Made by a program: the position numbers and the translations under genes
The notes under the pieces: model-generated
What the model saw: the letters and a program-made list of their open reading frames with translations, nothing else
What the model was told of the DNA's origin: nothing
Database searches by the model: none
DNA from: SAR86 cluster bacterium
Lineage (GTDB): Bacteria > Pseudomonadota > Gammaproteobacteria > Magnimaribacterales > D2472
Assembly: GCA_023703615.1 (NCBI GenBank)
Contig: CP097971.1
Coordinates: forward strand, 790,315 to 854,314
DNA length: 64,000 nt
Reading direction: 5' to 3'
Part shown: one piece after another, positions 1-64,000 of the stretch
Position numbering within the stretch: the first letter of the stretch is position 1
How the letters are laid out: every line of letters begins with the position of its first letter

Positions 1-318
1 TTCTATTGAAGTACTACCATACTCAAGATCAAAACTTTTTTGATGTGTTTCATTAGGAAGTTTGCCTGGTTTTCTTGCAAGTACAAAAGGCAAGCTTAAA
101 TCATTAGCGACGGAGCCTGCAAAAATAAAACCTCTACTCTCAATGCTTACAATTTTAGAAGCTCGATATTTAGAGGTAGCGTTTGAAAGTTCATTACAGG
201 TTATTTTGAAAGCAGAGGGATTTTCAATCAAACTGGTAATATCTCTAAATTTAATACCAGCAATAGGAAAATTATTAACTGTTCTAATATATTCTTTTAG
301 TTTAAATTTATCTGTCAT
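1..318 (-). CDS. apt: Adenine phosphoribosyltransferase, C-terminus cut off by window edge
   Basis: This is a purine salvage enzyme that makes AMP from adenine and PRPP in the cytoplasm. The translated N-terminal ~106 residues contain FPIAGIKFRDIT, ESRGFIFAGSVA and RKPGKLP, the characteristic order of motifs at the start of bacterial Apt proteins. The Met at 318 gives a normal Apt N-terminus (MTDKFKLKEYIRTVNNFP). The gene runs off the left edge of the window, so the PRPP-binding loop is not visible. It lies 9 bases downstream of tRNA-Val on the same strand and could share its transcript. The identification is firm from the motifs; only the 3' part is missing. Confidence 0.9.
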   Translation of the reverse strand, partial: MTDKFKLKEYIRTVNNFPIAGIKFRDITSLIENPSAFKITCNELSNATSKYRASKIVSIESRGFIFAGSVANDLSLPFVLARKPGKLPNETHQKSFDLEYGSTSIE

Positions 319-327
319 CTATAATTT

Positions 328-406
328 TGGTAGACCCGAATGGACTCGAACCATCGACCTCTGCAATGTCAATGCAGCGCTCTAACCAAAACTGAGCTAC
401 GGGTCT
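328..406 (-). tRNA. tRNA-Val (anticodon GAC)
   Basis: The minus strand folds as a full cloverleaf. The acceptor arms are AGACCCG and CGGGTCT, followed by discriminator A and an encoded CCA at 328-330. The anticodon stem CTGCA/TGCAG encloses loop TTGACAT, giving anticodon GAC (Val). The T arm carries TTCGAGT. A TATAAT box lies on the minus strand at 432-437, followed by a GC-rich stretch, and fits as its promoter -10; I see no clear -35. Confidence 0.95.
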
Positions 407-612
407 ATATGTTTTAATTGTAAACGTGCGAATTATACAGAATTTTTTGTAGAACAAATAACTGACTAATATATGTTTATATATTGAACATAAAAAGTAG
501 ATACAATAATGAAAAAATAATCATACAAAATATTGATAATTAATTATAAATATATATAATAATGTATGTCAGCACTCCTCTCCCCCTATTAGATATGCTG
601 GCTTTCATTAAT

Positions 613-633
613 CGGAGGGTGAAAAACCCTCCG
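613..633 (-). terminator. Hairpin after sbcB
   Basis: A perfect 7-bp inverted repeat (CGGAGGG/CCCTCCG, 7-nt loop) begins directly after the sbcB stop codon. It has no strong U-tract on the minus strand, so it may be a weak terminator or a 3'-end-protecting hairpin. Confidence 0.5.
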
Positions 634-2100
634 TCATTTCATAGAATCTAATTTTTTCTTTGTGGCTTGTAAGATATTAAGTTCTTCTTTGTTTGATACA
701 TTTTTAATAAGTTTTTCTGTATCTAATATTGTTTTGTCTAAAGACCCCCATGGGCCAATTTCATGTGTCCTTTTTATAATTAGATCGTCATATCTTTCTC
801 TAATATCGTCTGGTATGTCGCCACTTGAATTGGTACAAATTATTCTTTCAGCTAATAATCTAATATTTTCATCATTAAAATTTCTGGAGATTTTAACTTT
901 TTCTTTAATATCATCTGTTAAATGAAATTCTTGCATTAAATCCTTGTCTCGCGGGTTAGGAAACCCACCAGAGTATATTTTGCTTTCTAAAATTTCAGGT
1001 TCAGGATAATTCATTATTCTATCTTCCATACATTGTGAAACTTTATTTTGAAAATCAATATCATTCTTAACAAGATCAGCTCTTTTTTGAAGCTCTGCAT
1101 GATCAATGTCGAAATGATTTATTTGATTTAATAAATTATGAGAACAAACTGGAATAGTTTTATTAATTTTATATTTTTTAAGTGGTCCGTCTCTTCCGCC
1201 AGACTGAATAATTTTATTTATTTCAGCAAAGTTTAAATTTAATATTTCCTCTGGCTCAAAACTTAAATCAAAGAAAACAATATCATTAGGTCTTGAAGGA
1301 TCAGAACCACAAAAAACTACAGGGTATTTAAATGTATGACGTCTATGAATTTCACCTAACGCTAAAAATTCATCACTATGTAAAAGATTTTTAATACCAT
1401 CTTTAGTGGAAATATTTAAAAAAGAATTGAATACATCTGGAATTGATTTTTTAATAATTTTGAAAAGGTAAATCATAAACTTGCAGTCCGCTATTGCATC
1501 ATGAGCATCGCCAACATCTATTTCGTGTTCCTTGGCAAGATGTTCTAGCTTATAACTTATTTCAGGCCCACCTTCATGCAATGGAATCTTAATTTCTTTA
1601 CTAAAAAACGAAGCAATATTGTGAAACATTAACATCAAGTCCAGTCGACCATTTCCATTCGTATTTGTTGTATATGGCTCGAGTAAATTCCACCAAAACT
1701 GTCTTCTTATAAGCTCTTCATCAAAAGCATGTCCATTAAAAGTAACAAAAATTGAGGGGTTTTCGCTGGACCATTCTTTCCATTTTATTTGAATATCTTT
1801 CATCATTTGATAGTGAGAAACATTAGAATGAAAAAGCTCTATTTTTTTATTTGTAAGCATTGCTCGAGGTTGAGGTATTACCCATGGAAGAGGTGCACAA
1901 CCTACATTTTGTTGATCTAAAAAAGATAAATCTGTATCTGTTAGTATTGATCCACACTGAAGAATTTGACTAAAATCTTTTTGAATTCCAGTTGTTTCTG
2001 TATCGTAAAATATTAAATTTTTATTACTCAAATTATCTTGGAATATATTTACCAAGCTCATATCTTGCAACTGCTCTTCTATGGACTTCATCAGGTCCAT
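634..2100 (-). CDS. sbcB: Exodeoxyribonuclease I
   Basis: This is a single-strand DNA 3'-5' exonuclease of the DnaQ fold, acting in recombination and mismatch repair in the cytoplasm. The N-terminus has the Exo I motif FYDTETTG (acidic residues of DEDDh), then [17 protein letters not shown], and [14 protein letters not shown] as the third exonuclease motif. The remaining ~280 residues match the ExoI SH3-like and C-terminal regions in length (488 residues against about 475 in E. coli). The first Met gives a 68-bp overlap with the upstream acyl-CoA dehydrogenase. The Met at 2061 (MSLVNIF) would cut this to 29 bp and gives a more usual N-terminus, so the start is uncertain. The family call is confident. 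Confidence 0.88.
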
Positions 2101-3253
2101 CAGCTAGTCGTAAAGTTCTAAGATGAGCATACATTGAGGCTAATGGCGTTAATTGAGATACACCTTCACCTCCATGCATTTGGATTGCTCTATCAATTAT
2201 TTTTAAAACAACTTGAGGTGCAAACACTTTAATTTGTGCAATTTCACTAGCTGCAATTTTATTGCCTACCGTGTCCATTTTATTTGCAGCGTCTAATGTT
2301 AACAATCTTGCTGCATTTAATTCAATTCTAGACTCGGCTATATAGTCAAAGTTTGCTCCAAGGTTTGCAATATTTTTTCCAAAAGGTGTTTTACTAGGAT
2401 CGATACCCCTCTCGCACATTAATTTTAATGCTCTTTCTCCAGCGCCAATTGTTCTCATACAGTGATGAATTCTTCCAGGACCTAAACGCCCTTGTGCAAT
2501 CTCAAAACCTCTACCTTCTCCCAATAATAAATTTTCTTTAGGCACTCTTACATTTCTAAATTTTAAATGCGCATGGCCATGGGGTGCATCATCATAGCCA
2601 AATACATGCATCATTCTTTGAACTTCAATGCCGTCCGATTCCATTGGAACAAGAATTTGAGAATGTCTTTGATGCTTAGCATTATCTGGATTTGTAACAC
2701 ACATAAATACAATAATTTTACATCTAGGATCTCCTGCACCTGAAGTCCACCATTTTTCTCCGTTAATTACGTATTCGTCTCCATCTAAAACAGCTGTCGC
2801 CCTCATATTTGTTGCGTCAGAAGATGCTACTCCAGGTTCAGTCATGCCAAATGCAGATCGAATTTTGCCATCTAATAATGGTTGAAGCCATTCTTTTTGA
2901 TGTTGCTCGTTGCCATATCTTGCTATAACTTCCATGTTTCCAGTATCTGGCGCACTACAATTCATTGCTTCAGATGAAATATGACAAACACCCATTGCTT
3001 CTGCTAAATGAGAGTATTCATAATTCGTAAGTCCAGCACCAAATTCACTTTCTGGTAAAAACAAATTCCATAAACCCAAAGACTTAGCTTTTTCTTTTAA
3101 GTCATCTATTACACTAGGATAACTATTCCAACGTTCATCACCATCTTTAATTTGACTTTCAAAAACCTCCTCTTTAGGCAAACACTCATTTGTAACAAAA
3201 TCATTTACTCTATTTAATAAGTCTGCTGCTTCAGGTCTAAGTTCTGGTAACAT
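2033..3253 (-). CDS. Acyl-CoA dehydrogenase, ACAD10/11-like
   Basis: This is an FAD-dependent enzyme that introduces the 2,3-double bond into acyl-CoA. It has 406 residues with [15 protein letters not shown] and [12 protein letters not shown] (flavin and substrate motifs of the middle beta domain), [10 protein letters not shown], and a C-terminus [18 protein letters not shown] typical of the ACAD10/11 branch. The usual YEGTxEI glutamate position reads ADGPDEV, with Asp instead, as I recall for this branch. A purine-rich GGGAGAT ribosome site lies upstream of the Met at 3253. It is divergent from a LysR gene, which may regulate it. The substrate cannot be told from sequence. Confidence 0.88.
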
Positions 3254-3332
3254 AAAAATTATCTCCCTTTATATCGTATAATTTGTTACTATTATAAATT
3301 CTATGAATAATACATCTTTGCTAATAATTAAT

Positions 3333-3344
3333 CATAACGTTATG
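3333..3344. promoter_or_regulatory. 12-bp palindrome in divergent promoter region
   Basis: The perfect palindrome CATAACGTTATG lies 16 bases before the LysR start and 79 bases before the dehydrogenase start. It is the only perfect dyad I noticed in this divergent gap and is placed as a LysR-type operator would be. Binding is inference. Confidence 0.4.
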
Positions 3345-3360
3345 TTAATTACAAATCTAT

Positions 3361-4263
3361 ATGAAAATTAGTTCTTTCGATTTAAATTTGTTTGTTGTAC
3401 TCAATGCAATATATACAGAGGGGAGTTTAACGAAAGCAGCAAACGTTGTTGGTATAACACAACCAGCAGTAAGTAATGCATTATCAAGACTAAGAGAAAA
3501 ATTTGATGATGAGCTTTTTGTTCGAACAGGCTCTGGAATGGTTCCTACTCAAAAAACAGAAAACATAATTAAAGATATTCAAAGTGCATTGACTTTGATG
3601 CAAATAAGTGTGAACGAGCCTGATGGGTTTGATCCTAAGTTATCAAAAAGAAATTTTAAATTATCACTCGGTGACATCTCAGAAAGTAGGGTTTTACCAT
3701 ATTTAATGGAGATAGTTGATGGTAACGCTCCAAGAGTTTCAATTGGCAGTTATGCTTATTCAAGACATGATCAAGTTCATGCTCTTTCAACAAATAATTT
3801 AGATTTTGTTGTGGATCCAGTAATTCCAATTTCTGATGAAATAAATTCTATGAAAGTATTTGAAGATTCCTTTGTAGTTGCACACAGAGATAACCATGAG
3901 TTATCAAAAAAAAGTAATGTATCAATTGAAGATATTTTGAACCAACGTCATCTTAATGTTTCAAATAGAAAAAGAGGTCTTCATTTAATTGACATCGAAT
4001 TAGAAAAAATTGGATATAAAAGAGAGATTGCTCTTAGATGTCAGCATTTTTTGATAGCTCCAGAAATAATTCGTTCAACAGATGTGGTTTTATTTGCAAC
4101 GAAAAGTTTTGCAGAAAAAAATGATTTAAAATATATTGAAATTCCTGCTGAAATACCGATGATGGAGTATTTTTTAATATGGCATAAAAATGATGAAGGA
4201 GATGGTGGCCATATTTGGATGAAAAATTTACTAGTCGAAGCCTTTAAAAAAGCAAAAAAATAA
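3361..4263 (+). CDS. LysR-family transcriptional regulator
   Basis: This is a DNA-binding regulator of 300 residues, the usual LysR length. The N-terminal winged helix-turn-helix reads FDLNLFVVLNAIYTEGSLTK, AANVVGITQPAVSNALSRLR and DELFVRTGSGMVPT, all canonical. Residues ~90-300 form the periplasmic-binding-protein-like effector domain. It is divergent from the ACAD10/11-like gene and convergent with the SDR gene (1-bp gap), so the dehydrogenase is the most likely target. No strong Shine-Dalgarno is seen before the ATG; the start is supported by alignment of the HTH. The effector is unknown. Confidence 0.9.
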   Translation: MKISSFDLNLFVVLNAIYTEGSLTKAANVVGITQPAVSNALSRLREKFDDELFVRTGSGMVPTQKTENIIKDIQSALTLMQISVNEPDGFDPKLSKRNFKLSLGDISESRVLPYLMEIVDGNAPRVSIGSYAYSRHDQVHALSTNNLDFVVDPVIPISDEINSMKVFEDSFVVAHRDNHELSKKSNVSIEDILNQRHLNVSNRKRGLHLIDIELEKIGYKREIALRCQHFLIAPEIIRSTDVVLFATKSFAEKNDLKYIEIPAEIPMMEYFLIWHKNDEGDGGHIWMKNLLVEAFKKAKK

Positions 4264-4264
4264 G

Positions 4265-5065
4265 TTATCCCAAATTGTGGCTTGTTGTTTTAACAATTCC
4301 TCCATCGGAGGTTATTGTCTCACCGACAGTATACGCGCCGGCTCTTGAGCACAAAAAAATTGTAAGGCCGGCAATATCTTCAGGCGAGCCAATTCTTCCT
4401 CTTGGATTTCTTTTTTCAATATCCGAGTAATCAGAATTTACTGCAGAGCCAAGCATTGCACTTGGATATGGTCCTGGAGCAATAGCATTAACAAGAATAT
4501 TTTCCTTTACTAATTTTGCCGCTAACACCCTTGTCAAATGGTGAACGGCTGCTTTTGAAGTGCTATAAGAATATGTCTCGAATGCTGGTACATTTAATCC
4601 ATCGATTGATCCAATATTTATTATTCTTGATGGGTCATCGATAGTAGCTTTTTTTATTAAAATAGTTTTAAATTTTTGAATCATAAAAAACATACTTTTT
4701 ACATTGAGGTCCATCACTTTATCCCAGCCTGTTTCAGAAAATTCCTCTAAAGTCTCACCCCATGCAGCTCCGGCATTATTTATTAAATAATCTATACCAT
4801 TTGGTTCCAATTCAGTTATTTGGTTAAAAAATAAATCTACTCCTTCTTTCGTACTCAAGTCACATGGAATCGGAATACATTCTGATCCATATTCATCACT
4901 TAATTCTTTTGCTTTCTCCAGCAAAGCAGGAGCTTTTCTTGCAGATATATATACCTTACATTTATTTGCTAACAACCCAGAAGTAATCATTTCGCCAATT
5001 CCTCTAGATCCACCAGTAACAATTGCTATTTTATCTTTGACTGAAAATAAGTTGTCTAATTTCAT
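4265..5065 (-). CDS. SDR-family oxidoreductase, RhlG/FabG-like
   Basis: This is an NAD(P)H-dependent short-chain dehydrogenase of 266 residues. Visible are the cofactor motif TGGSRGIG, the NNAG motif, the catalytic Ser in INIGSIDG, the YSTSK catalytic Tyr-Lys pair and a C-terminal DGG. Length and the segments IINIGSIDG and NAIAPGPYPSAM resemble RhlG-type 3-oxoacyl reductases more than housekeeping FabG. It lies beside a LysR gene and near an acyl-CoA dehydrogenase, which fits a role in fatty acyl or hydroxyacyl metabolism. The substrate is not determined. Confidence 0.85.
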   Translation of the reverse strand: MKLDNLFSVKDKIAIVTGGSRGIGEMITSGLLANKCKVYISARKAPALLEKAKELSDEYGSECIPIPCDLSTKEGVDLFFNQITELEPNGIDYLINNAGAAWGETLEEFSETGWDKVMDLNVKSMFFMIQKFKTILIKKATIDDPSRIINIGSIDGLNVPAFETYSYSTSKAAVHHLTRVLAAKLVKENILVNAIAPGPYPSAMLGSAVNSDYSDIEKRNPRGRIGSPEDIAGLTIFLCSRAGAYTVGETITSDGGIVKTTSHNLG

Positions 5066-5158
5066 TATCTAATTTTATATTAATACTCTTAACGATGATA
5101 TTGTATTTTACTTAATTCAACATAATCTATTGAAACAATATTTGAGGTAAAATATCTT

Positions 5159-6109
5159 ATGGCCTTATTTGCTAATTTTTTCTGGCTAGCTTTTGCGATT
5201 GGTATTCTTGTATGGGGAGCAAATAAATTCATTGATAGTTCATCATTATTAGCAAAAGAACTTGGTTTAACTGAACTCACTATAGGATTAACTATAATTG
5301 CCTTAGGGACATCTGCTCCCGAAATTTTTATAGCTATATCATCTGTTATCAACAATACGGGAGAGATAGCTATGGGGACAGTTGTGGGTTCAAATATTTC
5401 AAATATAGCTCTAATATTTGGCGTTTCATGTATTGGTATTTCATATAGACCGACTTCGACTCCAATTCTTCAGTTTATCCCCTTTTTTTTAGCAGCTTGT
5501 TTTCTTGGATATGCTCTATATGATCTGAGAATTGATATATTTGAAAGTCTAATTCTGATTTTAATTCTTCTTGTCTTTTTATTTGTTACATATAAAACTA
5601 AAAACTTAAATATTGATATCAATCATGAAAAAACAAAAAGCAATATTAATCAGACATTTTTTTTTCTTATTGTGGGTTTGGCTGCATTAATTGGAGGTTC
5701 GCATTTTGCTGTTTCAAATGCAGAAAGTATTGCAGAAATACTAAAAGTTCCTCAATTAATTATTGGACTAACAATTATTGCTATTGGAACTAGCTTACCA
5801 GAGCTTGCTGCAACTATTTCAGCAATTGTGAAAAAAAAGAACGAAATGGTTATTGGTAATATTATAGGATCAAATGTAATGAATATTGTTATTGTTGTTC
5901 CAATTATTGGTTTTTTTTCAAAAACATATTTAAATCCGAGTATTATTTCAAGAGACTTTATAGTTATGGCTTTATTTACGGCATTGTTTTTTTTAATAGC
6001 ATTGAATTACTCTTCTAAAAAATTTGATCTAAGGATAATTAGATTTATAGGATCTTTATTTGTAGGATCTTATTTATTATATATTTTAATACTTAGTAAC
6101 ACTCTCTAA
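5159..6109 (+). CDS. Calcium/sodium antiporter, YrbG-type
   Basis: This is an inner-membrane exchanger of the CaCA superfamily, predicted to move Ca2+ against Na+ or H+. The two inverted alpha-repeats are plain: GLTIIALGTSAPE with GSNISNIALI in the first half, and GLTIIAIGTSLPELAATISA with GSNVMNIVIV in the second half. About ten hydrophobic segments fill 316 residues, normal for YrbG. A GAGGT ribosome site stands about 11 bases before the ATG. Its 3' end overlaps the convergent small membrane gene by 24 bp. In E. coli yrbG sits beside the kds/lpt genes, but not here. Confidence 0.9.
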   Translation: MALFANFFWLAFAIGILVWGANKFIDSSSLLAKELGLTELTIGLTIIALGTSAPEIFIAISSVINNTGEIAMGTVVGSNISNIALIFGVSCIGISYRPTSTPILQFIPFFLAACFLGYALYDLRIDIFESLILILILLVFLFVTYKTKNLNIDINHEKTKSNINQTFFFLIVGLAALIGGSHFAVSNAESIAEILKVPQLIIGLTIIAIGTSLPELAATISAIVKKKNEMVIGNIIGSNVMNIVIVVPIIGFFSKTYLNPSIISRDFIVMALFTALFFLIALNYSSKKFDLRIIRFIGSLFVGSYLLYILILSNTL

Positions 6110-6514
6110 TCTCTTATTAAAATATAAAATTAATATACCAATTACAAATGTGCATATCTCAAATATAAAAAATGCATTATAAAATGAAGGTGTGGTAGGC
6201 AATAGAGAAAATAAAACTCTACCTAAAGCAATAGACCCTACAAGAAAAATAACAAATTTAATAAAAAAGATACCAATAGATTTTTTAAAAATACCAATCA
6301 AGAATCCTACTCCCAGACAAAGATTTAAACCCCCGTATAGGCCAGCAATTTCACTATATCCAATTTCTGAGGCAATATTTAAACCAACTGCTTCTAAAAA
6401 AGAAGGCAAGTCCATCTCAAGGGCTCCAAAAACTGGATCTAATATAGCCCAAATTCCAATTGGTAGATAAACTAAAAACATAGCGAATAAGAACAATCTA
6501 TTGATCCAAATCAT
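6086..6514 (-). CDS. Four-helix membrane protein, DUF4345-like
   Basis: This is a 142-residue protein with four predicted transmembrane helices. The segment EIAGLYGGLNLCLGVGFLIG followed by GRVLFSLL resembles what I recall of the DUF4345 family, whose function is unknown. The end of the gene overlaps the convergent antiporter gene by 24 bp. A second protein of similar plan lies at 15431-15829. The assignment rests on pattern only. Confidence 0.6.
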   Translation of the reverse strand: MIWINRLFLFAMFLVYLPIGIWAILDPVFGALEMDLPSFLEAVGLNIASEIGYSEIAGLYGGLNLCLGVGFLIGIFKKSIGIFFIKFVIFLVGSIALGRVLFSLLPTTPSFYNAFFIFEICTFVIGILILYFNKRLESVTKY

Positions 6515-6589
6515 TGTATTATCCCTTTTAAGTATTATTATTATGATTTAACACTACAATATAAAAAAATTTATTATTTGTAAATTCAT

Positions 6590-7096
6590 ATGACAAAAGC
6601 TTTAAAAAAAATCTTTAAGCTATTTTCTTGTTTGGCTATTACATTAAATATTAATTCTCAGTCAATTAAACTGAATGATGCAGATATTCTTACTAATCCA
6701 CTTCCGCTTCCATACAATGCAGAAATATATAACACATCTGATTTAGATAATTTTATCGATTCATCAATTGATTCGCAAAAACAACCAATAATTATCTTTG
6801 GGGCTAATTGGTGTCCAGATTGCCGTATTTTTTCTGGCACAATTGAGATTAATTCAGTAAAGAAATTTACTGATAAGAACTTCAATATTATGTATATAGA
6901 TGTTGGCAGGTATGATAAAAATATGAATTTAATTGAGTATTTTGATATACCTCCTTCGGAGGGAATACCAAGAATTTTAGTGTTTAATTTAAACAGAGAA
7001 ATAATAAATAACTCCACTACTACTGAGTGGAGAACAGCCAGAGATAGAACATCTCAAGAGATTTTTAATTTTTTTCAAATAATGGCTAAAAACTAA
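6590..7096 (+). CDS. Exported thioredoxin-fold protein
   Basis: This 168-residue protein has an N-terminal signal segment (about residues 5-22, KKIFKLFSCLAITLNINS). The redox motif FGANWCPDC has Cys75 and Cys78, and the cis-proline region is EGIPRILVF. It is predicted to be a periplasmic disulfide oxidoreductase or reductase. The CPDC active site differs from DsbA (CPHC) and thioredoxin (CGPC). No partner gene is adjacent. The fold is well supported; the client is unknown. Confidence 0.8.
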   Translation: MTKALKKIFKLFSCLAITLNINSQSIKLNDADILTNPLPLPYNAEIYNTSDLDNFIDSSIDSQKQPIIIFGANWCPDCRIFSGTIEINSVKKFTDKNFNIMYIDVGRYDKNMNLIEYFDIPPSEGIPRILVFNLNREIINNSTTTEWRTARDRTSQEIFNFFQIMAKN

Positions 7097-7101
7097 GAGT
7101 A

Positions 7102-8376
7102 TTATTCAAACTGTTTATCTGCACTTGAAAATATTAAATAATAAGTTCCGCCAAATACTAGAACGCTGCTACAAATAAAAAATATAAGGTTCCATGAGTT
7201 AGTCAATTCTAAGATAAATCCAGCAGCTATTGGACTTAAAATAGCTGCAATCATCGCAAGACTTCCTGAGATTCCTACTAGTGATCCAGTATATTTAGGA
7301 CCCAAATCTGCGTGATTTACGCCAAAACCGCCAGCTGCTATTCCGCTACAAATGTTTGTCAAACATAATAATAATATTATTAACAAAATTGATTCTTGAA
7401 AAGGAATAATAGTCAAACATATTGCAGAACCAAAAAAGCCGATTGTATTTACTGACCTTCTTACCTTTATAATTTTGAAACCATTTTTGATTAGGCTGTC
7501 AGCTAAAAAACCCCCACAAATTAATGAAAAAACTGAAACAATGCTTGGAATTAAAATTAGTAAAATAAAAGTTCCAGAATCTAAATCAATCCCAAGCCCT
7601 CCAGATAATTCAGAAGCATTAACGTATTTTGGTAGATATGACAAAAAAGTGTACAAAGACCAGTTATTGCAAAAAGTAGCAATGACAATTGCAATAAAAG
7701 GTCCATTTTTAATTAAATCATAAAAAGGTACTGATTTTGCAGCAGAGCTTGCAGGAGCCTCTCTTTGAATTAAATCAAGTTCATATTTAGTTATTTTTTT
7801 ATGATCTTCTGGATATGAAGTAACTAATTTTTGCCAGAAAAAAAACCAGAAAACACCTAAAGCACCAAACGAATAAAATACCCATTCCCATGAGTAATTC
7901 TCCATAATCAAGGCTGCTACAACTAAACCAAATACTGTACCAACTGCTATGCCACTATTGGTAACTGCAATTGTTCTTGTTCTTTCATTAAAAGGTATCC
8001 ATCTTGCGTATAAAGAATGCCATGATGGAAATGTGATACCCTCACCTAGTCCCATTAATATTCTAATAAAAATTAAAAGAAAAAAGCCACTGTAAGCAAA
8101 TGCTGGTGTAATAATTGTAAAAAATGACCAAAGAAGAAGTCCGTAGGCTAAAACTCTTTTACCTCCATATTTATCAGCTAAATATCCTCCCACTGTCATT
8201 GAAATCATGTAGCCTATATAGAAAGAACTCAAAATAAGTCCAACCTGTGATTCGCTCCAACCGAATTGTTCTTGCATAGGAATAATAGTTACTGAAATGT
8301 TAACTCTGTCTATGTAACAAATAAAAACAGCCAAAAATGACATAAAAACAACTCTGAATCTAATTGGTAATGACAT
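7102..8376 (-). CDS. MFS transporter, anion:cation symporter (ACS) type
   Basis: This is a 424-residue inner-membrane major facilitator with about 12 helices. The N-terminal pattern IDRVNISVTIIPMQEQFGWS, the loop 2-3 motif GGYLADKYGGKRV, and LMGLGEGITFPSWHSLYARW are typical of the ACS/SLC17-like branch that carries organic anions. It starts 4 bp after the argH stop on the same strand, so it is probably the last gene of the arginine operon. It may therefore move a substrate linked to arginine metabolism, but the substrate cannot be read from sequence. Confidence 0.85.
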   Translation of the reverse strand: MSLPIRFRVVFMSFLAVFICYIDRVNISVTIIPMQEQFGWSESQVGLILSSFYIGYMISMTVGGYLADKYGGKRVLAYGLLLWSFFTIITPAFAYSGFFLLIFIRILMGLGEGITFPSWHSLYARWIPFNERTRTIAVTNSGIAVGTVFGLVVAALIMENYSWEWVFYSFGALGVFWFFFWQKLVTSYPEDHKKITKYELDLIQREAPASSAAKSVPFYDLIKNGPFIAIVIATFCNNWSLYTFLSYLPKYVNASELSGGLGIDLDSGTFILLILIPSIVSVFSLICGGFLADSLIKNGFKIIKVRRSVNTIGFFGSAICLTIIPFQESILLIILLLCLTNICSGIAAGGFGVNHADLGPKYTGSLVGISGSLAMIAAILSPIAAGFILELTNSWNLIFFICSSVLVFGGTYYLIFSSADKQFE

Positions 8377-8380
8377 TTAG

Positions 8381-9664
8381 CTATCTTATCTTTGTCAGTC
8401 GTTTTTTGAGAATGTTTAATTCAAGATTTTTTGGAGAACCTAGTGAATAATTTTTAGATTTAACTGTGTTAATTTTTTTGTCAACTGGATTATTTTTTAC
8501 AAGATCATATGCATCTCTAAAAGACATACCGGTAGCAACATATTCGTATACTTTATCAGTCATCATCATATCCTCATTGATGTATTTGCTTGAATTTGTT
8601 TTATTTACTTTAATTGATTTAAGAATATCTGGAATTATAGATAATGTTTGAAAACATATAATAAAAGAAGAAACTAAACTTCTTTTGGTGAGTTGAAGAT
8701 CTCTGTGATAACCACTTGGTAATGATAATAGGTTTTCTAATTCAGAGGATAAACCTGCAAGAATTGAATAGTTAGCTCTAATTATCTCTATAACATCAGG
8801 GTTACTTTTATTTGGCATTATTGATGATCCAGTTGAATATTTATTATCAATTGACAATAAATTAAACTCTTGAGACAAAAACAAACTCATATCCCATGCA
8901 AATTTTCTCAAATCAAGCATAGGTTGTTTAAGAGTATTTATTATTTGCATTTCATATTTACCTCTACTATTTTGAGCATAGAGACTATTTATTTGTATTC
9001 GATTGAAACCTAAATCTTTAGTGGTCTTTTTTCTATCAAGTGGCAAGGCGACACCATATCCAGCTGCAGTACCAAGCGGATTTGAATCAATCCAATCAAT
9101 TGTTTTAATTATTAAATCAATATTATCAATGAAAGATTCAGCGAATGATGCAAACCATAAGCCCCACGAGGATGGCATAGCTCTTTGAATGTGCGTATAT
9201 CCTGGCATTGGAATTTTTTCATGTTTAAATGCTAGTGTTAAAAACTTACTTGCAATTAATTTATTTTGATTTTTAATATTAATTAATTGCTCTTTTGCAA
9301 ATAATCTAGTTGCAACTAAAACCTGATCATTTCTGCTTCTACCCGTATGAATTTTTTTCCCAATATCGCCTAATTCCTTTATCAAGAAAATTTCAATCGC
9401 AGAATGACAATCTTCATATTTATTACTTAACTTAAATGAACCATTAATATAATTTAATTTTAATTCTTTAAGTTTTTTTAATATTTTTGACTCTTCACTA
9501 GCCTTCAGTATATCAATTGACCTTAAAGACTTTACATGCGCAATTGTTCCATCAATGTCATGAACAAATATATATTTATCAAGCTCTATATCATCAGATG
9601 ATAAGAATAAATCTATTTCTTTTGATGATTTAATATTTTTTGTGTTCCATATCTTCTTATTCAT
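8381..9664 (-). CDS. argH: Argininosuccinate lyase
   Basis: This enzyme cleaves argininosuccinate to arginine and fumarate, the last step of arginine synthesis. It has 427 residues (E. coli about 457). Family motifs are HTGRSRNDQV (106-115), GYTHIQRA (155-162) and the signature GSSIMPNKSNPD (279-290), where the catalytic serine loop is intact although N and S replace the usual Q and K. It overlaps argC by 8 bp and is followed by the MFS gene, so it is translated as part of the operon. The enzyme is short at the C-terminus but looks functional. Confidence 0.93.
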   Translation of the reverse strand: MNKKIWNTKNIKSSKEIDLFLSSDDIELDKYIFVHDIDGTIAHVKSLRSIDILKASEESKILKKLKELKLNYINGSFKLSNKYEDCHSAIEIFLIKELGDIGKKIHTGRSRNDQVLVATRLFAKEQLINIKNQNKLIASKFLTLAFKHEKIPMPGYTHIQRAMPSSWGLWFASFAESFIDNIDLIIKTIDWIDSNPLGTAAGYGVALPLDRKKTTKDLGFNRIQINSLYAQNSRGKYEMQIINTLKQPMLDLRKFAWDMSLFLSQEFNLLSIDNKYSTGSSIMPNKSNPDVIEIIRANYSILAGLSSELENLLSLPSGYHRDLQLTKRSLVSSFIICFQTLSIIPDILKSIKVNKTNSSKYINEDMMMTDKVYEYVATGMSFRDAYDLVKNNPVDKKINTVKSKNYSLGSPKNLELNILKKRLTKIR

Positions 9665-10595
9665 AGTTAACTCCTGTTAAATCATCAAAACCACAAGCAG
9701 CATTTATATTTTGAATAACCTGAGTTGCTGCTCCTTTAAGAAGATTGTCTAAAGTGCAACATAGTGTCAAATGTTGTTTATTTTCATCAAGGGAGAACCC
9801 GCCTATTTCAACAGTATGAGTATTTATAATTTCATTGATCATTGGAATATCTTTTTTAATATTAATTAACTTAGAATTTTCATAAAAATTTTTATACATG
9901 TTAAAAATATTTTCTACGCTGTTTTTCTTCTTTAATTTTAATTTTGATGTTACTAATATACCCCTAAAAAAACTTGCTACATGGGGAGAAAAATGGATCT
10001 GTTTATAAAGATTCATTCTGACTTCATTCTCATGAGCATGTCCAGATAGTGAGTATGGAATTAGGTTATTTTCCAGTTTTGATTGATTATTTCTTGAATT
10101 AGGAGTTGCTCCCGCCCCACTATAGCCAGAAATACCAATAGAATTAATATCCCCGTCGACTAAATCCATAATAGGTGCTATTGATAATTGCATTGCAGTT
10201 GCATAACAACCAGGATTGCTAATGGTTTTTGAACCATTATATTTTCTTAATTCAGGCAGTCTATAATGCCAAGCATTGTCTGTTCTAAAGTCAGAGCTTA
10301 TATCAATAAAAATAATTTGATTATTTATTTTATTAATGATATCAAAATATGATTTAGCTTTACCATTGGGCATTGCTAGGATAACTACATCTACACCATC
10401 TATATTCATTTCGGATTTTTTTAACGGGGAAAATTTTAAGTCTTTATTACAAGAATTTTTTACTTGCGCACCTGCATTAGAACTTGAAAACACTTTAGTA
10501 AGATTTAAGTTTGGGTGATTATCTAAAATAGATATTATTTCTTGGCCCACATACCCTCTGCCACCAAGCATTGCAATATTTAATTTATTTTTCAT
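9657..10595 (-). CDS. argC: N-acetyl-gamma-glutamyl-phosphate reductase
   Basis: This enzyme reduces N-acetylglutamyl phosphate to the semialdehyde with NADPH. It has 312 residues. The nucleotide-binding GGRGYVGQE (11-19) and the active-site SNPGCYATA with Cys130 are clear, and the conserved LPEL and SGYSGAG follow. It overlaps the upstream argB/A fusion by 11 bp and the downstream argH by 8 bp, so translation is probably coupled. Confidence 0.93.
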   Translation of the reverse strand: MKNKLNIAMLGGRGYVGQEIISILDNHPNLNLTKVFSSSNAGAQVKNSCNKDLKFSPLKKSEMNIDGVDVVILAMPNGKAKSYFDIINKINNQIIFIDISSDFRTDNAWHYRLPELRKYNGSKTISNPGCYATAMQLSIAPIMDLVDGDINSIGISGYSGAGATPNSRNNQSKLENNLIPYSLSGHAHENEVRMNLYKQIHFSPHVASFFRGILVTSKLKLKKKNSVENIFNMYKNFYENSKLINIKKDIPMINEIINTHTVEIGGFSLDENKQHLTLCCTLDNLLKGAATQVIQNINAACGFDDLTGVNYE

Positions 10596-11895
10596 AATTT
10601 ATAGTAGCTGGTTTACTAGAGGCAGATTCAATGCATTTTGTTAATTCTTTTAAATCACTTATTCCAATCCAAAAAATATTCCAATCCTCATATCTTTGAA
10701 AACCATCACATACTTGCATGTAAAATTTGTTTATAGAATTATTTGGCCTTGATCTCCAGAATACCTTTGAATGATCAACTAACATTCTTTTCCAAATTGC
10801 ATTACCTAATCCTTCTCCTCTAGCTTTATCAATAACTGCGAATTTGTCCATATAAGGTATGGAATCTTCAAAAGTCATCACAATAGCAGCTCTTTTGCAT
10901 GAACTTAAATAATATTCTTTATTCTCGTTATCAAAATAATTACTTACGAGCTTTCCATTAAAGGATTTTTCAAGAACTAACTGCAATGACCTTTGTTCTT
11001 CATGATCTAAAATATCTTTTTTATTTATTTCGTGTCCAGATTTAATTAAAGTTCCAAAACCTGCATCTGTGAATAACTCTTTATTGAGATTAATTGGCTT
11101 TGTAATAGATATCGAACTACTGGTTGGTAATATATTTAATAAAAGTTTTATTTGTTCTAACTTTAATTTCATGCCTGAGTGAAGCCAATCTTTTGTCATC
11201 AATTTATCATAATCATCCTTAATATTTATCGTAGAAATCAATTGGTCTTGTTCATCTAAAATTCCGCCGGTTTCACTCAAGAAAATAATTTTATCTGGTG
11301 AAATTTCCTTTGCTATAGCTATAGTCGCGTTATCAGCATTAATATTTACAAATTCACCCTCTTCTGTTGCTCCAAGTGGAGATATTACAGGTATAGACTG
11401 AGTTGATAAAATATTTTTTAGCTCTTCGGAATTAGTTTCTACTATTTCACCAACATGCCCAAGATCTTTATCTTTAATTTTACATGTAAAGATGCCCTGG
11501 TTTATAGGAGTGGCATTTACTCCATTTGCTTCAAGCGATTTACATAGTTGATTATTAGTTTCATCAAATACCCTTATAGCAATTTTAAGCACTTCGTCAG
11601 TGGTTATTCTTTGTCCATTTTTAAATGAAAACTTAACTTTTGACTCCTCAAGCTTTTTGGATAGCATTGGCCCTGCGCCATGAACAATAATTGGTCTTAG
11701 GCCAACTTCGTTTAAAAAAAGTAATGAGGAAACTAAACTTTCCAAATCATCTCTTATAATTGCGCCACCAACTTTAATAACCGCAAACCTGTAATCATCT
11801 GATGAAAACCTTTCAAGATATTTTCTTATTTCCTTTTCACTACTCATTCCACCCAATAACTTAAGGACTGTTTCTTTAGTAAATGCCTTATCCAT
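10585..11895 (-). CDS. Bifunctional N-acetylglutamate kinase / N-acetylglutamate synthase
   Basis: This 436-residue protein has an amino-acid kinase domain (about 30-290) with FAVIKVGGAII, IIVHGAGPML and NINADNATIAIA. It is followed by a C-terminal acetyltransferase domain of the DUF619/NAT type (about 300-430) with IPYMDKFAVID and GEGLGNAIWKRM. This is the plan of the NAGS-K enzymes described in Xanthomonas and related to vertebrate NAGS. Here one polypeptide is predicted to acetylate glutamate and phosphorylate the product, the first two steps of the pathway. It lies 2 bp after argG and overlaps argC, so no separate argA or argB is needed in the operon. Which activities remain needs assay; the two domains are clear. 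Confidence 0.85.
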   Translation of the reverse strand: MDKAFTKETVLKLLGGMSSEKEIRKYLERFSSDDYRFAVIKVGGAIIRDDLESLVSSLLFLNEVGLRPIIVHGAGPMLSKKLEESKVKFSFKNGQRITTDEVLKIAIRVFDETNNQLCKSLEANGVNATPINQGIFTCKIKDKDLGHVGEIVETNSEELKNILSTQSIPVISPLGATEEGEFVNINADNATIAIAKEISPDKIIFLSETGGILDEQDQLISTINIKDDYDKLMTKDWLHSGMKLKLEQIKLLLNILPTSSSISITKPINLNKELFTDAGFGTLIKSGHEINKKDILDHEEQRSLQLVLEKSFNGKLVSNYFDNENKEYYLSSCKRAAIVMTFEDSIPYMDKFAVIDKARGEGLGNAIWKRMLVDHSKVFWRSRPNNSINKFYMQVCDGFQRYEDWNIFWIGISDLKELTKCIESASSKPATINYEK

Positions 11896-11897
11896 AA

Positions 11898-13088
11898 TTA
11901 TTTTTTATTAACACTTGTCCAAGTTGCAGTGCTTTGACCAAGCAATTTAATGAAACCTTGTGATTCTTCAACCCCCCAAGATGCGGATTGTGCATATATT
12001 GCTTCGTTGCTGATAAGTATTTTTTTTGCGTCTACGGAAATAGCGTCCACTCTGCCAGAACTCAATGTTAAAGTTACTTGTCCATTTACTGATTTTTGAA
12101 TATCCTCTAAAAAAGTCTCTAAATTTCTTGTTAGGGGATCAAAGTAAAATCCACCATATACCAATTCAACCCACTTCTTACCTATTATTGGCTTAAAAAA
12201 GTTTTGCTTATCAGTAAAAACTGCCTCCTCAAGTGCTCTGTGAGCTCTTTGAAGGATAGTTATGCCAGGTGCTTCGAATATAAATCTTCCTTTAATGCCG
12301 ATGATAGTATCGCTTGCAAAGATTTCTCTTCCAATACCATATTTTCCACCAATTCCATTTAGTTTTTTTAACAAATCAGGGCCTTTAATTGATTTATTGT
12401 TTAATTTCTTAGCTACTCCATTTTTAAAATCAATTGTAATTTTTTTACTTTTTTTAGGATAATTTTCTGGAGTTGAGCATATGATATAGCTTTCATTTGA
12501 TGGTTTCTTCCATTGGTCAATTTCTGAACCAGATATAGTAGCTCCCATGAGATTTTCATTAACACTATATTTTGAACTAAGTGATGAAATTTTATATCCT
12601 CTTTCTTTTAAGAAATCTTCTTCGTAGCCCCTTACATTAGAAATTTTATTTTGAATCTCTCTTATTGGAGTTATCGTATTAAATTTACCAAAAGACTGAA
12701 TAGATAAATCAAATCTTACTTGATCATTACCCATTCCAGTGCATCCATGAGAGATATAATTAGTTTTCAATTTTTTGCATAATTTGATCGCCTCTTTCAC
12801 TATTAGATATCTGTCAGAACATAAAGCAGGATATTTGTCTTGATAGGATGCCCCAGACCAGATAAGTGGTTTAATAATTTCATCCCACAGTTGAACATCA
12901 ACATTTGTATTAATATGTTTTTTTGCACCTAGCTCAATTGCTCTTTTTGAAATTTTATTTTCTTCAGATTTTGATATACCACCTGTGTTAACAAAAATTG
13001 TATGCACCTCAAAATTCTTTTCAATTAAATAAGGTACACAAAAACTTGTATCAAGACCGCCTGAAAATGCTAATACTATTTTTTTCAT
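11898..13088 (-). CDS. argG: Argininosuccinate synthase
   Basis: This enzyme joins citrulline and aspartate with ATP. It has 396 residues with the PP-loop SGGLDTS at 9-15, followed by the family segments SHGCTGMGNDQVRF and the SSKYSVNENLMG region. The start overlaps the end of the carbamoyltransferase gene by 4 bp (ATGA), so the two are translationally coupled. In an acetylornithine pathway its substrate citrulline must be released from acetylcitrulline by a deacetylase not found in this window. Confidence 0.94.
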   Translation of the reverse strand: MKKIVLAFSGGLDTSFCVPYLIEKNFEVHTIFVNTGGISKSEENKISKRAIELGAKKHINTNVDVQLWDEIIKPLIWSGASYQDKYPALCSDRYLIVKEAIKLCKKLKTNYISHGCTGMGNDQVRFDLSIQSFGKFNTITPIREIQNKISNVRGYEEDFLKERGYKISSLSSKYSVNENLMGATISGSEIDQWKKPSNESYIICSTPENYPKKSKKITIDFKNGVAKKLNNKSIKGPDLLKKLNGIGGKYGIGREIFASDTIIGIKGRFIFEAPGITILQRAHRALEEAVFTDKQNFFKPIIGKKWVELVYGGFYFDPLTRNLETFLEDIQKSVNGQVTLTLSSGRVDAISVDAKKILISNEAIYAQSASWGVEESQGFIKLLGQSTATWTSVNKK

Positions 13089-14089
13089 AATTTTTTTCCA
13101 ATTAATTTGGTTAATAATGACTTTTGAACATGTTTTCTATTTTGTGCTTCTTGAATTGCGACACAATAGTTAGAATCCATTACCTCATCAGTTGCTTTTA
13201 TATTTCTTCTTAATGGAAGACAATGACTGAATAAAGCTTTATTTGTATGATCCATTTTTTCCTGATCAACAATAAAATGCTTATATTTATCTCTTATTAA
13301 TTTTTCATCCTCAACACTTCCATAGTAGTTTAATGATCCCCAACTTTTTGCATAGACTATATCCGCACCCTCATAAGCTTCTTTAATATCATGATGTATT
13401 GAAAATGATTTTTTATTTTTTTTACAATTTGACTGAGCCTCTGATATGAAGCTCTCATGAAGAATATAGTCTTTATTAGGGCATAAAAGCTTGATGTTCA
13501 TACCAAATTTGCTAGCAACAAGAAGAGAAGAGTTGGCAACAGCAGTATTTAAAGGTTTAGGGTGATAAGTCCATGTAAGGAGATAGTTTTTATTGGATAG
13601 ATCACCTAATTTTTCTTGCATTGTAAGAATATGAGCTAGCTCCTGACAAGGATGTGTAATACTTTCCATGTTTACAACTGGGACTGAAGAATGCTCAGCA
13701 AATGATCTTAAAATAATATCACTAATGTCTTCATCAACATTTTGAAATTTAGGAAAGGCTCTTACAGCAATTAAATCACAATAATCAGATAAAACTTTTG
13801 CAACCTCAATGATATGTTCTTCATTATCACCGTCCATTATAGCGTTTGGTTTAAATTCTATTGGCCAAGCATCCTTTCCAGGATGTAATATCACTGCATA
13901 TCCACCTAACTCATTAATTCCTACTTCAAAACTTGTTCTTGTTCTCATTGATGGATTAAAAAAAAGCAGAGCAACAGACTTATTTTCTAACGTTTTATGA
14001 AATTTTTCCTTTTTCAAAAAGCTAGCATAATCAAGTAGATCTTGAAGTTCATCTTTGGCCCATTCTGACGTTGTAATAAAATTTTTCAT
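13085..14089 (-). CDS. argF': N-acetylornithine carbamoyltransferase (AOTCase)
   Basis: This is predicted to transfer a carbamoyl group to N-acetylornithine, giving N-acetylcitrulline. The 334-residue protein has FFNPSMRTRTSFE (43-55), PGKDAWPIEF, DGDNEEH, ITHPCQELAH and HCLPLRRNIKATD (289-301). These follow the Xanthomonas AOTCase as I remember it, not classical ornithine carbamoyltransferase. Glu90 aligns with Glu92, which selects acetyl over succinyl substrate, and Lys298 with the carboxylated Lys302. It is the first gene of the operon; its ATG follows an intrinsic terminator within the leader. Against a plain OTCase: the DAWPIEF and LTWTYHPKPLNTAVANS segments. Confident on class, less on exact substrate. 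Confidence 0.87.
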   Translation of the reverse strand: MKNFITTSEWAKDELQDLLDYASFLKKEKFHKTLENKSVALLFFNPSMRTRTSFEVGINELGGYAVILHPGKDAWPIEFKPNAIMDGDNEEHIIEVAKVLSDYCDLIAVRAFPKFQNVDEDISDIILRSFAEHSSVPVVNMESITHPCQELAHILTMQEKLGDLSNKNYLLTWTYHPKPLNTAVANSSLLVASKFGMNIKLLCPNKDYILHESFISEAQSNCKKNKKSFSIHHDIKEAYEGADIVYAKSWGSLNYYGSVEDEKLIRDKYKHFIVDQEKMDHTNKALFSHCLPLRRNIKATDEVMDSNYCVAIQEAQNRKHVQKSLLTKLIGKKL

Positions 14090-14097
14090 AGTTTCCT

Positions 14098-14126
14098 AAA
14101 AACAAAAAACCCAGCAAATGCTGGGT
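14098..14126 (-). terminator. Attenuator terminator in arg leader
   Basis: On the minus strand a 7-bp stem (ACCCAGC/GCTGGGT, 4-nt loop, 14109-14126) runs straight into TTTTTTGTTTTT. It lies just before the argF' ATG at 14089 and downstream of a good promoter. It therefore cannot serve the upstream GH16 gene alone and is placed to stop transcription before argF'. Confidence 0.85.
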
Positions 14127-14179
14127 CAAATATACATAACAATGTCCCAGCTTAAATAGCTAAAACCCGTCTGTTATGT
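14120..14179 (-). promoter_or_regulatory. Alternative leader hairpins (pause 1:2 and antiterminator 2:3)
   Basis: Three mutually competing pairings can be drawn on the minus strand. ACATAACA (14172-14179, inside the leader-peptide His-Asn-Arg codons) pairs with TGTTATGT (14134-14141). GCTGGG (14146-14151, right after the peptide stop) pairs with CCCAGC (14120-14125), which is the 5' arm of the terminator. The terminator itself forms if that arm is free. A ribosome stalled at the Arg codons would cover the first element and favour the antiterminator. This is read by eye; no folding energies were computed. Confidence 0.7.
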
Positions 14180-14196
14180 GTTGTAGTTATATTCAT
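14152..14196 (-). CDS. Arginine leader peptide, 14 residues
   Basis: The short frame reads MNITTTHNRRVLAI then TAA. It contains tandem Arg codons AGA CGG at codons 9-10. It begins just inside the predicted transcript start, ends immediately before the antiterminator element, and precedes an intrinsic terminator and argF'. This is the standard arrangement of amino-acid operon leader peptides (trp, his, leu), here with the regulatory residue matching the operon's product. No strong Shine-Dalgarno precedes its ATG, which lies close to the predicted 5' end, so it may be translated from a nearly leaderless start. Function is inferred from position and codon content. Confidence 0.7.
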   Translation of the reverse strand: MNITTTHNRRVLAI

Positions 14197-14204
14197 CGGT
14201 GATA

Positions 14205-14232
14205 ATTATATATAGAAATGCAGTTTTGTAAA
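14205..14232 (-). promoter_or_regulatory. Promoter of the arginine operon
   Basis: A sigma-70 type promoter on the minus strand has TTTACA (14227-14232), a 16-bp spacer and a perfect TATAAT (14205-14210). The -35 box begins 1 bp past the stop codon of the upstream GH16 gene. Predicted start is near 14198, only a few bases before the leader-peptide ATG, giving a leader of roughly 110 nt. Confidence 0.7.
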
Positions 14233-14233
14233 C

Positions 14234-15280
14234 TTATTCAACAAGAAGCTCATACTCAATCCAATCTACTATAAACCTTTGCTGATCAGGATTTTCTTTA
14301 TTTGTGCATAATCTATTCTTACAAAATGCATCATAATCCACCCAATAATCATCATAAATTCCTCCTACAGCTACATTAATAATCATATAGTATGTGGAAT
14401 TAAACGGATAACTAAATTTTTTAAATTCTGGGTGATTACTATCAATTCGAAAATAAGGTTCACTTTCATTGTCTAAATAAAAACTTATCTCATCTTCTAA
14501 CCATTTCAATGTAATAGAATGAAATTTATCAATAAATCTTACTTTTCTAGGAATTAAAGCTTCACCAACAAGTGTTGATTTGTTTGTTGGAGTCTTGCCA
14601 AAGTGCAAAGCTGAACTAGCAATATTTGAAATTCTTCCCCTATGCTCAATTATATCTATTTCACCACCTTGAGGCCATTGCACATCTTTATCAGGCATTA
14701 GCCAAAAAGCTGGCCAAAAACCAATACCTTTTGGTACCTTGAAACAAATAGTTATTTTTGATGGATAAGTAAATGACTTTAAGCTTTTTGTATTGATTCT
14801 CGCTGACGTATAATTAAATCCAAAATATGGTTTTTTTTTGTTATAGATTGGTTGAATTTTCAAATATCCATCTTCAATAAATAAGTTATTAGTTACATTC
14901 TTAATTTTTTCGTTTTCAATTTTTTCTTTCAGAATAAGATTTTCACCAGATACGTCATCTATGTGATGATGTTCATTAAATCTAGTATTTCGTTGAGGTT
15001 TTGTATAGTACTGTAATTCACCATTTCCCCAGCCTGAAATGTATTGTCCATTATAATTAAAACCGTTAGATACTGAGTATTGCCAATTCTCCTTTGAAAG
15101 TGAATCACCATTAAAATCTTCAAACCATGTCAATATGCTCGGATCAGATCTGTTCTTACAGTATGAATTTTTTTCTTGAGCAAAATCATCAGAATTAATA
15201 ATTTTTCTTACTTCGATTGTCTTATTTTCGCTCAATAAAGAAGGGATAATTAAAAGAGATAATAAAATTCTATAATTCAT
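14234..15280 (-). CDS. Exported GH16 beta-glucanase (laminarinase-like)
   Basis: This 348-residue glycoside hydrolase has an N-terminal signal peptide (MNYRILLSLLIIPSLLS). The GH16 catalytic signature is GGEIDIIEHRG, with nucleophile Glu207, Asp209 and acid/base Glu212. Other GH16 segments are FEDFNGDSLSKENWQY near the mature N-terminus, GIGFWPAFWLMP before the active site, and MIINVAVGG near the end. It probably cuts beta-1,3 or mixed-linkage glucans such as algal laminarin in the periplasm or outside. It stands alone between tRNA-Leu and the arginine operon, with no SusCD-like or transport partner beside it. Confidence 0.88.
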   Translation of the reverse strand: MNYRILLSLLIIPSLLSENKTIEVRKIINSDDFAQEKNSYCKNRSDPSILTWFEDFNGDSLSKENWQYSVSNGFNYNGQYISGWGNGELQYYTKPQRNTRFNEHHHIDDVSGENLILKEKIENEKIKNVTNNLFIEDGYLKIQPIYNKKKPYFGFNYTSARINTKSLKSFTYPSKITICFKVPKGIGFWPAFWLMPDKDVQWPQGGEIDIIEHRGRISNIASSALHFGKTPTNKSTLVGEALIPRKVRFIDKFHSITLKWLEDEISFYLDNESEPYFRIDSNHPEFKKFSYPFNSTYYMIINVAVGGIYDDYWVDYDAFCKNRLCTNKENPDQQRFIVDWIEYELLVE

Positions 15281-15293
15281 AAAGCGATAATAT

Positions 15294-15378
15294 TGGTAGG
15301 GATGGAGGGAGTCGAACCCCCACGCCTTGCGGCACTTGGTTCTAAGCCAAGCGTGTCTACCAGTTCCACCACATCCCC
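15294..15378 (-). tRNA. tRNA-Leu (anticodon TAG)
   Basis: This is an 85-nt class II tRNA on the minus strand. Acceptor arms GGGGATG/CATCCCT are followed by A and an encoded CCA at 15294-15296. The anticodon stem CTTGG/CCAAG holds loop CTTAGAA (anticodon TAG), there is a long variable arm (TGCCGCAAGGCGT), and the T loop is TTCGACT. Confidence 0.95.
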
Positions 15379-15388
15379 AGATTGCAGC

Positions 15389-15418
15389 ATTATAAAGCCT
15401 ATTTTTATTTATATGTAA
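15389..15418 (-). promoter_or_regulatory. Promoter of tRNA-Leu
   Basis: On the minus strand TTACAT (15413-15418), an 18-bp spacer and a perfect TATAAT (15389-15394) end 10 bases before the mature tRNA 5' end. The spacing is short, so the primary transcript would begin very near the mature end. Confidence 0.5.
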
Positions 15419-15430
15419 GAAATTTATTAA

Positions 15431-15829
15431 TTACAAATCGTAATTAATTTGATTTTTTCTTTGTCTATACAAGAAAATTAATGCGATAAGAGTTAACAAA
15501 CCTATAAAAAAAGCAATTAAATCATATTGGAATAGGCCCTCATAGAACATCCCAGATAATTTTCCAACTAACATGCAAAAAACTATATATATTAAAACAG
15601 TTCCAAGTTGAACTCTAGATGAAGAGAAAATAAATCTCACCATAATGTAACCGCCGGCAACAAAAATACCAGCTAAAGTACGCACAAAAGTTGCAAGTGG
15701 GGTATTTCTTTCAATTTCACCAAATGGTAAAAAGAAAGATTCTAAATTTGGAAAAAAGATGGTGTATAAGCCGCATACAATTGAAAATATACCGACAATA
15801 ACTAAATATGACTTGAAAATAAAACTCAT
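15431..15829 (-). CDS. Small four-helix membrane protein, DUF4345-like
   Basis: This 132-residue protein is predicted to have four transmembrane helices. I chose the Met at 15829 over an upstream Met at 15886: it follows a strong GGGGG ribosome site and forms an ATGA overlap with the stop of the upstream small gene, while the longer form begins with a polar, improbable extension. RTLAGIFVAGGYIMVRF and its overall plan resemble the protein at 6086-6514. Function unknown. It is likely co-translated with the 70-residue membrane protein upstream. Confidence 0.65.
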   Translation of the reverse strand: MSFIFKSYLVIVGIFSIVCGLYTIFFPNLESFFLPFGEIERNTPLATFVRTLAGIFVAGGYIMVRFIFSSSRVQLGTVLIYIVFCMLVGKLSGMFYEGLFQYDLIAFFIGLLTLIALIFLYRQRKNQINYDL

Positions 15830-16038
15830 AAAACCCCCAACATGTACAAAGCAATGAGAAAACTTATGGTCCCTACAACTATCCATATGTACATCTCTTT
15901 AAAATTATTAAACTTATATGAATTTATTGCAAGAAAACAGCAAAATATTGGAGCCAATACAATAATGCCATAGCCAATTAATATTGCTAAAGGGATGAAA
16001 GCTAGCAATAGAAATACTTGTAAAAATTTCTTATTCAT
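15826..16038 (-). CDS. Small membrane protein, 70 residues
   Basis: This is an unrecognised protein with two predicted transmembrane helices (about residues 5-40, long and possibly bent, and 50-68). Its stop codon overlaps the start of the next gene (ATGA), and it begins 12 bp after the coiled-coil gene ends, so the three genes at 15431-16689 look like one operon. Coding is supported by the overlap and hydrophobic pattern, not by homology. Confidence 0.55.
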   Translation of the reverse strand: MNKKFLQVFLLLAFIPLAILIGYGIIVLAPIFCCFLAINSYKFNNFKEMYIWIVVGTISFLIALYMLGVL

Positions 16039-16050
16039 TAATCTTTATCT

Positions 16051-16689
16051 TTATTCTTTAATAATACTCTCTTTTATTGAAGCTATCTCAGTTTGAACCT
16101 CGTTTATAACTTGATTTAATTGTTTTTTATAATTCTCTAGGCTAACTATAGAGTCATCTATAATAATTATTTGTGTCTCCAGCGATCTTATTGACGATTT
16201 AAGTTCTGTTAAATTTTTTCCAATAGATGAAATATTGCCTAATTGCCTTTCAATTTTGTCTACAAGATCTTTATTACCTTTAATATTTTTAGCAGCACTA
16301 CCCATGTTAAGGTTCAAATTTTGTAGATTTTCATTAATATCATCGATGGTTTTTTTTATTTTAGATATATCGACTCTATTTTTTTTATTACTTAAATCCC
16401 ACAATTTTCTCACCTCTCTATCTAAAAACTGTATAGATGAAGATATTTCGGTTAGAGAATCATTATTAGTTTCATCTGCAATATTTATTTGCTCTTCAAT
16501 TATTAAAACCCTTTCATCTATTGCTGAAAGAGTATTATTGAAATTTGTAGATTGTGTTATTTGAGAAATAATTAAAGCCAGAATAGACATAAAAACTAAA
16601 ACATAAATAAAACCAATTAATAAGCCACCTGATTCTATTTTTTTTAAGTATGACGGTAGTTGTTTGCTAGGTTTTATCTCATTACTCAT
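16051..16689 (-). CDS. Single-pass membrane protein with long coiled coil
   Basis: This is a 212-residue protein I do not recognise. A short basic N-terminus is followed by one transmembrane helix (about residues 24-44, GLLIGFIYVLVFMSILALII). The remaining ~165 residues are heptad-like helix rich in I, L, N, K and E. It would place a coiled coil in the periplasm or cytoplasm, similar in plan to inner-membrane scaffold proteins. It starts the small operon 15431-16689. No catalytic motif is seen. Confidence 0.7.
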   Translation of the reverse strand: MSNEIKPSKQLPSYLKKIESGGLLIGFIYVLVFMSILALIISQITQSTNFNNTLSAIDERVLIIEEQINIADETNNDSLTEISSSIQFLDREVRKLWDLSNKKNRVDISKIKKTIDDINENLQNLNLNMGSAAKNIKGNKDLVDKIERQLGNISSIGKNLTELKSSIRSLETQIIIIDDSIVSLENYKKQLNQVINEVQTEIASIKESIIKE

Positions 16690-16750
16690 AAATGTTAAAA
16701 AATTAAAGATTACTTTATAATAAGCTTTTATTTTACATTAATATTCAAAA

Positions 16751-17863
16751 ATGAACTTAGATTTTTCAAATGATCAAAAAATGCTAAAAGAAGAAGCAAA
16801 AAAATTTCTTTCTAAAGAAAATGCATTATTACGAAATAGAACTGTTCTTGAGAATGAATCATATGTGGATAATGATTTATGGGCAAAAATTGTTTCACTC
16901 GGTTGGACTGGGATAAGAATACCAGAAAAATATAATGGCTTAGGCCTTGGACATCTTGAGCTATGTGTGATTGCTGAGGAATTAGGTCGATTTCTTGCTC
17001 CTGTTCCATTTTCTTCATCAGTATATTTATTTACAGAAACCATTATTAATTATGCAAATGATGAACTTAAAAAAGAATTACTTCCAAAGTTAGTATCAGG
17101 TGAAATTGTAGGCACACTTGCTGTTACCGAAGATTTTATGGCACCTAGTCGTGACAATATTTTGGTAAGTTGTGATAATGGTTTGATAAATGGCAAAAAA
17201 ATAGCAGTGCCTGACGCTAAAATTGCTACTCATGTAATTGTAGTGGCAAAAACAAATTCTGGCATTTCGTTGAGATTGGTAGATACATCCTCCTCTGGAG
17301 TTACTATAAAACACCAGAAAAATATTGATGAAAGTAGAGGTCATTTTCAAATTGATTTTGATAACGTAGAAGGTTCTCTTATTGGTGATGAGATCAGTGG
17401 TTGGGAACAATACGAATCAATTATAAATCAAGCAGCTGTATTGTTTAGTTATGAACAAATAGGTGGGGCACAAGCTTCGCTTGATATGGCGATAGGTTAT
17501 GCAAAAGAAAGATATGCTTTTGGAAGACCAATTGGCTCTTTTCAAGCAATAAAACATAAACTTGCTGATATGTATGTTTCTTTAACATTAGCCAAATCTA
17601 ATTGTTATTATGCTGCTTGGGCCTTGTCAACAAACTCTTCTGACCTTCCATCTGCTTCTGCAACTGCAAGGGTTAGTTCTACAAAAGCATTTCAATTGTG
17701 CTCAAAAGAAAATATTCAAACTCATGGAGGCAATGGATTTACTTGGGAATATGATTGTCATTTATTTTATAGACGATCAAAACTTCTATCATTAAATATA
17801 GGTTCGATGAGTAATTGGAAAGAGAAACTTGTTACAAGTTTAGAACAGTCAAATATTAACTAG
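16751..17863 (+). CDS. Acyl-CoA dehydrogenase-like subunit, lacks C-terminal catalytic Glu
   Basis: This 370-residue protein has the ACAD fold: MNLDFSNDQKMLKEEAKKFL at the N-terminus, LAVTEDF and INGKKIAVPDA in the middle, and AKERYAFGRPIGSFQAIKH (FAD contacts), QTHGGNGFTWEYD and YRRSKLLSLNIGS at the end. The classical YEGTxEI segment is absent; the chain continues as LLSLNIGSMSNW. It is followed after 10 bp by a second ACAD gene. Such pairs can form alpha2-beta2 enzymes, as described for FadE28/FadE29 and FadE26/FadE27 in steroid degradation. It is more likely a partner subunit than a stand-alone enzyme; the substrate is unknown. Confidence 0.85.
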   Translation: MNLDFSNDQKMLKEEAKKFLSKENALLRNRTVLENESYVDNDLWAKIVSLGWTGIRIPEKYNGLGLGHLELCVIAEELGRFLAPVPFSSSVYLFTETIINYANDELKKELLPKLVSGEIVGTLAVTEDFMAPSRDNILVSCDNGLINGKKIAVPDAKIATHVIVVAKTNSGISLRLVDTSSSGVTIKHQKNIDESRGHFQIDFDNVEGSLIGDEISGWEQYESIINQAAVLFSYEQIGGAQASLDMAIGYAKERYAFGRPIGSFQAIKHKLADMYVSLTLAKSNCYYAAWALSTNSSDLPSASATARVSSTKAFQLCSKENIQTHGGNGFTWEYDCHLFYRRSKLLSLNIGSMSNWKEKLVTSLEQSNIN

Positions 17864-17873
17864 GATTATAAAA

Positions 17874-19094
17874 ATGGACTTCAACGATACAACAGAACAA
17901 GCAAATTTTAGAAAACAATGCAGATCTTGGCTTGAAGAAAATGCAAAATATAAAAGTGGAAATTCTAAGCCAAATGATTTTGCTAACAAGGATGCACTAA
18001 AAGAAGCCAAATCATGGCAAAAAAAGAAATATGATGCAGGATGGGCAATGTTACATTGGCCAAAAGAGTATGGGGGAATTGGAGCCAGCGCGATAGAAAG
18101 GATTATATGGGGTAATGAAGAATCAAAATTTGACGTACCAAAAGGTATTTTTGAAATTGGTCTAGGGATGTGTGGTCCAGTAATGATGGAGTACGCTACT
18201 GATGAGCAAAAAGAAAGATACTTACCTCCTATGGCCGAAGGTAAAGAAATTTGGTGTCAATTATTTTCTGAACCATCCGCTGGATCTGATGTTGCAGGAC
18301 TAAGAAGCAAAGCTGTCCAAGATGGAGATAAGTGGATAATAAACGGGCAAAAGGTTTGGACATCTGGTGCTCATTTTTCTGATTTTGGCATTTTAGTTGT
18401 TAGGCATGATCCAAGTGTTGAAAAGCATAAAGGTATGACTTTTTTCTTTGTGGATATGAAGTCACCTGGCATAGAAATTAAACCAATTAAACAAATTACT
18501 GGAAGTTCAAGTTTTAATGAAGTTTACTTTAATGATGTAGAGATACCAGATTCACAAAGACTTGGAGCAATTGGTGATGGTTGGAAAGTGGCTATCACAA
18601 CTTTAATGAATGAGAGATTGGCTGTTGGAGATGCTAACGGCGCTGATGTTGAAGATGCTTTTAAGTGGGCTAAAAAACAGGATGATAATGGTGAACCACT
18701 TTTAAATAATAAAGCTGCTCGTGAATCTATTGCAGATTGGTATTGTGAAGCAAGCGGCTTAAAAAATACAAAATTGAGAACAATGTCAGCCCTTTCAAAA
18801 GGTCAAACACCAGGACCAGAAGCATCTATTACAAAAATTGTTAGTGCTGGTAAGCTGCAAGATATTGGTAACTTTGGTATAGACTCCTTGGATATGGCTG
18901 GAATGCTAAGAACTGAGAATTTAGATATTAAAAGTTTTCACAATGCTTGGCTGGGAGCTCCAGGACTTAGAATAGCTGGTGGAACTGATGAAATTTTAAA
19001 AAATGTTATTGCTGAACGTGTTCTTGGTTTACCGCAAGATCCCAGAGCAGATAAAGGAGTTGCGTTTAAAGATATTCCTTCAAGCAAGAACTAA
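17874..19094 (+). CDS. Acyl-CoA dehydrogenase, likely catalytic partner
   Basis: This is a 406-residue FAD-dependent dehydrogenase. Motifs: FSEPSAGSDVAGL and INGQKVWTSGAHF for the flavin/substrate domain, and IAGGTDEILKNVIAERVLGLP at the C-terminus. The classical Glu before GT is Gly here, but Glu247 in TLMNERLAVG aligns with the alternative helix-G catalytic base known in isovaleryl-CoA type enzymes. Together with the preceding gene it probably forms a heteromeric dehydrogenase. The 10-bp spacing implies co-transcription. It could act on branched or cyclic acyl-CoA; this is inference. Confidence 0.88.
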   Translation: MDFNDTTEQANFRKQCRSWLEENAKYKSGNSKPNDFANKDALKEAKSWQKKKYDAGWAMLHWPKEYGGIGASAIERIIWGNEESKFDVPKGIFEIGLGMCGPVMMEYATDEQKERYLPPMAEGKEIWCQLFSEPSAGSDVAGLRSKAVQDGDKWIINGQKVWTSGAHFSDFGILVVRHDPSVEKHKGMTFFFVDMKSPGIEIKPIKQITGSSSFNEVYFNDVEIPDSQRLGAIGDGWKVAITTLMNERLAVGDANGADVEDAFKWAKKQDDNGEPLLNNKAARESIADWYCEASGLKNTKLRTMSALSKGQTPGPEASITKIVSAGKLQDIGNFGIDSLDMAGMLRTENLDIKSFHNAWLGAPGLRIAGGTDEILKNVIAERVLGLPQDPRADKGVAFKDIPSSKN

Positions 19095-19097
19095 GCT

Positions 19098-19619
19098 TTA
19101 TAAAAAACTCAACATAATTTCATCAATTAAAATATTTGATCCATCATCAGTTGTAACATCTCTTGATGAACCATTTCTCCAAACAGTAAGTACTGTCCAA
19201 ACTGTGGTATCAAGTTCTTTGTCTTTGAGATTAATTCTTAAGATATTTTCAGTTACAGTTCTAACATCATTATTAAATGAATATCTATTATAGTAATAAG
19301 GTGAATAGTAGTAATAACCTAGAGATCCCCTATCTGCATCAATTTTATCTTTAGTTGTGATATTGATTTCAAAAGTTAAATTAGAATTTTTATCATAGGA
19401 AAGACCCTTCTCTTCCAATGCATTTTTAAAATTATTTGAAAATTTTTCAAGCTCAATTGGATCAATTTCAGCACTTAAAAATGAATCATTTATATTTATA
19501 TAAAAATCGCTATAATTATCAAGATTAAATGTATCAACAGAGTTAATTTTTATATTCGATTGAGTGCTAGCACATCCAAAAATTAATAAGACACAGATTA
19601 GAGAAGTTATTTTGTTCAT
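19098..19619 (-). CDS. Lipoprotein, DUF4136-like
   Basis: This 173-residue protein has a lipoprotein signal peptide (LICVLLIFGCAS, lipobox Cys at about 16). The mature part, with a repeated polar YxxN pattern, a Tyr-rich stretch (GSLGYYYYSPYYYNRY) and a C-terminal strand DTTVWTVLTVW, looks like DUF4136 lipoproteins as I recall them. It is presumably anchored in the outer membrane and its function is unknown. It lies between convergent and divergent neighbours and is probably transcribed alone. Confidence 0.7.
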   Translation of the reverse strand: MNKITSLICVLLIFGCASTQSNIKINSVDTFNLDNYSDFYININDSFLSAEIDPIELEKFSNNFKNALEEKGLSYDKNSNLTFEINITTKDKIDADRGSLGYYYYSPYYYNRYSFNNDVRTVTENILRINLKDKELDTTVWTVLTVWRNGSSRDVTTDDGSNILIDEIMLSFL

Positions 19620-19643
19620 TATATTATTTTAACAACTTTTTTT

Positions 19644-22496
19644 ATGTTTGAAATACAAGACGAAAAATATATACCATTACTTGATATAAATGCACAAATT
19701 TATGAGGATGAGCATTTTAAATGCAAACATATTCATTTAGATTCAAAAAGCAATGAAAAAGTATTTATGGTTGCTTTTAGAACTATTCCAAGTGATTCGT
19801 CTGGCGTAGCTCATATACTTGAACACACTGCATTATGTGGTTCTGAAAAGTATCCTGTAAGAGATCCTTTTTTTATGATGATTAGAAGATCTCTAAATAC
19901 CTTTATGAATGCGTTCACTTCAAGTGATTGGACTGCTTATCCTTTTGCAACTTTAAATAATAAAGATTTTAAAAACTTATTAGGGGTATATCTTGATTCA
20001 TCCTTTTTCCCAAAATTAGACATGCTCGATTTTGCTCAGGAGGGCCATAGGCTAGAATTTTCAGACAACGATAATATCGAAAGTGAAATTCAAATTAAGG
20101 GAGTTGTTTTTAATGAAATGAAAGGAGCCATGAGTTCAGTGACTAGTCAATTATGGCATGGTTTATCAAAAAATTTATATACATCATCAACTTACAAACA
20201 TAATAGTGGAGGAAATCCAGAAAATATTATTGATCTTACTCATGAGGATTTAGTTTCATTTCATAAAAAACATTATCACCCCTCCAATGCAACCTTTTTT
20301 ACTTTTGGAAAGATTAGTCCAAAAGAAATTCAGGATTATATACATGCAAATGTTTTGAACAAATTCACTCCTTCGCTTGAAGAAATTGCTGTCAAAAATG
20401 AAAAAAGAATATCAGAACCAAAAGTTGCCTATGACTTCTACAATCCACAACCTGGTGATGAAAATAATCATCATGTTGTCTTAAGCTGGTTGTTGAAAGA
20501 AAGTCATAATCCAATTGAATTATTAGAATCTTATTTAATGTCAAGTATATTACTAGATAATTCTGCATCACCACTTAGAAAGATATTAGAAAATACAAAT
20601 TTGGGTAAATCTCTTTCTCCATTAACTGGACTTGAAGCTGATCAAAAAGAACTTGTCTTTGCTGTAGGACTGGAAGGAGTTGAATCTAATAAGCATATGG
20701 AAGTTGAGAAATTAGTATTTGATTGTTTAAATGATCTTACTGAAAATGGCATCCCGAAGGAACTTGTAATGTCATCACTTCATCAGTTAGAAATAAAACA
20801 AAGGGAAATTACAGGATCTGGTATGCCCTTTGGTCTTCAAGTAATGTTAAGTTGTTTGCCGGCATGCATTCACAATGATAATCCTTTAAATATTCTTGAT
20901 TTAGATTCGGCTTTTAATAGCATTAAAGATAATTTAAATAAAGAAAATTATATTGAAAGTCTTATATCTAAGAATTTGATAGAAAATAATCATAGAGTTA
21001 ATTATTCTTTAATACCGGATGTTAACTTTAATAAGAAAATTGAAAAGAAAATTCAAGATAAGCTTGATAAATACACAAACACACTTTCAATTGATGATAA
21101 AAATAAAATAGCTTATATAGCAAAGTCTCTTGAAAAAAGACAATCACAAGTAGATGATCCTGAAATTTTACCAAAAGTTACTAAAAGTGATATCCCACTA
21201 AAGAGATCATATATTTCACCAAATAAAAGTGATGCTAATTACTTTTACAAAACAGGAACTAATGGTCTTGTATATCATTCAATGATTTTTCCATGCAAAA
21301 GCTTAACTAAAAATGAGTTAGAGATCTCCTCTCTTTTTTCTGACAATATTACAAATATTGGACTGGGATCAGAATCCTATGAATTAATTCAAAAAAAGCA
21401 ATCTCTTATAAGTGGTGGTATTTCAGCATCTTTTAGTGTAATTCCAGATGAAACAAATAAAAATTATCAACTAGCGTTAAAAATTAGTAGTAAGTGTTTA
21501 AAAGGAAATGAAAATCAAATGCAAGATTTAATGTTAAAAACAATTCAAGAATCAAATTTTAATGAGTCAGAAAGAATTCAAGAATTGTTAGGTTTTATTT
21601 CAGCTAATAATGAAAAATCAATTATTCAAAATGGTCATATTTTATCAATGAGTAGTGCTGCAGCTCAAATAAATAATATAGCTTCAACTAATGATTTTAC
21701 CGGCGGGATAAGATTTATAAGTAATACGTCGAGCTTGTATAAAAATATTACTAAAGAAAAAAATATAGATAGTTATATAGATTCACTGCAAGCAATTAAA
21801 TCTAAAATATCTAATGATCCTATATACACATTCATAGCTTCATCTATAGACTTGCAGGATTTAAAAATTAAGAGTGATTTTGATAAAAATTCAAACTTTG
21901 AAAAAATTCTTTTTCTTGAATCGCAAAAAGATTCATATGCATGGATAACTGGATCACAAGTATGCTTTTGTGCTGAAGCATTTCCATCAGTAGATATTGA
22001 TCATAATGATTCTGCTGCATTAACGGTTTTGGGTGCTGTGCTAAGAAATGGCTATTTACATTCGGCAATTAGAGAAAAAGGTGGTGCTTATGGTGCTGGT
22101 GCAAGCCAAGATTCAAAAAATAAAACCTTCAAATTTTTTTCTTACAGGGATCCTAATTGCATCGAAACATTTAATGAATTTAAAAGATCAATTGATTGGG
22201 GAATAAGCAATATTAAAACATCTCACTTAGATGAAGGCATACTTGGAGTTATTTCTAGTATTGATAAGCCTTTATCGCCATTTGGAGAGGCTATGAATGA
22301 TTTTTCCAGTGAGTTAGATAATAGATCACAAGAAGCAAGACTTAATTTTAGATCTAGAGTTAAGAAGTGCTCTGTAAAAGATTTACAATACGTTTGTGAA
22401 AAATATTTATTAAATAACTCAAAAAAATCTGCTATTGCTGGTGAAAGTTATATTGATCAGTTAAAAGAACTTAACCTTAAAATTAAAGAAGTTTAA
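19644..22496 (+). CDS. M16C (presequence protease/PreP-type) zinc metallopeptidase
   Basis: This 950-residue peptidase of the pitrilysin superfamily has the inverted zinc motif HILEH (57-61) with the following acidic ligand region about 75 residues on (VVFNEMKGAMSS). The two halves, joined near residue 500-560, match the PreP/Cym1 plan and length; REKGGAYGAGA and SYRDPN near the C-terminus are also typical. There is no signal peptide, so it is cytoplasmic and probably degrades small peptides. It differs from the exported two-domain M16 peptidase at 50590-53319. Confidence 0.88.
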   Translation: MFEIQDEKYIPLLDINAQIYEDEHFKCKHIHLDSKSNEKVFMVAFRTIPSDSSGVAHILEHTALCGSEKYPVRDPFFMMIRRSLNTFMNAFTSSDWTAYPFATLNNKDFKNLLGVYLDSSFFPKLDMLDFAQEGHRLEFSDNDNIESEIQIKGVVFNEMKGAMSSVTSQLWHGLSKNLYTSSTYKHNSGGNPENIIDLTHEDLVSFHKKHYHPSNATFFTFGKISPKEIQDYIHANVLNKFTPSLEEIAVKNEKRISEPKVAYDFYNPQPGDENNHHVVLSWLLKESHNPIELLESYLMSSILLDNSASPLRKILENTNLGKSLSPLTGLEADQKELVFAVGLEGVESNKHMEVEKLVFDCLNDLTENGIPKELVMSSLHQLEIKQREITGSGMPFGLQVMLSCLPACIHNDNPLNILDLDSAFNSIKDNLNKENYIESLISKNLIENNHRVNYSLIPDVNFNKKIEKKIQDKLDKYTNTLSIDDKNKIAYIAKSLEKRQSQVDDPEILPKVTKSDIPLKRSYISPNKSDANYFYKTGTNGLVYHSMIFPCKSLTKNELEISSLFSDNITNIGLGSESYELIQKKQSLISGGISASFSVIPDETNKNYQLALKISSKCLKGNENQMQDLMLKTIQESNFNESERIQELLGFISANNEKSIIQNGHILSMSSAAAQINNIASTNDFTGGIRFISNTSSLYKNITKEKNIDSYIDSLQAIKSKISNDPIYTFIASSIDLQDLKIKSDFDKNSNFEKILFLESQKDSYAWITGSQVCFCAEAFPSVDIDHNDSAALTVLGAVLRNGYLHSAIREKGGAYGAGASQDSKNKTFKFFSYRDPNCIETFNEFKRSIDWGISNIKTSHLDEGILGVISSIDKPLSPFGEAMNDFSSELDNRSQEARLNFRSRVKKCSVKDLQYVCEKYLLNNSKKSAIAGESYIDQLKELNLKIKEV

Positions 22497-22499
22497 GAC

Positions 22500-23135
22500 T
22501 TAAAAAAAGAAAAACCATTTACGTTTGAGTTGCTTTTGACATCCCCAATACTGTTGTTGATATTTTGTTGATCTTGTTTGGACTCTGTCAGCAACCTTTA
22601 TCAACCATTGTTTCTTTCTGTAAGTTTTCTTTTTAAAACCACCATAGCCTTCGTGATAAGCTAAATATAAAGACCTTGCATCGGTTCTTTCAAACCCTTG
22701 ATAATATCCTTTGGCCGCATACCAACCAATAAAATCGGCTGAATCTTTAAATGATGAACGTTTAGCATTAGTATTGCCAGTTTCCTTTTGATAATCTTCC
22801 CAAGTCATTTTTAGTGCTTGTGAATAACCTCTTGCAGTTGAGGCTCTTAACCAAGGGATGAAACCAAGTAACTTATCTCTTGCCGGTTTAGCATCATGTC
22901 TAAAGCTAGATTCCTGATACATAAAAGACATTAGCACATAAGGAGGTACCTTCCATCTCTTTTCACTCCTCATTACAGCCTTATACCAACTTCTTTTTTC
23001 TTTGAATATTAAACATAGATTATCAGGATTCTTTGGTGGTTTTGTTGCACATGAAGACAAGATTAAAAAAGCAAACATGAATAGAAATATTTTAGAATTC
23101 ATTTTAATGAAAATCGATTTTTTATAATTTTTCAT
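22500..23135 (-). CDS. Lipoprotein with lytic transglycosylase (SLT) domain
   Basis: This 211-residue protein has a lipoprotein signal (FAFLILSSCA, Cys29) and a compact lysozyme-like domain. The motif YVLMSFMYQESSFRHDA holds catalytic Glu75 followed by Ser; ARGYSQALKMTW and AYHEGYGGF are the later SLT motifs. It is predicted to cut glycan strands of peptidoglycan from the outer membrane. The first Met overlaps the ligase gene by 14 bp and follows a GAGG box; a Met at 23102 is an alternative start. It ends the long minus-strand run from metY. Confidence 0.82.
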   Translation of the reverse strand: MKNYKKSIFIKMNSKIFLFMFAFLILSSCATKPPKNPDNLCLIFKEKRSWYKAVMRSEKRWKVPPYVLMSFMYQESSFRHDAKPARDKLLGFIPWLRASTARGYSQALKMTWEDYQKETGNTNAKRSSFKDSADFIGWYAAKGYYQGFERTDARSLYLAYHEGYGGFKKKTYRKKQWLIKVADRVQTRSTKYQQQYWGCQKQLKRKWFFFF

Positions 23136-24408
23136 CTATCTCAAATCCTCTAAAATTTTTAAACCTTGGGAACCTTAAACTATAGGTTTCACTATCTAAG
23201 CTTTGAGTAATTGCATCTGCTCTTATTTCTATAAGTCTACCGACTAATTTATCTTTAGCTAACCAAAATTTTTCTCTATCTTCATCAGTTAATCCACTTC
23301 CAACACTTAAAGAAAAAAACTTTCCATCATCTGTTCCTTCAACAGTGAATGCGCCTAACTTGCCCTCATGCTTACCTGTACCCTCTTGAATACTTGTTAC
23401 TTTTAATGTTACTTCAATAAATGGTTTTATTTTTAACCATGCATGGCTCCTTTTGCATTCGTAAAGATCATTTTTAGGCTTTATCATTAGTCCTTCATAG
23501 CCCATTTCAAGTGCTTCTTTATTCATCTTGGCAAACTTTGCTTGTCCTTTTGGATTATCGAAATCTATTACTTCATAATCAACTAATTTTATAGAATCTT
23601 TAAAATTATTATCTAGTTTTCTAAGGACCTCTTTTCGTTCAATTGAATTCAATTTGCTTACACCATTGTTAAATTCATTGAGAGGCAAGATATCAAATAA
23701 AGCTAAGTATGCATCTTTTGTATTTGCACCAGACTTTCTATGGACTTGCTTCATTAGCTCTTGAAAATCATTACTCATTACTTCTCCATCAAAAACAAAA
23801 TTATTATATTTTGAAGAACTTAAAGCTTCTTCGATATGGGGAAAATTTGAAAAAATTTTTCCATTTCTGCTATATAAAGTAGCATTTCCTTTTTTTACAA
23901 TTGCGATAACTCTTACTCCATCATATTTATATTCTACTAAACATTCGCCAATAATTTTTTTAGGATGCTTTGCGCCATCATGAGCTAACATGCATGAAAA
24001 AACTGGAATACTAAAATCAAGATTCATTCTTTTTGCTACATTATTAACTGTTTTTTGACTCACACCACATCTTAAATCCTTAATAAGAATTCTTCGATAC
24101 CAATTATTCCATTGATCACCTGATGATCTTTTCATTAATTCTATAATTAAATCTCTTGCAGCATGACCAGTTTTTTCTCTATCAACAAGAAGATTGATCT
24201 TCTCTTTAAACTCCTTCCATGATAAGTGATTGGTCTTTTCCTTAGATTCAGGAACTTGTTTTACACCGAATGTAATTAGTGGATCTAAACACATAGATAA
24301 ACCCTCTTGAAATTCCTCATTGTGTAAATTTTTTTCAATTACGCTTTCTTTAAATAGTCTACTATTATTACTTTCGAGTTCTATAATTATCTTTGATGGG
24401 TCTGTCAT
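23122..24408 (-). CDS. ATP-dependent DNA ligase, phage T4/T7-like, at the ligA position
   Basis: This enzyme seals nicks using ATP. The 428 residues carry all nucleotidyltransferase motifs: I, EYKYDGVR with adenylated Lys161; III, FVFDGEV; IV, YEGLMIK (304-310); V, WLKIKP (324-329); then an OB domain with LGAFTVEG and VGSGLTDEDRE. The N-terminal domain (RRILIKDLRCGVSQKTVNN) resembles the T4 gp30 DNA-binding domain. It follows zipA by 1 bp, where gammaproteobacteria normally have NAD-dependent ligA. No LigA motifs (zinc finger, HhH, BRCT) occur. There is no export signal, unlike periplasmic Lig-E. It could be the replicative ligase or an accessory one. Confidence 0.9.
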   Translation of the reverse strand: MTDPSKIIIELESNNSRLFKESVIEKNLHNEEFQEGLSMCLDPLITFGVKQVPESKEKTNHLSWKEFKEKINLLVDREKTGHAARDLIIELMKRSSGDQWNNWYRRILIKDLRCGVSQKTVNNVAKRMNLDFSIPVFSCMLAHDGAKHPKKIIGECLVEYKYDGVRVIAIVKKGNATLYSRNGKIFSNFPHIEEALSSSKYNNFVFDGEVMSNDFQELMKQVHRKSGANTKDAYLALFDILPLNEFNNGVSKLNSIERKEVLRKLDNNFKDSIKLVDYEVIDFDNPKGQAKFAKMNKEALEMGYEGLMIKPKNDLYECKRSHAWLKIKPFIEVTLKVTSIQEGTGKHEGKLGAFTVEGTDDGKFFSLSVGSGLTDEDREKFWLAKDKLVGRLIEIRADAITQSLDSETYSLRFPRFKNFRGFEIDEKL

Positions 24409-24409
24409 C

Positions 24410-25054
24410 CTAATTTGATACTTCTTTAAAGTTATTAAGTTGGCTTAAACGCATAATTTCTTGAGCTCTTGATTCCATATGAGAAATCATTTGTTTTGTT
24501 ATTGGCATCCTCTCTGCATCACAAATACTTGAATGAAACTTTTCTGAAAACATATATGCAAAATTAATCATTTCTTGGAATGCATTAGTAGGATTGCTTA
24601 CACTTGCAAGATCAGCAACAACTAAAATGGCGAAGGTTGAAGTATTTTCATCAAAAGTTCCGGGATTAATAGCATTAACTATTTTAAATATTTCTTTGTT
24701 ATTTATATCTAAATATGAAAAATAGCCGTTCTTACTTTTTGTATTTAGGTTATTCATGATTCCAAAAAATTGATTAATATTAAAATCAGATTTATCTACA
24801 GAAATTAGGTTTAGTATGGCTAGCTCTTGCTCTTTGTTTTGTAGCTCTTTGGCTTCATCAACTTTTTCATTAAAGTCAAAAGAACTTTGATTATCTATAT
24901 TTATTGAATCATCTTCATCAAATGAATCCGAAACAGGTTCTATTTTCATCTTAAGCTCGCTGGAATTTGATATTTTTCTAATGAAGAAAAAAGTTAAAAT
25001 TAAAAAAATTAAAACTGAAAAACCTATTAGATATATTTCAAAATTATTTTGCAT
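24410..25054 (-). CDS. zipA: Cell division protein ZipA, short form
   Basis: ZipA anchors FtsZ to the inner membrane in gammaproteobacteria. The N-terminus has one transmembrane helix (about residues 8-26), then an acidic linker, then a C-terminal FtsZ-binding domain (about 85-210) recognisable by KIVNAINPGTFDENTSTFAI, the NPGTFD core of ZipA. At 214 residues it is much shorter than E. coli ZipA (about 328) because the Pro/Gln-rich linker is nearly absent. It shares one base with the smc stop and sits in the smc-zipA-ligase order of gammaproteobacteria. Confidence 0.85.
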   Translation of the reverse strand: MQNNFEIYLIGFSVLIFLILTFFFIRKISNSSELKMKIEPVSDSFDEDDSINIDNQSSFDFNEKVDEAKELQNKEQELAILNLISVDKSDFNINQFFGIMNNLNTKSKNGYFSYLDINNKEIFKIVNAINPGTFDENTSTFAILVVADLASVSNPTNAFQEMINFAYMFSEKFHSSICDAERMPITKQMISHMESRAQEIMRLSQLNNFKEVSN

Positions 25055-27252
25055 TACGTTTCTGCAAATTCTAATGCTTGATTAACATCAACCGATACCA
25101 TTCTTGATACACCAGCTTCCTGCATTGTGACTCCCATAAGATGATCACTTCTTTCCATTGATACTTTGTTATGAGTTATAAAAATAAATTGGATAGTTTT
25201 TGACATTTCTTCAACCATATTTATAAATCTCATCGTATTTAAATCATCTAATGGTGCATCGACTTCATCAAGCATACAAAAAGGAGCAGGATTCAACTCA
25301 AATATTGAAAATACAAGTGCTAATGCTGTTAACGCTTTTTCACCGCCAGATAACTGCGAAATTGAAGTATTTTTCTTTCCAGGAGGACGGGCCATCAGAA
25401 CAACTCCTGCGTTAAGAGTATCATTTTCAGTCAGAGAAAGTTCTGCAAAACCACCCCCAAAAAGTTTTGGAAAGACTTCTTTGATCCTTGCGTTTACTGC
25501 ATCAAAACTATTTTTAAATCTAGTTTTTGTTTCTTCATCAATTTTCTTAATAGCAGCTGAAAGTTTTTCAAGTGCGTCTATTAATTCATCATACTGGGAA
25601 TCTAATTCTTCTTTTCTTTTGAGTTCTTCTGCAATTTCATTTGGTGCTGCTAAGTTAATTGCCCCTAACTTTAAGATTTTCTCTTGCAAAATCTCAATAT
25701 TTTTTTGTAATTCTTCAACATCTAAATTCTCGTAGTTATCAAAATTAATTGTATCTATATTTATACCTGCTTGATTAATTTTTTTATTAGATGAATCTAA
25801 TTGTATTTCATGTGATTTAAGTTCTACTCTTAAATTAGTAATTTTTTCTGATATGGATCTTAAATCAAGCTCTGCGATAGATCTTTCACTTTCTAATTTT
25901 TTTACTTCGCTATCAACAGCTGATTGTTCTTTTCTTATTTTGTTAAGTGCTTCTTCAGCTATTGAACTATTCAAAATAAGGTCATTTAGTAATTCAGTTT
26001 TTGTTTCAATTGATTTATCTATGTCATTTATATCTTTTGTAAGCTTAGTCTTTCTTTCAATATAGTCAGCTGAAATGCTTTTTGTTTGCTCTGATGCTAT
26101 TTGAAATATATTTTTTAATAAATCTTTTAATTCATAAGCATTTTCTTTAACACGATCTTTAACAAAGCCATTTTCATTTAATGTGTTAATTATCCTATCT
26201 AAAAGTCGTAATGCTTTTTCTTTTGGTGACAAATTTTCAAAATCTTCTGCTTTCTCAATAGCTATTTTATGAAGATCTTCTACTCTTGAAAGTTCTTCTT
26301 TGAATTGTTTTTTTTGATTTTTTAAGTTGTGAATATCTTGTTCGTTTCTTGCAACCTCTGCTCCAATAGAATAATAATTTTTTTGAGACTCTTCATACGA
26401 GCTTAAAACTGCCTCATTTTGTGTTCTAAATTCATCAATCTTAGATTGTTTAGTTTTAACCTCTGAATCTTTTATTTTATAGTCACGATTTAGAGCATCT
26501 AGATTATTTTGAAGTTGGTCTTTGCTATTTTTTGCTTTTAATGAAAAAACAATAGCAATATCTAGCTCTGTCTTTGCTTCATCTTCTTTAAGTTTTTTAT
26601 ATTTTTCAGCAGCTTTAGCCTGATTTTCAAGCCTTTTTATTAATCTTGAAATTTCATCTTTAATATCTTTTACACGCGAAAGATTTTCTTTAGTTCTTTT
26701 GATCCTACTTTCAGTCTCTCTTCTTCTTTCTCTATATTTAGATACTCCGGCTGCTTCTTCAATATGTGTTCTAAGATCTTCTGGTTTTGCTGAAACTAAA
26801 CTACTTACCATCCCCTGTTCAATAATTGCATATGAACTTGGGCCAAGCCCAGTTCCTAAAAAAAGATCCTGAACATCTTTTCTTCTGCATTTTGTACTAT
26901 TAATAAAATAATTTGACTGACTATCTCGAGTCATAACTCTTTTAATTGAAATCTCATTAAAGGATGAGTATTCACCACCAATTTTTCCACTTGAATTATC
27001 AAATAATAATTCAATACTGCATTGACCTGAGGGCTTTCTCAGGTCTGATCCATTAAAAATGACATCAGCCATTGAATCTCCTCTTAAATTTTTGGCTGAA
27101 AGTTCACCTAACACCCATCTCACCGCATCAATTACATTAGATTTACCGCAACCATTAGGACCAACTACACCAACTAAGTTTGTTGGAAATGCTATTTTCG
27201 TTGGATCTACGAAACTTTTAAAACCTGCTAGTTTTATATGTTTTAATTGCAT
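25054..27252 (-). CDS. smc: Chromosome segregation protein SMC, short, without hinge
   Basis: This ATPase organises chromosomes. The head parts are intact: Walker A GPNGCGKS (31-38), Q-loop region YAIIEQGMV (141-149), signature LSGGEKA (634-640) and Walker B CMLDEVDAPLDD (659-670), all of gammaproteobacterial type. The whole protein is 732 residues, against about 1,160-1,190 for this family. The coiled coil breaks only at about 337-395 (ENLSPKEKALRLLDRI onward). That stretch is too short for the ~150-residue hinge and has none of its glycine-rich motifs. The frame is continuous. It could be a real mini-SMC or an internal deletion; ScpA/ScpB are not in the window. Confidence 0.88.
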   Translation of the reverse strand: MQLKHIKLAGFKSFVDPTKIAFPTNLVGVVGPNGCGKSNVIDAVRWVLGELSAKNLRGDSMADVIFNGSDLRKPSGQCSIELLFDNSSGKIGGEYSSFNEISIKRVMTRDSQSNYFINSTKCRRKDVQDLFLGTGLGPSSYAIIEQGMVSSLVSAKPEDLRTHIEEAAGVSKYRERRRETESRIKRTKENLSRVKDIKDEISRLIKRLENQAKAAEKYKKLKEDEAKTELDIAIVFSLKAKNSKDQLQNNLDALNRDYKIKDSEVKTKQSKIDEFRTQNEAVLSSYEESQKNYYSIGAEVARNEQDIHNLKNQKKQFKEELSRVEDLHKIAIEKAEDFENLSPKEKALRLLDRIINTLNENGFVKDRVKENAYELKDLLKNIFQIASEQTKSISADYIERKTKLTKDINDIDKSIETKTELLNDLILNSSIAEEALNKIRKEQSAVDSEVKKLESERSIAELDLRSISEKITNLRVELKSHEIQLDSSNKKINQAGINIDTINFDNYENLDVEELQKNIEILQEKILKLGAINLAAPNEIAEELKRKEELDSQYDELIDALEKLSAAIKKIDEETKTRFKNSFDAVNARIKEVFPKLFGGGFAELSLTENDTLNAGVVLMARPPGKKNTSISQLSGGEKALTALALVFSIFELNPAPFCMLDEVDAPLDDLNTMRFINMVEEMSKTIQFIFITHNKVSMERSDHLMGVTMQEAGVSRMVSVDVNQALEFAET

Positions 27253-27285
27253 TATGAAGAGTTAATTTCTTCCTAATATATTAAA

Positions 27286-28065
27286 CTATTGTTCCTTTTT
27301 TAACCATTGATTTGCTTGAATTTTATATGAATTAAAAAGATTACTACTATTTAAGAGAAATGTTGAATTAAAAGATATTTTACCGACTGAATCATTACAT
27401 GAAACGTTAATTTCTAGATCAATTGATTCATTATTTAATATAGCAGATGATATATCAAAACCTGGAATTAATGAGTAATCATTTGTTATTGTGATTTCTT
27501 GTAGAGTTGGAAATTCTATTAAAGCTATTGGCAAATCTGGACCGTTAGTAATAAATGCTTTAAGTTCAGAGTTACCAATGTCACAGTTATCAATTGGCTC
27601 AAATTCAATAACAAATTTTGATTGAGAATATTCAGGAAATCTTTTATCCCTTAAGGACTTATAAAAAGAGTAAAAAATAAATTTTTCTTCATTAGTAATG
27701 AAATATCTTTCACTTTTTGAAATTAAGTCCTCTGCAGATATAAGATTTTCTTCAATTAATGCCTTATTGATATATTCTGAGTACCATTTTGTAAGATCTT
27801 CTTTTTTAATTACTGAAGATAACTCTTCATGTTTTTTAATAGGAATTATTACATTTGATGAAATATGCTCCAAAATTTCTTTATTCAAAATATGCATTTT
27901 GAATGATCCCAAGAAGGATGTTTTTCCAACAAATGAATAAATACATAAAGCAATCATCAACAAAGACAAACCAATGACATAACCTTTATTTGGTGTGGTT
28001 TGTTTTAAAACGTAACTAAAAATTGGAATTAAAGCAAAAAACGACAATATATATATGTAGATCAT
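27286..28065 (-). CDS. CcmI-like cytochrome c maturation protein, divergent
   Basis: This 259-residue protein abuts ccmH at the position where ccmI (cycH) lies in Ccm operons. The N-terminus has two hydrophobic helices (about 2-20 and 29-46) like CcmI. The usual TPR region that binds apocytochrome is not recognisable; instead a helical middle and a beta-rich C-terminal domain follow (IEFPTLQEITITNDYSLI). The call rests on position, topology and size rather than sequence, and I would keep the name tentative. It lies 33 bp before smc on the same strand. Confidence 0.55.
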   Translation of the reverse strand: MIYIYILSFFALIPIFSYVLKQTTPNKGYVIGLSLLMIALCIYSFVGKTSFLGSFKMHILNKEILEHISSNVIIPIKKHEELSSVIKKEDLTKWYSEYINKALIEENLISAEDLISKSERYFITNEEKFIFYSFYKSLRDKRFPEYSQSKFVIEFEPIDNCDIGNSELKAFITNGPDLPIALIEFPTLQEITITNDYSLIPGFDISSAILNNESIDLEINVSCNDSVGKISFNSTFLLNSSNLFNSYKIQANQWLKKEQ

Positions 28066-28440
28066 TTATTTTTTTCTAAATATAAATGTCAACGAAGCAA
28101 GAAATAATAGTATAAAAGGTGATATCCATAAAAAAGAAGTTTTTTTATCAAAATTTGGATTATAAACTGCTCCCTGACCAAATCTTTTAATTACATATTC
28201 TTTTATTTCATTATCAGTTTTATTTTCTTTAATCATTGCAACAATTTTAAGTTTTAAATCCTCAGAAACAGGAGCATTTGAACTAGCTAGAGATCCGCTG
28301 GTGCACTTTGGACATCTTATTTCCTTAATTAACTTATAAAATCTTTTTTCGTCTTCTAAATTATCAAATTCATAGAGTGGAGTTCCAGAAATTAAAGAGG
28401 TAAAGAAAAATAAATTTAGCAATAGATATTTTTTAATCAT
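28066..28440 (-). CDS. ccmH: Cytochrome c maturation thioredoxin-like subunit CcmH
   Basis: CcmH keeps the apocytochrome haem-binding cysteines reduced in the periplasm. Visible are a signal segment (MIKKYLLLNLFFFTSLIS), the redox motif IRCPKC (usually LRCxxC), the helical bundle MIKENKTDNEIKEYVIKRFG typical of CcmH, and a C-terminal transmembrane helix FLWISPFILLFLASLTFIF. I chose the Met at 28440 because GAAGG lies 9-10 bases upstream and it gives a clean signal peptide; a Met at 28461 is also open. It overlaps ccmG by 8 bp. Confidence 0.85.
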   Translation of the reverse strand: MIKKYLLLNLFFFTSLISGTPLYEFDNLEDEKRFYKLIKEIRCPKCTSGSLASSNAPVSEDLKLKIVAMIKENKTDNEIKEYVIKRFGQGAVYNPNFDKKTSFLWISPFILLFLASLTFIFRKK

Positions 28441-28960
28441 TAAATAGACCTTCTTTTTCAATTATTGGCTTAAACACATCTTTCCATACCTTTTCGTTAA
28501 CTTCGCCTTGATAATGAACTAAAACTCTATCATTATGAATTAAAAATGTTTCTGGTGCTCCGGTAACACCAAGATCTAATGCAAATTGTCCTTTATAGTC
28601 ATAAATTATTAGTTCGTAAGGATTACCAAATTTTTGAAGCCAATTAATTGCTTCATTTTTTTCATCTTTATAATTGAGGCCAACTATTGGAATTTTTTTT
28701 GATTTAAGTTGTGTTAAATATGGGTGTTCAACTAAGCATGTTATACACCAACTTGCCCAAATATTAAGAATATATTCATCACCTAAATCTTTATTAGTAA
28801 CAGTATTAACTTTATCTAAAAGAGGTAACTCAAAAGCAGGTGTATTAAAATTTCTAAAATCTGCTCCAGGATAAAATTTATCTTCTTTTAAATAAACAAA
28901 TAAAAAGATAATTAAAGACATAGGTATAAGTAAGATACTTAATCTAAACAATATCTTCAT
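28433..28960 (-). CDS. ccmG: Thiol:disulfide interchange protein CcmG/DsbE
   Basis: This is a membrane-anchored periplasmic thioredoxin of 175 residues. It has an N-terminal anchor (about 5-24) and the active site NIWASWCITC, where CITC replaces the more usual CPTC. VTGAPETFLI is the cis-Pro segment of CcmG. It reduces the haem-ligating thiols via CcmH. It overlaps ccmF by 4 bp in the ccmABCDEFGH operon. Confidence 0.88.
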   Translation of the reverse strand: MKILFRLSILLIPMSLIIFLFVYLKEDKFYPGADFRNFNTPAFELPLLDKVNTVTNKDLGDEYILNIWASWCITCLVEHPYLTQLKSKKIPIVGLNYKDEKNEAINWLQKFGNPYELIIYDYKGQFALDLGVTGAPETFLIHNDRVLVHYQGEVNEKVWKDVFKPIIEKEGLFND

Positions 28961-30861
28961 AACAATGATCGCTTATTTTTGTTAAGAGAATATAAAAGCA
29001 AAATTCCTGATAGAGCCATCAAACATGTCGAAAACCAAATCCATCTTATAAAATAATTAAACTGAATGTTTACAACCCAATTTCCATCCTCCAGCTGATC
29101 TCCTAATGTAATATAAATGTCTTTAAGTATTGTTGGGAATATCGAAGTCTCTGTTGTGATTTGTCCTCTTGCAAAGTAACGTCTTTTTTCCGGGAAAAGC
29201 GTAAACTCTTGTCCATATCTGTCTTCAAAAATAAAAGTGCCTTTGACTGAATCAAAGTTATCATTATTTTCAAGCTCAATATTTTGAAATTTAATTTTAT
29301 AATCTTCAAAAGAACTAGATTCGTTCAATTTTAAAAGAATTGCCCTTTCGGATGATAATTCATTATTCAAGGCAATAGATATTATTAAGAGGGCTAAACC
29401 AAGATGGGCAAGAATGCTAAAAGGATTTGAGTATTTCTTTTTACTAATAAGTAAAAAAATTACGATGAGGTATCTTACAAAAATAAGCATTCCTGTAAAA
29501 ATGGATGTAATGATCCAAATATTAGTTATTTTTGTTAATGCCATAAAAATAGCCATTAAACAAAAGCTTAAAACAAAAGACAAAGTTGTTGCATTTAGTA
29601 ACTTGGATTTAATATTTGATGTGCTCCATTTTGAGTTAATAGAGTAAATCATAAAGAATCCTGCTATAAGCGTAATTGGAATAAAAATCGCATTATAGAA
29701 TGGTGCTCCAACACTAATTTGTTGATCAAATAGATATTCATAAATTAAGGGATACAAAACACCCAAAATAGTTGTGAATGCCAAAGTGGCGAAGATTATA
29801 TTATTAATCGAGACGAATGATTCTTTTGAAAAAGTTTTTATTTTTTTTTCAGATTTTAACTTATCTACTCTTAAAATAAATAAAGAAAATGCCGATAAAA
29901 TTATTATTGATGTAAATAATAATAAGTACATTCCTCTTGTAGGGTCATTCGCAAATGAATGTATACTATCGATAATTCCAGATCTAACTATAAATGCGCC
30001 AAATAGACTCATAGAAAATACTAATATTGATAATAGTACTGTCCAAATTCTAAGAGTTGATGATTTTGCAGAAACGTAAACCGAATGAATAAAAGCGGTT
30101 GCAAGAAGCCATGGAATCAAAGCAACATTTTCAACTGGATCCCAAAACCAGTAACCACCCCAACCTAGTTCATAATAAGCCCACCAACTCCCAAGTGTTA
30201 TTCCTACAGTTAAAAAAGCCCACGCTGCTAGAGACCAAGTTCTTACAAAAGATTCCCATTTAATAGTTGAGTTTCCTTCTATTAAGAAAGCAATAGCATT
30301 AGCAAAAGCTATGACAAATCCTACATAACCAAGATATAAAATTGGGGGATGTATTGCTAAAGCAGGATCTTGAAGCACTGGATTAATATCGGCACCATTT
30401 GATGGAGCAATTGGTAAAATTGTCTCAAAAGGATTTGAGGTAAATAATAAAAAAAATAAAAACCCAACTATGATGAGCGCTATAACCCCTATTGATAAAG
30501 CTTTTAATTGTTGTTTGACTGAAGTACTAATGTTATAAAAAAATCCCCACAAAGCCAAAAAAACTATCCATAAAAACATAGAACCTTCATGAGCACTCCA
30601 TATAGAAGAAATTTTGTAGAAGAGAGGTAAATTAGTATTAGAGTGTTGTGCAATGTAAAGAACAGAGAAATAATCATTAGCTGCTAAGAAAATATAAATA
30701 CCAAAAGAACTTAGTAACAATAAAAAGGAGTGGTTATAGAGTTTTGAAGTAAGGTTTATTACATTTATATTCTTATTATCAAAAGAAAAGCTAAATAATG
30801 CAGTTAACAAGAATAATCCAGCAGACAAAATTGTTAGGAAATGAGAGATCTCTACTATCAT
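28957..30861 (-). CDS. ccmF: Cytochrome c haem lyase subunit CcmF
   Basis: This is a 634-residue integral membrane protein with about 14-15 helices. The tryptophan-rich haem-handling motif GGYWFWDPVENVALIPWL and the earlier SSIWSAHEGSMFLWI are diagnostic for CcmF. It takes haem from CcmE and attaches it to apocytochrome c on the periplasmic side. Length is normal. It overlaps ccmE and ccmG by 4 bp each. Confidence 0.94.
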   Translation of the reverse strand: MIVEISHFLTILSAGLFLLTALFSFSFDNKNINVINLTSKLYNHSFLLLLSSFGIYIFLAANDYFSVLYIAQHSNTNLPLFYKISSIWSAHEGSMFLWIVFLALWGFFYNISTSVKQQLKALSIGVIALIIVGFLFFLLFTSNPFETILPIAPSNGADINPVLQDPALAIHPPILYLGYVGFVIAFANAIAFLIEGNSTIKWESFVRTWSLAAWAFLTVGITLGSWWAYYELGWGGYWFWDPVENVALIPWLLATAFIHSVYVSAKSSTLRIWTVLLSILVFSMSLFGAFIVRSGIIDSIHSFANDPTRGMYLLLFTSIIILSAFSLFILRVDKLKSEKKIKTFSKESFVSINNIIFATLAFTTILGVLYPLIYEYLFDQQISVGAPFYNAIFIPITLIAGFFMIYSINSKWSTSNIKSKLLNATTLSFVLSFCLMAIFMALTKITNIWIITSIFTGMLIFVRYLIVIFLLISKKKYSNPFSILAHLGLALLIISIALNNELSSERAILLKLNESSSFEDYKIKFQNIELENNDNFDSVKGTFIFEDRYGQEFTLFPEKRRYFARGQITTETSIFPTILKDIYITLGDQLEDGNWVVNIQFNYFIRWIWFSTCLMALSGILLLYSLNKNKRSLL

Positions 30862-31262
30862 TTTTTAATTTCTAGGTTTGGTGGCATATAGTTTTCGTCA
30901 TGTTTTGCTAAAACCTCCTCCGCATAAAACATTTGATTATCAAGAAATCCTAAAGCAACAACGCCGCTATTTTCTTTAAATAAGTCTGGTACTATACCTC
31001 TATAAGTTACATTTATTGAGTTTTCATAGTCTGTTACAGTAAATAAAATTTCCGATGAAGCTCGAACTACCGAACCCTCTAAAACCATGCCTCCTAACTT
31101 TATTCTTCTATCGCTAGGAACTTCTTTGTCCATTAGTTCAGATGGTGTAAAAAAATAATCCAGATTTGAATTAAGTGAATAAAGAATTAGCGAAATACCT
31201 GCAAATGAGAACAAAAGGACGAGCAACACATTAAATAATCTTTTTTTTCTAATTGGGTTCAT
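30858..31262 (-). CDS. ccmE: Haem chaperone CcmE
   Basis: This 134-residue periplasmic protein has an N-terminal anchor (LFNVLLVLLFSFAGISLILY). The OB-fold core (RRIKLGGMVLEGSV, VTYRGIVPDLFKENSG) ends in VLAKHDENYMPP, where the His is the covalent haem-binding residue of the HxxxY motif. It overlaps ccmD by 14 bp and ccmF by 4 bp. Confidence 0.93.
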   Translation of the reverse strand: MNPIRKKRLFNVLLVLLFSFAGISLILYSLNSNLDYFFTPSELMDKEVPSDRRIKLGGMVLEGSVVRASSEILFTVTDYENSINVTYRGIVPDLFKENSGVVALGFLDNQMFYAEEVLAKHDENYMPPNLEIKK

Positions 31263-31416
31263 TTAATTTTTTTTTAATTTTCTTAATTCTTATATTGAGA
31301 CTGATAAAAAAAATTAATAAGCTTGCAATTACAATTGCGAGAACAGTCCAAACATAAATACCATGACCATTCATATATAAGGCCTCAGCAAAAGAATTAA
31401 ATGCAAAATTAAACAT
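31249..31416 (-). CDS. ccmD: Haem exporter small subunit CcmD
   Basis: This 55-codon gene sits between ccmC and ccmE. The peptide begins MFNFAFNSFAEALYMNGHGI and continues YVWTVLAIVI, one transmembrane helix, then a lysine-rich tail (RIKKIKKKLNEPN). The pattern FAEALYMNGHGIYVW corresponds to the conserved F-x-M-G-G-Y-G-x-Y-V-W start of CcmD. It overlaps ccmC by 8 bp and ccmE by 14 bp, strong support that it is translated. CcmD helps release holo-CcmE from CcmABC. Confidence 0.88.
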   Translation of the reverse strand: MFNFAFNSFAEALYMNGHGIYVWTVLAIVIASLLIFFISLNIRIKKIKKKLNEPN

Positions 31417-32149
31417 AATCTCTAATCCATGTCTTAGTTTTTTCTCTAATCAAGATTTGATTTTTAGAAGACAGTAAAACTAAGCAAACTACTAATCCGA
31501 CAAAGCCAATAATAGATCCAATTAAAGGATATAGCATTACTGGATCAATACTGGGCTTTTCAGTCAGTGTAATTGATGCAGATTGATGCAAAGTACTCCA
31601 CCAGTCTACGGATTTTTTTATAATAGGCAGATTAACTGCTCCAATTATTACAAGCCATGACAATAATTTATCTGCCCTTTCGTAATTAGTAAATGAACTA
31701 TGAAGTGAAATGCAACCTAAATACATTATAAATAATATCAAAGTAGATGTTATTCTCGCATCCCATTGCCACCAAGTACCCCATGTGGGTATCCCCCATA
31801 TAGCTCCAGTTATTAATGCAATAAATGTTGTCATTGCTCCAATTGGTGCTATTGCAACAATTAGATATGCAGCAAGCTTAACTCTCCATATTAAGTAGAA
31901 GACTCCAGAAATTGCCATAACCGCATACAGCGATTGAGATACAAATGAAGCCGGAACATGTAAATAAATTATTCTAAAAGAATTCCCTTGAATATAATCT
32001 TCTGGAGTCAAAAATAGTCCCCAAAAAACAGATAAAGAAAATATAAATATAGAAAGATAGAAAATTGCTGTGTAGTACCTATCTACTTTCAATAAATAAG
32101 ACTTTGGTGAAGCAAATTGATGTATGAATTTTTTAATAATTTTGTACAT
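31409..32149 (-). CDS. ccmC: Haem exporter subunit CcmC
   Basis: This 246-residue protein with six helices has the tryptophan-rich motif WGTWWQWDARITS flanked by IYLHVPASF, the two haem-contact segments of CcmC. It loads haem on CcmE. Length is normal. It lies 19 bp after ccmB and overlaps ccmD. Confidence 0.94.
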   Translation of the reverse strand: MYKIIKKFIHQFASPKSYLLKVDRYYTAIFYLSIFIFSLSVFWGLFLTPEDYIQGNSFRIIYLHVPASFVSQSLYAVMAISGVFYLIWRVKLAAYLIVAIAPIGAMTTFIALITGAIWGIPTWGTWWQWDARITSTLILFIMYLGCISLHSSFTNYERADKLLSWLVIIGAVNLPIIKKSVDWWSTLHQSASITLTEKPSIDPVMLYPLIGSIIGFVGLVVCLVLLSSKNQILIREKTKTWIRDYV

Positions 32150-32168
32150 GAATGCAGTGTATTTAAAA

Positions 32169-32816
32169 CTATTCTAAGTGTGCTTTAATTATATAAGATA
32201 TAACAGTCGGTACTATAACTATTATAATTGATAAGCTTCCAAGCAATAAAAAAATAAACCCAGTGAAATTTAATTCCAATTGAATTGCTGATACGCTTTT
32301 ACCTAAAACAATCAAAACAGGAAGAGCTAATGGCATTGTTACTATTGCTCCTAAAACACTTCCTTTGTTTAAACTTAATGCATTTCCTAAAACAAAAATA
32401 TTTAAAAATATATAAGAGCTAATCATCGACATTGGCAATACTAATAAACTAATTATTAAATTTTCTGATGTTCCAAGTGAAAATATAAAGCTTAGCAAAG
32501 AAATTGGGATTCCTATAAATAACCAATATATAAAAATTTTTACACCAACAATCAAAGAGAAGGAGGAATTTACAATCATAGTTTGTTCTAAAGTTCCATC
32601 ATTATAATCCTCAGTAAAGATATCTTCAGCAGCAAACATCATTGAGATCAAAATTGCTATCCAGAGAACTGAAAAGAAACCAATTACTAACTTTTCTTTT
32701 AAGAACTCAACTGTTAATGGGTATGCAATTAATATGAGCCAAAACACTAATATTGGTCCCATCCAGCTTCTTGCCTTAGTTTTTAATTTTAGGAATTCTA
32801 TATAAATTATTTTCAT
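32169..32816 (-). CDS. ccmB: Haem exporter permease CcmB
   Basis: This 215-residue protein with six helices forms the permease of the CcmAB ABC complex. The segments FAAEDIFTEDYNDGTLEQTM and GSVLGAIVTMPLALPVLI are typical of CcmB. Its start shares one base with the ccmA stop. Confidence 0.9.
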   Translation of the reverse strand: MKIIYIEFLKLKTKARSWMGPILVFWLILIAYPLTVEFLKEKLVIGFFSVLWIAILISMMFAAEDIFTEDYNDGTLEQTMIVNSSFSLIVGVKIFIYWLFIGIPISLLSFIFSLGTSENLIISLLVLPMSMISSYIFLNIFVLGNALSLNKGSVLGAIVTMPLALPVLIVLGKSVSAIQLELNFTGFIFLLLGSLSIIIVIVPTVISYIIKAHLE

Positions 32817-33397
32817 TAGTTACTATTTAAATTTAATATTTCTGAATTCAAGTCACATTCGATATGTGATGTATAAATTAGAGCTTTTTTTTGAGTGAGT
32901 TCATTATTCAAAAAACTACTTAATAAATTTTGCGTACTTTTATCTAAACCAACGAATGGTTCATCTAAAATTAAAAGATTGGAGTTGTTTAAAAAAACTC
33001 TTAATAAAGCAAGTTTTTTTTGCTGGCCAAAAGAAAGATTGGCAACTCTAACATCAAGAAATTTTTTTAAATCTAATATTTCGACATATTTTTTTAGCCC
33101 TTTCATATTGTTTAGCTCCATTAATAATAAGTTTTCTTCAAGGGTTAGATAGCTTTTTAAGGCATTTTTATGACCAAGGTAAGATATTTTATTTTTAGTG
33201 CAGTGTTTTATTGTTCCCTTTGTTTGTTGAGTAAGCCCCAATATAATCCTAATTAGTGTGGATTTGCCCGATCCATTTTCACCACAAATATGTAATGCGC
33301 TACCCTCTTTTAGAGAAAAAGTAAGGTTATGAAATAATCTTATTTCATTAATTTTATAACTTATTTTATCTGCTACTAGGATAGATGTATCATTCAT
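32816..33397 (-). CDS. ccmA: Haem exporter ATPase CcmA
   Basis: This 193-residue ABC ATPase has Walker A CGENGSGKST, signature LSFGQQKKLALLR and Walker B LLILDEPFVGLD. The size and the FGQQ form of the signature are usual for CcmA. It drives haem release in the CcmABCD complex. Its start shares a base with the stop of the preceding GT2-like gene. Confidence 0.92.
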   Translation of the reverse strand: MNDTSILVADKISYKINEIRLFHNLTFSLKEGSALHICGENGSGKSTLIRIILGLTQQTKGTIKHCTKNKISYLGHKNALKSYLTLEENLLLMELNNMKGLKKYVEILDLKKFLDVRVANLSFGQQKKLALLRVFLNNSNLLILDEPFVGLDKSTQNLLSSFLNNELTQKKALIYTSHIECDLNSEILNLNSN

Positions 33398-33903
33398 TAA
33401 AATAAATCCGAATTTTTTGACCTAATTATAAGTGCTGGTAATGGTTTTTGGGGATCAATTCTCGCATATAGCCTTTTAGATATTTCTTTAAAAGGAGATC
33501 CACTAAAAAGTCCTATTCCGCCAATTGAAAAATATAATCTTTTACTAAAATATATGCCTTGATCAAGATTTGGAATGCTTCTTACAATTGTTGACACTTT
33601 TTTAAGTCCTTGAAAAAAATCTTTTTTATCTTTTAAATTAAACCAACCCCAAGTTGACTGATCAATTAAAGATATTTTTTTTAATAAATCTCTTGCGGCT
33701 TTAGTTGGAAACGCTGATGGAGGCAAAAGAACAATTAATTGTCCTTTAGCTTGAGTAATTATATTGTCTAATTGTTTTTCTAACTCTGATTTTTCAAAAT
33801 TAGATGAGACTATTTCCTCAAACTTATCATGTTGAGGAATACTTAGACCTTTTAATCTCTCTGCGCCACCTAATATGACAAAGGTGACTAGCTCCTGACT
33901 CAA
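33397..33903 (-). CDS. GT2-like glycosyltransferase, short
   Basis: This 168-residue protein is tentatively of the TIGR04283-type GT2 group. The C-terminal half follows that pattern: WGWFNLKDKKDFF, RSIPNLDQGIYFSKRLYFSI, then GG and FKEISKRLYARI. The N-terminal nucleotide-binding beta strands are short (VTFVILGGAERLKG) and the usual DxD region is not obvious. It sits between metY and ccmA with 5-bp and 1-bp junctions, so it is co-transcribed. It might be a degenerate enzyme. Confidence 0.5.
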   Translation of the reverse strand: MSQELVTFVILGGAERLKGLSIPQHDKFEEIVSSNFEKSELEKQLDNIITQAKGQLIVLLPPSAFPTKAARDLLKKISLIDQSTWGWFNLKDKKDFFQGLKKVSTIVRSIPNLDQGIYFSKRLYFSIGGIGLFSGSPFKEISKRLYARIDPQKPLPALIIRSKNSDLF

Positions 33904-33908
33904 AATTT

Positions 33909-35201
33909 TTAAATTTTTGCTAAAGCCTGTTCATAGTCAGCAATAATATCATCAACGTGCTCTAAACCAATCGACAATCTAACAAAACCTGGAGTTATAC
34001 CAGCTGCTAATAACTCTTCTTCATTTAATTGGCTATGTGTGGTGCTTCCAGGATGAATAGCTAAACTTCGTGAATCTCCAATGTTAGCAACGTGATATAC
34101 CATCTCTAAGGCATTGATAAATTTTCTACCTGCTTCTATTCCACCTTTGATTTCAAATCCCATAAGGCCACCATTACCGCCAGTTAAATATTTTTCAGCT
34201 CTTTCTTTAGCATAACCTTCCATAACAGATGGATAAATAACTCTTTCTACAGAATCATGATTTGATAAATAGGTTGCAATTTTTTCTGCATTTGAAGTAT
34301 GTTCTCTCATTCTTAATGCAAGAGTTTCTAATCCTTGAATAAACATGAAGGCATTAAAAGGACTCATAGCAGCGCCCATATCACGCAAAATAGTAGTTCT
34401 TGCTTTGAGAATATATGCAATTGGACCTAAAGGTTTTACAGCTTCAGTCCATACAGCTCCTCCATATGAAGGATCTGGAGTATTCATTGCTGGTTGTCTT
34501 TCTGGAAAAGCCTCCCAATCAAAATTACCACTATCAACAATAATTCCTCCGATAGATGTTCCATGTCCACCAATAAACTTTGTAGTTGAGTGAATCAGAA
34601 CTGCAGCACCATGATCAAAAGGTTTGCAAATGACCGGTGCAGCTGTATTGTCAACAATCAGCGGAATGCCTAATGGTCTTCCTATTTCAGCAACTTCTGA
34701 CATCGGGAAAACTTCAAAACTTGGATTTGGCAAAACTTCGCCATAATAAGCTCTTGTTTTATCATCGGTTGCATCTGCAAAATTTTGTGGATCAGCAGGA
34801 TCAACAAATCGAACATCGATACCCATATCAGACATTACATTTTTAAACTGATTATATGTACCCCCATAAAGATGTGATGATGCAACTATATTATCGCCAT
34901 TTTTTGCAATATTTTGAATTGCATAAGCTGACGCAGCTTGTCCTGATGCAACTGCCAAAGCTCCAACACCACCCTCAAGAGCAGCAATCCTATCCTCTAA
35001 AACAGCACACGTTGGATTCATGATTCTTGAATATATATTTCCTAGCTCTGATAAAGCAAAAAGATTTGCAGCATGATCGCAATCATCAAATTGAAAACTA
35101 GTTGTTTGATGAATTGGTACGGCAACTGAATTAGTACTATCATCTTTTCTCCACCCAGCATGAAGACCAATTGTTTCTGGATTTGTGTATGTTTTACTCA
35201 T
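33909..35201 (-). CDS. metY: O-acetylhomoserine sulfhydrylase
   Basis: This PLP enzyme makes homocysteine (or methionine) from O-acetylhomoserine and sulfide. It has 430 residues, with PIHQTTSFQF, NIYSRIMNPT, ASGQAASAYAI, VDNTAAPVICKP and the PLP-lysine motif HSTTKFIGGHG. The C-terminus has SLAIHPGSTTHSQL and FVRLSIGLEHVDDI, typical of MetY rather than MetB. An AAGGA ribosome site stands 7 bases before the ATG. A SAM-II-like riboswitch in the leader supports a methionine role. It is the first gene of a long minus-strand run. Confidence 0.93.
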   Translation of the reverse strand: MSKTYTNPETIGLHAGWRKDDSTNSVAVPIHQTTSFQFDDCDHAANLFALSELGNIYSRIMNPTCAVLEDRIAALEGGVGALAVASGQAASAYAIQNIAKNGDNIVASSHLYGGTYNQFKNVMSDMGIDVRFVDPADPQNFADATDDKTRAYYGEVLPNPSFEVFPMSEVAEIGRPLGIPLIVDNTAAPVICKPFDHGAAVLIHSTTKFIGGHGTSIGGIIVDSGNFDWEAFPERQPAMNTPDPSYGGAVWTEAVKPLGPIAYILKARTTILRDMGAAMSPFNAFMFIQGLETLALRMREHTSNAEKIATYLSNHDSVERVIYPSVMEGYAKERAEKYLTGGNGGLMGFEIKGGIEAGRKFINALEMVYHVANIGDSRSLAIHPGSTTHSQLNEEELLAAGITPGFVRLSIGLEHVDDIIADYEQALAKI

Positions 35202-35247
35202 TTTTTTTCCTTATATTTTTACAGCAAATAAAAGGAACTCCCTAATT

Positions 35248-35299
35248 CCTCTCTTTAGCCAATTTGTTAAACGCTGGCAAGCTGATATCAAAACGCGTC
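35248..35299 (-). ncRNA. SAM-II (SAM_alpha) riboswitch aptamer
   Basis: On the minus strand the leader reads GACGC, a TTTTG loop element, then GCTTGCCAGCG, TTTAACAAATTGGCTAAAG and AGAGG. This follows the SAM-II consensus I remember: a P1 stem (GACGC/GCGTT), the GCUUGC(A/C) segment, AACAAAU and GCUAAA. The pseudoknot can be drawn as UUUG with CAAA. It precedes metY by about 45 nt. A weak 5-bp hairpin (AGGAA/TTCCT) followed by TTTTATTT lies right after it. Read by eye; a covariance search would settle it. Confidence 0.75.
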
Positions 35300-35304
35300 T
35301 GATA

Positions 35305-35332
35305 ATTATATTTGATTTATATTGAATAACAA
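35305..35332 (-). promoter_or_regulatory. Promoter of metY
   Basis: On the minus strand TTGTTA (35327-35332), a 16-bp spacer and a perfect TATAAT (35305-35310). The predicted start falls at about 35298, exactly at the 5' edge of the riboswitch, which supports both calls. Confidence 0.6.
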
Positions 35333-35409
35333 AATTTATATAAATTTATAAACAATTGATGATTAGTTCAAAGTATTTAATTATAATTAATCATCAAGAG
35401 GTGAATCTA

Positions 35410-35808
35410 ATGGCAAAAAAATATAATAATTTTAGAGTGGGCGGTGCGCCACAAAAAGTAAATGATGATTATGCTGTTTGGACTAATGATCTTTTGCAAA
35501 GAGTTATCGCAAGTAAAACAGTTATTCAACCTGGAAAATCGACTATTGGACATAAATTAGTCGACTCAGATGTAGTCTATGTTATAACAAATGGGCGAGG
35601 AACGATGGAAGTCGTAGAATACATGAATTCTGATGAGGGTCATGGTTCTGATCCGTCTTATGGAGTTGAGCATGAAGACTCATATGAGCTCACATCCGGT
35701 GATGTTGTATTGGTTCAATCTGGCGACTACTGCAAAGTAATAAATGATTCAGAACACGATCAACTAACTTATCTAAGAATATTTGACAGAGGTGGCTGGA
35801 GAAAATAG
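35410..35808 (+). CDS. Cupin-like small protein
   Basis: This 132-residue protein from the Met at 35410 follows a very strong AGAGGTGA ribosome site 5 bases upstream; an open Met at 35356 has no such site and adds a hydrophobic, unlikely extension. The core reads like a cupin barrel: VIQPGKSTIGHKLVDSDVVY (motif 1), GRGTMEVVE, and YELTSGDVVLVQSGDYCKV (motif 2). Metal-ligand histidines are only partly present (H in IGHK). Function unknown; it may be a sensor or epimerase-type cupin. It is divergent from metY. Confidence 0.7.
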   Translation: MAKKYNNFRVGGAPQKVNDDYAVWTNDLLQRVIASKTVIQPGKSTIGHKLVDSDVVYVITNGRGTMEVVEYMNSDEGHGSDPSYGVEHEDSYELTSGDVVLVQSGDYCKVINDSEHDQLTYLRIFDRGGWRK

Positions 35809-35814
35809 TCTTTA

Positions 35815-36300
35815 TTAATTTCTTAAAGATTTAATTTTTAATCGTATTTGGAAAGGAAGGTCTTCATTAGACTTGTTTTGTTTTATGTAGTTTTGCAGAA
35901 ACGTACACTTTTCATCACTGAATGCAGTTATTTTTCTAATTTTTAAATTTACATGTCCCAAAACTGTTTCGAAAATTGCTGCTATTTCATTATTTTCATT
36001 TAATAAGACTCCAACAAAATGCATCATCTTTTCGTTAGCATTGTGAAGCTCAAAAAACGGGCGAACCTTATCATTGAGTTTAAATTCTCTTAAATATCTG
36101 ATGCTATCCTCAAGAGTAAATGTAGAAAAACCAGATTTTAAATATTCGTTATCAAATCCAAGTTTTTCGATATAAAAAGATGAATAAACTGAATCAAATA
36201 ATTTGTAATAGTAAGTAACATTCATATGGCCATTGTAATCACACATATCTTTTGAAACTGTAATCTCAGGTGAATGATAAGAAAAAAAATTTGTATTCAT
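35815..36300 (-). CDS. Hotdog-fold acyl-CoA thioesterase
   Basis: This 161-residue protein has the active-site signature MCDYNGHMNVTYYYKLFD, the D-x-x-G-H-x-N form of 4-hydroxybenzoyl-CoA thioesterase/YbgC-like hotdog enzymes. It continues with DSIRYLREFKLNDKVRPF (outer strands). Cytoplasmic. It lies downstream of the TonB receptor beyond a strong terminator and convergent with the cupin gene. The substrate is unknown, perhaps a carnitine-type or betaine thioester as in related 3'-thioesterases. Confidence 0.8.
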   Translation of the reverse strand: MNTNFFSYHSPEITVSKDMCDYNGHMNVTYYYKLFDSVYSSFYIEKLGFDNEYLKSGFSTFTLEDSIRYLREFKLNDKVRPFFELHNANEKMMHFVGVLLNENNEIAAIFETVLGHVNLKIRKITAFSDEKCTFLQNYIKQNKSNEDLPFQIRLKIKSLRN

Positions 36301-36316
36301 TTTAAATACTCAAAAA

Positions 36317-36338
36317 AAAGCCCGGCAAACCGGGCTTT
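36317..36338 (-). terminator. Intrinsic terminator after the TonB receptor gene
   Basis: A 9-bp stem (AAAGCCCGG/CCGGGCTTT) with a 4-nt loop is followed on the minus strand by a run of eight T in total. It lies 18 bases past the receptor stop codon. Confidence 0.92.
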
Positions 36339-36355
36339 ATATTTAAAAAATTATA

Positions 36356-39325
36356 TTAAAAAGTTGAACCAAACTTAATACCAAATTGTCTTGGTTCTGA
36401 GACATTTACATAGTTATTACCACCTTGTAAATTACTTCCTGCTCTAATATAGATTATATCTCTGTCATCTCTTATGTTTTTAACATATAAACCAACGTAC
36501 CAATTGTTATTTGATTCATAAGTAGCAACTGCATCCATATATGAATTTGCGCCAATATAAGATCTCGCATTATTCCATGGGTCACCATAAATTGATCCAG
36601 TGTATTTATAAGATAATCTTGTTGAGATAGCCCCGCTACTCATTGGAAACACCTTATTGATTGCAATGCTGTAGGATTGCTCAGGCGCAGCAGGTAATCT
36701 ATTTCCATCTATTGAAATTGGAACTGTTGGTGATGTACAGTCAAGGCCACCCAAAGGCAGAGCTACATCAGTACATAAGAAACCAGCAGATTTATATACA
36801 ACACCGGCATCAGTAAGAGCAGCAGTTAACAATCCTGTTCCGGCAAAACCTATTAGCTGCTCAACCGTTGCAATACCAGCATTAAGTTGTGCAATACCAG
36901 CAGTAAGTGCTGCAGCCTGTCCAACTAAAGTGGCATACCCAACAGGATCTGCAGCTTGAAGAGCTGCTGTATATTGAGCTATACCAGCATTAACTTGTGC
37001 TAATTGACCCTGCGTACCAGCTAATTGAGCTTCCAGTCCAGCTAATGATGTATTGTATTGTGTGACTAGATCAATATTATTGATTTTCATTGTTGAACCA
37101 TTAATGTTTAATGGATCGACAAGGGCACCGCCTGTGATTTCAGACTTTGCAAATAACCATGTTACATCAAGTCTTGTTGTATCATTAAGATAGGCATTTA
37201 AAACACCTTCCCAACCTTTAATTTCACCATCAATATTGAAGTTTCTTGCTGAAGCATTTTCAATATATCCAACCAAGAAACCCTCTCTGGTGTCATGGAA
37301 AATATTGGTATTTAATCTAATGGCACCATCAGCAAATATTGCCTTCATACCAATATCAAATGTTTCAGCTACTTCAGGATCATAAGGATCTGGTATTCCA
37401 GTATCGGTTGGATTAAATCCACCTGATTTTTCAGCAGTAGTAAATGACATATAGCCCATCACATCGTTACTGAAATCGTGCTGAAGAGCAACCTTATATG
37501 AGAAAGATGTGTTAGGTAATTGACCATTAGTAGGTGTTACGTCAACCCATCTTCTGTAATTACCTTGTGCAGCAACTAGATCATAGTCACCCATGTTAGC
37601 ATCAGAAATACCACTAACGTTTTGAGATACAACGTGATCATTATTATATCTTGCACCTAAAGTAAGCTTTGTCGTATCACTTAGGTCAACATAAAGTTCA
37701 CCATAGTAAGATTGTAAATCTAAAGTTACGTGCTCATCGTTTTGTGAACCAGAAACTTCAAGCGGAGCTTCATATCCACCACCAAGGAAAAGGTTTGTAA
37801 TCGGTACTGGATTGCCGAAGACTGCAGCACCTGCTGCAAGTCCTAAATTTTGGTAAAATGCAAGTCCACCAAATCCAGTAAAGTCAGGCAGGCCTAGAAC
37901 TGGTAAAACACTTACATATGGATGATATCTCATTTTTGCTACCATCGAAGTACCAACTGACTGAGTTCTATACTCGTTATCAGCTCTTGATAAATATTGA
38001 TATGCGCCGACAACAAAGTTTACGGGCCCGTCAAAACTGGATACAAGGTTAATATCGATATTTTGATCATAATATTCTGTCACAGAAAAATCGTAGTTAC
38101 GATCTGTGTTACCAGATTCACAAAACCCAATATCAAATGATTCTTTACCTGAAGCATTGTCTATACCATAACAAACTGTGTAGTCTCCCATTTGTCCTAC
38201 CAAACCAACTAAAGCTCCCTGAAGAGGTAAAGTAGCTACGGTGTTATCATTATCATTCATCTGTCTTCTGTACACAGTTTGATAATTTGCTTTAATATTT
38301 AGAGTCAAATTATCAAATTCTTTAATGACATCAATTTGAGTATTATTGACATCGTTTTTATGAACTGGCTCTCTGTCTAAATAAGTATAGTCATAACCTC
38401 CGTGTCTTTTGCTGTTTGCAAAAGTGTCAGAGATTGGATCGCCTAATGGATAAAGAAGACCAAATAGGTTAAATGCGCCCTGATAATGGCCTCGTGTATC
38501 TGTAACAACACCAACTTCACCTAACTCATACGGACTACAACCAAAAAAGTCATCTTTCTTACAATGTGTATATTGCTCTTGAGGTCTATTATCGTCAGCT
38601 TTAAAGTATTCATGAGTAAATTGAATGATAGTTGTGTCATTCACATCAAAATCTAATGAGAGCCTTGCACCAAGTTCGTTTCTATCATCAAAATCATTTC
38701 CAGTTTCTAAATTAACTGCATAACCTTCTCTTTTGTTTTGCATTATTGCAAGTCTTGATCGAACTCTATCACCAAATGGAACATTCGTAACGATTGATGT
38801 TTTCGTATGATCATAATTACCAACTTGAACATCATAATAACCTTCAAATTCTGATGTTGGTCTTTGAGTTATGAAATTTATTACACCGGTTGTAGCATTT
38901 CGTCCTCTAAGAGTACCCTGAGGACCTTTTAAGACCTCTATTCTTTCTAGGTCAAAATAGCTCATATCTGCACCAATTCCACCACCGGTACTTAAGCCGT
39001 TTGTTTCAACAACAAATGATGTCAAAACAGCTGCACCAGTACCAAATGATCCTATACCTCTAGCAGTATATCTGGATCCAGATCCGATTCCTTTTGCAAC
39101 ACCTAGACCAGGAACTGCTTCTGTAAGATCAAGCATATCAGTTATTTGCTGCTCTTCTATTGCATTTGAATCAAAAGCTTCAATAGCTAATGCAAGATCC
39201 TGAAGTGATTCTTCTTTCTTGGTAGCTGTAACAATAACTTCCTCAATTGTTTGAGAAAATAGAGTTGAAGTAAAAAAGGTTAGGCCAAAAAAAGCTAAAG
39301 CCGTAAATTTCGTTAAAATCCTCAT
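36356..39325 (-). CDS. TonB-dependent outer-membrane receptor
   Basis: This is a 989-residue active-transport barrel. The Met at 39325 is preferred: an AGGGGGG ribosome site precedes it and a clean signal peptide follows (MRILTKFTALAFFGLTFFTS). The plug domain has a TonB box-like EEVIVTATKKEESLQD, then ARGIGSFGT, LERIEVLKGPQGTLRGRNAT and GVINFITQRPT. The C-terminus ends in the aromatic EPRQFGIKFGSTF needed for barrel assembly. It contains an odd ~80-residue Ala/Gln-rich insertion late in the barrel. The substrate is unknown; the plug is of the family often tied to vitamins, lipids or aromatics in marine gammas. Confidence 0.92.
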   Translation of the reverse strand: MRILTKFTALAFFGLTFFTSTLFSQTIEEVIVTATKKEESLQDLALAIEAFDSNAIEEQQITDMLDLTEAVPGLGVAKGIGSGSRYTARGIGSFGTGAAVLTSFVVETNGLSTGGGIGADMSYFDLERIEVLKGPQGTLRGRNATTGVINFITQRPTSEFEGYYDVQVGNYDHTKTSIVTNVPFGDRVRSRLAIMQNKREGYAVNLETGNDFDDRNELGARLSLDFDVNDTTIIQFTHEYFKADDNRPQEQYTHCKKDDFFGCSPYELGEVGVVTDTRGHYQGAFNLFGLLYPLGDPISDTFANSKRHGGYDYTYLDREPVHKNDVNNTQIDVIKEFDNLTLNIKANYQTVYRRQMNDNDNTVATLPLQGALVGLVGQMGDYTVCYGIDNASGKESFDIGFCESGNTDRNYDFSVTEYYDQNIDINLVSSFDGPVNFVVGAYQYLSRADNEYRTQSVGTSMVAKMRYHPYVSVLPVLGLPDFTGFGGLAFYQNLGLAAGAAVFGNPVPITNLFLGGGYEAPLEVSGSQNDEHVTLDLQSYYGELYVDLSDTTKLTLGARYNNDHVVSQNVSGISDANMGDYDLVAAQGNYRRWVDVTPTNGQLPNTSFSYKVALQHDFSNDVMGYMSFTTAEKSGGFNPTDTGIPDPYDPEVAETFDIGMKAIFADGAIRLNTNIFHDTREGFLVGYIENASARNFNIDGEIKGWEGVLNAYLNDTTRLDVTWLFAKSEITGGALVDPLNINGSTMKINNIDLVTQYNTSLAGLEAQLAGTQGQLAQVNAGIAQYTAALQAADPVGYATLVGQAAALTAGIAQLNAGIATVEQLIGFAGTGLLTAALTDAGVVYKSAGFLCTDVALPLGGLDCTSPTVPISIDGNRLPAAPEQSYSIAINKVFPMSSGAISTRLSYKYTGSIYGDPWNNARSYIGANSYMDAVATYESNNNWYVGLYVKNIRDDRDIIYIRAGSNLQGGNNYVNVSEPRQFGIKFGSTF
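36873..37000 (-). repeat. Internal repeat in the receptor's Ala/Gln-rich insertion
   Basis: A 20-nt unit occurs at 36873-36892 and again at 36981-37000 with one mismatch, 108 nt (36 codons) apart in frame. It encodes AQxNAGIA both times (AQVNAGIAQ and AQLNAGIAT). The area is richer in GC and Ala codons than the rest of the gene. Confidence 0.75.
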
Positions 39326-39465
39326 AAAAACCCCCCTAAGGCACATTTAAATTTTTAATGAAAAAATCATATCATTAAAATACAAATCTATCTATTAAAA
39401 GAGATATAAAATTTTCTTTATCAATTAAGCTATTTTAATGGAAAATACAAGCAAATATCAATAAT

Positions 39466-39684
39466 TTATTCTTCTGGAACCGGGTCATATCCTCCTTTAG
39501 AAAAAGGGTGGCATTTGAGCACTCTTCTAACTGCAAGAACAAATCCTTTTATTGCTCCGTGCTTTTCAATTGCCTCACGAGCATAATTTGAGCAAGTTGG
39601 ATGATATTTGCAAGAACTAACGGTAAAAGGCGAAATTAAATATATATAGATGTTAATTATTTTTAGCAAAAATCTCTTTAACAT
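39466..39684 (-). CDS. yidD: Membrane protein insertion efficiency factor YidD
   Basis: This 72-residue protein contains the whole YidD signature: YLISPFTVSSCKYHPTCSNY, AIEKHGAIKGFVLAVRRV and CHPFSKGGYDPVP. It assists YidC-dependent membrane insertion. It usually sits between rnpA and yidC; here it overlaps the thrS end by 7 bp instead. The protein is complete. Confidence 0.93.
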   Translation of the reverse strand: MLKRFLLKIINIYIYLISPFTVSSCKYHPTCSNYAREAIEKHGAIKGFVLAVRRVLKCHPFSKGGYDPVPEE

Positions 39685-41615
39685 TTATTAGATTCTTTGA
39701 GTTCTGTTTTTAGTTCGTTTAAGAAATCTTTAATTTTCATGGTATTTGTGTCTTTGCTGCCTATTTTTCTTACATTTACAGTATTATCAGCAATTTCTTT
39801 TTTTCCTAAAGCTAAAATATATGGAATTTTAGATAAACTATGTTCACGAACTTTATAGCTTATTTTTTCATTTCTTTTATCGATTTCAACTCTAAAACCA
39901 TTATTAACAAATTCTTTTTTAACGGTGTCTGCATAATCATTTGCATCAGATATTATTGGAGCAATCATTATTTGAATTGGTGCAAGCCATAAAGGTAATT
40001 TTCCTGCATAGTTTTCAATCAAGATTCCAATAAACCTCTCAAACGAACCTAAAACTGCTCTGTGAATCATGACTGGAAAATGCTTTTTGCCATCCTCACC
40101 AACGTATTGGGCATCAAGCCTTTCTGCTAAATTGAAGTCTAATTGAAAAGTACCACATTGCCACTCTCGTCCAATTGCATCTGTAAGAACAAAATCAAGC
40201 TTTGGTCCATAGAATGCTCCGTCTCCGTGATCAATTCTGTAAGGGTGTCCTAAATTATTTATTGCTGACTCAAGGGCTTCTTCAGCTTTATCCCATGTCT
40301 TATCTGATCCAACTCGCATTTCTGGTCTAGTAGATAATTTAATATCAAATTTTGTAAAACCTAAATCTGCATAAATTTCGGACAAAAAATCTATAAATAA
40401 TTTTGTCTCAGACTCTATCTGATCTTCTGTACAAAATATATGTCCATCATCTTGAGTGAATGCACGAACCCTCATAAGCCCATGCATTGTGCCAGAAGGT
40501 TCGTATCTGTGACATAAACCAAATTCTGCGTATTTTAATGGCAGATCTTTATAAGATTTTATTCCCTGATTATATATTTGAACATGCCCAGGACAGTTCA
40601 TGGGTTTAAGTGCATTAATTCGTTTTTCATTTGCATGTTCTTCATCAATTTCTGTAATAAACATATTTTCACGATATTTATCCCAATGTCCTGATGCTTC
40701 CCATAATTTTCTGTCAATTACTTGAGGTGTATTAACCTCAATATAACCATTAGATTGAAGTTTATCTCTTACAAAGTTCCTTAAATTTCTATATACAGTC
40801 CATCCATTTGGATGCCAGAATACCATTCCTGGTGCTTCGTCTTGAAAATGAAATAAGTTCATCTCTTTGCCAATCTTTCTATGATCTCTTTTGAGAGCCT
40901 CTTCAATATTATCAAGATGGTTTTGAAGATCTTTATCATTATTAAAAGCAGTACCATAAATCCGAGTTAACATTGAGTTCTTTGAATCTCCTTTCCAATA
41001 TGCACCAGCAACTTTTGTAAGTTTAAAAGCCCCAATAAAGCTTAAACTTGGTAAATGTGGTCCTCGACATAGATCAACAAAATTTTCATCGTCTTGAAAA
41101 TAAAGTTGAAAGCTGTCAGTCTGATCAGATTCATTAATGATAATTTCTTTATAAGATTCTTTCTTTGATTTGAATATTTTTAATGCTTCTGACTTTGAGA
41201 CCAGTTTTTTTGTAATAGCAGATTTTGTTTTAATAATTCTTCTCATTTCGTCTTCGATTTTAATGAGATCGTCAGAGGAGATGACTACATCGGACTCAAC
41301 ATCATAATAAAAACCGTCTTCAATTGTTGGGCCTATAGCTAATTTTGAATTTGGATAGAGATTTTTAATAGCTCGAGCTAAAACCTGAGCAGTTAAGGTA
41401 TGGCGCATTATTTCAATGCCGTTATTTGAATCAATTGTGATAATAGAAACTGATGCATCGTTTTCAATAACATCACATAGATCTTTTTGAACTCCATTGA
41501 TTGTCATAGCAACTGCTGACTTAGCTAGTCCTGGTCCAATATCCTTTGCAAGATCATATCCTGAAGAACCTTTAGGCAATTCTCTTGAACTATTATCAGG
41601 TAAAGTTAGTTTCAT
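39678..41615 (-). CDS. thrS: Threonyl-tRNA synthetase
   Basis: This enzyme charges tRNA-Thr. It has 645 residues: an N-terminal TGS domain (MKLTLPDNSSRELPKGSSGY), an editing domain with DCxxGPH-like DLCRGPHLPS, and a class II core with MNCPGHVQIY, FGLCHRYEPSGTMHGLMRVR and the C-terminal anticodon-binding domain (APIQIMIAPI). Length is normal. infC-rpmI-rplT, which follow thrS in many gammaproteobacteria, are not here; yidD follows instead. Confidence 0.95.
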   Translation of the reverse strand: MKLTLPDNSSRELPKGSSGYDLAKDIGPGLAKSAVAMTINGVQKDLCDVIENDASVSIITIDSNNGIEIMRHTLTAQVLARAIKNLYPNSKLAIGPTIEDGFYYDVESDVVISSDDLIKIEDEMRRIIKTKSAITKKLVSKSEALKIFKSKKESYKEIIINESDQTDSFQLYFQDDENFVDLCRGPHLPSLSFIGAFKLTKVAGAYWKGDSKNSMLTRIYGTAFNNDKDLQNHLDNIEEALKRDHRKIGKEMNLFHFQDEAPGMVFWHPNGWTVYRNLRNFVRDKLQSNGYIEVNTPQVIDRKLWEASGHWDKYRENMFITEIDEEHANEKRINALKPMNCPGHVQIYNQGIKSYKDLPLKYAEFGLCHRYEPSGTMHGLMRVRAFTQDDGHIFCTEDQIESETKLFIDFLSEIYADLGFTKFDIKLSTRPEMRVGSDKTWDKAEEALESAINNLGHPYRIDHGDGAFYGPKLDFVLTDAIGREWQCGTFQLDFNLAERLDAQYVGEDGKKHFPVMIHRAVLGSFERFIGILIENYAGKLPLWLAPIQIMIAPIISDANDYADTVKKEFVNNGFRVEIDKRNEKISYKVREHSLSKIPYILALGKKEIADNTVNVRKIGSKDTNTMKIKDFLNELKTELKESNKC

Positions 41616-41652
41616 ATGAGTATTATAAATTGGATATGCTAAATAAATAAGA

Positions 41653-43506
41653 TTATAAAGGCAAATATATAACAGTGTTAGTCGATAGAATCATAATAAA
41701 AACTAAACAAGTGATTATTGGTCCTAAATAAACGCGACCGGTCATTTGAAAAAATATCCTATTGAAGTAAGGTAGAATAAACATCATTGGAACAATTCCA
41801 AATAACAAATTTACGCTTAACCAATCTGTAGAATTAGAACTCCAATACACAGTACCTGTCGCAGCAAAGACGGAGTATTGAATAATGATTATCAAAATAA
41901 GGCCTAGAGAATTTGCTAAGCCAGCTATTAATCTTGACTTCCATTCAGCTTGATTTTTAAATCGCATTGCTCCATTTGCTCTTAAGGAATTCGAAAAGAA
42001 AAATATAAAAAATAATGGAAAATACATTAATAAAACTAACAGCATTTCTAGTTGAAATACTCTTACACCTATAAACCAAAATCTATAGTCAACATGAAAA
42101 AAATAATAAATAAAAAATAATATTGAATAGTACAAACAAAAAATAATTAATCCAAGAAGAAGAGTTTTTCCAAGATCGCTTATCGTAATTTCTAGTCCCC
42201 ATGATGATTTATTTACCCCATGATGGCGACCGAAAAAATAATATGACAGAGCAAAAATTATTATACCAAGTGTTCCATTTAATGCGGCCCATAACATGAC
42301 AGAATTATTCATTCTTTGAGGAAAAAACCAAGTAAGCTCTCTGTTGGCAGCATCAACAAATAAAACTTTTGCAAGATCAACCATTGGAATAAAAGTTAAA
42401 CACGCAATAGCAGCACTTACAAAAAATATACCCCAAAAAACTATTTTTCCATTCTTAGATTGTTCTGGTAATGGATTTGGGACATTTTTTACAAGTGTTT
42501 TAAAAAAATTTAAAGATAAAAAACTTCTAGTTAGTGGTATTAACATCACCAAAGATACGATCATATTAAGCAATGTTAATAATTCTTTGTATTGCCATAT
42601 TTGATCATTAGAATCTATGTTATTAGGAAAACCAAATACTGTTTCAAAATAGTTTAGTTGATTGGAAGTTGCCTCTTTGTTGTATGGTTGAAATGGATGC
42701 AAAAGTTTTTCATTGAAAATTACTCTGACTGTGCTTTGTTTTTTGTCACCATAATATTTTCCAAGTTCTACTTTGTTTATCTGTTTATCTATAGGTAAAA
42801 TATTATTAATAACTCTTAATGACTCTGGCGCAATCTCCATATTGCCTGCATCCCAACCCTTGAGTTCATTTCTGAAAGCACCTTCGTCATATAGAGCATA
42901 GCTAATGCCCATGTTTGATTTTGAATCACGTAGGATATTATCTCTCAAAGTTAAAACATAACCAGAAACATACACTGAATGAAGTTTGCTTGTTCTTTTT
43001 TCTTTAATAGCTTCTTTACCAAAATAATCTGCGCCTCTTATTGCTGCATTTCCACCCATAGAATGACCAGTTGAACCAATTTTGGTTATATCTACGAATG
43101 GAAAATTGCCAGCATACGCATAGTCAACAAGAGCAAACATTCCGTATCCCTGAGTAGTAGCAGCTATTCTACTTGTTGATGATGATGACATTCCTTGGGC
43201 ATATGGATCAATTAAAGCAACTGCTAAACCTCTTCTAGACAACTCTATAGCTATGTTTGATAAAGCTTCTTTTGATCTTTGAAAACCAGGAACAACAATT
43301 ACAAAAGGAACCTTTTTTTCGTTTGAAGCTGTCTTAGGTTTATAAAGATCATAAACCAAGGTTTGACCGTTATCTGTTTTAAGTGTTTTTAGCTCAATAT
43401 CAACTTTGTTAAAACCAGTTTGGATTAGTGAGGCAATAAAACTTGAAAAAACAATGAAAGAAATACACCCTAACAAAAATTTATTATTTTTTGTATTTTT
43501 GATCAT
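41653..43506 (-). CDS. Alpha/beta hydrolase fused to a multi-helix membrane domain
   Basis: This is a 617-residue protein. An N-terminal membrane anchor (about 10-28) is followed by a ~280-residue alpha/beta hydrolase with FVIVVPGFQRSKEALSNIA (oxyanion region), the nucleophile elbow GSTGHSMGGNAA and RGLAVALIDPYAQGMS. Residues ~310-617 hold about eight transmembrane helices. The topology suggests the hydrolase faces the periplasm. I do not recognise the fused family. Candidate roles are lipid or ester turnover at the membrane. It diverges from tRNA-Arg with only 23 bp between. Confidence 0.7.
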   Translation of the reverse strand: MIKNTKNNKFLLGCISFIVFSSFIASLIQTGFNKVDIELKTLKTDNGQTLVYDLYKPKTASNEKKVPFVIVVPGFQRSKEALSNIAIELSRRGLAVALIDPYAQGMSSSSTSRIAATTQGYGMFALVDYAYAGNFPFVDITKIGSTGHSMGGNAAIRGADYFGKEAIKEKRTSKLHSVYVSGYVLTLRDNILRDSKSNMGISYALYDEGAFRNELKGWDAGNMEIAPESLRVINNILPIDKQINKVELGKYYGDKKQSTVRVIFNEKLLHPFQPYNKEATSNQLNYFETVFGFPNNIDSNDQIWQYKELLTLLNMIVSLVMLIPLTRSFLSLNFFKTLVKNVPNPLPEQSKNGKIVFWGIFFVSAAIACLTFIPMVDLAKVLFVDAANRELTWFFPQRMNNSVMLWAALNGTLGIIIFALSYYFFGRHHGVNKSSWGLEITISDLGKTLLLGLIIFCLYYSILFFIYYFFHVDYRFWFIGVRVFQLEMLLVLLMYFPLFFIFFFSNSLRANGAMRFKNQAEWKSRLIAGLANSLGLILIIIIQYSVFAATGTVYWSSNSTDWLSVNLLFGIVPMMFILPYFNRIFFQMTGRVYLGPIITCLVFIMILSTNTVIYLPL

Positions 43507-43529
43507 ATGCTTAAATAAAATAGATTATA

Positions 43530-43604
43530 GCCTTCTTAGTTAAATGGATATAACAAATCCCTCCTAAGGATTAGTTGTAGGTTCGATTCCTACAGAGGGC
43601 ACCA
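43530..43604 (+). tRNA. tRNA-Arg (anticodon CCT)
   Basis: This is a 75-nt tRNA on the plus strand closely resembling E. coli argW. Acceptor arms GCCTTCT/AGAGGGC, anticodon stem AATCC/GGATT with loop CTCCTAA (anticodon CCT), T loop TTCGATT, and encoded CCA at 43602-43604. It ends 6 bases before the convergent PNPOx-like gene. tRNA genes like this are common phage integration sites, but no integrase or att duplication is seen nearby. Confidence 0.95.
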
Positions 43605-43610
43605 CAACTA

Positions 43611-44210
43611 TCACGGAACAAGCCAAGAAGATTGAAAATCTGTATCCCATTTATGTAACGCCCTTCTATGTCCAGAACCTTTAAGAAATAAAAATTCTAG
43701 AGTTTTAAATGTAAAAATCAATACTGCAAAATTTTTGTAGCCATCCTCAACATTAAATTCTTTAATATCATAGTCAGAGGGATCATCAATAATTTTTGTT
43801 GAGCCTCCCTTAACTGAATAGCATTTTTTTGAGCGTGTTGTTGAGGCATCCCATGCTGCTTTTGTAATCTCATCATTAAAATGTGCCACTATGTTACCTT
43901 GCAACTTTATTTGTATTTTTAAATCAGGATCATAACCAATAACGGTAGCTGTTGGGTTCTTTTTGTAATGTTGAATTTTTTGTGCTCTATAATCAGTATG
44001 GAATCTCATTTTTCTATTTTCTTTATCAAATTCTCTTAAAACCATAACCCTTGATGAAATAGAATTTCCATTATGCGAAGACACTACAGGAGTATGAAAA
44101 AGGGTTTTTGTATCATCTACTGCGATTGATAAAATTTTTTGTGATAAAGACAAAGTTTCATCAAGGCACGTAAATGTTTTTGGTAATTTAATTTGGGTAT
44201 TTTCTATCAT
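43611..44210 (-). CDS. Pyridoxamine 5'-phosphate oxidase-like flavoprotein
   Basis: This 199-residue protein (from the Met at 44210, which forms an ATGA overlap with the cysS stop; a Met at 44225 is also open) has an FMN-binding split-barrel pattern: SRVMVLREFDKENRKMRFHTDYRA, KIQHYKKNPTATVIGYDP and a C-terminal GHRRALHKW. PdxH ends in RLxxR-W-x-x-x-L-x-P; here SSWLVP is partly like that. It lacks the full PdxH substrate motif, so it is more likely a general PNPOx/DUF2470-type oxidoreductase. Confidence 0.75.
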   Translation of the reverse strand: MIENTQIKLPKTFTCLDETLSLSQKILSIAVDDTKTLFHTPVVSSHNGNSISSRVMVLREFDKENRKMRFHTDYRAQKIQHYKKNPTATVIGYDPDLKIQIKLQGNIVAHFNDEITKAAWDASTTRSKKCYSVKGGSTKIIDDPSDYDIKEFNVEDGYKNFAVLIFTFKTLEFLFLKGSGHRRALHKWDTDFQSSWLVP

Positions 44211-45589
44211 ATTTTTAAATTCCAATCAGTACCATCACTAGTATCTTTTATTTCAACACCCAGGTCAGTTAACTCTTTCCTAATTTTATCTGCCAAATCA
44301 TAATTTCTATTAATTTTTGCTTTAGTCCTGTCTGCGATTAATGTATTAATTTTTTCTTCAAGTTCTTGCGAGACTTTTTTATACGAATCGTCTTTTAAAA
44401 TACCTAATGCTTCTGAAATCAAATCGAGTTGATCTTTGGTCTTTTGCTTATCTTTATTTGAGGAATTATATTCTTTTATAATTTTATTTAACTTAACTAT
44501 AAGCTCAGGAGTATTCAAGTCATCTGCTAAAGCACTTATGACATCAGTGTTTTTATGGTTTATCTTTGATGTTTTTTCATTTTTTAAATCTTTTTTTATT
44601 TCATATAGTTTATCTAGAAGCTTACTAGATTGATAAATTATCTTTTCATTCCAATCCAAATTTTGTCTGTAATGGGAAGATAACAAAGCTAATCTAATTA
44701 CTTCTCCATGATGTGAATCTGTTAATTCGTTAACAAGAATAATATTACCAAGTGATTTAGACATTTTTTCACCTTCAATAGTTACAAACCCGTTATGCAT
44801 CCAATACTTTGCATAGGATGTTGGATCATCAATATGTGCGGTTGAGCAACAACTTTGAGCAATTTCGTTTTCATGATGAGGAAAAATTAAATCTCTGCCG
44901 CCTCCATGAATATCAAAAGGAAGGCCAAGTGTTTCTTTTGACATAGCAGAGCATTCTGTATGCCAACCTGGTCGTCCAATACCCCATGGAGAATCCCATC
45001 CTGGCTGCGAATCATAACTTGGTTTCCATAAAACAAAATCTGAGGGATCTTTTTTAAATGGTGCGACTTCTACTCTACTCCCAGCGATCTGCTCTTCTCT
45101 ATTTCTTTTTGAAAGCTTGCCATAGTTTGAATAGTTAGGCACGTGGAAGAGAACATGTCCATCTTTTTCATATGCAAAATCTTTAATAATCAAATCTTCT
45201 ATTAATTCAATCATTTCTGATATGTATTCTGTTGCTTTTGGTTGGATATCTGGAATTAACACATTTAGCTTAGCCATATCATCGTTATAGATTTTTGTAT
45301 ATTTTTCAGTAATTGTAGAAATTTCTATATTTTGTTCATTTGCTGCATCAATAATTTTGTCATCAATATCAGTGATATTTGATACATATGTAACATTTGG
45401 GTAAAAAATTCTTAAAGCTCGAACTAAAGTATCAAAAACAACTGCCATTCGCGCATTACCTATATGTGCATAGTTATATACAGTTGGGCCGCATGCGTAT
45501 ATTTTTATGTGATTTGGGTCAATTGGATTTAGTTTTTCTTTTTTACCATTAAGGGAATTAAATATTTTGAAAGACTTTAAGCTTTTCAT
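44207..45589 (-). CDS. cysS: Cysteinyl-tRNA synthetase
   Basis: This class I synthetase has 460 residues. Motifs: YACGPTVYNYAHIGNARM (HIGN at 42-45 with the zinc Cys before it), GRPGWHTECSAMS with zinc Cys and FPHHENEIAQS (zinc His), and GEKMSKSLGN (KMSKS). Length is the E. coli size. It is in a minus-strand cluster folE-maf-cysS-PNPOx with gaps of 0-4 bp. Confidence 0.95.
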   Translation of the reverse strand: MKSLKSFKIFNSLNGKKEKLNPIDPNHIKIYACGPTVYNYAHIGNARMAVVFDTLVRALRIFYPNVTYVSNITDIDDKIIDAANEQNIEISTITEKYTKIYNDDMAKLNVLIPDIQPKATEYISEMIELIEDLIIKDFAYEKDGHVLFHVPNYSNYGKLSKRNREEQIAGSRVEVAPFKKDPSDFVLWKPSYDSQPGWDSPWGIGRPGWHTECSAMSKETLGLPFDIHGGGRDLIFPHHENEIAQSCCSTAHIDDPTSYAKYWMHNGFVTIEGEKMSKSLGNIILVNELTDSHHGEVIRLALLSSHYRQNLDWNEKIIYQSSKLLDKLYEIKKDLKNEKTSKINHKNTDVISALADDLNTPELIVKLNKIIKEYNSSNKDKQKTKDQLDLISEALGILKDDSYKKVSQELEEKINTLIADRTKAKINRNYDLADKIRKELTDLGVEIKDTSDGTDWNLKI

Positions 45590-45593
45590 AAAT

Positions 45594-46217
45594 TTATTCT
45601 AAACCAATTACATCTAAATCTCTCAACGCACTTAATAATGATATTAAAGGCATTCCTCTAACAGTGTGTGATGAACCATTTACATATTCAAAAAGATTAC
45701 ATCCTAATGACTCGAATTTATAAGCGCCTGCTGCATTGATTGGATTTTCCATATCTACATAATTTTTTATCTCATCATCTGACAAATTATGCATTTTTAA
45801 TTCAACAGTCTCCGAATATTCCCACAAACATTCACCCGACTTAAATATACATACACCGCTATGCTGATAGTGTTTTTGGTTTGATAAAACTTTTAGGCTT
45901 TCTATTGCTTTTTTCTTTGTGCCAGGTTTATTAAGAAGTTTATCACCATAAACACACATTTGATCGCCCCCAATGATTACATGATGAGGATTTTCTTCAC
46001 TTATAAATTTTGCTTTCGCTCTTGCCAAATGAATAACTTGTTCGCTGAATGGGAGAGAGGATATTTTGTTTTTTAATAACTCTTCATCTGTTGATGAAAC
46101 TATTACTTCAAAAATAATACCTGCCTCTTCGAGCATTTGCTTTCTGCTCTCAGAGCCTGAAGCAAGTATTATAGGAATTTTAGGCTTGATACTGGAAGAT
46201 TCCAGAGATCTGGTCAT
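45594..46217 (-). CDS. Maf-family nucleotide pyrophosphatase
   Basis: This 207-residue protein hydrolyses non-canonical or methylated nucleoside triphosphates to monophosphates. The Maf signature LASGSESRKQMLEEAGI at the N-terminus and IIGGDQMCVYGDKLLNKP (catalytic Asp) are clear; YKFESLG and VRGMPLISLL follow. Whether it is of YhdE (dTTP) or YceF (7-methyl-GTP) specificity I cannot tell. The ~15 extra residues before the core may mean a later start. Confidence 0.88.
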   Translation of the reverse strand: MTRSLESSSIKPKIPIILASGSESRKQMLEEAGIIFEVIVSSTDEELLKNKISSLPFSEQVIHLARAKAKFISEENPHHVIIGGDQMCVYGDKLLNKPGTKKKAIESLKVLSNQKHYQHSGVCIFKSGECLWEYSETVELKMHNLSDDEIKNYVDMENPINAAGAYKFESLGCNLFEYVNGSSHTVRGMPLISLLSALRDLDVIGLE

Positions 46218-46862
46218 TTAATATTTTTTTGGAGAGTGAATAAGACTTATGAATTCCTCTCTAGCTTTATGATCTGATCTGAAGGTTCCTAACATTCTTG
46301 ATGTAATTGTGCTTGATTCAGTTTTATGAATACCTCTGGTACTCATGCACTGATGATTAGCATCAATTACAACAGCTACACCTTTCGGTTGAAGAACTTT
46401 ATCAATTGTATCTGCTATCTGAGCTGTCATAGTTTCTTGTGTTTGAAGTCTCTTTCCAAAAAGATCAACAAGTCTTGCTAATTTACTAATTCCCACAACT
46501 CTTTTTTTTGGTATATAACCAATATGAGCAACTCCTACAATTGGAACCATGTGATGTTCACAATGTGACTCTACTCTAATATTACGAACAATTACAGCAT
46601 CATCATAACCTTCAACTTCTTCAAAAGTTCTGCTTAAAATTTCTTCAGGATCTTCATCATAACCAGCAAAAAACTCTTTGTATGCTTTTACAACTCTTTT
46701 TGGTGTATCAATGAGTCCTTCTCTTTCAGGATCATCGCCAGCCCAAAGAATTAAAGTTTTAACCGCCTCAAGGGCTTCTTGCTCAAGCGATTTTTCAGAA
46801 ATCTCTTTTGTAATAGTTTTAACTGCCTTTAAAGCTTCGTCTTTAGTATTTTTTTTACTCAT
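46218..46862 (-). CDS. folE: GTP cyclohydrolase I
   Basis: This is the first enzyme of tetrahydrofolate synthesis: GTP to dihydroneopterin triphosphate. It has 214 residues with the zinc and catalytic motif VESHCEHHMVPIVGVAHIGY, GISKLARLVDLFGKRLQTQE, and CMSTRGIHKTESSTIT. The N-terminus has a short duplicated helix (DEALKAVKTI and QEALEAVKTL) ahead of the core. Probably first gene of the folE-maf-cysS-PNPOx transcript. Confidence 0.95.
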   Translation of the reverse strand: MSKKNTKDEALKAVKTITKEISEKSLEQEALEAVKTLILWAGDDPEREGLIDTPKRVVKAYKEFFAGYDEDPEEILSRTFEEVEGYDDAVIVRNIRVESHCEHHMVPIVGVAHIGYIPKKRVVGISKLARLVDLFGKRLQTQETMTAQIADTIDKVLQPKGVAVVIDANHQCMSTRGIHKTESSTITSRMLGTFRSDHKAREEFISLIHSPKKY

Positions 46863-46948
46863 ATTGTTATATTTCCTTTAATATGATGCACATTTTATAT
46901 AAAAATTAAAAAAAGTATATCTTCAATATGAAATCAATGAAAATTGAT

Positions 46949-48679
46949 TTATGGTCCAAACCACCCGTTAATGTCGTATTCTATGCCAGTTGAAACAAAA
47001 CCTTGTACTGCAAATAAACATCCAGTTAATACAATACCTAGAACAGAACCAATAACACCATTATTTGCAGCATATCCTAAAATTGTTGCTGGTTTATATA
47101 TAAGCTCTCTATAGTTGATTGACTCATCAACCTGTTCTAGTAAAGATTTTGCACTTTGAAGATCATTTATTTTTTCTTGATCAGAGCCGTTAAGCTTTAA
47201 TTCCCATATTTCTTCTTCAATAATAAATATTTGGTTTCTTACAAAATCTCTATGTTGTGCGCTTAGAGACTGGAGTCTGATTGCTTTAAAAATTGCAAAA
47301 AGGCAGATACTGGAGATTAAAGCTGTTATTACAACTATAACAGCAATAGTCGAGATATGATGCCTCATTTCAGTCCAAATAATGAGATTTAAGATTGCCA
47401 CACAAAACAAAGAATAAGCAATCAAAATTGAGGTATAGCTTTGTATTCTTAAGAAGAAGGTTTCACCAAAAGATCTCAATACTTTTCGCATATTCATCCA
47501 CCCAAACACATTTACTCTTTTTTGCAAATCAATATAAACATTTGAGGCTTTATTAGCACTATCGAAAACGGATTGAATAATTGTTCCAGGATAAGAGACC
47601 ATTTCACCAAGTTTTTTTGAAGTTTGATATCTTCTTTCATAATCTACAGCACAGACCAAACCAAACATCATTATTTGAAAACCATTAAAAAAACCAATCA
47701 AAGTGGCAGATGAAATTATTTTTTCCTGAGCAGTTACACCAAATAAAACAATATCTGTCAAAAATTTTGCCAAAAATGGAGTAACCGTAATAGATAATAT
47801 ACATATTACTATAAGCAATCTTAAGTAAATGAATGTAGGTTTGTCATAAATAGATTTAATAATATTAAAAAGAAGAAATCCTGATGCTATTTCTCTTAAT
47901 TTTGTCGCACTAGTTTTTGGAGGAAATAGCGAACTTGATTTTTGAGCGGAAACATCTGAAGCCGAATCTTCTTCTAATTCAATAGGTATTCCTTGCAAGC
48001 ATATATCATTTTCATCCATTGCTATAGTAAGTTCGTCCTCAATAATGCCAGGATATAACCATGGTTGAAGCCAACCTTGACCGACAAGTCTTCTATTAGT
48101 TTTGTTCCTATCCCAATCTGGTGCCGGCAAACATAATCTTTCAGTATCTTCAGGACGAAAGTAACCATATTTAGTTGCAATAATTAGCCTTCGCATAAAC
48201 AACATTAAGTAGGCCAGAATTATATGAAATGGATCAATATTTTGTATTAATTCATTATCAGAAAATAATGCTAAGTATAAGCCAACATTCATTAACCATG
48301 AGCCAGGATAAACAACTAACCACATTTGAATAATATCCTTTAGTGAATGATGTTTTGTAGAGACCGCTATCAACATTCTATTCTGACTTACATGCCATGC
48401 TCTACTTAAAGAACTCTCAAGCAATAAGGTCGCTAAAGGTGAAAATATTACAGGAGGTAGATTTTCATAAATAAAAGTTTTCCAAAAAGATTTCCAAGAA
48501 AAATTGACAGGAGAATGAAAGTTTTCAATAGATTTATTAGAAGAAGCGCTTCTTAGTTTTGCTGCTTGATAAGATGAAGAAATTCCAGATATAAAATTCT
48601 CATCATCTTCATTTGAAGGTTTTCTTAGACTTAGGTAAGATTCACTTGTTAAATGATTATTTAATTTATCCTCACTCAT
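46949..48679 (-). CDS. Multi-pass membrane protein of unknown family
   Basis: I do not recognise this 576-residue protein. Residues 1-75 are polar. Hydrophobic helices follow at about 80-95, 120-142 and 155-170. A cytoplasmic-like segment (175-290) contains WLQPWLYPGIIEDELT and an acidic/Ser-rich run. Then come more helices (about 300-325, 340-360, 435-455, 463-485, 545-565) and a polar helical loop (490-540) rich in charged heptads. No transporter or enzyme motif is visible. Codon use is like its neighbours. It is divergent from the MBL gene (15-bp gap) and probably transcribed alone. Confidence 0.7.
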   Translation of the reverse strand: MSEDKLNNHLTSESYLSLRKPSNEDDENFISGISSSYQAAKLRSASSNKSIENFHSPVNFSWKSFWKTFIYENLPPVIFSPLATLLLESSLSRAWHVSQNRMLIAVSTKHHSLKDIIQMWLVVYPGSWLMNVGLYLALFSDNELIQNIDPFHIILAYLMLFMRRLIIATKYGYFRPEDTERLCLPAPDWDRNKTNRRLVGQGWLQPWLYPGIIEDELTIAMDENDICLQGIPIELEEDSASDVSAQKSSSLFPPKTSATKLREIASGFLLFNIIKSIYDKPTFIYLRLLIVICILSITVTPFLAKFLTDIVLFGVTAQEKIISSATLIGFFNGFQIMMFGLVCAVDYERRYQTSKKLGEMVSYPGTIIQSVFDSANKASNVYIDLQKRVNVFGWMNMRKVLRSFGETFFLRIQSYTSILIAYSLFCVAILNLIIWTEMRHHISTIAVIVVITALISSICLFAIFKAIRLQSLSAQHRDFVRNQIFIIEEEIWELKLNGSDQEKINDLQSAKSLLEQVDESINYRELIYKPATILGYAANNGVIGSVLGIVLTGCLFAVQGFVSTGIEYDINGWFGP

Positions 48680-48694
48680 AAAAGTATTGTACCA

Positions 48695-49345
48695 ATGTCA
48701 AAAATAAAAGCATTAATAAACCCGGTTACACCATTTCAACAAAATGCCCCTATTATTTATTGTGAAGAAACAAAAAAATGTGCCTTTGTTGATCCAGGTG
48801 GAGATATTGAAATACTTTTAAATGATGCAAAAAAACATGAACTTATTCCAGAAAAAATTCTTCTTACACATGGCCATGCTGATCATGCTGGGGCTGCTAT
48901 GGAGCTGTCAGAAATATTGAAGTTAGAAATTCATGGACCCCACAAAGAGGATAAATTTCTTTTAGATTCACTTGAAATGCAAGGAAAAATGCTTGGTATG
49001 CCTACGCGGAATTGTATTCCTAATTTATGGCTAGATGAAGGTGACAAGGTTCTTGTAGGAAATGTTGAGTTAGAAGTTTTATTTTGTCCAGGTCATACTC
49101 CCGGACATATTGTTTTTTTTAGTAATTTTTCAAAACTTGCAATCGTTGGAGATGTTATTTTCAAAGGCTCAATAGGAAGAACCGATCTACCAAAAGGAAA
49201 TTATAATGATTTAATTTCATCTATTAAGTCTAAATTATGGTCTCTCGGTGATGATATTGAATTTATTTGTGGGCATGGGCCTAATTCAACTTTTGCAGAT
49301 GAAAAAAAGTCAAATCCATTCGTATCAGATAGTTCTTTTGGTTAA
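48695..49345 (+). CDS. MBL-fold metallohydrolase, glyoxalase II-like (YcbL type)
   Basis: This 216-residue protein has the metallo-beta-lactamase metal motif LLTHGHADHAGAA (HxHxDH), CPGHTPGHIVFF (third His), GDVIFKGSIGRTDLP (bridging Asp) and ICGHGP (last His). The short length without the glutathione-binding C-terminal domain fits YcbL-like type II glyoxalases rather than GloB. It is predicted to hydrolyse thioesters in the cytoplasm. It overlaps the convergent SDR gene by 4 bp. Confidence 0.88.
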   Translation: MSKIKALINPVTPFQQNAPIIYCEETKKCAFVDPGGDIEILLNDAKKHELIPEKILLTHGHADHAGAAMELSEILKLEIHGPHKEDKFLLDSLEMQGKMLGMPTRNCIPNLWLDEGDKVLVGNVELEVLFCPGHTPGHIVFFSNFSKLAIVGDVIFKGSIGRTDLPKGNYNDLISSIKSKLWSLGDDIEFICGHGPNSTFADEKKSNPFVSDSSFG

Positions 49346-50139
49346 TTTCTGTTGTATCTTCCAGGTGCAAATATTGCTCCTAATGCCCTTGTAATTGTTT
49401 CGGGAATATTTTTAATAAGAAAAACTAAAAACTTATAAGTTTTAGTAGGAACACACAATGATTTTCCTTTTAAAGTTGCATTAACTGCTTCTTCTGCAAC
49501 TCTTTGAGAAGAAAAAACCATAAAATTTGGAACTCTATCCATTTCCTCTTGGACTCCACTTGCCTCATGAAAGCCTGTGGAAGTAAATCCTGGACAAACT
49601 GCAGTTGATGTTATGCCTTTGTGGTTGTAATTAACATTAATTGAATCACTAAATCTATTCATAAAAGTCTTTATTGGTCCATATAATGCTTGAATTGCAG
49701 AAGGTGCTGCAAAAGCGGCCACAGACGATACGATCATAATTTTTCCCTCATTTTTTTCTAACATCATAGGTAAGAATAATTTTGTTGTCATAATTACTGA
49801 AGTACCAAGAACTCTAATAAAATTCTCTTCATCTTCAATACTAGTTTCGTGAAACGGTGTTTTGATTCCATATCCAGCATTATTTACAAGTATGTTGACA
49901 AAATAATTATTATTTTTGCAAAATTCAAAAATTTCTTGCGGTGCGCCAGTTAATCCTAAATCAACAGCTATGAATTTTACTTTGACATTGAAATTGTTAG
50001 ATATTTCTTTTGCGTATTTTTCCAATAATGCTTCACGTCTTGCTGTAAGAATAAGATTATGGCCCCTTTTGGCTAAACTTTTAGCAATTTCTAAACCAAT
50101 TCCAGAAGAGCTTCCTGTTATTAGTGCAAATGAATCCAT
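49342..50139 (-). CDS. SDR-family oxidoreductase, DltE-like
   Basis: This 265-residue short-chain dehydrogenase has TGSSSGIG (cofactor loop), NNAGYG, IVSSVAAFAAPSA with the catalytic Ser, and YGPIK (catalytic Tyr and Lys). VCPGFTSTGFHEASG follows. This classical SDR pattern is close to the DltE/YqjQ group of uncertain substrate. It overlaps the convergent MBL gene by 4 bp and follows an unknown 146-residue gene by 4 bp. Confidence 0.87.
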   Translation of the reverse strand: MDSFALITGSSSGIGLEIAKSLAKRGHNLILTARREALLEKYAKEISNNFNVKVKFIAVDLGLTGAPQEIFEFCKNNNYFVNILVNNAGYGIKTPFHETSIEDEENFIRVLGTSVIMTTKLFLPMMLEKNEGKIMIVSSVAAFAAPSAIQALYGPIKTFMNRFSDSINVNYNHKGITSTAVCPGFTSTGFHEASGVQEEMDRVPNFMVFSSQRVAEEAVNATLKGKSLCVPTKTYKFLVFLIKNIPETITRALGAIFAPGRYNRN

Positions 50140-50143
50140 AGAT

Positions 50144-50584
50144 CTAAACTCCTTTTATAAAATTTTTAGCTTTAGATTCATCATCAAATCTTGCATATTT
50201 TGGTGTACGCATCGACTGAATTTCATCTAAAATTTCATTTGAACTTAGGCCAAAACTTTTTAAAGAGTCCACCAAAGATTTTTTTGCTTCAATATTTTCA
50301 TTTTCTGAAGTTAGTTTTTCTGCAAAAAAATTATTTTTAAATATGATTTGTGCTAACGCTGCAAGTTCTTCATTATTTTTTGACTCTTCGTAAGCATCGA
50401 TTGCATTTAGAATCCAATAATGTGGTTTTGAAACATTTTTCTTTGCATCTTCGAGATTAGGATATAAATTTGCATGTGATTTATCTTTAAACCAAGTATC
50501 TTCATGCTCAACAATGCATAACTCTTTTATAATTGAAATATATTCATCAACACTAAATTCATCTGTTTTAAATGGATGTTTCAT
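50144..50584 (-). CDS. Hypothetical protein, 146 residues
   Basis: I do not recognise it. It is soluble, mostly helical and acidic, with Trp in EDTWFKDKSHANL and PHYWILNAIDAYEESK. No signal peptide or metal motif is seen. It lies between the M16 peptidase (5-bp gap) and the SDR (4-bp gap), so it is translated as part of that operon. Confidence 0.65.
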   Translation of the reverse strand: MKHPFKTDEFSVDEYISIIKELCIVEHEDTWFKDKSHANLYPNLEDAKKNVSKPHYWILNAIDAYEESKNNEELAALAQIIFKNNFFAEKLTSENENIEAKKSLVDSLKSFGLSSNEILDEIQSMRTPKYARFDDESKAKNFIKGV

Positions 50585-50589
50585 AAAAA

Positions 50590-53319
50590 CTATTCTGCAT
50601 TTATAACTTGAATTTCACCCAGCTCCAACCCCTCTATGCCTGCTTGAACTTTAGAAAGATCACCGACTATAATCCAAGTCCATTTATCAGGATTAATATA
50701 TTTGGTTGATGCACTAATAACATCATCAATAGAAACAGATGACCTTTTTTCAGCAAGATTATCTAGGTAATCTAATGGTCTATTATATTTAACTATATTA
50801 CTTACCCCGTTAAGCAAAGATCCAACTGTCTCATAATTACCAGGCATTCTTAGCGTTCTTGCCTTGATCGCTTTATCTAGCTCATCATTAGTAATTGGCA
50901 TAGTTGTGATGTAGCTATTATATTCTTTTAGAATCTCTTGAATTGATTCAATAGTTTTATCAGTTTGCACAGGAGCTCTAACTTGCATTGTTCTTTGACC
51001 TAACGAACCTCCAATGCTTGCTCTTGCTCCATAAGTCCAACTTTTATCCTCTCTCAAATTCATATTTAATCTTGAGGTAAAACTTCCAGCAATTGCATAA
51101 TTCATATAATCAATAATTATGTCATCAGGAGAGTTAGTTGGAGGCAATAATTGAACAGCAAGAATATAAGATTGAATAGCATCTGGCTTATCTATCAAAA
51201 AAACTCTTGATTTTCTTTGATCATTTACATTAAAAAAACTTAAATTAATTTTTTTCGAGGAATTTGCTTTCCAATTTTTAAATTTTTTATTTAGTATTCG
51301 TTTTGCCTCATCCATTGTGATATCACCAGCCAAGACAAATGTAGCATTTGTAGGATTAGTTATTTTTGTATGTATATCAACAATATCGTCTCTAGTTATG
51401 TTTGAAACAGTCTCTGCTTTTCCAGAACCTGATGGCTTTCCATAAGGATGATCTTTTCCATAAATCAGAGGGCCAACTTTTCTAGCAGCCATAGAAGCTG
51501 GAGTTGTCAATGATTCATCAATGTTTGAAATCCATAGCTTTTTTAATCTATCGATTTCTTCTTGTGGGAAAGTTGGATTTAGTAAACTCTCATAAAGCAA
51601 ATCTAAAGTTTTATCAAAATTGATTTTTAGTGAGCTTAATGAAGCATACGAATTATCCAAAGATGAACCGAAGCTTATACTTGATCCAAGCTCGGATTTA
51701 AGATCTTCATAACCAAAAACATTGTATTTTTTTGTGCCTTCATCAAGCATGCTCATAGTGAAGTTTACCAACCCAAGGTTATTTTCATTTTCTATTGCAT
51801 ATCCGCCATTAAACATTATTTCCATTTCAATAATTGGAAGATCATCTCTTGTTACGAGCACTATCTTGGCTCCATTATCTAAATAATCTTCCTTAATTTT
51901 TGGAAACATAAATTCTAATTTAGAATCCACTGATGGATATGGAACTCCTGCAGATCTATCTATTTCAGAGTTAATAATCGAGGTTTTTTGTTTTGGATTT
52001 ATTGTTAAAATATATCTTCCAGAAGAGAGCCATTTATTTGCAATATCTTTTACTTCCATTGATGTCATTTCTAAATATTCTTTAGTCTCATCAAGAAAAA
52101 AACCTGGGTCTCCATAGTATGTTTCATATGCAGCTAAAATGTCTGCCTTGCCTCCAAATCCACCAATTCTTTGTAATCCAAAAATAATGTCAGAATATGT
52201 TTGTGTTTTCTCATTCTCAAGCAATCTTTCTTCTGGTCCGGTTTTTAAATATTGTTTCAAAACTTTCATTGTTTCTGTTTCAACTTTTTGGGGCTCAATT
52301 CCCTTATTCACTTGAGCTGCAATAATAAATTGACCAGCAATTTCTCTACCTGAATAGTATGCATAAACACTTGATGCTATCTGTTGTTTGTATACTAACT
52401 CTTTATAAAGTGGACTATTTTTTCCACTTGCAAGAGTGCCTGCAGCTAATTCAAGAGCGGTTGCATCATAAGTACCAGATTGAGGTACATTCCAAATCAT
52501 ATATATTAATGATTGTGGAACATCATCTTCCATAACATCTCTTTTGTCTTCTGTTCTTTTTGCAATCCAAACTTTTGGTTTTGTTAGTGTTGGTCCACTT
52601 GGTATATCTCCAAAATATTTACTGACTTTTTCCTTAGCAGTTTCAAGATCAATATCGCCTGCCAAAATAAGAACTGCATTGTTTGGACCATAATATGTTT
52701 TGAACCATTCTTGAACATCTTCTAAGCTTGCTGCATTTAAATCTTCCATTGAACCAATAGTAGTCCAAGAATATGGGTGGCCTTTTGGATAAGTTGCTTC
52801 TGATAATCTTCCTCTAGCCTTACCATAAGGCCTATTTTCACCTTGTCTTTTTTCGTTTTGAACAACTCCTCTTTGTTCATCTAATTTATTTTGATCAATA
52901 ACTCCAAGAATGTGTCCCATTCTTTCAGATTCCATCCATAATGCTAAATCTAGAGCATTTGTTGGTACATTCTGAAAATAATTTGTCCTATCTGAATTTG
53001 TCGTACCATTTTGACTTGTCGCTCCAATTTTTTCAAAAGGCTCAAAATACTCACTATTATAATTTTCTGTACCATTAAACATTAAATGCTCAAACAAATG
53101 TGCGAAACCTGTTTTACCAGGTTTTTCATTTTTAGAGCCAACGTGATACCAAACATTGACAGCTACCATTGGTACTTTTTTATCTTCATGAACAATAACA
53201 GTTAAGCCATTTTCAAGAACAAATTTTTCATATTTAAGCTCAGGAAGATCATCAACTGAGATAGCAAAACCTAATGAGGAAAATAATAATAATTGCAACA
53301 AGCTAAGTTTAAATTTCAT
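50590..53319 (-). CDS. Exported two-domain M16 zinc peptidase
   Basis: This 909-residue peptidase starts at the Met at 53319, which follows a GGAGT ribosome site 4 bases upstream and gives a signal peptide (MKFKLSLLQLLLFSSLGFA); an open Met at 53370 gives an unlikely extension. The zinc motif is HLFEH (74-78) with VQNEKRQGENRP as the downstream acidic segment. The second half repeats the fold without the zinc motif. It is predicted to degrade peptides in the periplasm. It is followed by an unknown gene and an SDR. Confidence 0.9.
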   Translation of the reverse strand: MKFKLSLLQLLLFSSLGFAISVDDLPELKYEKFVLENGLTVIVHEDKKVPMVAVNVWYHVGSKNEKPGKTGFAHLFEHLMFNGTENYNSEYFEPFEKIGATSQNGTTNSDRTNYFQNVPTNALDLALWMESERMGHILGVIDQNKLDEQRGVVQNEKRQGENRPYGKARGRLSEATYPKGHPYSWTTIGSMEDLNAASLEDVQEWFKTYYGPNNAVLILAGDIDLETAKEKVSKYFGDIPSGPTLTKPKVWIAKRTEDKRDVMEDDVPQSLIYMIWNVPQSGTYDATALELAAGTLASGKNSPLYKELVYKQQIASSVYAYYSGREIAGQFIIAAQVNKGIEPQKVETETMKVLKQYLKTGPEERLLENEKTQTYSDIIFGLQRIGGFGGKADILAAYETYYGDPGFFLDETKEYLEMTSMEVKDIANKWLSSGRYILTINPKQKTSIINSEIDRSAGVPYPSVDSKLEFMFPKIKEDYLDNGAKIVLVTRDDLPIIEMEIMFNGGYAIENENNLGLVNFTMSMLDEGTKKYNVFGYEDLKSELGSSISFGSSLDNSYASLSSLKINFDKTLDLLYESLLNPTFPQEEIDRLKKLWISNIDESLTTPASMAARKVGPLIYGKDHPYGKPSGSGKAETVSNITRDDIVDIHTKITNPTNATFVLAGDITMDEAKRILNKKFKNWKANSSKKINLSFFNVNDQRKSRVFLIDKPDAIQSYILAVQLLPPTNSPDDIIIDYMNYAIAGSFTSRLNMNLREDKSWTYGARASIGGSLGQRTMQVRAPVQTDKTIESIQEILKEYNSYITTMPITNDELDKAIKARTLRMPGNYETVGSLLNGVSNIVKYNRPLDYLDNLAEKRSSVSIDDVISASTKYINPDKWTWIIVGDLSKVQAGIEGLELGEIQVINAE

Positions 53320-53419
53320 ATGGACTCCAAAAATGTATAGAAATTGTATATATGAAATATTTTTAATCAAGCTTGAAGAGCATGATTTTTAAGAAATTTA
53401 GTTTGTTTTTTTAAAAAAA

Positions 53420-53442
53420 TTGGGAGGTATTAAACCTCCCAA
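53420..53442 (-). terminator. Intrinsic terminator after the duplicated-domain lipoprotein
   Basis: A 9-bp stem (TTGGGAGGT/ACCTCCCAA) with a 5-nt loop is followed on the minus strand by a T run (seven T at 53413-53419). It lies 11 bases past the lipoprotein stop. Confidence 0.93.
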
Positions 53443-53453
53443 TGAAAATAGTA

Positions 53454-54254
53454 TTATTCCTCAGTATTATTTAAAAGCATATAACTATCATAGTAATCAA
53501 AAGTATTACAAGTAACAGTTTCATTAAATTTAGCTAACATTTCTTGGCCATTTTCTTCCCAATCAGCTTGACCTGCTGCCATGGTTTCAAAATTTTTATG
53601 CCAATTTCCCCATAATACATCTGCATCTTCATATTCGAAAGTTGGGTAATATACTCCAAAGAAATATGGATCTTGGTTATCTAGATTGTCTAAATAATTA
53701 TTATACTCAACGACATTAGCTCGAAGATCTGCTGGTTTTTTGCCTTCATTAAATGAACACTCCATAAATTCGGATGCGAAATATCCTGTTTCAGGATCTT
53801 CTACTTCACCAAAAGAGTTAGCGACTCTTGGTAAATAAAACGTCCAAGCAAATCTGCCTTCTCCATCACAATTAACAACCGCTGAATATTTTTCATTCCA
53901 GGCTTGTGCATCAGGATTAGATGACCATTCTTCCCAAGCAGCATCTGCCTCTTCTTTTGAGTTCCACATAAGTTCCCACCAACCGTTGTCATACTTATTA
54001 CTGTCACCTTTTGGAGCATATATACCTGCCCATAAAAGATTTTCAGATTTATCAAGATCATCCCATGCACTTAACATTTCAGCTACGAGCTCTTGAGAAA
54101 ATTGAGGGCCTGGAGAACATGCTACAAATTCGTTGTAAAAAGGCCCTTGGTATATTGGTCCTTGATCTGTCATAGCAGTTGATTCATTTTCCATCGAGCA
54201 ACTGACTATAAAGATAACAGAAAGCACAACAATAGAGTTTAAATTAAATTTCAT
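53454..54254 (-). CDS. Lipoprotein with two repeats of one domain
   Basis: This 266-residue protein has a lipoprotein signal (VVLSVIFIVSCS, Cys at 19). The mature part is a tandem duplication: residues ~40-140 (NEFVACSPG ... LWAGIYAP ... NWC-like WWELMWNSKEEADAAWEEW ... VVNC) and ~158-255 (SEFMECSFN ... FFGVYYP ... VLWGNWHKNFETMAAGQADW ... VTC). Both halves have the x-E-F-x-x-C-S start, an A-rich W helix and a final V-x-C, so four cysteines may make two disulfides. The ferredoxin-like folds of the NIPSNAP/ABM type are a possible relative. Function unknown. Confidence 0.75.
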   Translation of the reverse strand: MKFNLNSIVVLSVIFIVSCSMENESTAMTDQGPIYQGPFYNEFVACSPGPQFSQELVAEMLSAWDDLDKSENLLWAGIYAPKGDSNKYDNGWWELMWNSKEEADAAWEEWSSNPDAQAWNEKYSAVVNCDGEGRFAWTFYLPRVANSFGEVEDPETGYFASEFMECSFNEGKKPADLRANVVEYNNYLDNLDNQDPYFFGVYYPTFEYEDADVLWGNWHKNFETMAAGQADWEENGQEMLAKFNETVTCNTFDYYDSYMLLNNTEE

Positions 54255-54353
54255 ATCTTCTCTCCTATTAATTAAAGAATACGAATTATTATATTGCTCT
54301 TTTTTAATACAAATTGCATCTTATTTTTTGTATAACTTCTGTATATATAAATA

Positions 54354-55208
54354 TTATGCAGATTTGGCCCATTTTGCAGCAGTTTTGATACCGCCAAGAG
54401 GAAAGAAATGAACTTTTTCAATTATAAAGCTTGGATTTTCTTTTTTGTAATTGGCAAGATCAGAAATTATATTATTTGGTTCGTAAGGTAATAGTAATTT
54501 TGTAATATCTTTTGCTCTTTTTTTTATAACATTTATTGATGCTCCTACACCGCACTCGATTGAATATCTCAAAAGAGTTTGAAGTTTTGCCGGTCCAGCA
54601 ATACCTATGTGCACAGGAATATTAACACCAAGATCACTTATTTGATTTGCCCAACTTATAACTGTGGATGCTTCAAAACAAAACTGAGTAACAATTGCCA
54701 TATTGGCATCAGTTTTTTTATTAAAATCATTTTTCCAAAGTAAAGCCTGGTTTGTATTGCTATTGGATCCATCAGGATCAATATCTTTGCTACCCTCAGG
54801 ATGCCCTGCAACATGAAGAGTTTTAAAATCTGCTTTATTAAATAGATCAGATTCCAAAAGATCAATTGAAGAATCAAAATCGCCGTAAGGTTTATTTGCA
54901 CCGCCAGCTAAAAGAAGTGCTTGATTAACTCCAGCCTCATTTTTATATCTGGATATCCAATCATGAAGTATTGGTTTATTTTTAATAATTCTAGCTGGAA
55001 AATGTGGCATTGATTCAAAGCCATGGTCTTTCAATTTTTTTGCAGTATTAACCATTTCATCTATTGATGTGCCTTCAATATGTGCAATATAAACAAGCGT
55101 GTTCTTAGGTAAGACATCTGAAAAATTATCAATTTTTGCAGCTGCATTTGGTGTTACCTCAATGGAATAACCAGCTAAGAAATTTTGTATATTTTTATTT
55201 ACTTCCAT
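54354..55208 (-). CDS. Methylenetetrahydrofolate reductase-like protein
   Basis: This 284-residue TIM-barrel protein resembles MetF but is atypical: YSIEVTPNAAAKIDNF opens the barrel, FESMPHFPARII is the substrate side, LLLAGGAN is the FAD side, and VTQFCFEASTVISWAN and GIAGPAKLQTLLRYSIECGV are typical. It would make 5-methyl-THF for methionine synthesis or run in reverse in C1 oxidation. It stands alone beside tRNA-Ser. I leave the symbol empty because related MTHFR-like proteins act in methyl-group demethylation pathways. Confidence 0.8.
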   Translation of the reverse strand: MEVNKNIQNFLAGYSIEVTPNAAAKIDNFSDVLPKNTLVYIAHIEGTSIDEMVNTAKKLKDHGFESMPHFPARIIKNKPILHDWISRYKNEAGVNQALLLAGGANKPYGDFDSSIDLLESDLFNKADFKTLHVAGHPEGSKDIDPDGSNSNTNQALLWKNDFNKKTDANMAIVTQFCFEASTVISWANQISDLGVNIPVHIGIAGPAKLQTLLRYSIECGVGASINVIKKRAKDITKLLLPYEPNNIISDLANYKKENPSFIIEKVHFFPLGGIKTAAKWAKSA

Positions 55209-55243
55209 ATATATAATTCCTAAATATTATTAAAACATAAAAA

Positions 55244-55333
55244 TGGCGGAGAGTGAGGGATTCGAACCCTCGAACCAGTAAACCAGTTACCTCCTTAGCA
55301 GGGAGGCGCTTTCGACCACTCAGCCAACTCTCC
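55244..55333 (-). tRNA. tRNA-Ser (anticodon GCT)
   Basis: This is a 90-nt class II tRNA on the minus strand. Acceptor arms GGAGAGT/ACTCTCC, discriminator G and encoded CCA at 55244-55246. The anticodon stem CCTCC/GGAGG encloses CTGCTAA (anticodon GCT), there is a long variable arm (AACTGGTTTACTGGTT), and the T loop is TTCGAAT. A TATAAT on the minus strand at 55354-55359 is a likely -10. Confidence 0.95.
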
Positions 55334-55387
55334 TATTTAATTAAAAGAAATGGATTATAACTGTTTGCAAATATAAAGATAAGTGAT

Positions 55388-56722
55388 TTATCTATCGAAT
55401 TCTATTTGCATTCCATAAGGTATATCAGGGTTTATTTTTCCATTTTCAAAAGCAATATTTCCATTAACAATGGTCATATATATTGATGAAGGAAAAGTTT
55501 TTCCTAGAAATGGAGACCAACCGCATTTATATAAGATGTTTTCTTCTGTAACTTTATAAGACTTATCAATATCAATTATTGCTAGATCTGCATAATAACC
55601 TTCTCTTATATATCCCCTATCTTTTATTTGAAATCTTTTTGCTACATTGTGACTCGACTTTTCAACAATTGTTTCTAATGAAAGGATATCTTTATGATAA
55701 AAATCCATTAGTATTTGCAACCCATGTTGAACAAGTGGAAGTCCAGCCGGTGCATCTGGATAGCTTCTCATCTTTTCATCCCAAGTATGAGGCGCGTGAT
55801 CAGTTGCAATAATATCAATTTTATCTGCTTTTAATGACTTGATTAATGCAAGTCTGTCTTGTTCTGTTTTTATGGAGGGATTACACTTTATTTGATTACC
55901 AAGTTTTGCATAGTAAGTATCATTTAAAAGCATATGATGAACACAGACTTCCGCAGTTATTTTTTTACCGTCTATTGCACCAGAAGTAAATAACTCCATT
56001 TCTTTTTCAGTAGTTAAATGGAAAACATGAAGGTCTGCATCATATTTTTTAGCAAGATCAACTGCTAGAGAACTTGATAAATAACAGCTTTCAACATCTC
56101 TGATTAAATGATGATGTTCTGCTGATAAATCATCACCATACTTTTCAAAAAATGAAATTTCTCGATCCTTAACTCTTTTGGGATCTTCGCAATGGGTAAC
56201 TACAATAAGAGGTGAATAGTTAAAAATGTCGTTTAAAGCATCAATACTATCTACTAGCATATCACCAGTTGATGCGCCCATAAAAACTTTTAATGCTGCT
56301 GCCTGATTAATGTCGACATTTTTAATTTCTTCAATGTTAGTGTTGCTACCACCTAGATGAAAAGAATAATTAGATAGCGATCTCTCTGAAGCAATTGCAA
56401 ATTTTTTCGTTAGGTTTTCATTTGTTGTAGTAGTCGGATTAACATTTGGCATTTCAAAATAACTTGTTACACCGCCTGCAAGTCCAGCCTTTGATTCAGT
56501 AGCAATGTCTCCCTTGTGGGTTAGTCCGGGCTCTCTGAAATGAACCTGATCATCTATTAAACCAGGTATTACATGTCTTCCATTAAGATCAATTGTTTTT
56601 TTTGCTTCAGAATCAATACTTGTGTTAATCAATTCGATTCTGTTATTTTTTATTGCGATATCAGATTCAAACGATTTGTTTTCATTAACAATTTTGCAAT
56701 TTTTTAAAATGATGTCGTACAT
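55388..56722 (-). CDS. pyrC: Dihydroorotase, class I
   Basis: This enzyme closes carbamoyl aspartate to dihydroorotate in pyrimidine synthesis. The 444 residues carry the metal motif QVHFREPGLTHKGD, the carboxylated Lys in AALKVFMGAST, VVTHCEDPKRV, HVFHLTTEKEM and TDHAPHTWDEK. This is the longer class I type, not the E. coli PyrC form. It abuts lysC with no gap and is the last gene of the run nudL-gamma carbonic anhydrase-alaS-lysC-pyrC. Confidence 0.9.
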   Translation of the reverse strand: MYDIILKNCKIVNENKSFESDIAIKNNRIELINTSIDSEAKKTIDLNGRHVIPGLIDDQVHFREPGLTHKGDIATESKAGLAGGVTSYFEMPNVNPTTTTNENLTKKFAIASERSLSNYSFHLGGSNTNIEEIKNVDINQAAALKVFMGASTGDMLVDSIDALNDIFNYSPLIVVTHCEDPKRVKDREISFFEKYGDDLSAEHHHLIRDVESCYLSSSLAVDLAKKYDADLHVFHLTTEKEMELFTSGAIDGKKITAEVCVHHMLLNDTYYAKLGNQIKCNPSIKTEQDRLALIKSLKADKIDIIATDHAPHTWDEKMRSYPDAPAGLPLVQHGLQILMDFYHKDILSLETIVEKSSHNVAKRFQIKDRGYIREGYYADLAIIDIDKSYKVTEENILYKCGWSPFLGKTFPSSIYMTIVNGNIAFENGKINPDIPYGMQIEFDR

Positions 56723-57937
56723 TTATTTTTCTAGCTCGAATTCCTCATGTAAAACCTTAACAGCTTTTTCGGTCAAAGATTTATCAATAACCATAGTTAG
56801 CTTAATTTCAGATGTACATATTATCTGAATATTAACATCATTTTCTGAAAGAGCTTTGAATGCCCTGCTAGCTACTCCAGCTTGAGATCTCATCCCAACA
56901 CCAACCAAAGAAACTTTTGCAATGTCTGAATTTACAATCAATTCTTTGAACTCCACTTTATATCTAATTGATTCGATAATTTTATTTACTGTTTCTTTTT
57001 CCTCTGAAGAGACTGTGAAGGTAAAGTCTGTTTTTCCATCAACACTTACATTTTGAACGATAACATCAACCTCAATTTCTGCATCACTAATTGGACCCAA
57101 AATTTTATATGCTGTACCTGGTGTATCACCAATGCCATGAAGAGTATATTTTATTTGATCTTTTTGAAAAGCAATTCCTGAGACTAGTGCATTTTCCATA
57201 CCATCTTCCTTTAAAGTTATTAAGGTACCACTGCTATTACTAAAACTTGATAAAACTTTAACGGGTACTTTAAATTTGTTTGCAAATTCAACAGCTCTAG
57301 TTTGCATTACTCTAGCGCCTTGCCCCGCCAATTCAAGCATTTCTTCCATTGTAATGGAATCTAACTTTTTTGCATTACTTACAATTTTAGGATCTGTAGT
57401 ATAAATTCCATCTACATCAGTGTATATATCACACCTGCAAGCACCGACTTGAGAGGCAATTGCTACTGCAGTTGTATCCGAGCCACCTCTTCCAAGAGTA
57501 GTAATATCACCAGATTCTGTAATTCCTTGAAAACCAGTGATTATCGGAATAGTATTATTATCTAATACTTCTAATATTTTTTTTGCATCTACATCTAAAA
57601 TTTTTGCCTTAGAATAAGTATTGGTGGTTTTAATTGAAATTTGAGAAGCTGAATATGATCGCGCCTTAACTCCTTTTGAATGAAGTGCCATGCTTAATAA
57701 TGCAGAACTAACTGTTTCGCCAGTAGCAACCAATGCATCAAATTCTCTTTTATCGGGATTATTTCCAAAGTGATTTGCTAAATTAACTAACTTGTTTGTT
57801 TCACCGCCCATTGCAGACACAACAACAATGATTTTATTAGATTTTGAGGAATTCTTAATAATGTCGGCTACAGCATTTATGCGTTCGACTGTCCCGACAG
57901 ATGTGCCTCCAAATTTTTGAACAATAATTTCCGACAT
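56723..57937 (-). CDS. lysC: Aspartate kinase
   Basis: This is the first enzyme of the aspartate pathway to Lys, Met and Thr. It has 404 residues: VQKFGGTSVG (start signature), ITGFQGI, TTLGRGGSDTTAVAIA, and two C-terminal ACT domains (INIQIICTSEIKLTMVID) that usually bind Lys and Thr. It is the monofunctional form of size typical for Pseudomonas-like genomes. It lies 17 bp after alaS and abuts pyrC. Confidence 0.93.
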   Translation of the reverse strand: MSEIIVQKFGGTSVGTVERINAVADIIKNSSKSNKIIVVVSAMGGETNKLVNLANHFGNNPDKREFDALVATGETVSSALLSMALHSKGVKARSYSASQISIKTTNTYSKAKILDVDAKKILEVLDNNTIPIITGFQGITESGDITTLGRGGSDTTAVAIASQVGACRCDIYTDVDGIYTTDPKIVSNAKKLDSITMEEMLELAGQGARVMQTRAVEFANKFKVPVKVLSSFSNSSGTLITLKEDGMENALVSGIAFQKDQIKYTLHGIGDTPGTAYKILGPISDAEIEVDVIVQNVSVDGKTDFTFTVSSEEKETVNKIIESIRYKVEFKELIVNSDIAKVSLVGVGMRSQAGVASRAFKALSENDVNIQIICTSEIKLTMVIDKSLTEKAVKVLHEEFELEK

Positions 57938-57954
57938 AAATGTACTAATTTGAT

Positions 57955-60531
57955 TTATTTTGCGAGAGATTTTACTGAATTTGGAATAGAAGTCACGAAA
58001 TCTTGAATATTTTCTGTCTCGCCCGCCCCTTGAGCAAAATCAGCCCTGCCGCCTCCTTTACCATTAATTTGACCTGAAAGATTTGAAACAACATCTTTAG
58101 CAGATAAAGAATCAGTTAAATTTTTAGTAACTCCACATACAAAGGCAACCTTATCATTTGTTAATGATAGTAAAATTATGCATACCTTTTCATTAGTATT
58201 TTTTTGTTGATCTACCAATCCTCTTAAATCTTTTGTATTTTCAATTTGGACTTGCTCAATAATTAATTTCCAGTCCTCGATTTTGTGAGTTTCAGAAAAA
58301 ACAACTAACTTTTCAGATTTTTTTGAGTTATTATTTTTTTTTAATTGTTTATTCTCTTCTATAAGATTTTCAATTTTTTCTTGCAAGTCCTCTGCAGAAA
58401 CATTCAAGCTACTTTGAAGAGATGAATTAATATCTCTAATCTTCTTAAAGTGTTGCAATGAGTTTTTACCTGCAACTGCTTCTATCCTTCTAATCCCTGA
58501 AGCAACACTTGATTGATTGGTAATTATGAAAAACCCTATATCGCCAGTTCTTTCAACATGTGTTCCTCCACAAAGTTCAACAGAATATGAATTTTCACCC
58601 ATAGAAAGAACTCTTACATCGTCGTCATATTTTTCACCAAACAAAGCCATTGCTCCTGATTTAAGAGCATCATCAAGTTTCATTGTTTCAGTTTTGACTT
58701 CTAAATTATTTAAAGCCTCTTTGTTCACGATTCCCTCTATATTTACAATTTCGTCTTGTGTAAGCGGTTTATCATGAGAAAAATCGAATCTGAGTTTATT
58801 CTCGTCAACTAACGAACCCTTTTGCTGAACATGATCACCTAAAACTTTTCTTAGTGCAGCGTGAACTAAATGTGTCGAGGAATGATGAATTGCTGTAGCT
58901 TTTCTTTTTTCTTTTTCTACACTCATTTTTATTACATCGCCGGTATTAATCTTACCTTTTTTTATAATTGCTTTATGAAGAAAAACTTTGCCTTGCTTCT
59001 TACAATCTAAAATATTACCAGCAGCTGACTCAGATGCAAATTTTCCTTTGTCTCCAACTTGACCACCTGCCTCAGCATAAAAGGGTGTTTGGTCAAAGGC
59101 AATAAAAACCTCGTCGCTTATGTTTGCAGTTCTTGTTCTTTTTTGATCTTTCCATATTTCTAATACTTCAGATTGCGACTCTAACTTTTCATATCCTAAG
59201 AAATTAGTTTCTTCAACACCTGATGCTTCTGGAAGTGAGGATACAAAGGTACTTGATGCTTTTGAAGTTGTTTTTTGAATATCCATACATTCGTTGAAAC
59301 GAGTTTCATCGACAGTCATATTTTTTTCTCTTGCAATGTCTGCTGTCAAATCATATGGAAATCCAAATGTATCATGAAGTTTAAAAGCAATATCGCCTGA
59401 GATTATATTATTAGTCATTTTAGAAATACTATCTTCAAGCATTTCAATACCATTTTCTAAAGTCTCAAAAAATCTAATTTCTTCTTTTTGAATAACTTTT
59501 GTAATTTCTTTTTGCTTGTTTTTTAATTCTGGAAATGCTGAGCTCATTAGATTAACAAGATCAGAAACAAGCAAATGCATGAAAGCTTTCGTTGCTCCAA
59601 TTTTATAGCCATGTCTTATGCCTCGTCTTATTATTCTTCGTAAAATATATCCTCGTCCTTCTTTTTCAGGGATTACTCCATCTAAAATTAAAAATACAGA
59701 TGATCGAATGTGATCAGCTATGACTTTGTGAGATTCACTATCTTTATGACCAAGAATTTTTTCTGAACATAAAATTAAATCTTTAAATATATCCGTTTCA
59801 TAATTTGAATTTACGCCTTGCATTACAGCTGCTATCCTTTCAAGGCCCATTCCCGTATCAACAGACGGTTTTGGTAATGGAGTCATGTTGCCTTTTGAAT
59901 CCCTGTTGTATTGCATAAAGACAAGATTCCATATCTCAACAAATCTATCACCTTCATCACCTTCGCTACCTGGGGGAGTTCCTTCAATATGGTCGCCATG
60001 ATCATAATATATTTCTGAGCATGGTCCGCATGGACCAGTTTCACCCATAGACCAAAAATTGTCCTCCTCACCTAAACGAATAATCCTTGATTTATCAACA
60101 CCAATCTTATTAAGCCAAATTAGTTCAGCTTCATCATCATCTTTAAAAACCGAAATCCATAGTTTATCTGTTTCAATTTTTAATATTTTGGTAAGAAACT
60201 CCCAAGCAAATAAGATAGCTTCTTCTTTAAAATAATCGCCAAAACTAAAATTACCTAGCATTTCAAAAAAAGTATGGTGACGAAGGGTATAACCCACATT
60301 TTCTAGATCGTTATGTTTACCTCCAGCCCTTATACATCTTTGTGAACTTGTTGCTCTTACATAATTTTTTGTTTCAGTTCCAAGAAAAACATCTTTAAAC
60401 TGAACCATTCCAGCATTTGTAAAAAGAAGAGTTTCATCATTGGCTGGAATAAGAGGACTTGATTCAATTATCGTGTGATTCCTTGAATTAAAATAATCTA
60501 AGAAAGCTTTTCTTATCTCATTAGTTTTCAT
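57955..60531 (-). CDS. alaS: Alanyl-tRNA synthetase
   Basis: This 858-residue class II synthetase has RKAFLDYFNSRNHTII and SSPLIPANDETLLFTNAGMV at the N-terminus, ETGPCGPCSEIYYDHG, an editing domain with HSSTHLVHAALRKVLG and CGGTHVERTGDIGFF (zinc motif), and a C-Ala domain with GKGGGRADFAQGAG. Slightly shorter than E. coli (876). The gene is followed by lysC and preceded by a gamma carbonic anhydrase gene with a 2-bp gap. Confidence 0.95.
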   Translation of the reverse strand: MKTNEIRKAFLDYFNSRNHTIIESSPLIPANDETLLFTNAGMVQFKDVFLGTETKNYVRATSSQRCIRAGGKHNDLENVGYTLRHHTFFEMLGNFSFGDYFKEEAILFAWEFLTKILKIETDKLWISVFKDDDEAELIWLNKIGVDKSRIIRLGEEDNFWSMGETGPCGPCSEIYYDHGDHIEGTPPGSEGDEGDRFVEIWNLVFMQYNRDSKGNMTPLPKPSVDTGMGLERIAAVMQGVNSNYETDIFKDLILCSEKILGHKDSESHKVIADHIRSSVFLILDGVIPEKEGRGYILRRIIRRGIRHGYKIGATKAFMHLLVSDLVNLMSSAFPELKNKQKEITKVIQKEEIRFFETLENGIEMLEDSISKMTNNIISGDIAFKLHDTFGFPYDLTADIAREKNMTVDETRFNECMDIQKTTSKASSTFVSSLPEASGVEETNFLGYEKLESQSEVLEIWKDQKRTRTANISDEVFIAFDQTPFYAEAGGQVGDKGKFASESAAGNILDCKKQGKVFLHKAIIKKGKINTGDVIKMSVEKEKRKATAIHHSSTHLVHAALRKVLGDHVQQKGSLVDENKLRFDFSHDKPLTQDEIVNIEGIVNKEALNNLEVKTETMKLDDALKSGAMALFGEKYDDDVRVLSMGENSYSVELCGGTHVERTGDIGFFIITNQSSVASGIRRIEAVAGKNSLQHFKKIRDINSSLQSSLNVSAEDLQEKIENLIEENKQLKKNNNSKKSEKLVVFSETHKIEDWKLIIEQVQIENTKDLRGLVDQQKNTNEKVCIILLSLTNDKVAFVCGVTKNLTDSLSAKDVVSNLSGQINGKGGGRADFAQGAGETENIQDFVTSIPNSVKSLAK

Positions 60532-60533
60532 AT

Positions 60534-61055
60534 TTAAATAATTTTAGCCAATTTTTTATACATCTTATAATTTTCAATGTAGTGATGTGCTCCCATTGAT
60601 AAAGCTTTTTGTTCCTCTTCGGAAAGTGTCCTTTTTATAATTCCTGGCATACCAACTACTAATGAACCGTCTGGAACTTCAGTATTTTCTGTAATTAGAG
60701 CTTTTGACCCAATAATACAATTTTTGCCGATTTTTGCGCCATTTAAAATTACTGACCCTATGCCGATAAGACTTCCGTCTCCGATTTCACATCCGTGAAG
60801 CATAACCATGTGTCCAACAGTAACAAATTTACCAATACTGCATTTAAAACCTGGATCAGTATGAATAACAGAACCTTCTTGAATATTTGATCCCTCGCCA
60901 ACAAAAATTGGTTCGTTGTCACCTCTTAGTGTTGAACCAAACCAAATACTTACGTCTTCTGACAAAGTCACATCTCCTATAACAGTTGCATTAGGAGCAA
61001 TCCAATAATCTTCAGAAGATGTCTTGAGTTTTTTATTTCCTAAGCTAATTATCAT
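60534..61055 (-). CDS. Gamma-carbonic anhydrase family (YrdA-like) protein
   Basis: This 173-residue left-handed beta-helix protein has hexapeptide repeats (IAPNATVIGDVTLSEDVSIW, GSVILNGAKIGKNCIIG). The three metal histidines of the family are visible: VIHTD, VGHMVMLH and the LHGCEIGD motif. As with YrdA, carbonic anhydrase activity is not certain. It overlaps the nudL start region by 11 bp and precedes alaS. Confidence 0.88.
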   Translation of the reverse strand: MIISLGNKKLKTSSEDYWIAPNATVIGDVTLSEDVSIWFGSTLRGDNEPIFVGEGSNIQEGSVIHTDPGFKCSIGKFVTVGHMVMLHGCEIGDGSLIGIGSVILNGAKIGKNCIIGSKALITENTEVPDGSLVVGMPGIIKRTLSEEEQKALSMGAHHYIENYKMYKKLAKII

Positions 61056-61647
61056 ACTGACTTCTTATAATTTCCAGATCAACATCAATCCCTGCATCAA
61101 AACAAATATTCAAAAAATCTGCAGTTATCATTGCTGTTAAACCCCAGATTCTGTTGTCATTATAGACCCAACTAGGAATGTTTACCTTTACATTTTTTCT
61201 TTCAATCTCTTGATTTATTAAGTTACTAGGATTTAGCAAAAAGTTTAAAGGAACAGTAAAAATTTTTTCTATTTCATCATTTGCAACAAAATCCTGTTTT
61301 GTAGTAATTAATCCAACAAAAGGGTTTACTTCAATATCATGTCTCGAAATTAAATAATTTAAAGCTCCAAGATTATTTACATTGCTAGATTTTAAATTGA
61401 TTTCTTCCTCAGATTCTCTTAATGCGGTTTCACATAAATTTTTATCAGCTTGTTCCCATTTTCCACCTGGAAAACTTACTTCACCCGAATGCGTTGAAAC
61501 TTTTGAAGATCTAACAGTAAATAAAATCTCTGGACTTTCAATGTAATCGTCAAAATATAAAATTCCAATGAAAACAGCAGCTTTAGTTTTATTACTGTCA
61601 TTTAGAGGATTTAGTTTTTCAAGTTTTTGCTTTATGCTGTCTATCAT
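61045..61647 (-). CDS. nudL: CoA pyrophosphatase, Nudix family (NudL-like)
   Basis: This 200-residue protein has a CoA-type Nudix box VSFPGGKWEQADKNLCET followed by ALRESEEEINL. This is the GGxx-D-xx form of the NudL/PCD1 group that cleaves CoA or CoA derivatives. SRHDIEVNPFVG after the box is typical. It overlaps the downstream gamma carbonic anhydrase by 11 bp, so they are translated together; it is likely the first gene of the nudL-to-pyrC run. Confidence 0.85.
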   Translation of the reverse strand: MIDSIKQKLEKLNPLNDSNKTKAAVFIGILYFDDYIESPEILFTVRSSKVSTHSGEVSFPGGKWEQADKNLCETALRESEEEINLKSSNVNNLGALNYLISRHDIEVNPFVGLITTKQDFVANDEIEKIFTVPLNFLLNPSNLINQEIERKNVKVNIPSWVYNDNRIWGLTAMITADFLNICFDAGIDVDLEIIRSQYDN

Positions 61648-61701
61648 ATTGCTAAGTTTAACTTCTAAAACACTATAATTCTTTTAAATTAAGGAACTAA
61701 A

Positions 61702-62238
61702 TTGAAATATTGCTCAACATGTGGAAGCTCAGATATTGAGCTTAAGATTCCAAAAAATGACAACATAAAGCGATATTGTTGTAATAACTGCGGTGCTATT
61801 TTTTACACAAATCCAAATGTTGTTGTTGGTGCCTTATGTATAAGAAATGAAAAAATTCTAATGGCAAAAAGAAATATCGAACCAAGAAAGGGTTTGTGGA
61901 CATTGCCAGCAGGGTTTTTAGAAAATTCTGAAACCCTTCAAGAAGGTGCTCTAAGAGAAACAATGGAAGAGACTGGCTCAGCTGCAAAAATAGTTATGCC
62001 TTACACAACTTTTAGTTTGCCACACATTAATCAAATTCATGTTTTCTATTTAGCTGATTTGTTGGATGATAATTATGGCCCAACTTTTGAGAGTATGGAT
62101 GTTCAATTATTTGATAAAGATAAAATCTTATGGAACGAAATAGCTTTCCCCACTGTTGAAAAAACTCTTAAGTATTATTTAAATGATATTGAAAAAGACA
62201 AATTTATTTATAGGGAAGAAGACATCAAGCTTTGGTGA
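61702..62238 (+). CDS. Nudix hydrolase with N-terminal zinc ribbon
   Basis: This 178-residue protein has a treble of cysteines (YCSTCGSS and RYCCNNCGAIF) forming a zinc ribbon, then the Nudix fold with LPAGFLENSETLQEGALRET and MEETGS. The start codon is TTG, preceded by AAGGA at 61691-61695 with 6-base spacing; no nearer ATG exists. It resembles NudC-like NADH/ADP-ribose pyrophosphatases but lacks the full NudC length. The exact substrate is unknown. Divergent from nudL and convergent with purL (next to its end). Confidence 0.85.
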   Translation: MKYCSTCGSSDIELKIPKNDNIKRYCCNNCGAIFYTNPNVVVGALCIRNEKILMAKRNIEPRKGLWTLPAGFLENSETLQEGALRETMEETGSAAKIVMPYTTFSLPHINQIHVFYLADLLDDNYGPTFESMDVQLFDKDKILWNEIAFPTVEKTLKYYLNDIEKDKFIYREEDIKLW

Positions 62239-64000
62239 TTAAACAATTTTTTTAGCATTAATAAATAATTGCATCCATGGTGAAAACTCTTCCCAATGCT
62301 TTGGATGCCAACTCATTTGAATTTTTCTAAATACTCTCTCAGGATGTGGCATCATGATCGTGACCCTACCATCGTCTGACGTAACTCCAGTAACACCCTC
62401 TTCAGAGCCATTTGGATTTATAGGATAAATTTCAGTTTTCTTACCATCAGAATTTACAAAATTAAGAGCTATTTGCGATGATTCATTTAATTTTTTTAAG
62501 CTATCGTTTTCAAATCTTGCATAACCTTCTCCATGAGCTGATGCAACTGGTAGAGTCCATCCATCCATATTATCAAGCAATATTGAGTTAGTTTTTTGAA
62601 TTTCAACTTGAACTAATCTTGCTTCAAATTGATCAGACAAATTTTTCTCAAAACTTGGCCAATTTATAGCGCCGGGAATTATTTCTTTTAATTTTGAAAT
62701 CATTTGGCAACCATTACAAACGCCTAGTGTAAAAGTGTTTTTATTTGTGAAAAATTCTTCAAACTGATCTTTAACTATTTCATTATTTAATATTGTTTTT
62801 GCCCAACCTCCTCCTGCACCTAAAACATCACCGTACGAAAATCCACCACATGCTGCCATGCCATTGAATGATTTCAAATTAATATTTTTATCAAGTAGGT
62901 CTTGCATATGAACATCAACAGCATCAAAGCCAGCTAAAGTGAATGCTGCTGCCATTTCTAATTGTCCATTTACCCCTTGTTCTCTGAGAATCGCGACTTT
63001 TGGTTTTTTATCTTTTGTATTAAAAATTTGTAAATTTGGATTTTTAAATGATTCTCTTGAATTGAGTCCTTTATAGTTTGTATCTAATAAGTTTAATTCT
63101 GAATCTGCTGAAGATTTATTGTCTCTAAGAGACTGAATTGTGAAAGAAACATCCCTCCATTTCTTTTCAAGATAAATAATTGATTCTTCAAAAATTACTT
63201 TATTCTCATGTGATATTTGAACATTTTGACTTGAGTTTAATACTGCAACTTCTTCAGCAATAATATTTTTATTTTTTAAACTTCTGCTAATTTCATCAGC
63301 AAGCTTACTCTCAACTTGAATTACAAAACCAATTTCTTCTGCAAACAAAAAATTATTTAAGTTATCGGCTTGGATATTATTTAACAAAATATCAAAACCA
63401 ACTTTCTTAGTAAATGCCATCTCGAGCAGACTAACTATTAAACCTCCATCAGAAATATCATGAAGAGCTAAAATCTTATTTTCTTCTACAAGCTTTTGGA
63501 TAGTATTGAATAATATTTTAAATAAGGTCAAATCATCTACATCAGGTGAGTCTAAATAATTTGTATTAGTGATTTCACTAAATATTGAGCCCTGCAATCT
63601 TTTGGAATCGTTCAAAGAAATACATAATAATTTAGTATCTTTCCCTACCTGAATTTCAGGTGTTATTGATTTTCTAACATCATCAACCGGTGCCATGGCT
63701 GTAATTATTCCTGATAATGGACTTTTAACAGTCCTATCAACAGAATTTTCTTTCCAATTTGTTCGCATTGACAAAGAGTCTTTACCAACTGGCACCGATA
63801 TCCCTAGGTCTATACAAGATTTTGATAAAGATTCAACGCCATGCCTTAAATTCATATCTTCAATGTTTTCGCCAGTTGCAGCCATCCAATTTGCAGAAAC
63901 TTGAACAAAATCTAATCCTTTAATCACTACACCAGCCATATTTGTAAGTGACTCACACAAAGCCATTCTCATTGAAGCTTTGGGATTATTCGTAGCGATT
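62239..64000 (-). CDS. purL: Phosphoribosylformylglycinamidine synthase, N-terminus outside window
   Basis: This is the C-terminal ~587 codons of the large single-chain PurL of gammaproteobacteria, which converts FGAR to FGAM with glutamine. The frame remains open to the right edge, so the gene continues beyond 64000. Visible are PurM-like segments (PVGKDSLSMRT, ALHDISDGGLIVSLLEMAF) and a glutaminase domain with AILREQGVNGQLEMAAAF, the nucleophile GVCNGCQMISKL, and PHPERVFR near the end. Its stop abuts the Nudix gene. Confidence 0.95.
   Translation of the reverse strand, partial: IATNNPKASMRMALCESLTNMAGVVIKGLDFVQVSANWMAATGENIEDMNLRHGVESLSKSCIDLGISVPVGKDSLSMRTNWKENSVDRTVKSPLSGIITAMAPVDDVRKSITPEIQVGKDTKLLCISLNDSKRLQGSIFSEITNTNYLDSPDVDDLTLFKILFNTIQKLVEENKILALHDISDGGLIVSLLEMAFTKKVGFDILLNNIQADNLNNFLFAEEIGFVIQVESKLADEISRSLKNKNIIAEEVAVLNSSQNVQISHENKVIFEESIIYLEKKWRDVSFTIQSLRDNKSSADSELNLLDTNYKGLNSRESFKNPNLQIFNTKDKKPKVAILREQGVNGQLEMAAAFTLAGFDAVDVHMQDLLDKNINLKSFNGMAACGGFSYGDVLGAGGGWAKTILNNEIVKDQFEEFFTNKNTFTLGVCNGCQMISKLKEIIPGAINWPSFEKNLSDQFEARLVQVEIQKTNSILLDNMDGWTLPVASAHGEGYARFENDSLKKLNESSQIALNFVNSDGKKTEIYPINPNGSEEGVTGVTSDDGRVTIMMPHPERVFRKIQMSWHPKHWEEFSPWMQLFINAKKIV

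Follow-up and report, generated by a model that had tools for sequence, protein, structure and literature searches.

The leader that precedes argF' on the minus strand of a 64,000-nucleotide stretch of a SAR86 cluster genome (the window; the source genome consists of one contig of 1.23 Mb) is very probably a ribosome-mediated transcription attenuator of the trp/his type, reading the charging of arginyl-tRNA. The parts of this attenuator, their conservation, the covariation of its upstream helix (A:A'), its geometry and the absence of ArgR are observed. Translation of the leader, charging as the signal and a change of readthrough in response are inferred, there being no expression data. In most model bacteria arginine biosynthesis is under the control of the ArgR repressor or of T-boxes; the attenuator, if true, would reveal how arginine is regulated in an abundant, streamlined and largely uncultured ocean lineage that lacks ArgR.

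Organisation of the leader and the arginine operon

The elements of the leader follow one another on the minus strand in the order promoter, 14-codon frame, segment 2, spacer with segment A', terminator and argF'. Together with the neighbouring genes they are as follows:

TTTACA 14232-14227 and TATAAT 14210-14205, minus strand: sigma-70-type promoter, TTTACA-16-TATAAT, 11/12 match
14152..14196, minus strand: 14-codon leader ORF MNITTTHNRRVLAI plus TAA, judged from sequence to be leaderless or nearly so
14167..14172, minus strand: tandem Arg control codons AGA CGG (codons 9-10), with CGG, the invariant sensor codon, at 14169-14167
14172..14179, minus strand: segment A, ACATAACA, the 5' arm of the upstream stem, complementary to TGTTATGT and assessed by a partner-swap test
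14144..14151, minus strand: segment 2, GCTGGGAC, the 5' arm of the antiterminator, directly 3' of the stop
14134..14141, minus strand: segment A', TGTTATGT, in the spacer, predicted to pair with A if no ribosome covers A
14120..14127, minus strand: segment 3, GACCCAGC, common to antiterminator and terminator, its CCCAGC identical in 19/19 aligned rows
14104..14115, minus strand: segment 4, GCTGGGTT, and the U run of the intrinsic terminator
13085..14089, minus strand: argF', N-acetylornithine carbamoyltransferase (NF003384, E 3.5e-155, 516 bits, cut-off 288)
11898..13088, minus strand: argG, argininosuccinate synthase (TIGR00032, over cut-off)
10585..11895, minus strand: argB-type acetylglutamate kinase with a C-terminal extension (NF003387, over cut-off)
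9657..10595, minus strand: argC (TIGR01850, over cut-off)
8381..9664, minus strand: argH (TIGR00838, over cut-off)
7102..8376, minus strand: MFS transporter (PF07690), by synteny 3' of the arg genes or of a TonB receptor at this locus
14234-15280, minus strand: GH16 glycosidase-like gene, on the same strand and ending just upstream of the leader

The leader frame (14196-14152) consists of the codons ATG AAT ATA ACT ACA ACA CAT AAC AGA CGG GTT TTA GCT ATT TAA, and the terminator is GACCCAGC-ATTT-GCTGGGTT (14127-14108) with a U run to 14104, about 15 nt before the argF' ATG at 14089. The leader RNA folds at -30.5 kcal/mol, compared with -16.9 for dinucleotide shuffles (z = -4.8, with 0/200 shuffles as good). 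An earlier note on this DNA had described the TTTACA-16-TATAAT promoter and a short leader with a 14-codon peptide, all of which are present in the sequence. It had further claimed that the stop abuts a GCTGGG able to pair with the CCCAGC of the terminator 5' arm, which is borne out by GCTGGGAC at 14151-14144, and that an element within the peptide pairs with the spacer, where ACATAACA (14179-14172) and TGTTATGT (14141-14134) are indeed complementary. The tandem AGA CGG that it had taken as control codons is also there, but the claim has to be refined, as only the single rare CGG (codon 10) is invariant and the adjoining AGA is variable.

The -10 box is separated from the start codon by 8 nt in the window leader and by 6-9 nt in 48/49 of the leaders compared below. 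Inferred from this short spacing, the 5' end of the RNA should coincide with the AUG or fall one or two bases from it, with no Shine-Dalgarno site.

Control of the operon by ArgR would require the repressor to be encoded. The genome search for argR that the earlier note had called for found no PF01316 match in the window's own genome (0/1) and none over cut-off in the family genomes (0/107), with control genomes positive. Nor did the leader match any Rfam family at the gathering threshold, the sub-threshold matches being weak and to unrelated families (sRNAs), or any T-box or described riboswitch family.

Alternative pairings and ribosome placement

In the proposed mechanism, RNA polymerase would start at or beside the AUG of the 14-codon frame, and a ribosome would load on this nearly leaderless start and trail the polymerase. 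When arginyl-tRNA is scarce the ribosome would stall at CGG (codon 10) and cover segment A, leaving segment 2 free to pair with segment 3 before segment 4 has been synthesised; no terminator would then form and the arg operon would be transcribed. With enough arginine, the ribosome would reach the stop codon and cover segment 2, allowing the 3:4 terminator to form. Without a loaded ribosome, segment 2 would tend to be held by A:A' (and, in many species, also by a 1:2 hairpin), favouring termination.

Folding of the alternative structures, one of the checks suggested by the earlier note, agrees with this scheme. When the RNA up to and including segment 3 is folded, the 2:3 antiterminator forms in 25/25 leaders if the ribosome A site is on CGG, in 0/25 if the ribosome is at the stop, and in 10/25 without a ribosome. 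For these placements we took the footprint edge of the E. coli ribosome, about 15 nt beyond the first base of the P-site codon. A stall at CGG exposes the leader from about nucleotide 40 onwards, segment 2 begins at nucleotides 44-45, and the footprint of a ribosome at the stop reaches about nucleotide 55; the 14-codon length thus puts the ribosome footprint in the correct place relative to segment 2. In the full-length transcript with segment 4, at equilibrium, the 3:4 terminator beats the antiterminator in most leaders even with a stalled ribosome, and antitermination must therefore be kinetic. Kinetic antitermination is accepted for trp-type attenuators.

Covariation is seen in the upstream stem. 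The A:A' helix joins codons 5-9 to the stretch separating segments 2 and 3, and its sequence changes while its pairing is kept, different leaders having ACATAACA/TGTTATGT, ATACACAA/TTGTGTAT, TAACAAAAA/TTTTTGTTA and ATCACAA/TTGTGAT. When partners were swapped among species, 0/20,000 permutations reached the observed mean pairing energy, and a control pairing was far weaker. RNAalifold on the whole leader set recovered the terminator alone, missing A:A' because the helix slides in register, which is why the partner-swap test was used instead. Of the three stems in which the earlier note had looked for compensatory changes, A:A' covaries, and L123 and L125 show such a change (CCTAGC/GCTAGG) in the terminator, but the covariation of the 2:3 and 1:2 pairings did not go beyond chance in the partner-swap test. 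Segment 3 is nearly invariant, so covariation cannot judge 2:3, which has a mean pairing energy of -11 kcal/mol.

Three marks of a trp/his-type attenuator are in place: a promoter, short leader ORF and intrinsic terminator before an operon; conserved control codons specifying the amino acid that this operon makes (CGG in 49/49 leaders, tandem Arg in 26/28 arg leaders); and a shared segment, with segment 2 freed by the stall (25/25) and hidden by the ribosome at the stop (0/25). The 1:2, 2:3, 3:4 logic with codons matching the product, as first read from the letters alone, is supported by the conserved frame and CGG, the A:A' covariation, the placement folds and the lack of ArgR.

Conservation of the frame and competing readings

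argF' occurs in 47/107 genomes of the family; the searched genomes from other families of the order had none. Upstream of it, a leader with this terminator is present in 28 regions from six SAR86 genera. All of these (28/28) have exactly 14 codons with CGG as codon 10, a stop that overlaps or touches segment 2, and a distance to segment 3 that differs by a few bases only. It is this conservation in every recognisable argF' leader, across six genera, that sets the arrangement apart from chance. A further 21 leaders from family members without argF' were found with an RNA model, giving a set of 49. In this set the short frame and its Arg codon, which the earlier note had wanted aligned across relatives, are kept: CGG is in frame in 49/49, at codon 10 (11 in a few), the start is ATG in 43 and GTG in 6, the stop TAG in 44 and TAA in 5, and the length 14 codons in 44, 15 in 4 and 13 in 1. 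Internal stops are absent from frame 0 in 25/25 non-redundant leaders, compared with 3/25 and 7/25 for the shifted frames, a comparison that bears on translation only indirectly.

The peptide itself varies freely except for the invariant Arg. No third-codon-position bias was seen in it across the 49 leaders, as expected if only the control codon matters; such bias was dropped as a proof of translation, and the case for translation rests on the conservation of frame, start, stop and CGG. No synonymous Arg codon was found at codon 10 in the leaders compared, so that conservation of CGG(G) as a codon and its conservation as RNA cannot be told apart completely. The g7 leaders have CGGAGA instead of CGGG, and no conserved pairing partner for the GGG was seen.

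The reading that survives best beside the arginyl-tRNA attenuator, unlikely as we consider it, is that the leader measures ribosome speed, sensing a general slow-down of translation or the scarcity of one CGG-reading tRNA and not arginine as such. The invariant element is after all a single codon, and the rarest for arginine (2/630 Arg codons, 0.3%, in the coding sequences of the window). The tRNA-Arg genes seen have the anticodons UCU, CCU, UCG and ACG, with no CCG among the 30/34 tRNA loci of the genome that were examined, which makes the UCG tRNA the probable reader of CGG; moreover, 19/21 leaders of the TonB-dependent receptors described below lack a flanking second Arg codon. Against this, 26/28 arg-operon leaders do have a second Arg codon beside CGG, on a side that depends on the genus, and the cargo is arginine biosynthesis, or else the leader is present where that pathway is missing.

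We give very little credence to a riboswitch-like sensor of a small molecule or to a sensor of the nascent peptide. The stable alternating hairpins, and the precedents in speFL/ORF34 and other leaders, would suit either. However, the lack of an Rfam match noted above speaks against a riboswitch, as does an RNA conservation limited to CGG, segments 2-4 and the sliding helix, which is too little for an aptamer, and a peptide that varies everywhere but at one Arg speaks against a nascent-peptide sensor. Least tenable is the view that the upstream gene simply has its terminator here, together with a constitutive promoter, frame and pairings being incidental, for although the same-strand GH16 gene ends just upstream (14234) and a terminator then follows, the promoter sits between the two, many relatives keep the 14-codon frame, CGG and segment 2 with tRNA-Leu as upstream neighbour, A:A' covaries, and this conservation already contradicts it.

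Some matches outside this set were left aside. Other families of the SAR86 order gave R1 matches at E 1e-5 to 1e-2, which we take to be simple terminators, many of them being both-strand pairs at one site or matches to the terminator end only. The only strong class-level match outside the family, in G208 (L153), is a plain CCCCAGC/GCTGGGG terminator without a frame, before an alanine-dehydrogenase-like gene.

Genus g5 has argF' without this leader and in a different context. There the frame just 5' of argF' ends R-x-R-S-[L/I/V]-stop in 15/18 loci, either as the tail of panD (...IPTQRIRSL*; L021, L022, L025, L027, L031, L037, L043) or as a separate ORF of 37-56 residues (...INRRRRSI*; L026, L030, L034, L036, L040, L041, L035, L032). 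In several of these loci a small hairpin such as CACCAGCAATGGTG lies between the R-rich ending and argF'. These frames may constitute a second, unrelated arginine-responsive leader.

Probable exchange of the downstream gene and relation to known systems

In g8, about 20 genomes without argF' have the leader directly 5' of a TonB-dependent receptor of ~790 residues, with CGG again invariant. The claim that the attenuator stands in front of arginine biosynthesis thus holds at the argF' operon and has to be widened, since it also heads this receptor in species without argF' and a true argH. The locus has a shared order: two acyl-CoA-dehydrogenase-like genes (names read from sequence, without a profile search), two small genes, tRNA-Leu, in some cases GH16, the leader, argF'GBCH or the receptor, the MFS transporter and further shared genes. 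Among the 107 genomes 47 carry argF', 36 the receptor and one (G098) both (Fisher p 7e-11, phylogeny ignored); the contrast is weak within single genera (g8 p 0.05). Apart from G098, no receptor genome has an argH above cut-off. In this single-cell genome (L132, G098:C3:52000-69000) the receptor, the leader and a complete arg operon lie in tandem, and its receptor has no attenuator; the arrangement is possibly an intermediate or a recombinant of the exchange. The attenuator is also absent before the receptors of g3, g6, G049 and G088.

The species that have the receptor with the leader form a clade inside g8, beside the arg-bearing g8 genome, when a tree is built from the flanking MFS protein. 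This topology suggests a single replacement of the arg operon by the receptor under a retained leader. The receptor leaders have kept CGG, and their second Arg codon is mostly lost (present in 2/21 compared with 26/28 arg leaders). The leader of G044 (L108, G044:C2) matches that of G100 (g9) exactly, in a genome that is 59% complete, and stands before an MFS gene without a start, through deletion of the arg operon or as an assembly chimera; it was not used.

More tentatively, one arginyl-tRNA attenuator on a single ultra-rare CGG might control arginine supply in both settings, heading the arg operon in species that make arginine and, in sister species without the pathway, a TonB receptor at the same locus that imports arginine or arginine-containing compounds. 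That the cargo was switched in g8 and the sensor kept already belongs to the favoured attenuator reading. Arginine control of a TonB receptor is not self-evident, which counts against the attenuator reading. If the receptor is so regulated, uptake of arginine or arginine-rich matter is predicted in these putative arginine auxotrophs, and the exchange offers a way, open to testing, of finding what this otherwise anonymous receptor takes up.

Like the trp, his, leu, thr, ilv and phe attenuators of Proteobacteria, the SAR86 leader combines a short ORF carrying codons for the product, a stop beside segment 2, mutually exclusive 2:3 and 3:4 pairings and an unconserved peptide. It differs from the classical trp/his type in its arginine specificity, the essential lack of a 5' UTR, its single invariant rare codon and the exchange of its cargo for a TonB-dependent receptor. 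The use of the rarest Arg codon as sensor resembles leuL, which uses rare Leu codons; the pairing of such a codon with a nearly leaderless ORF bears on theories of control-codon choice. Leader ORFs on leaderless or nearly leaderless transcripts are found in the trpL of Sinorhizobium and in actinobacterial amino-acid leaders, which are similar in this respect but serve other amino acids in other clades. The fungal arginine attenuator peptide, encoded by a uORF, is likewise arginine-responsive, but this eukaryotic arrest peptide is conserved and acts on translation, whereas the SAR86 peptide is not conserved.

With speFL/ORF34 of Salmonella and E. coli, the SAR86 leader shares two consecutive Arg codons in a leader ORF. 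In Salmonella these codons sense arginine within an ORF of 34 codons that has a conserved HIRRTxHIMM core and lies before speF (PMC6386406). That leader acts via Rho, RBS access and RNase G on ornithine decarboxylase, whereas the SAR86 leader has an intrinsic terminator before arginine biosynthesis; with its 14 codons, unconserved peptide and different cargo, we rejected it as a member of the speFL/ORF34 type. Arginine T-boxes place arginine under RNA control in other bacteria (PMC1262725) and also sense Arg-tRNA charging for arginine genes, but they bind the tRNA directly and the SAR86 leader has no T-box match. A survey of Actinobacteria saw no leader-peptide attenuator for arginine (PMC1262725). 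Our literature search, which did not cover most subscription journals, brought up no earlier description of arginine biosynthesis under a leader-peptide attenuator, in line with the earlier remark that none was known in this group.

Two neighbours of the leader deserve mention in their own right. The GH16 gene is mobile at this locus: in the comparison of the window with L116, L118 and L121 it lies 5' of the leader in some genomes and 3' of the TonB receptor in others. The MFS transporter (7102-8376; L132-L150) has organic-anion/phosphate types as its best NCBIfam models, below their cut-offs. It follows the arg operon or the TonB receptor, but precedes the receptor in g3, and it may serve the same pathway as they do.
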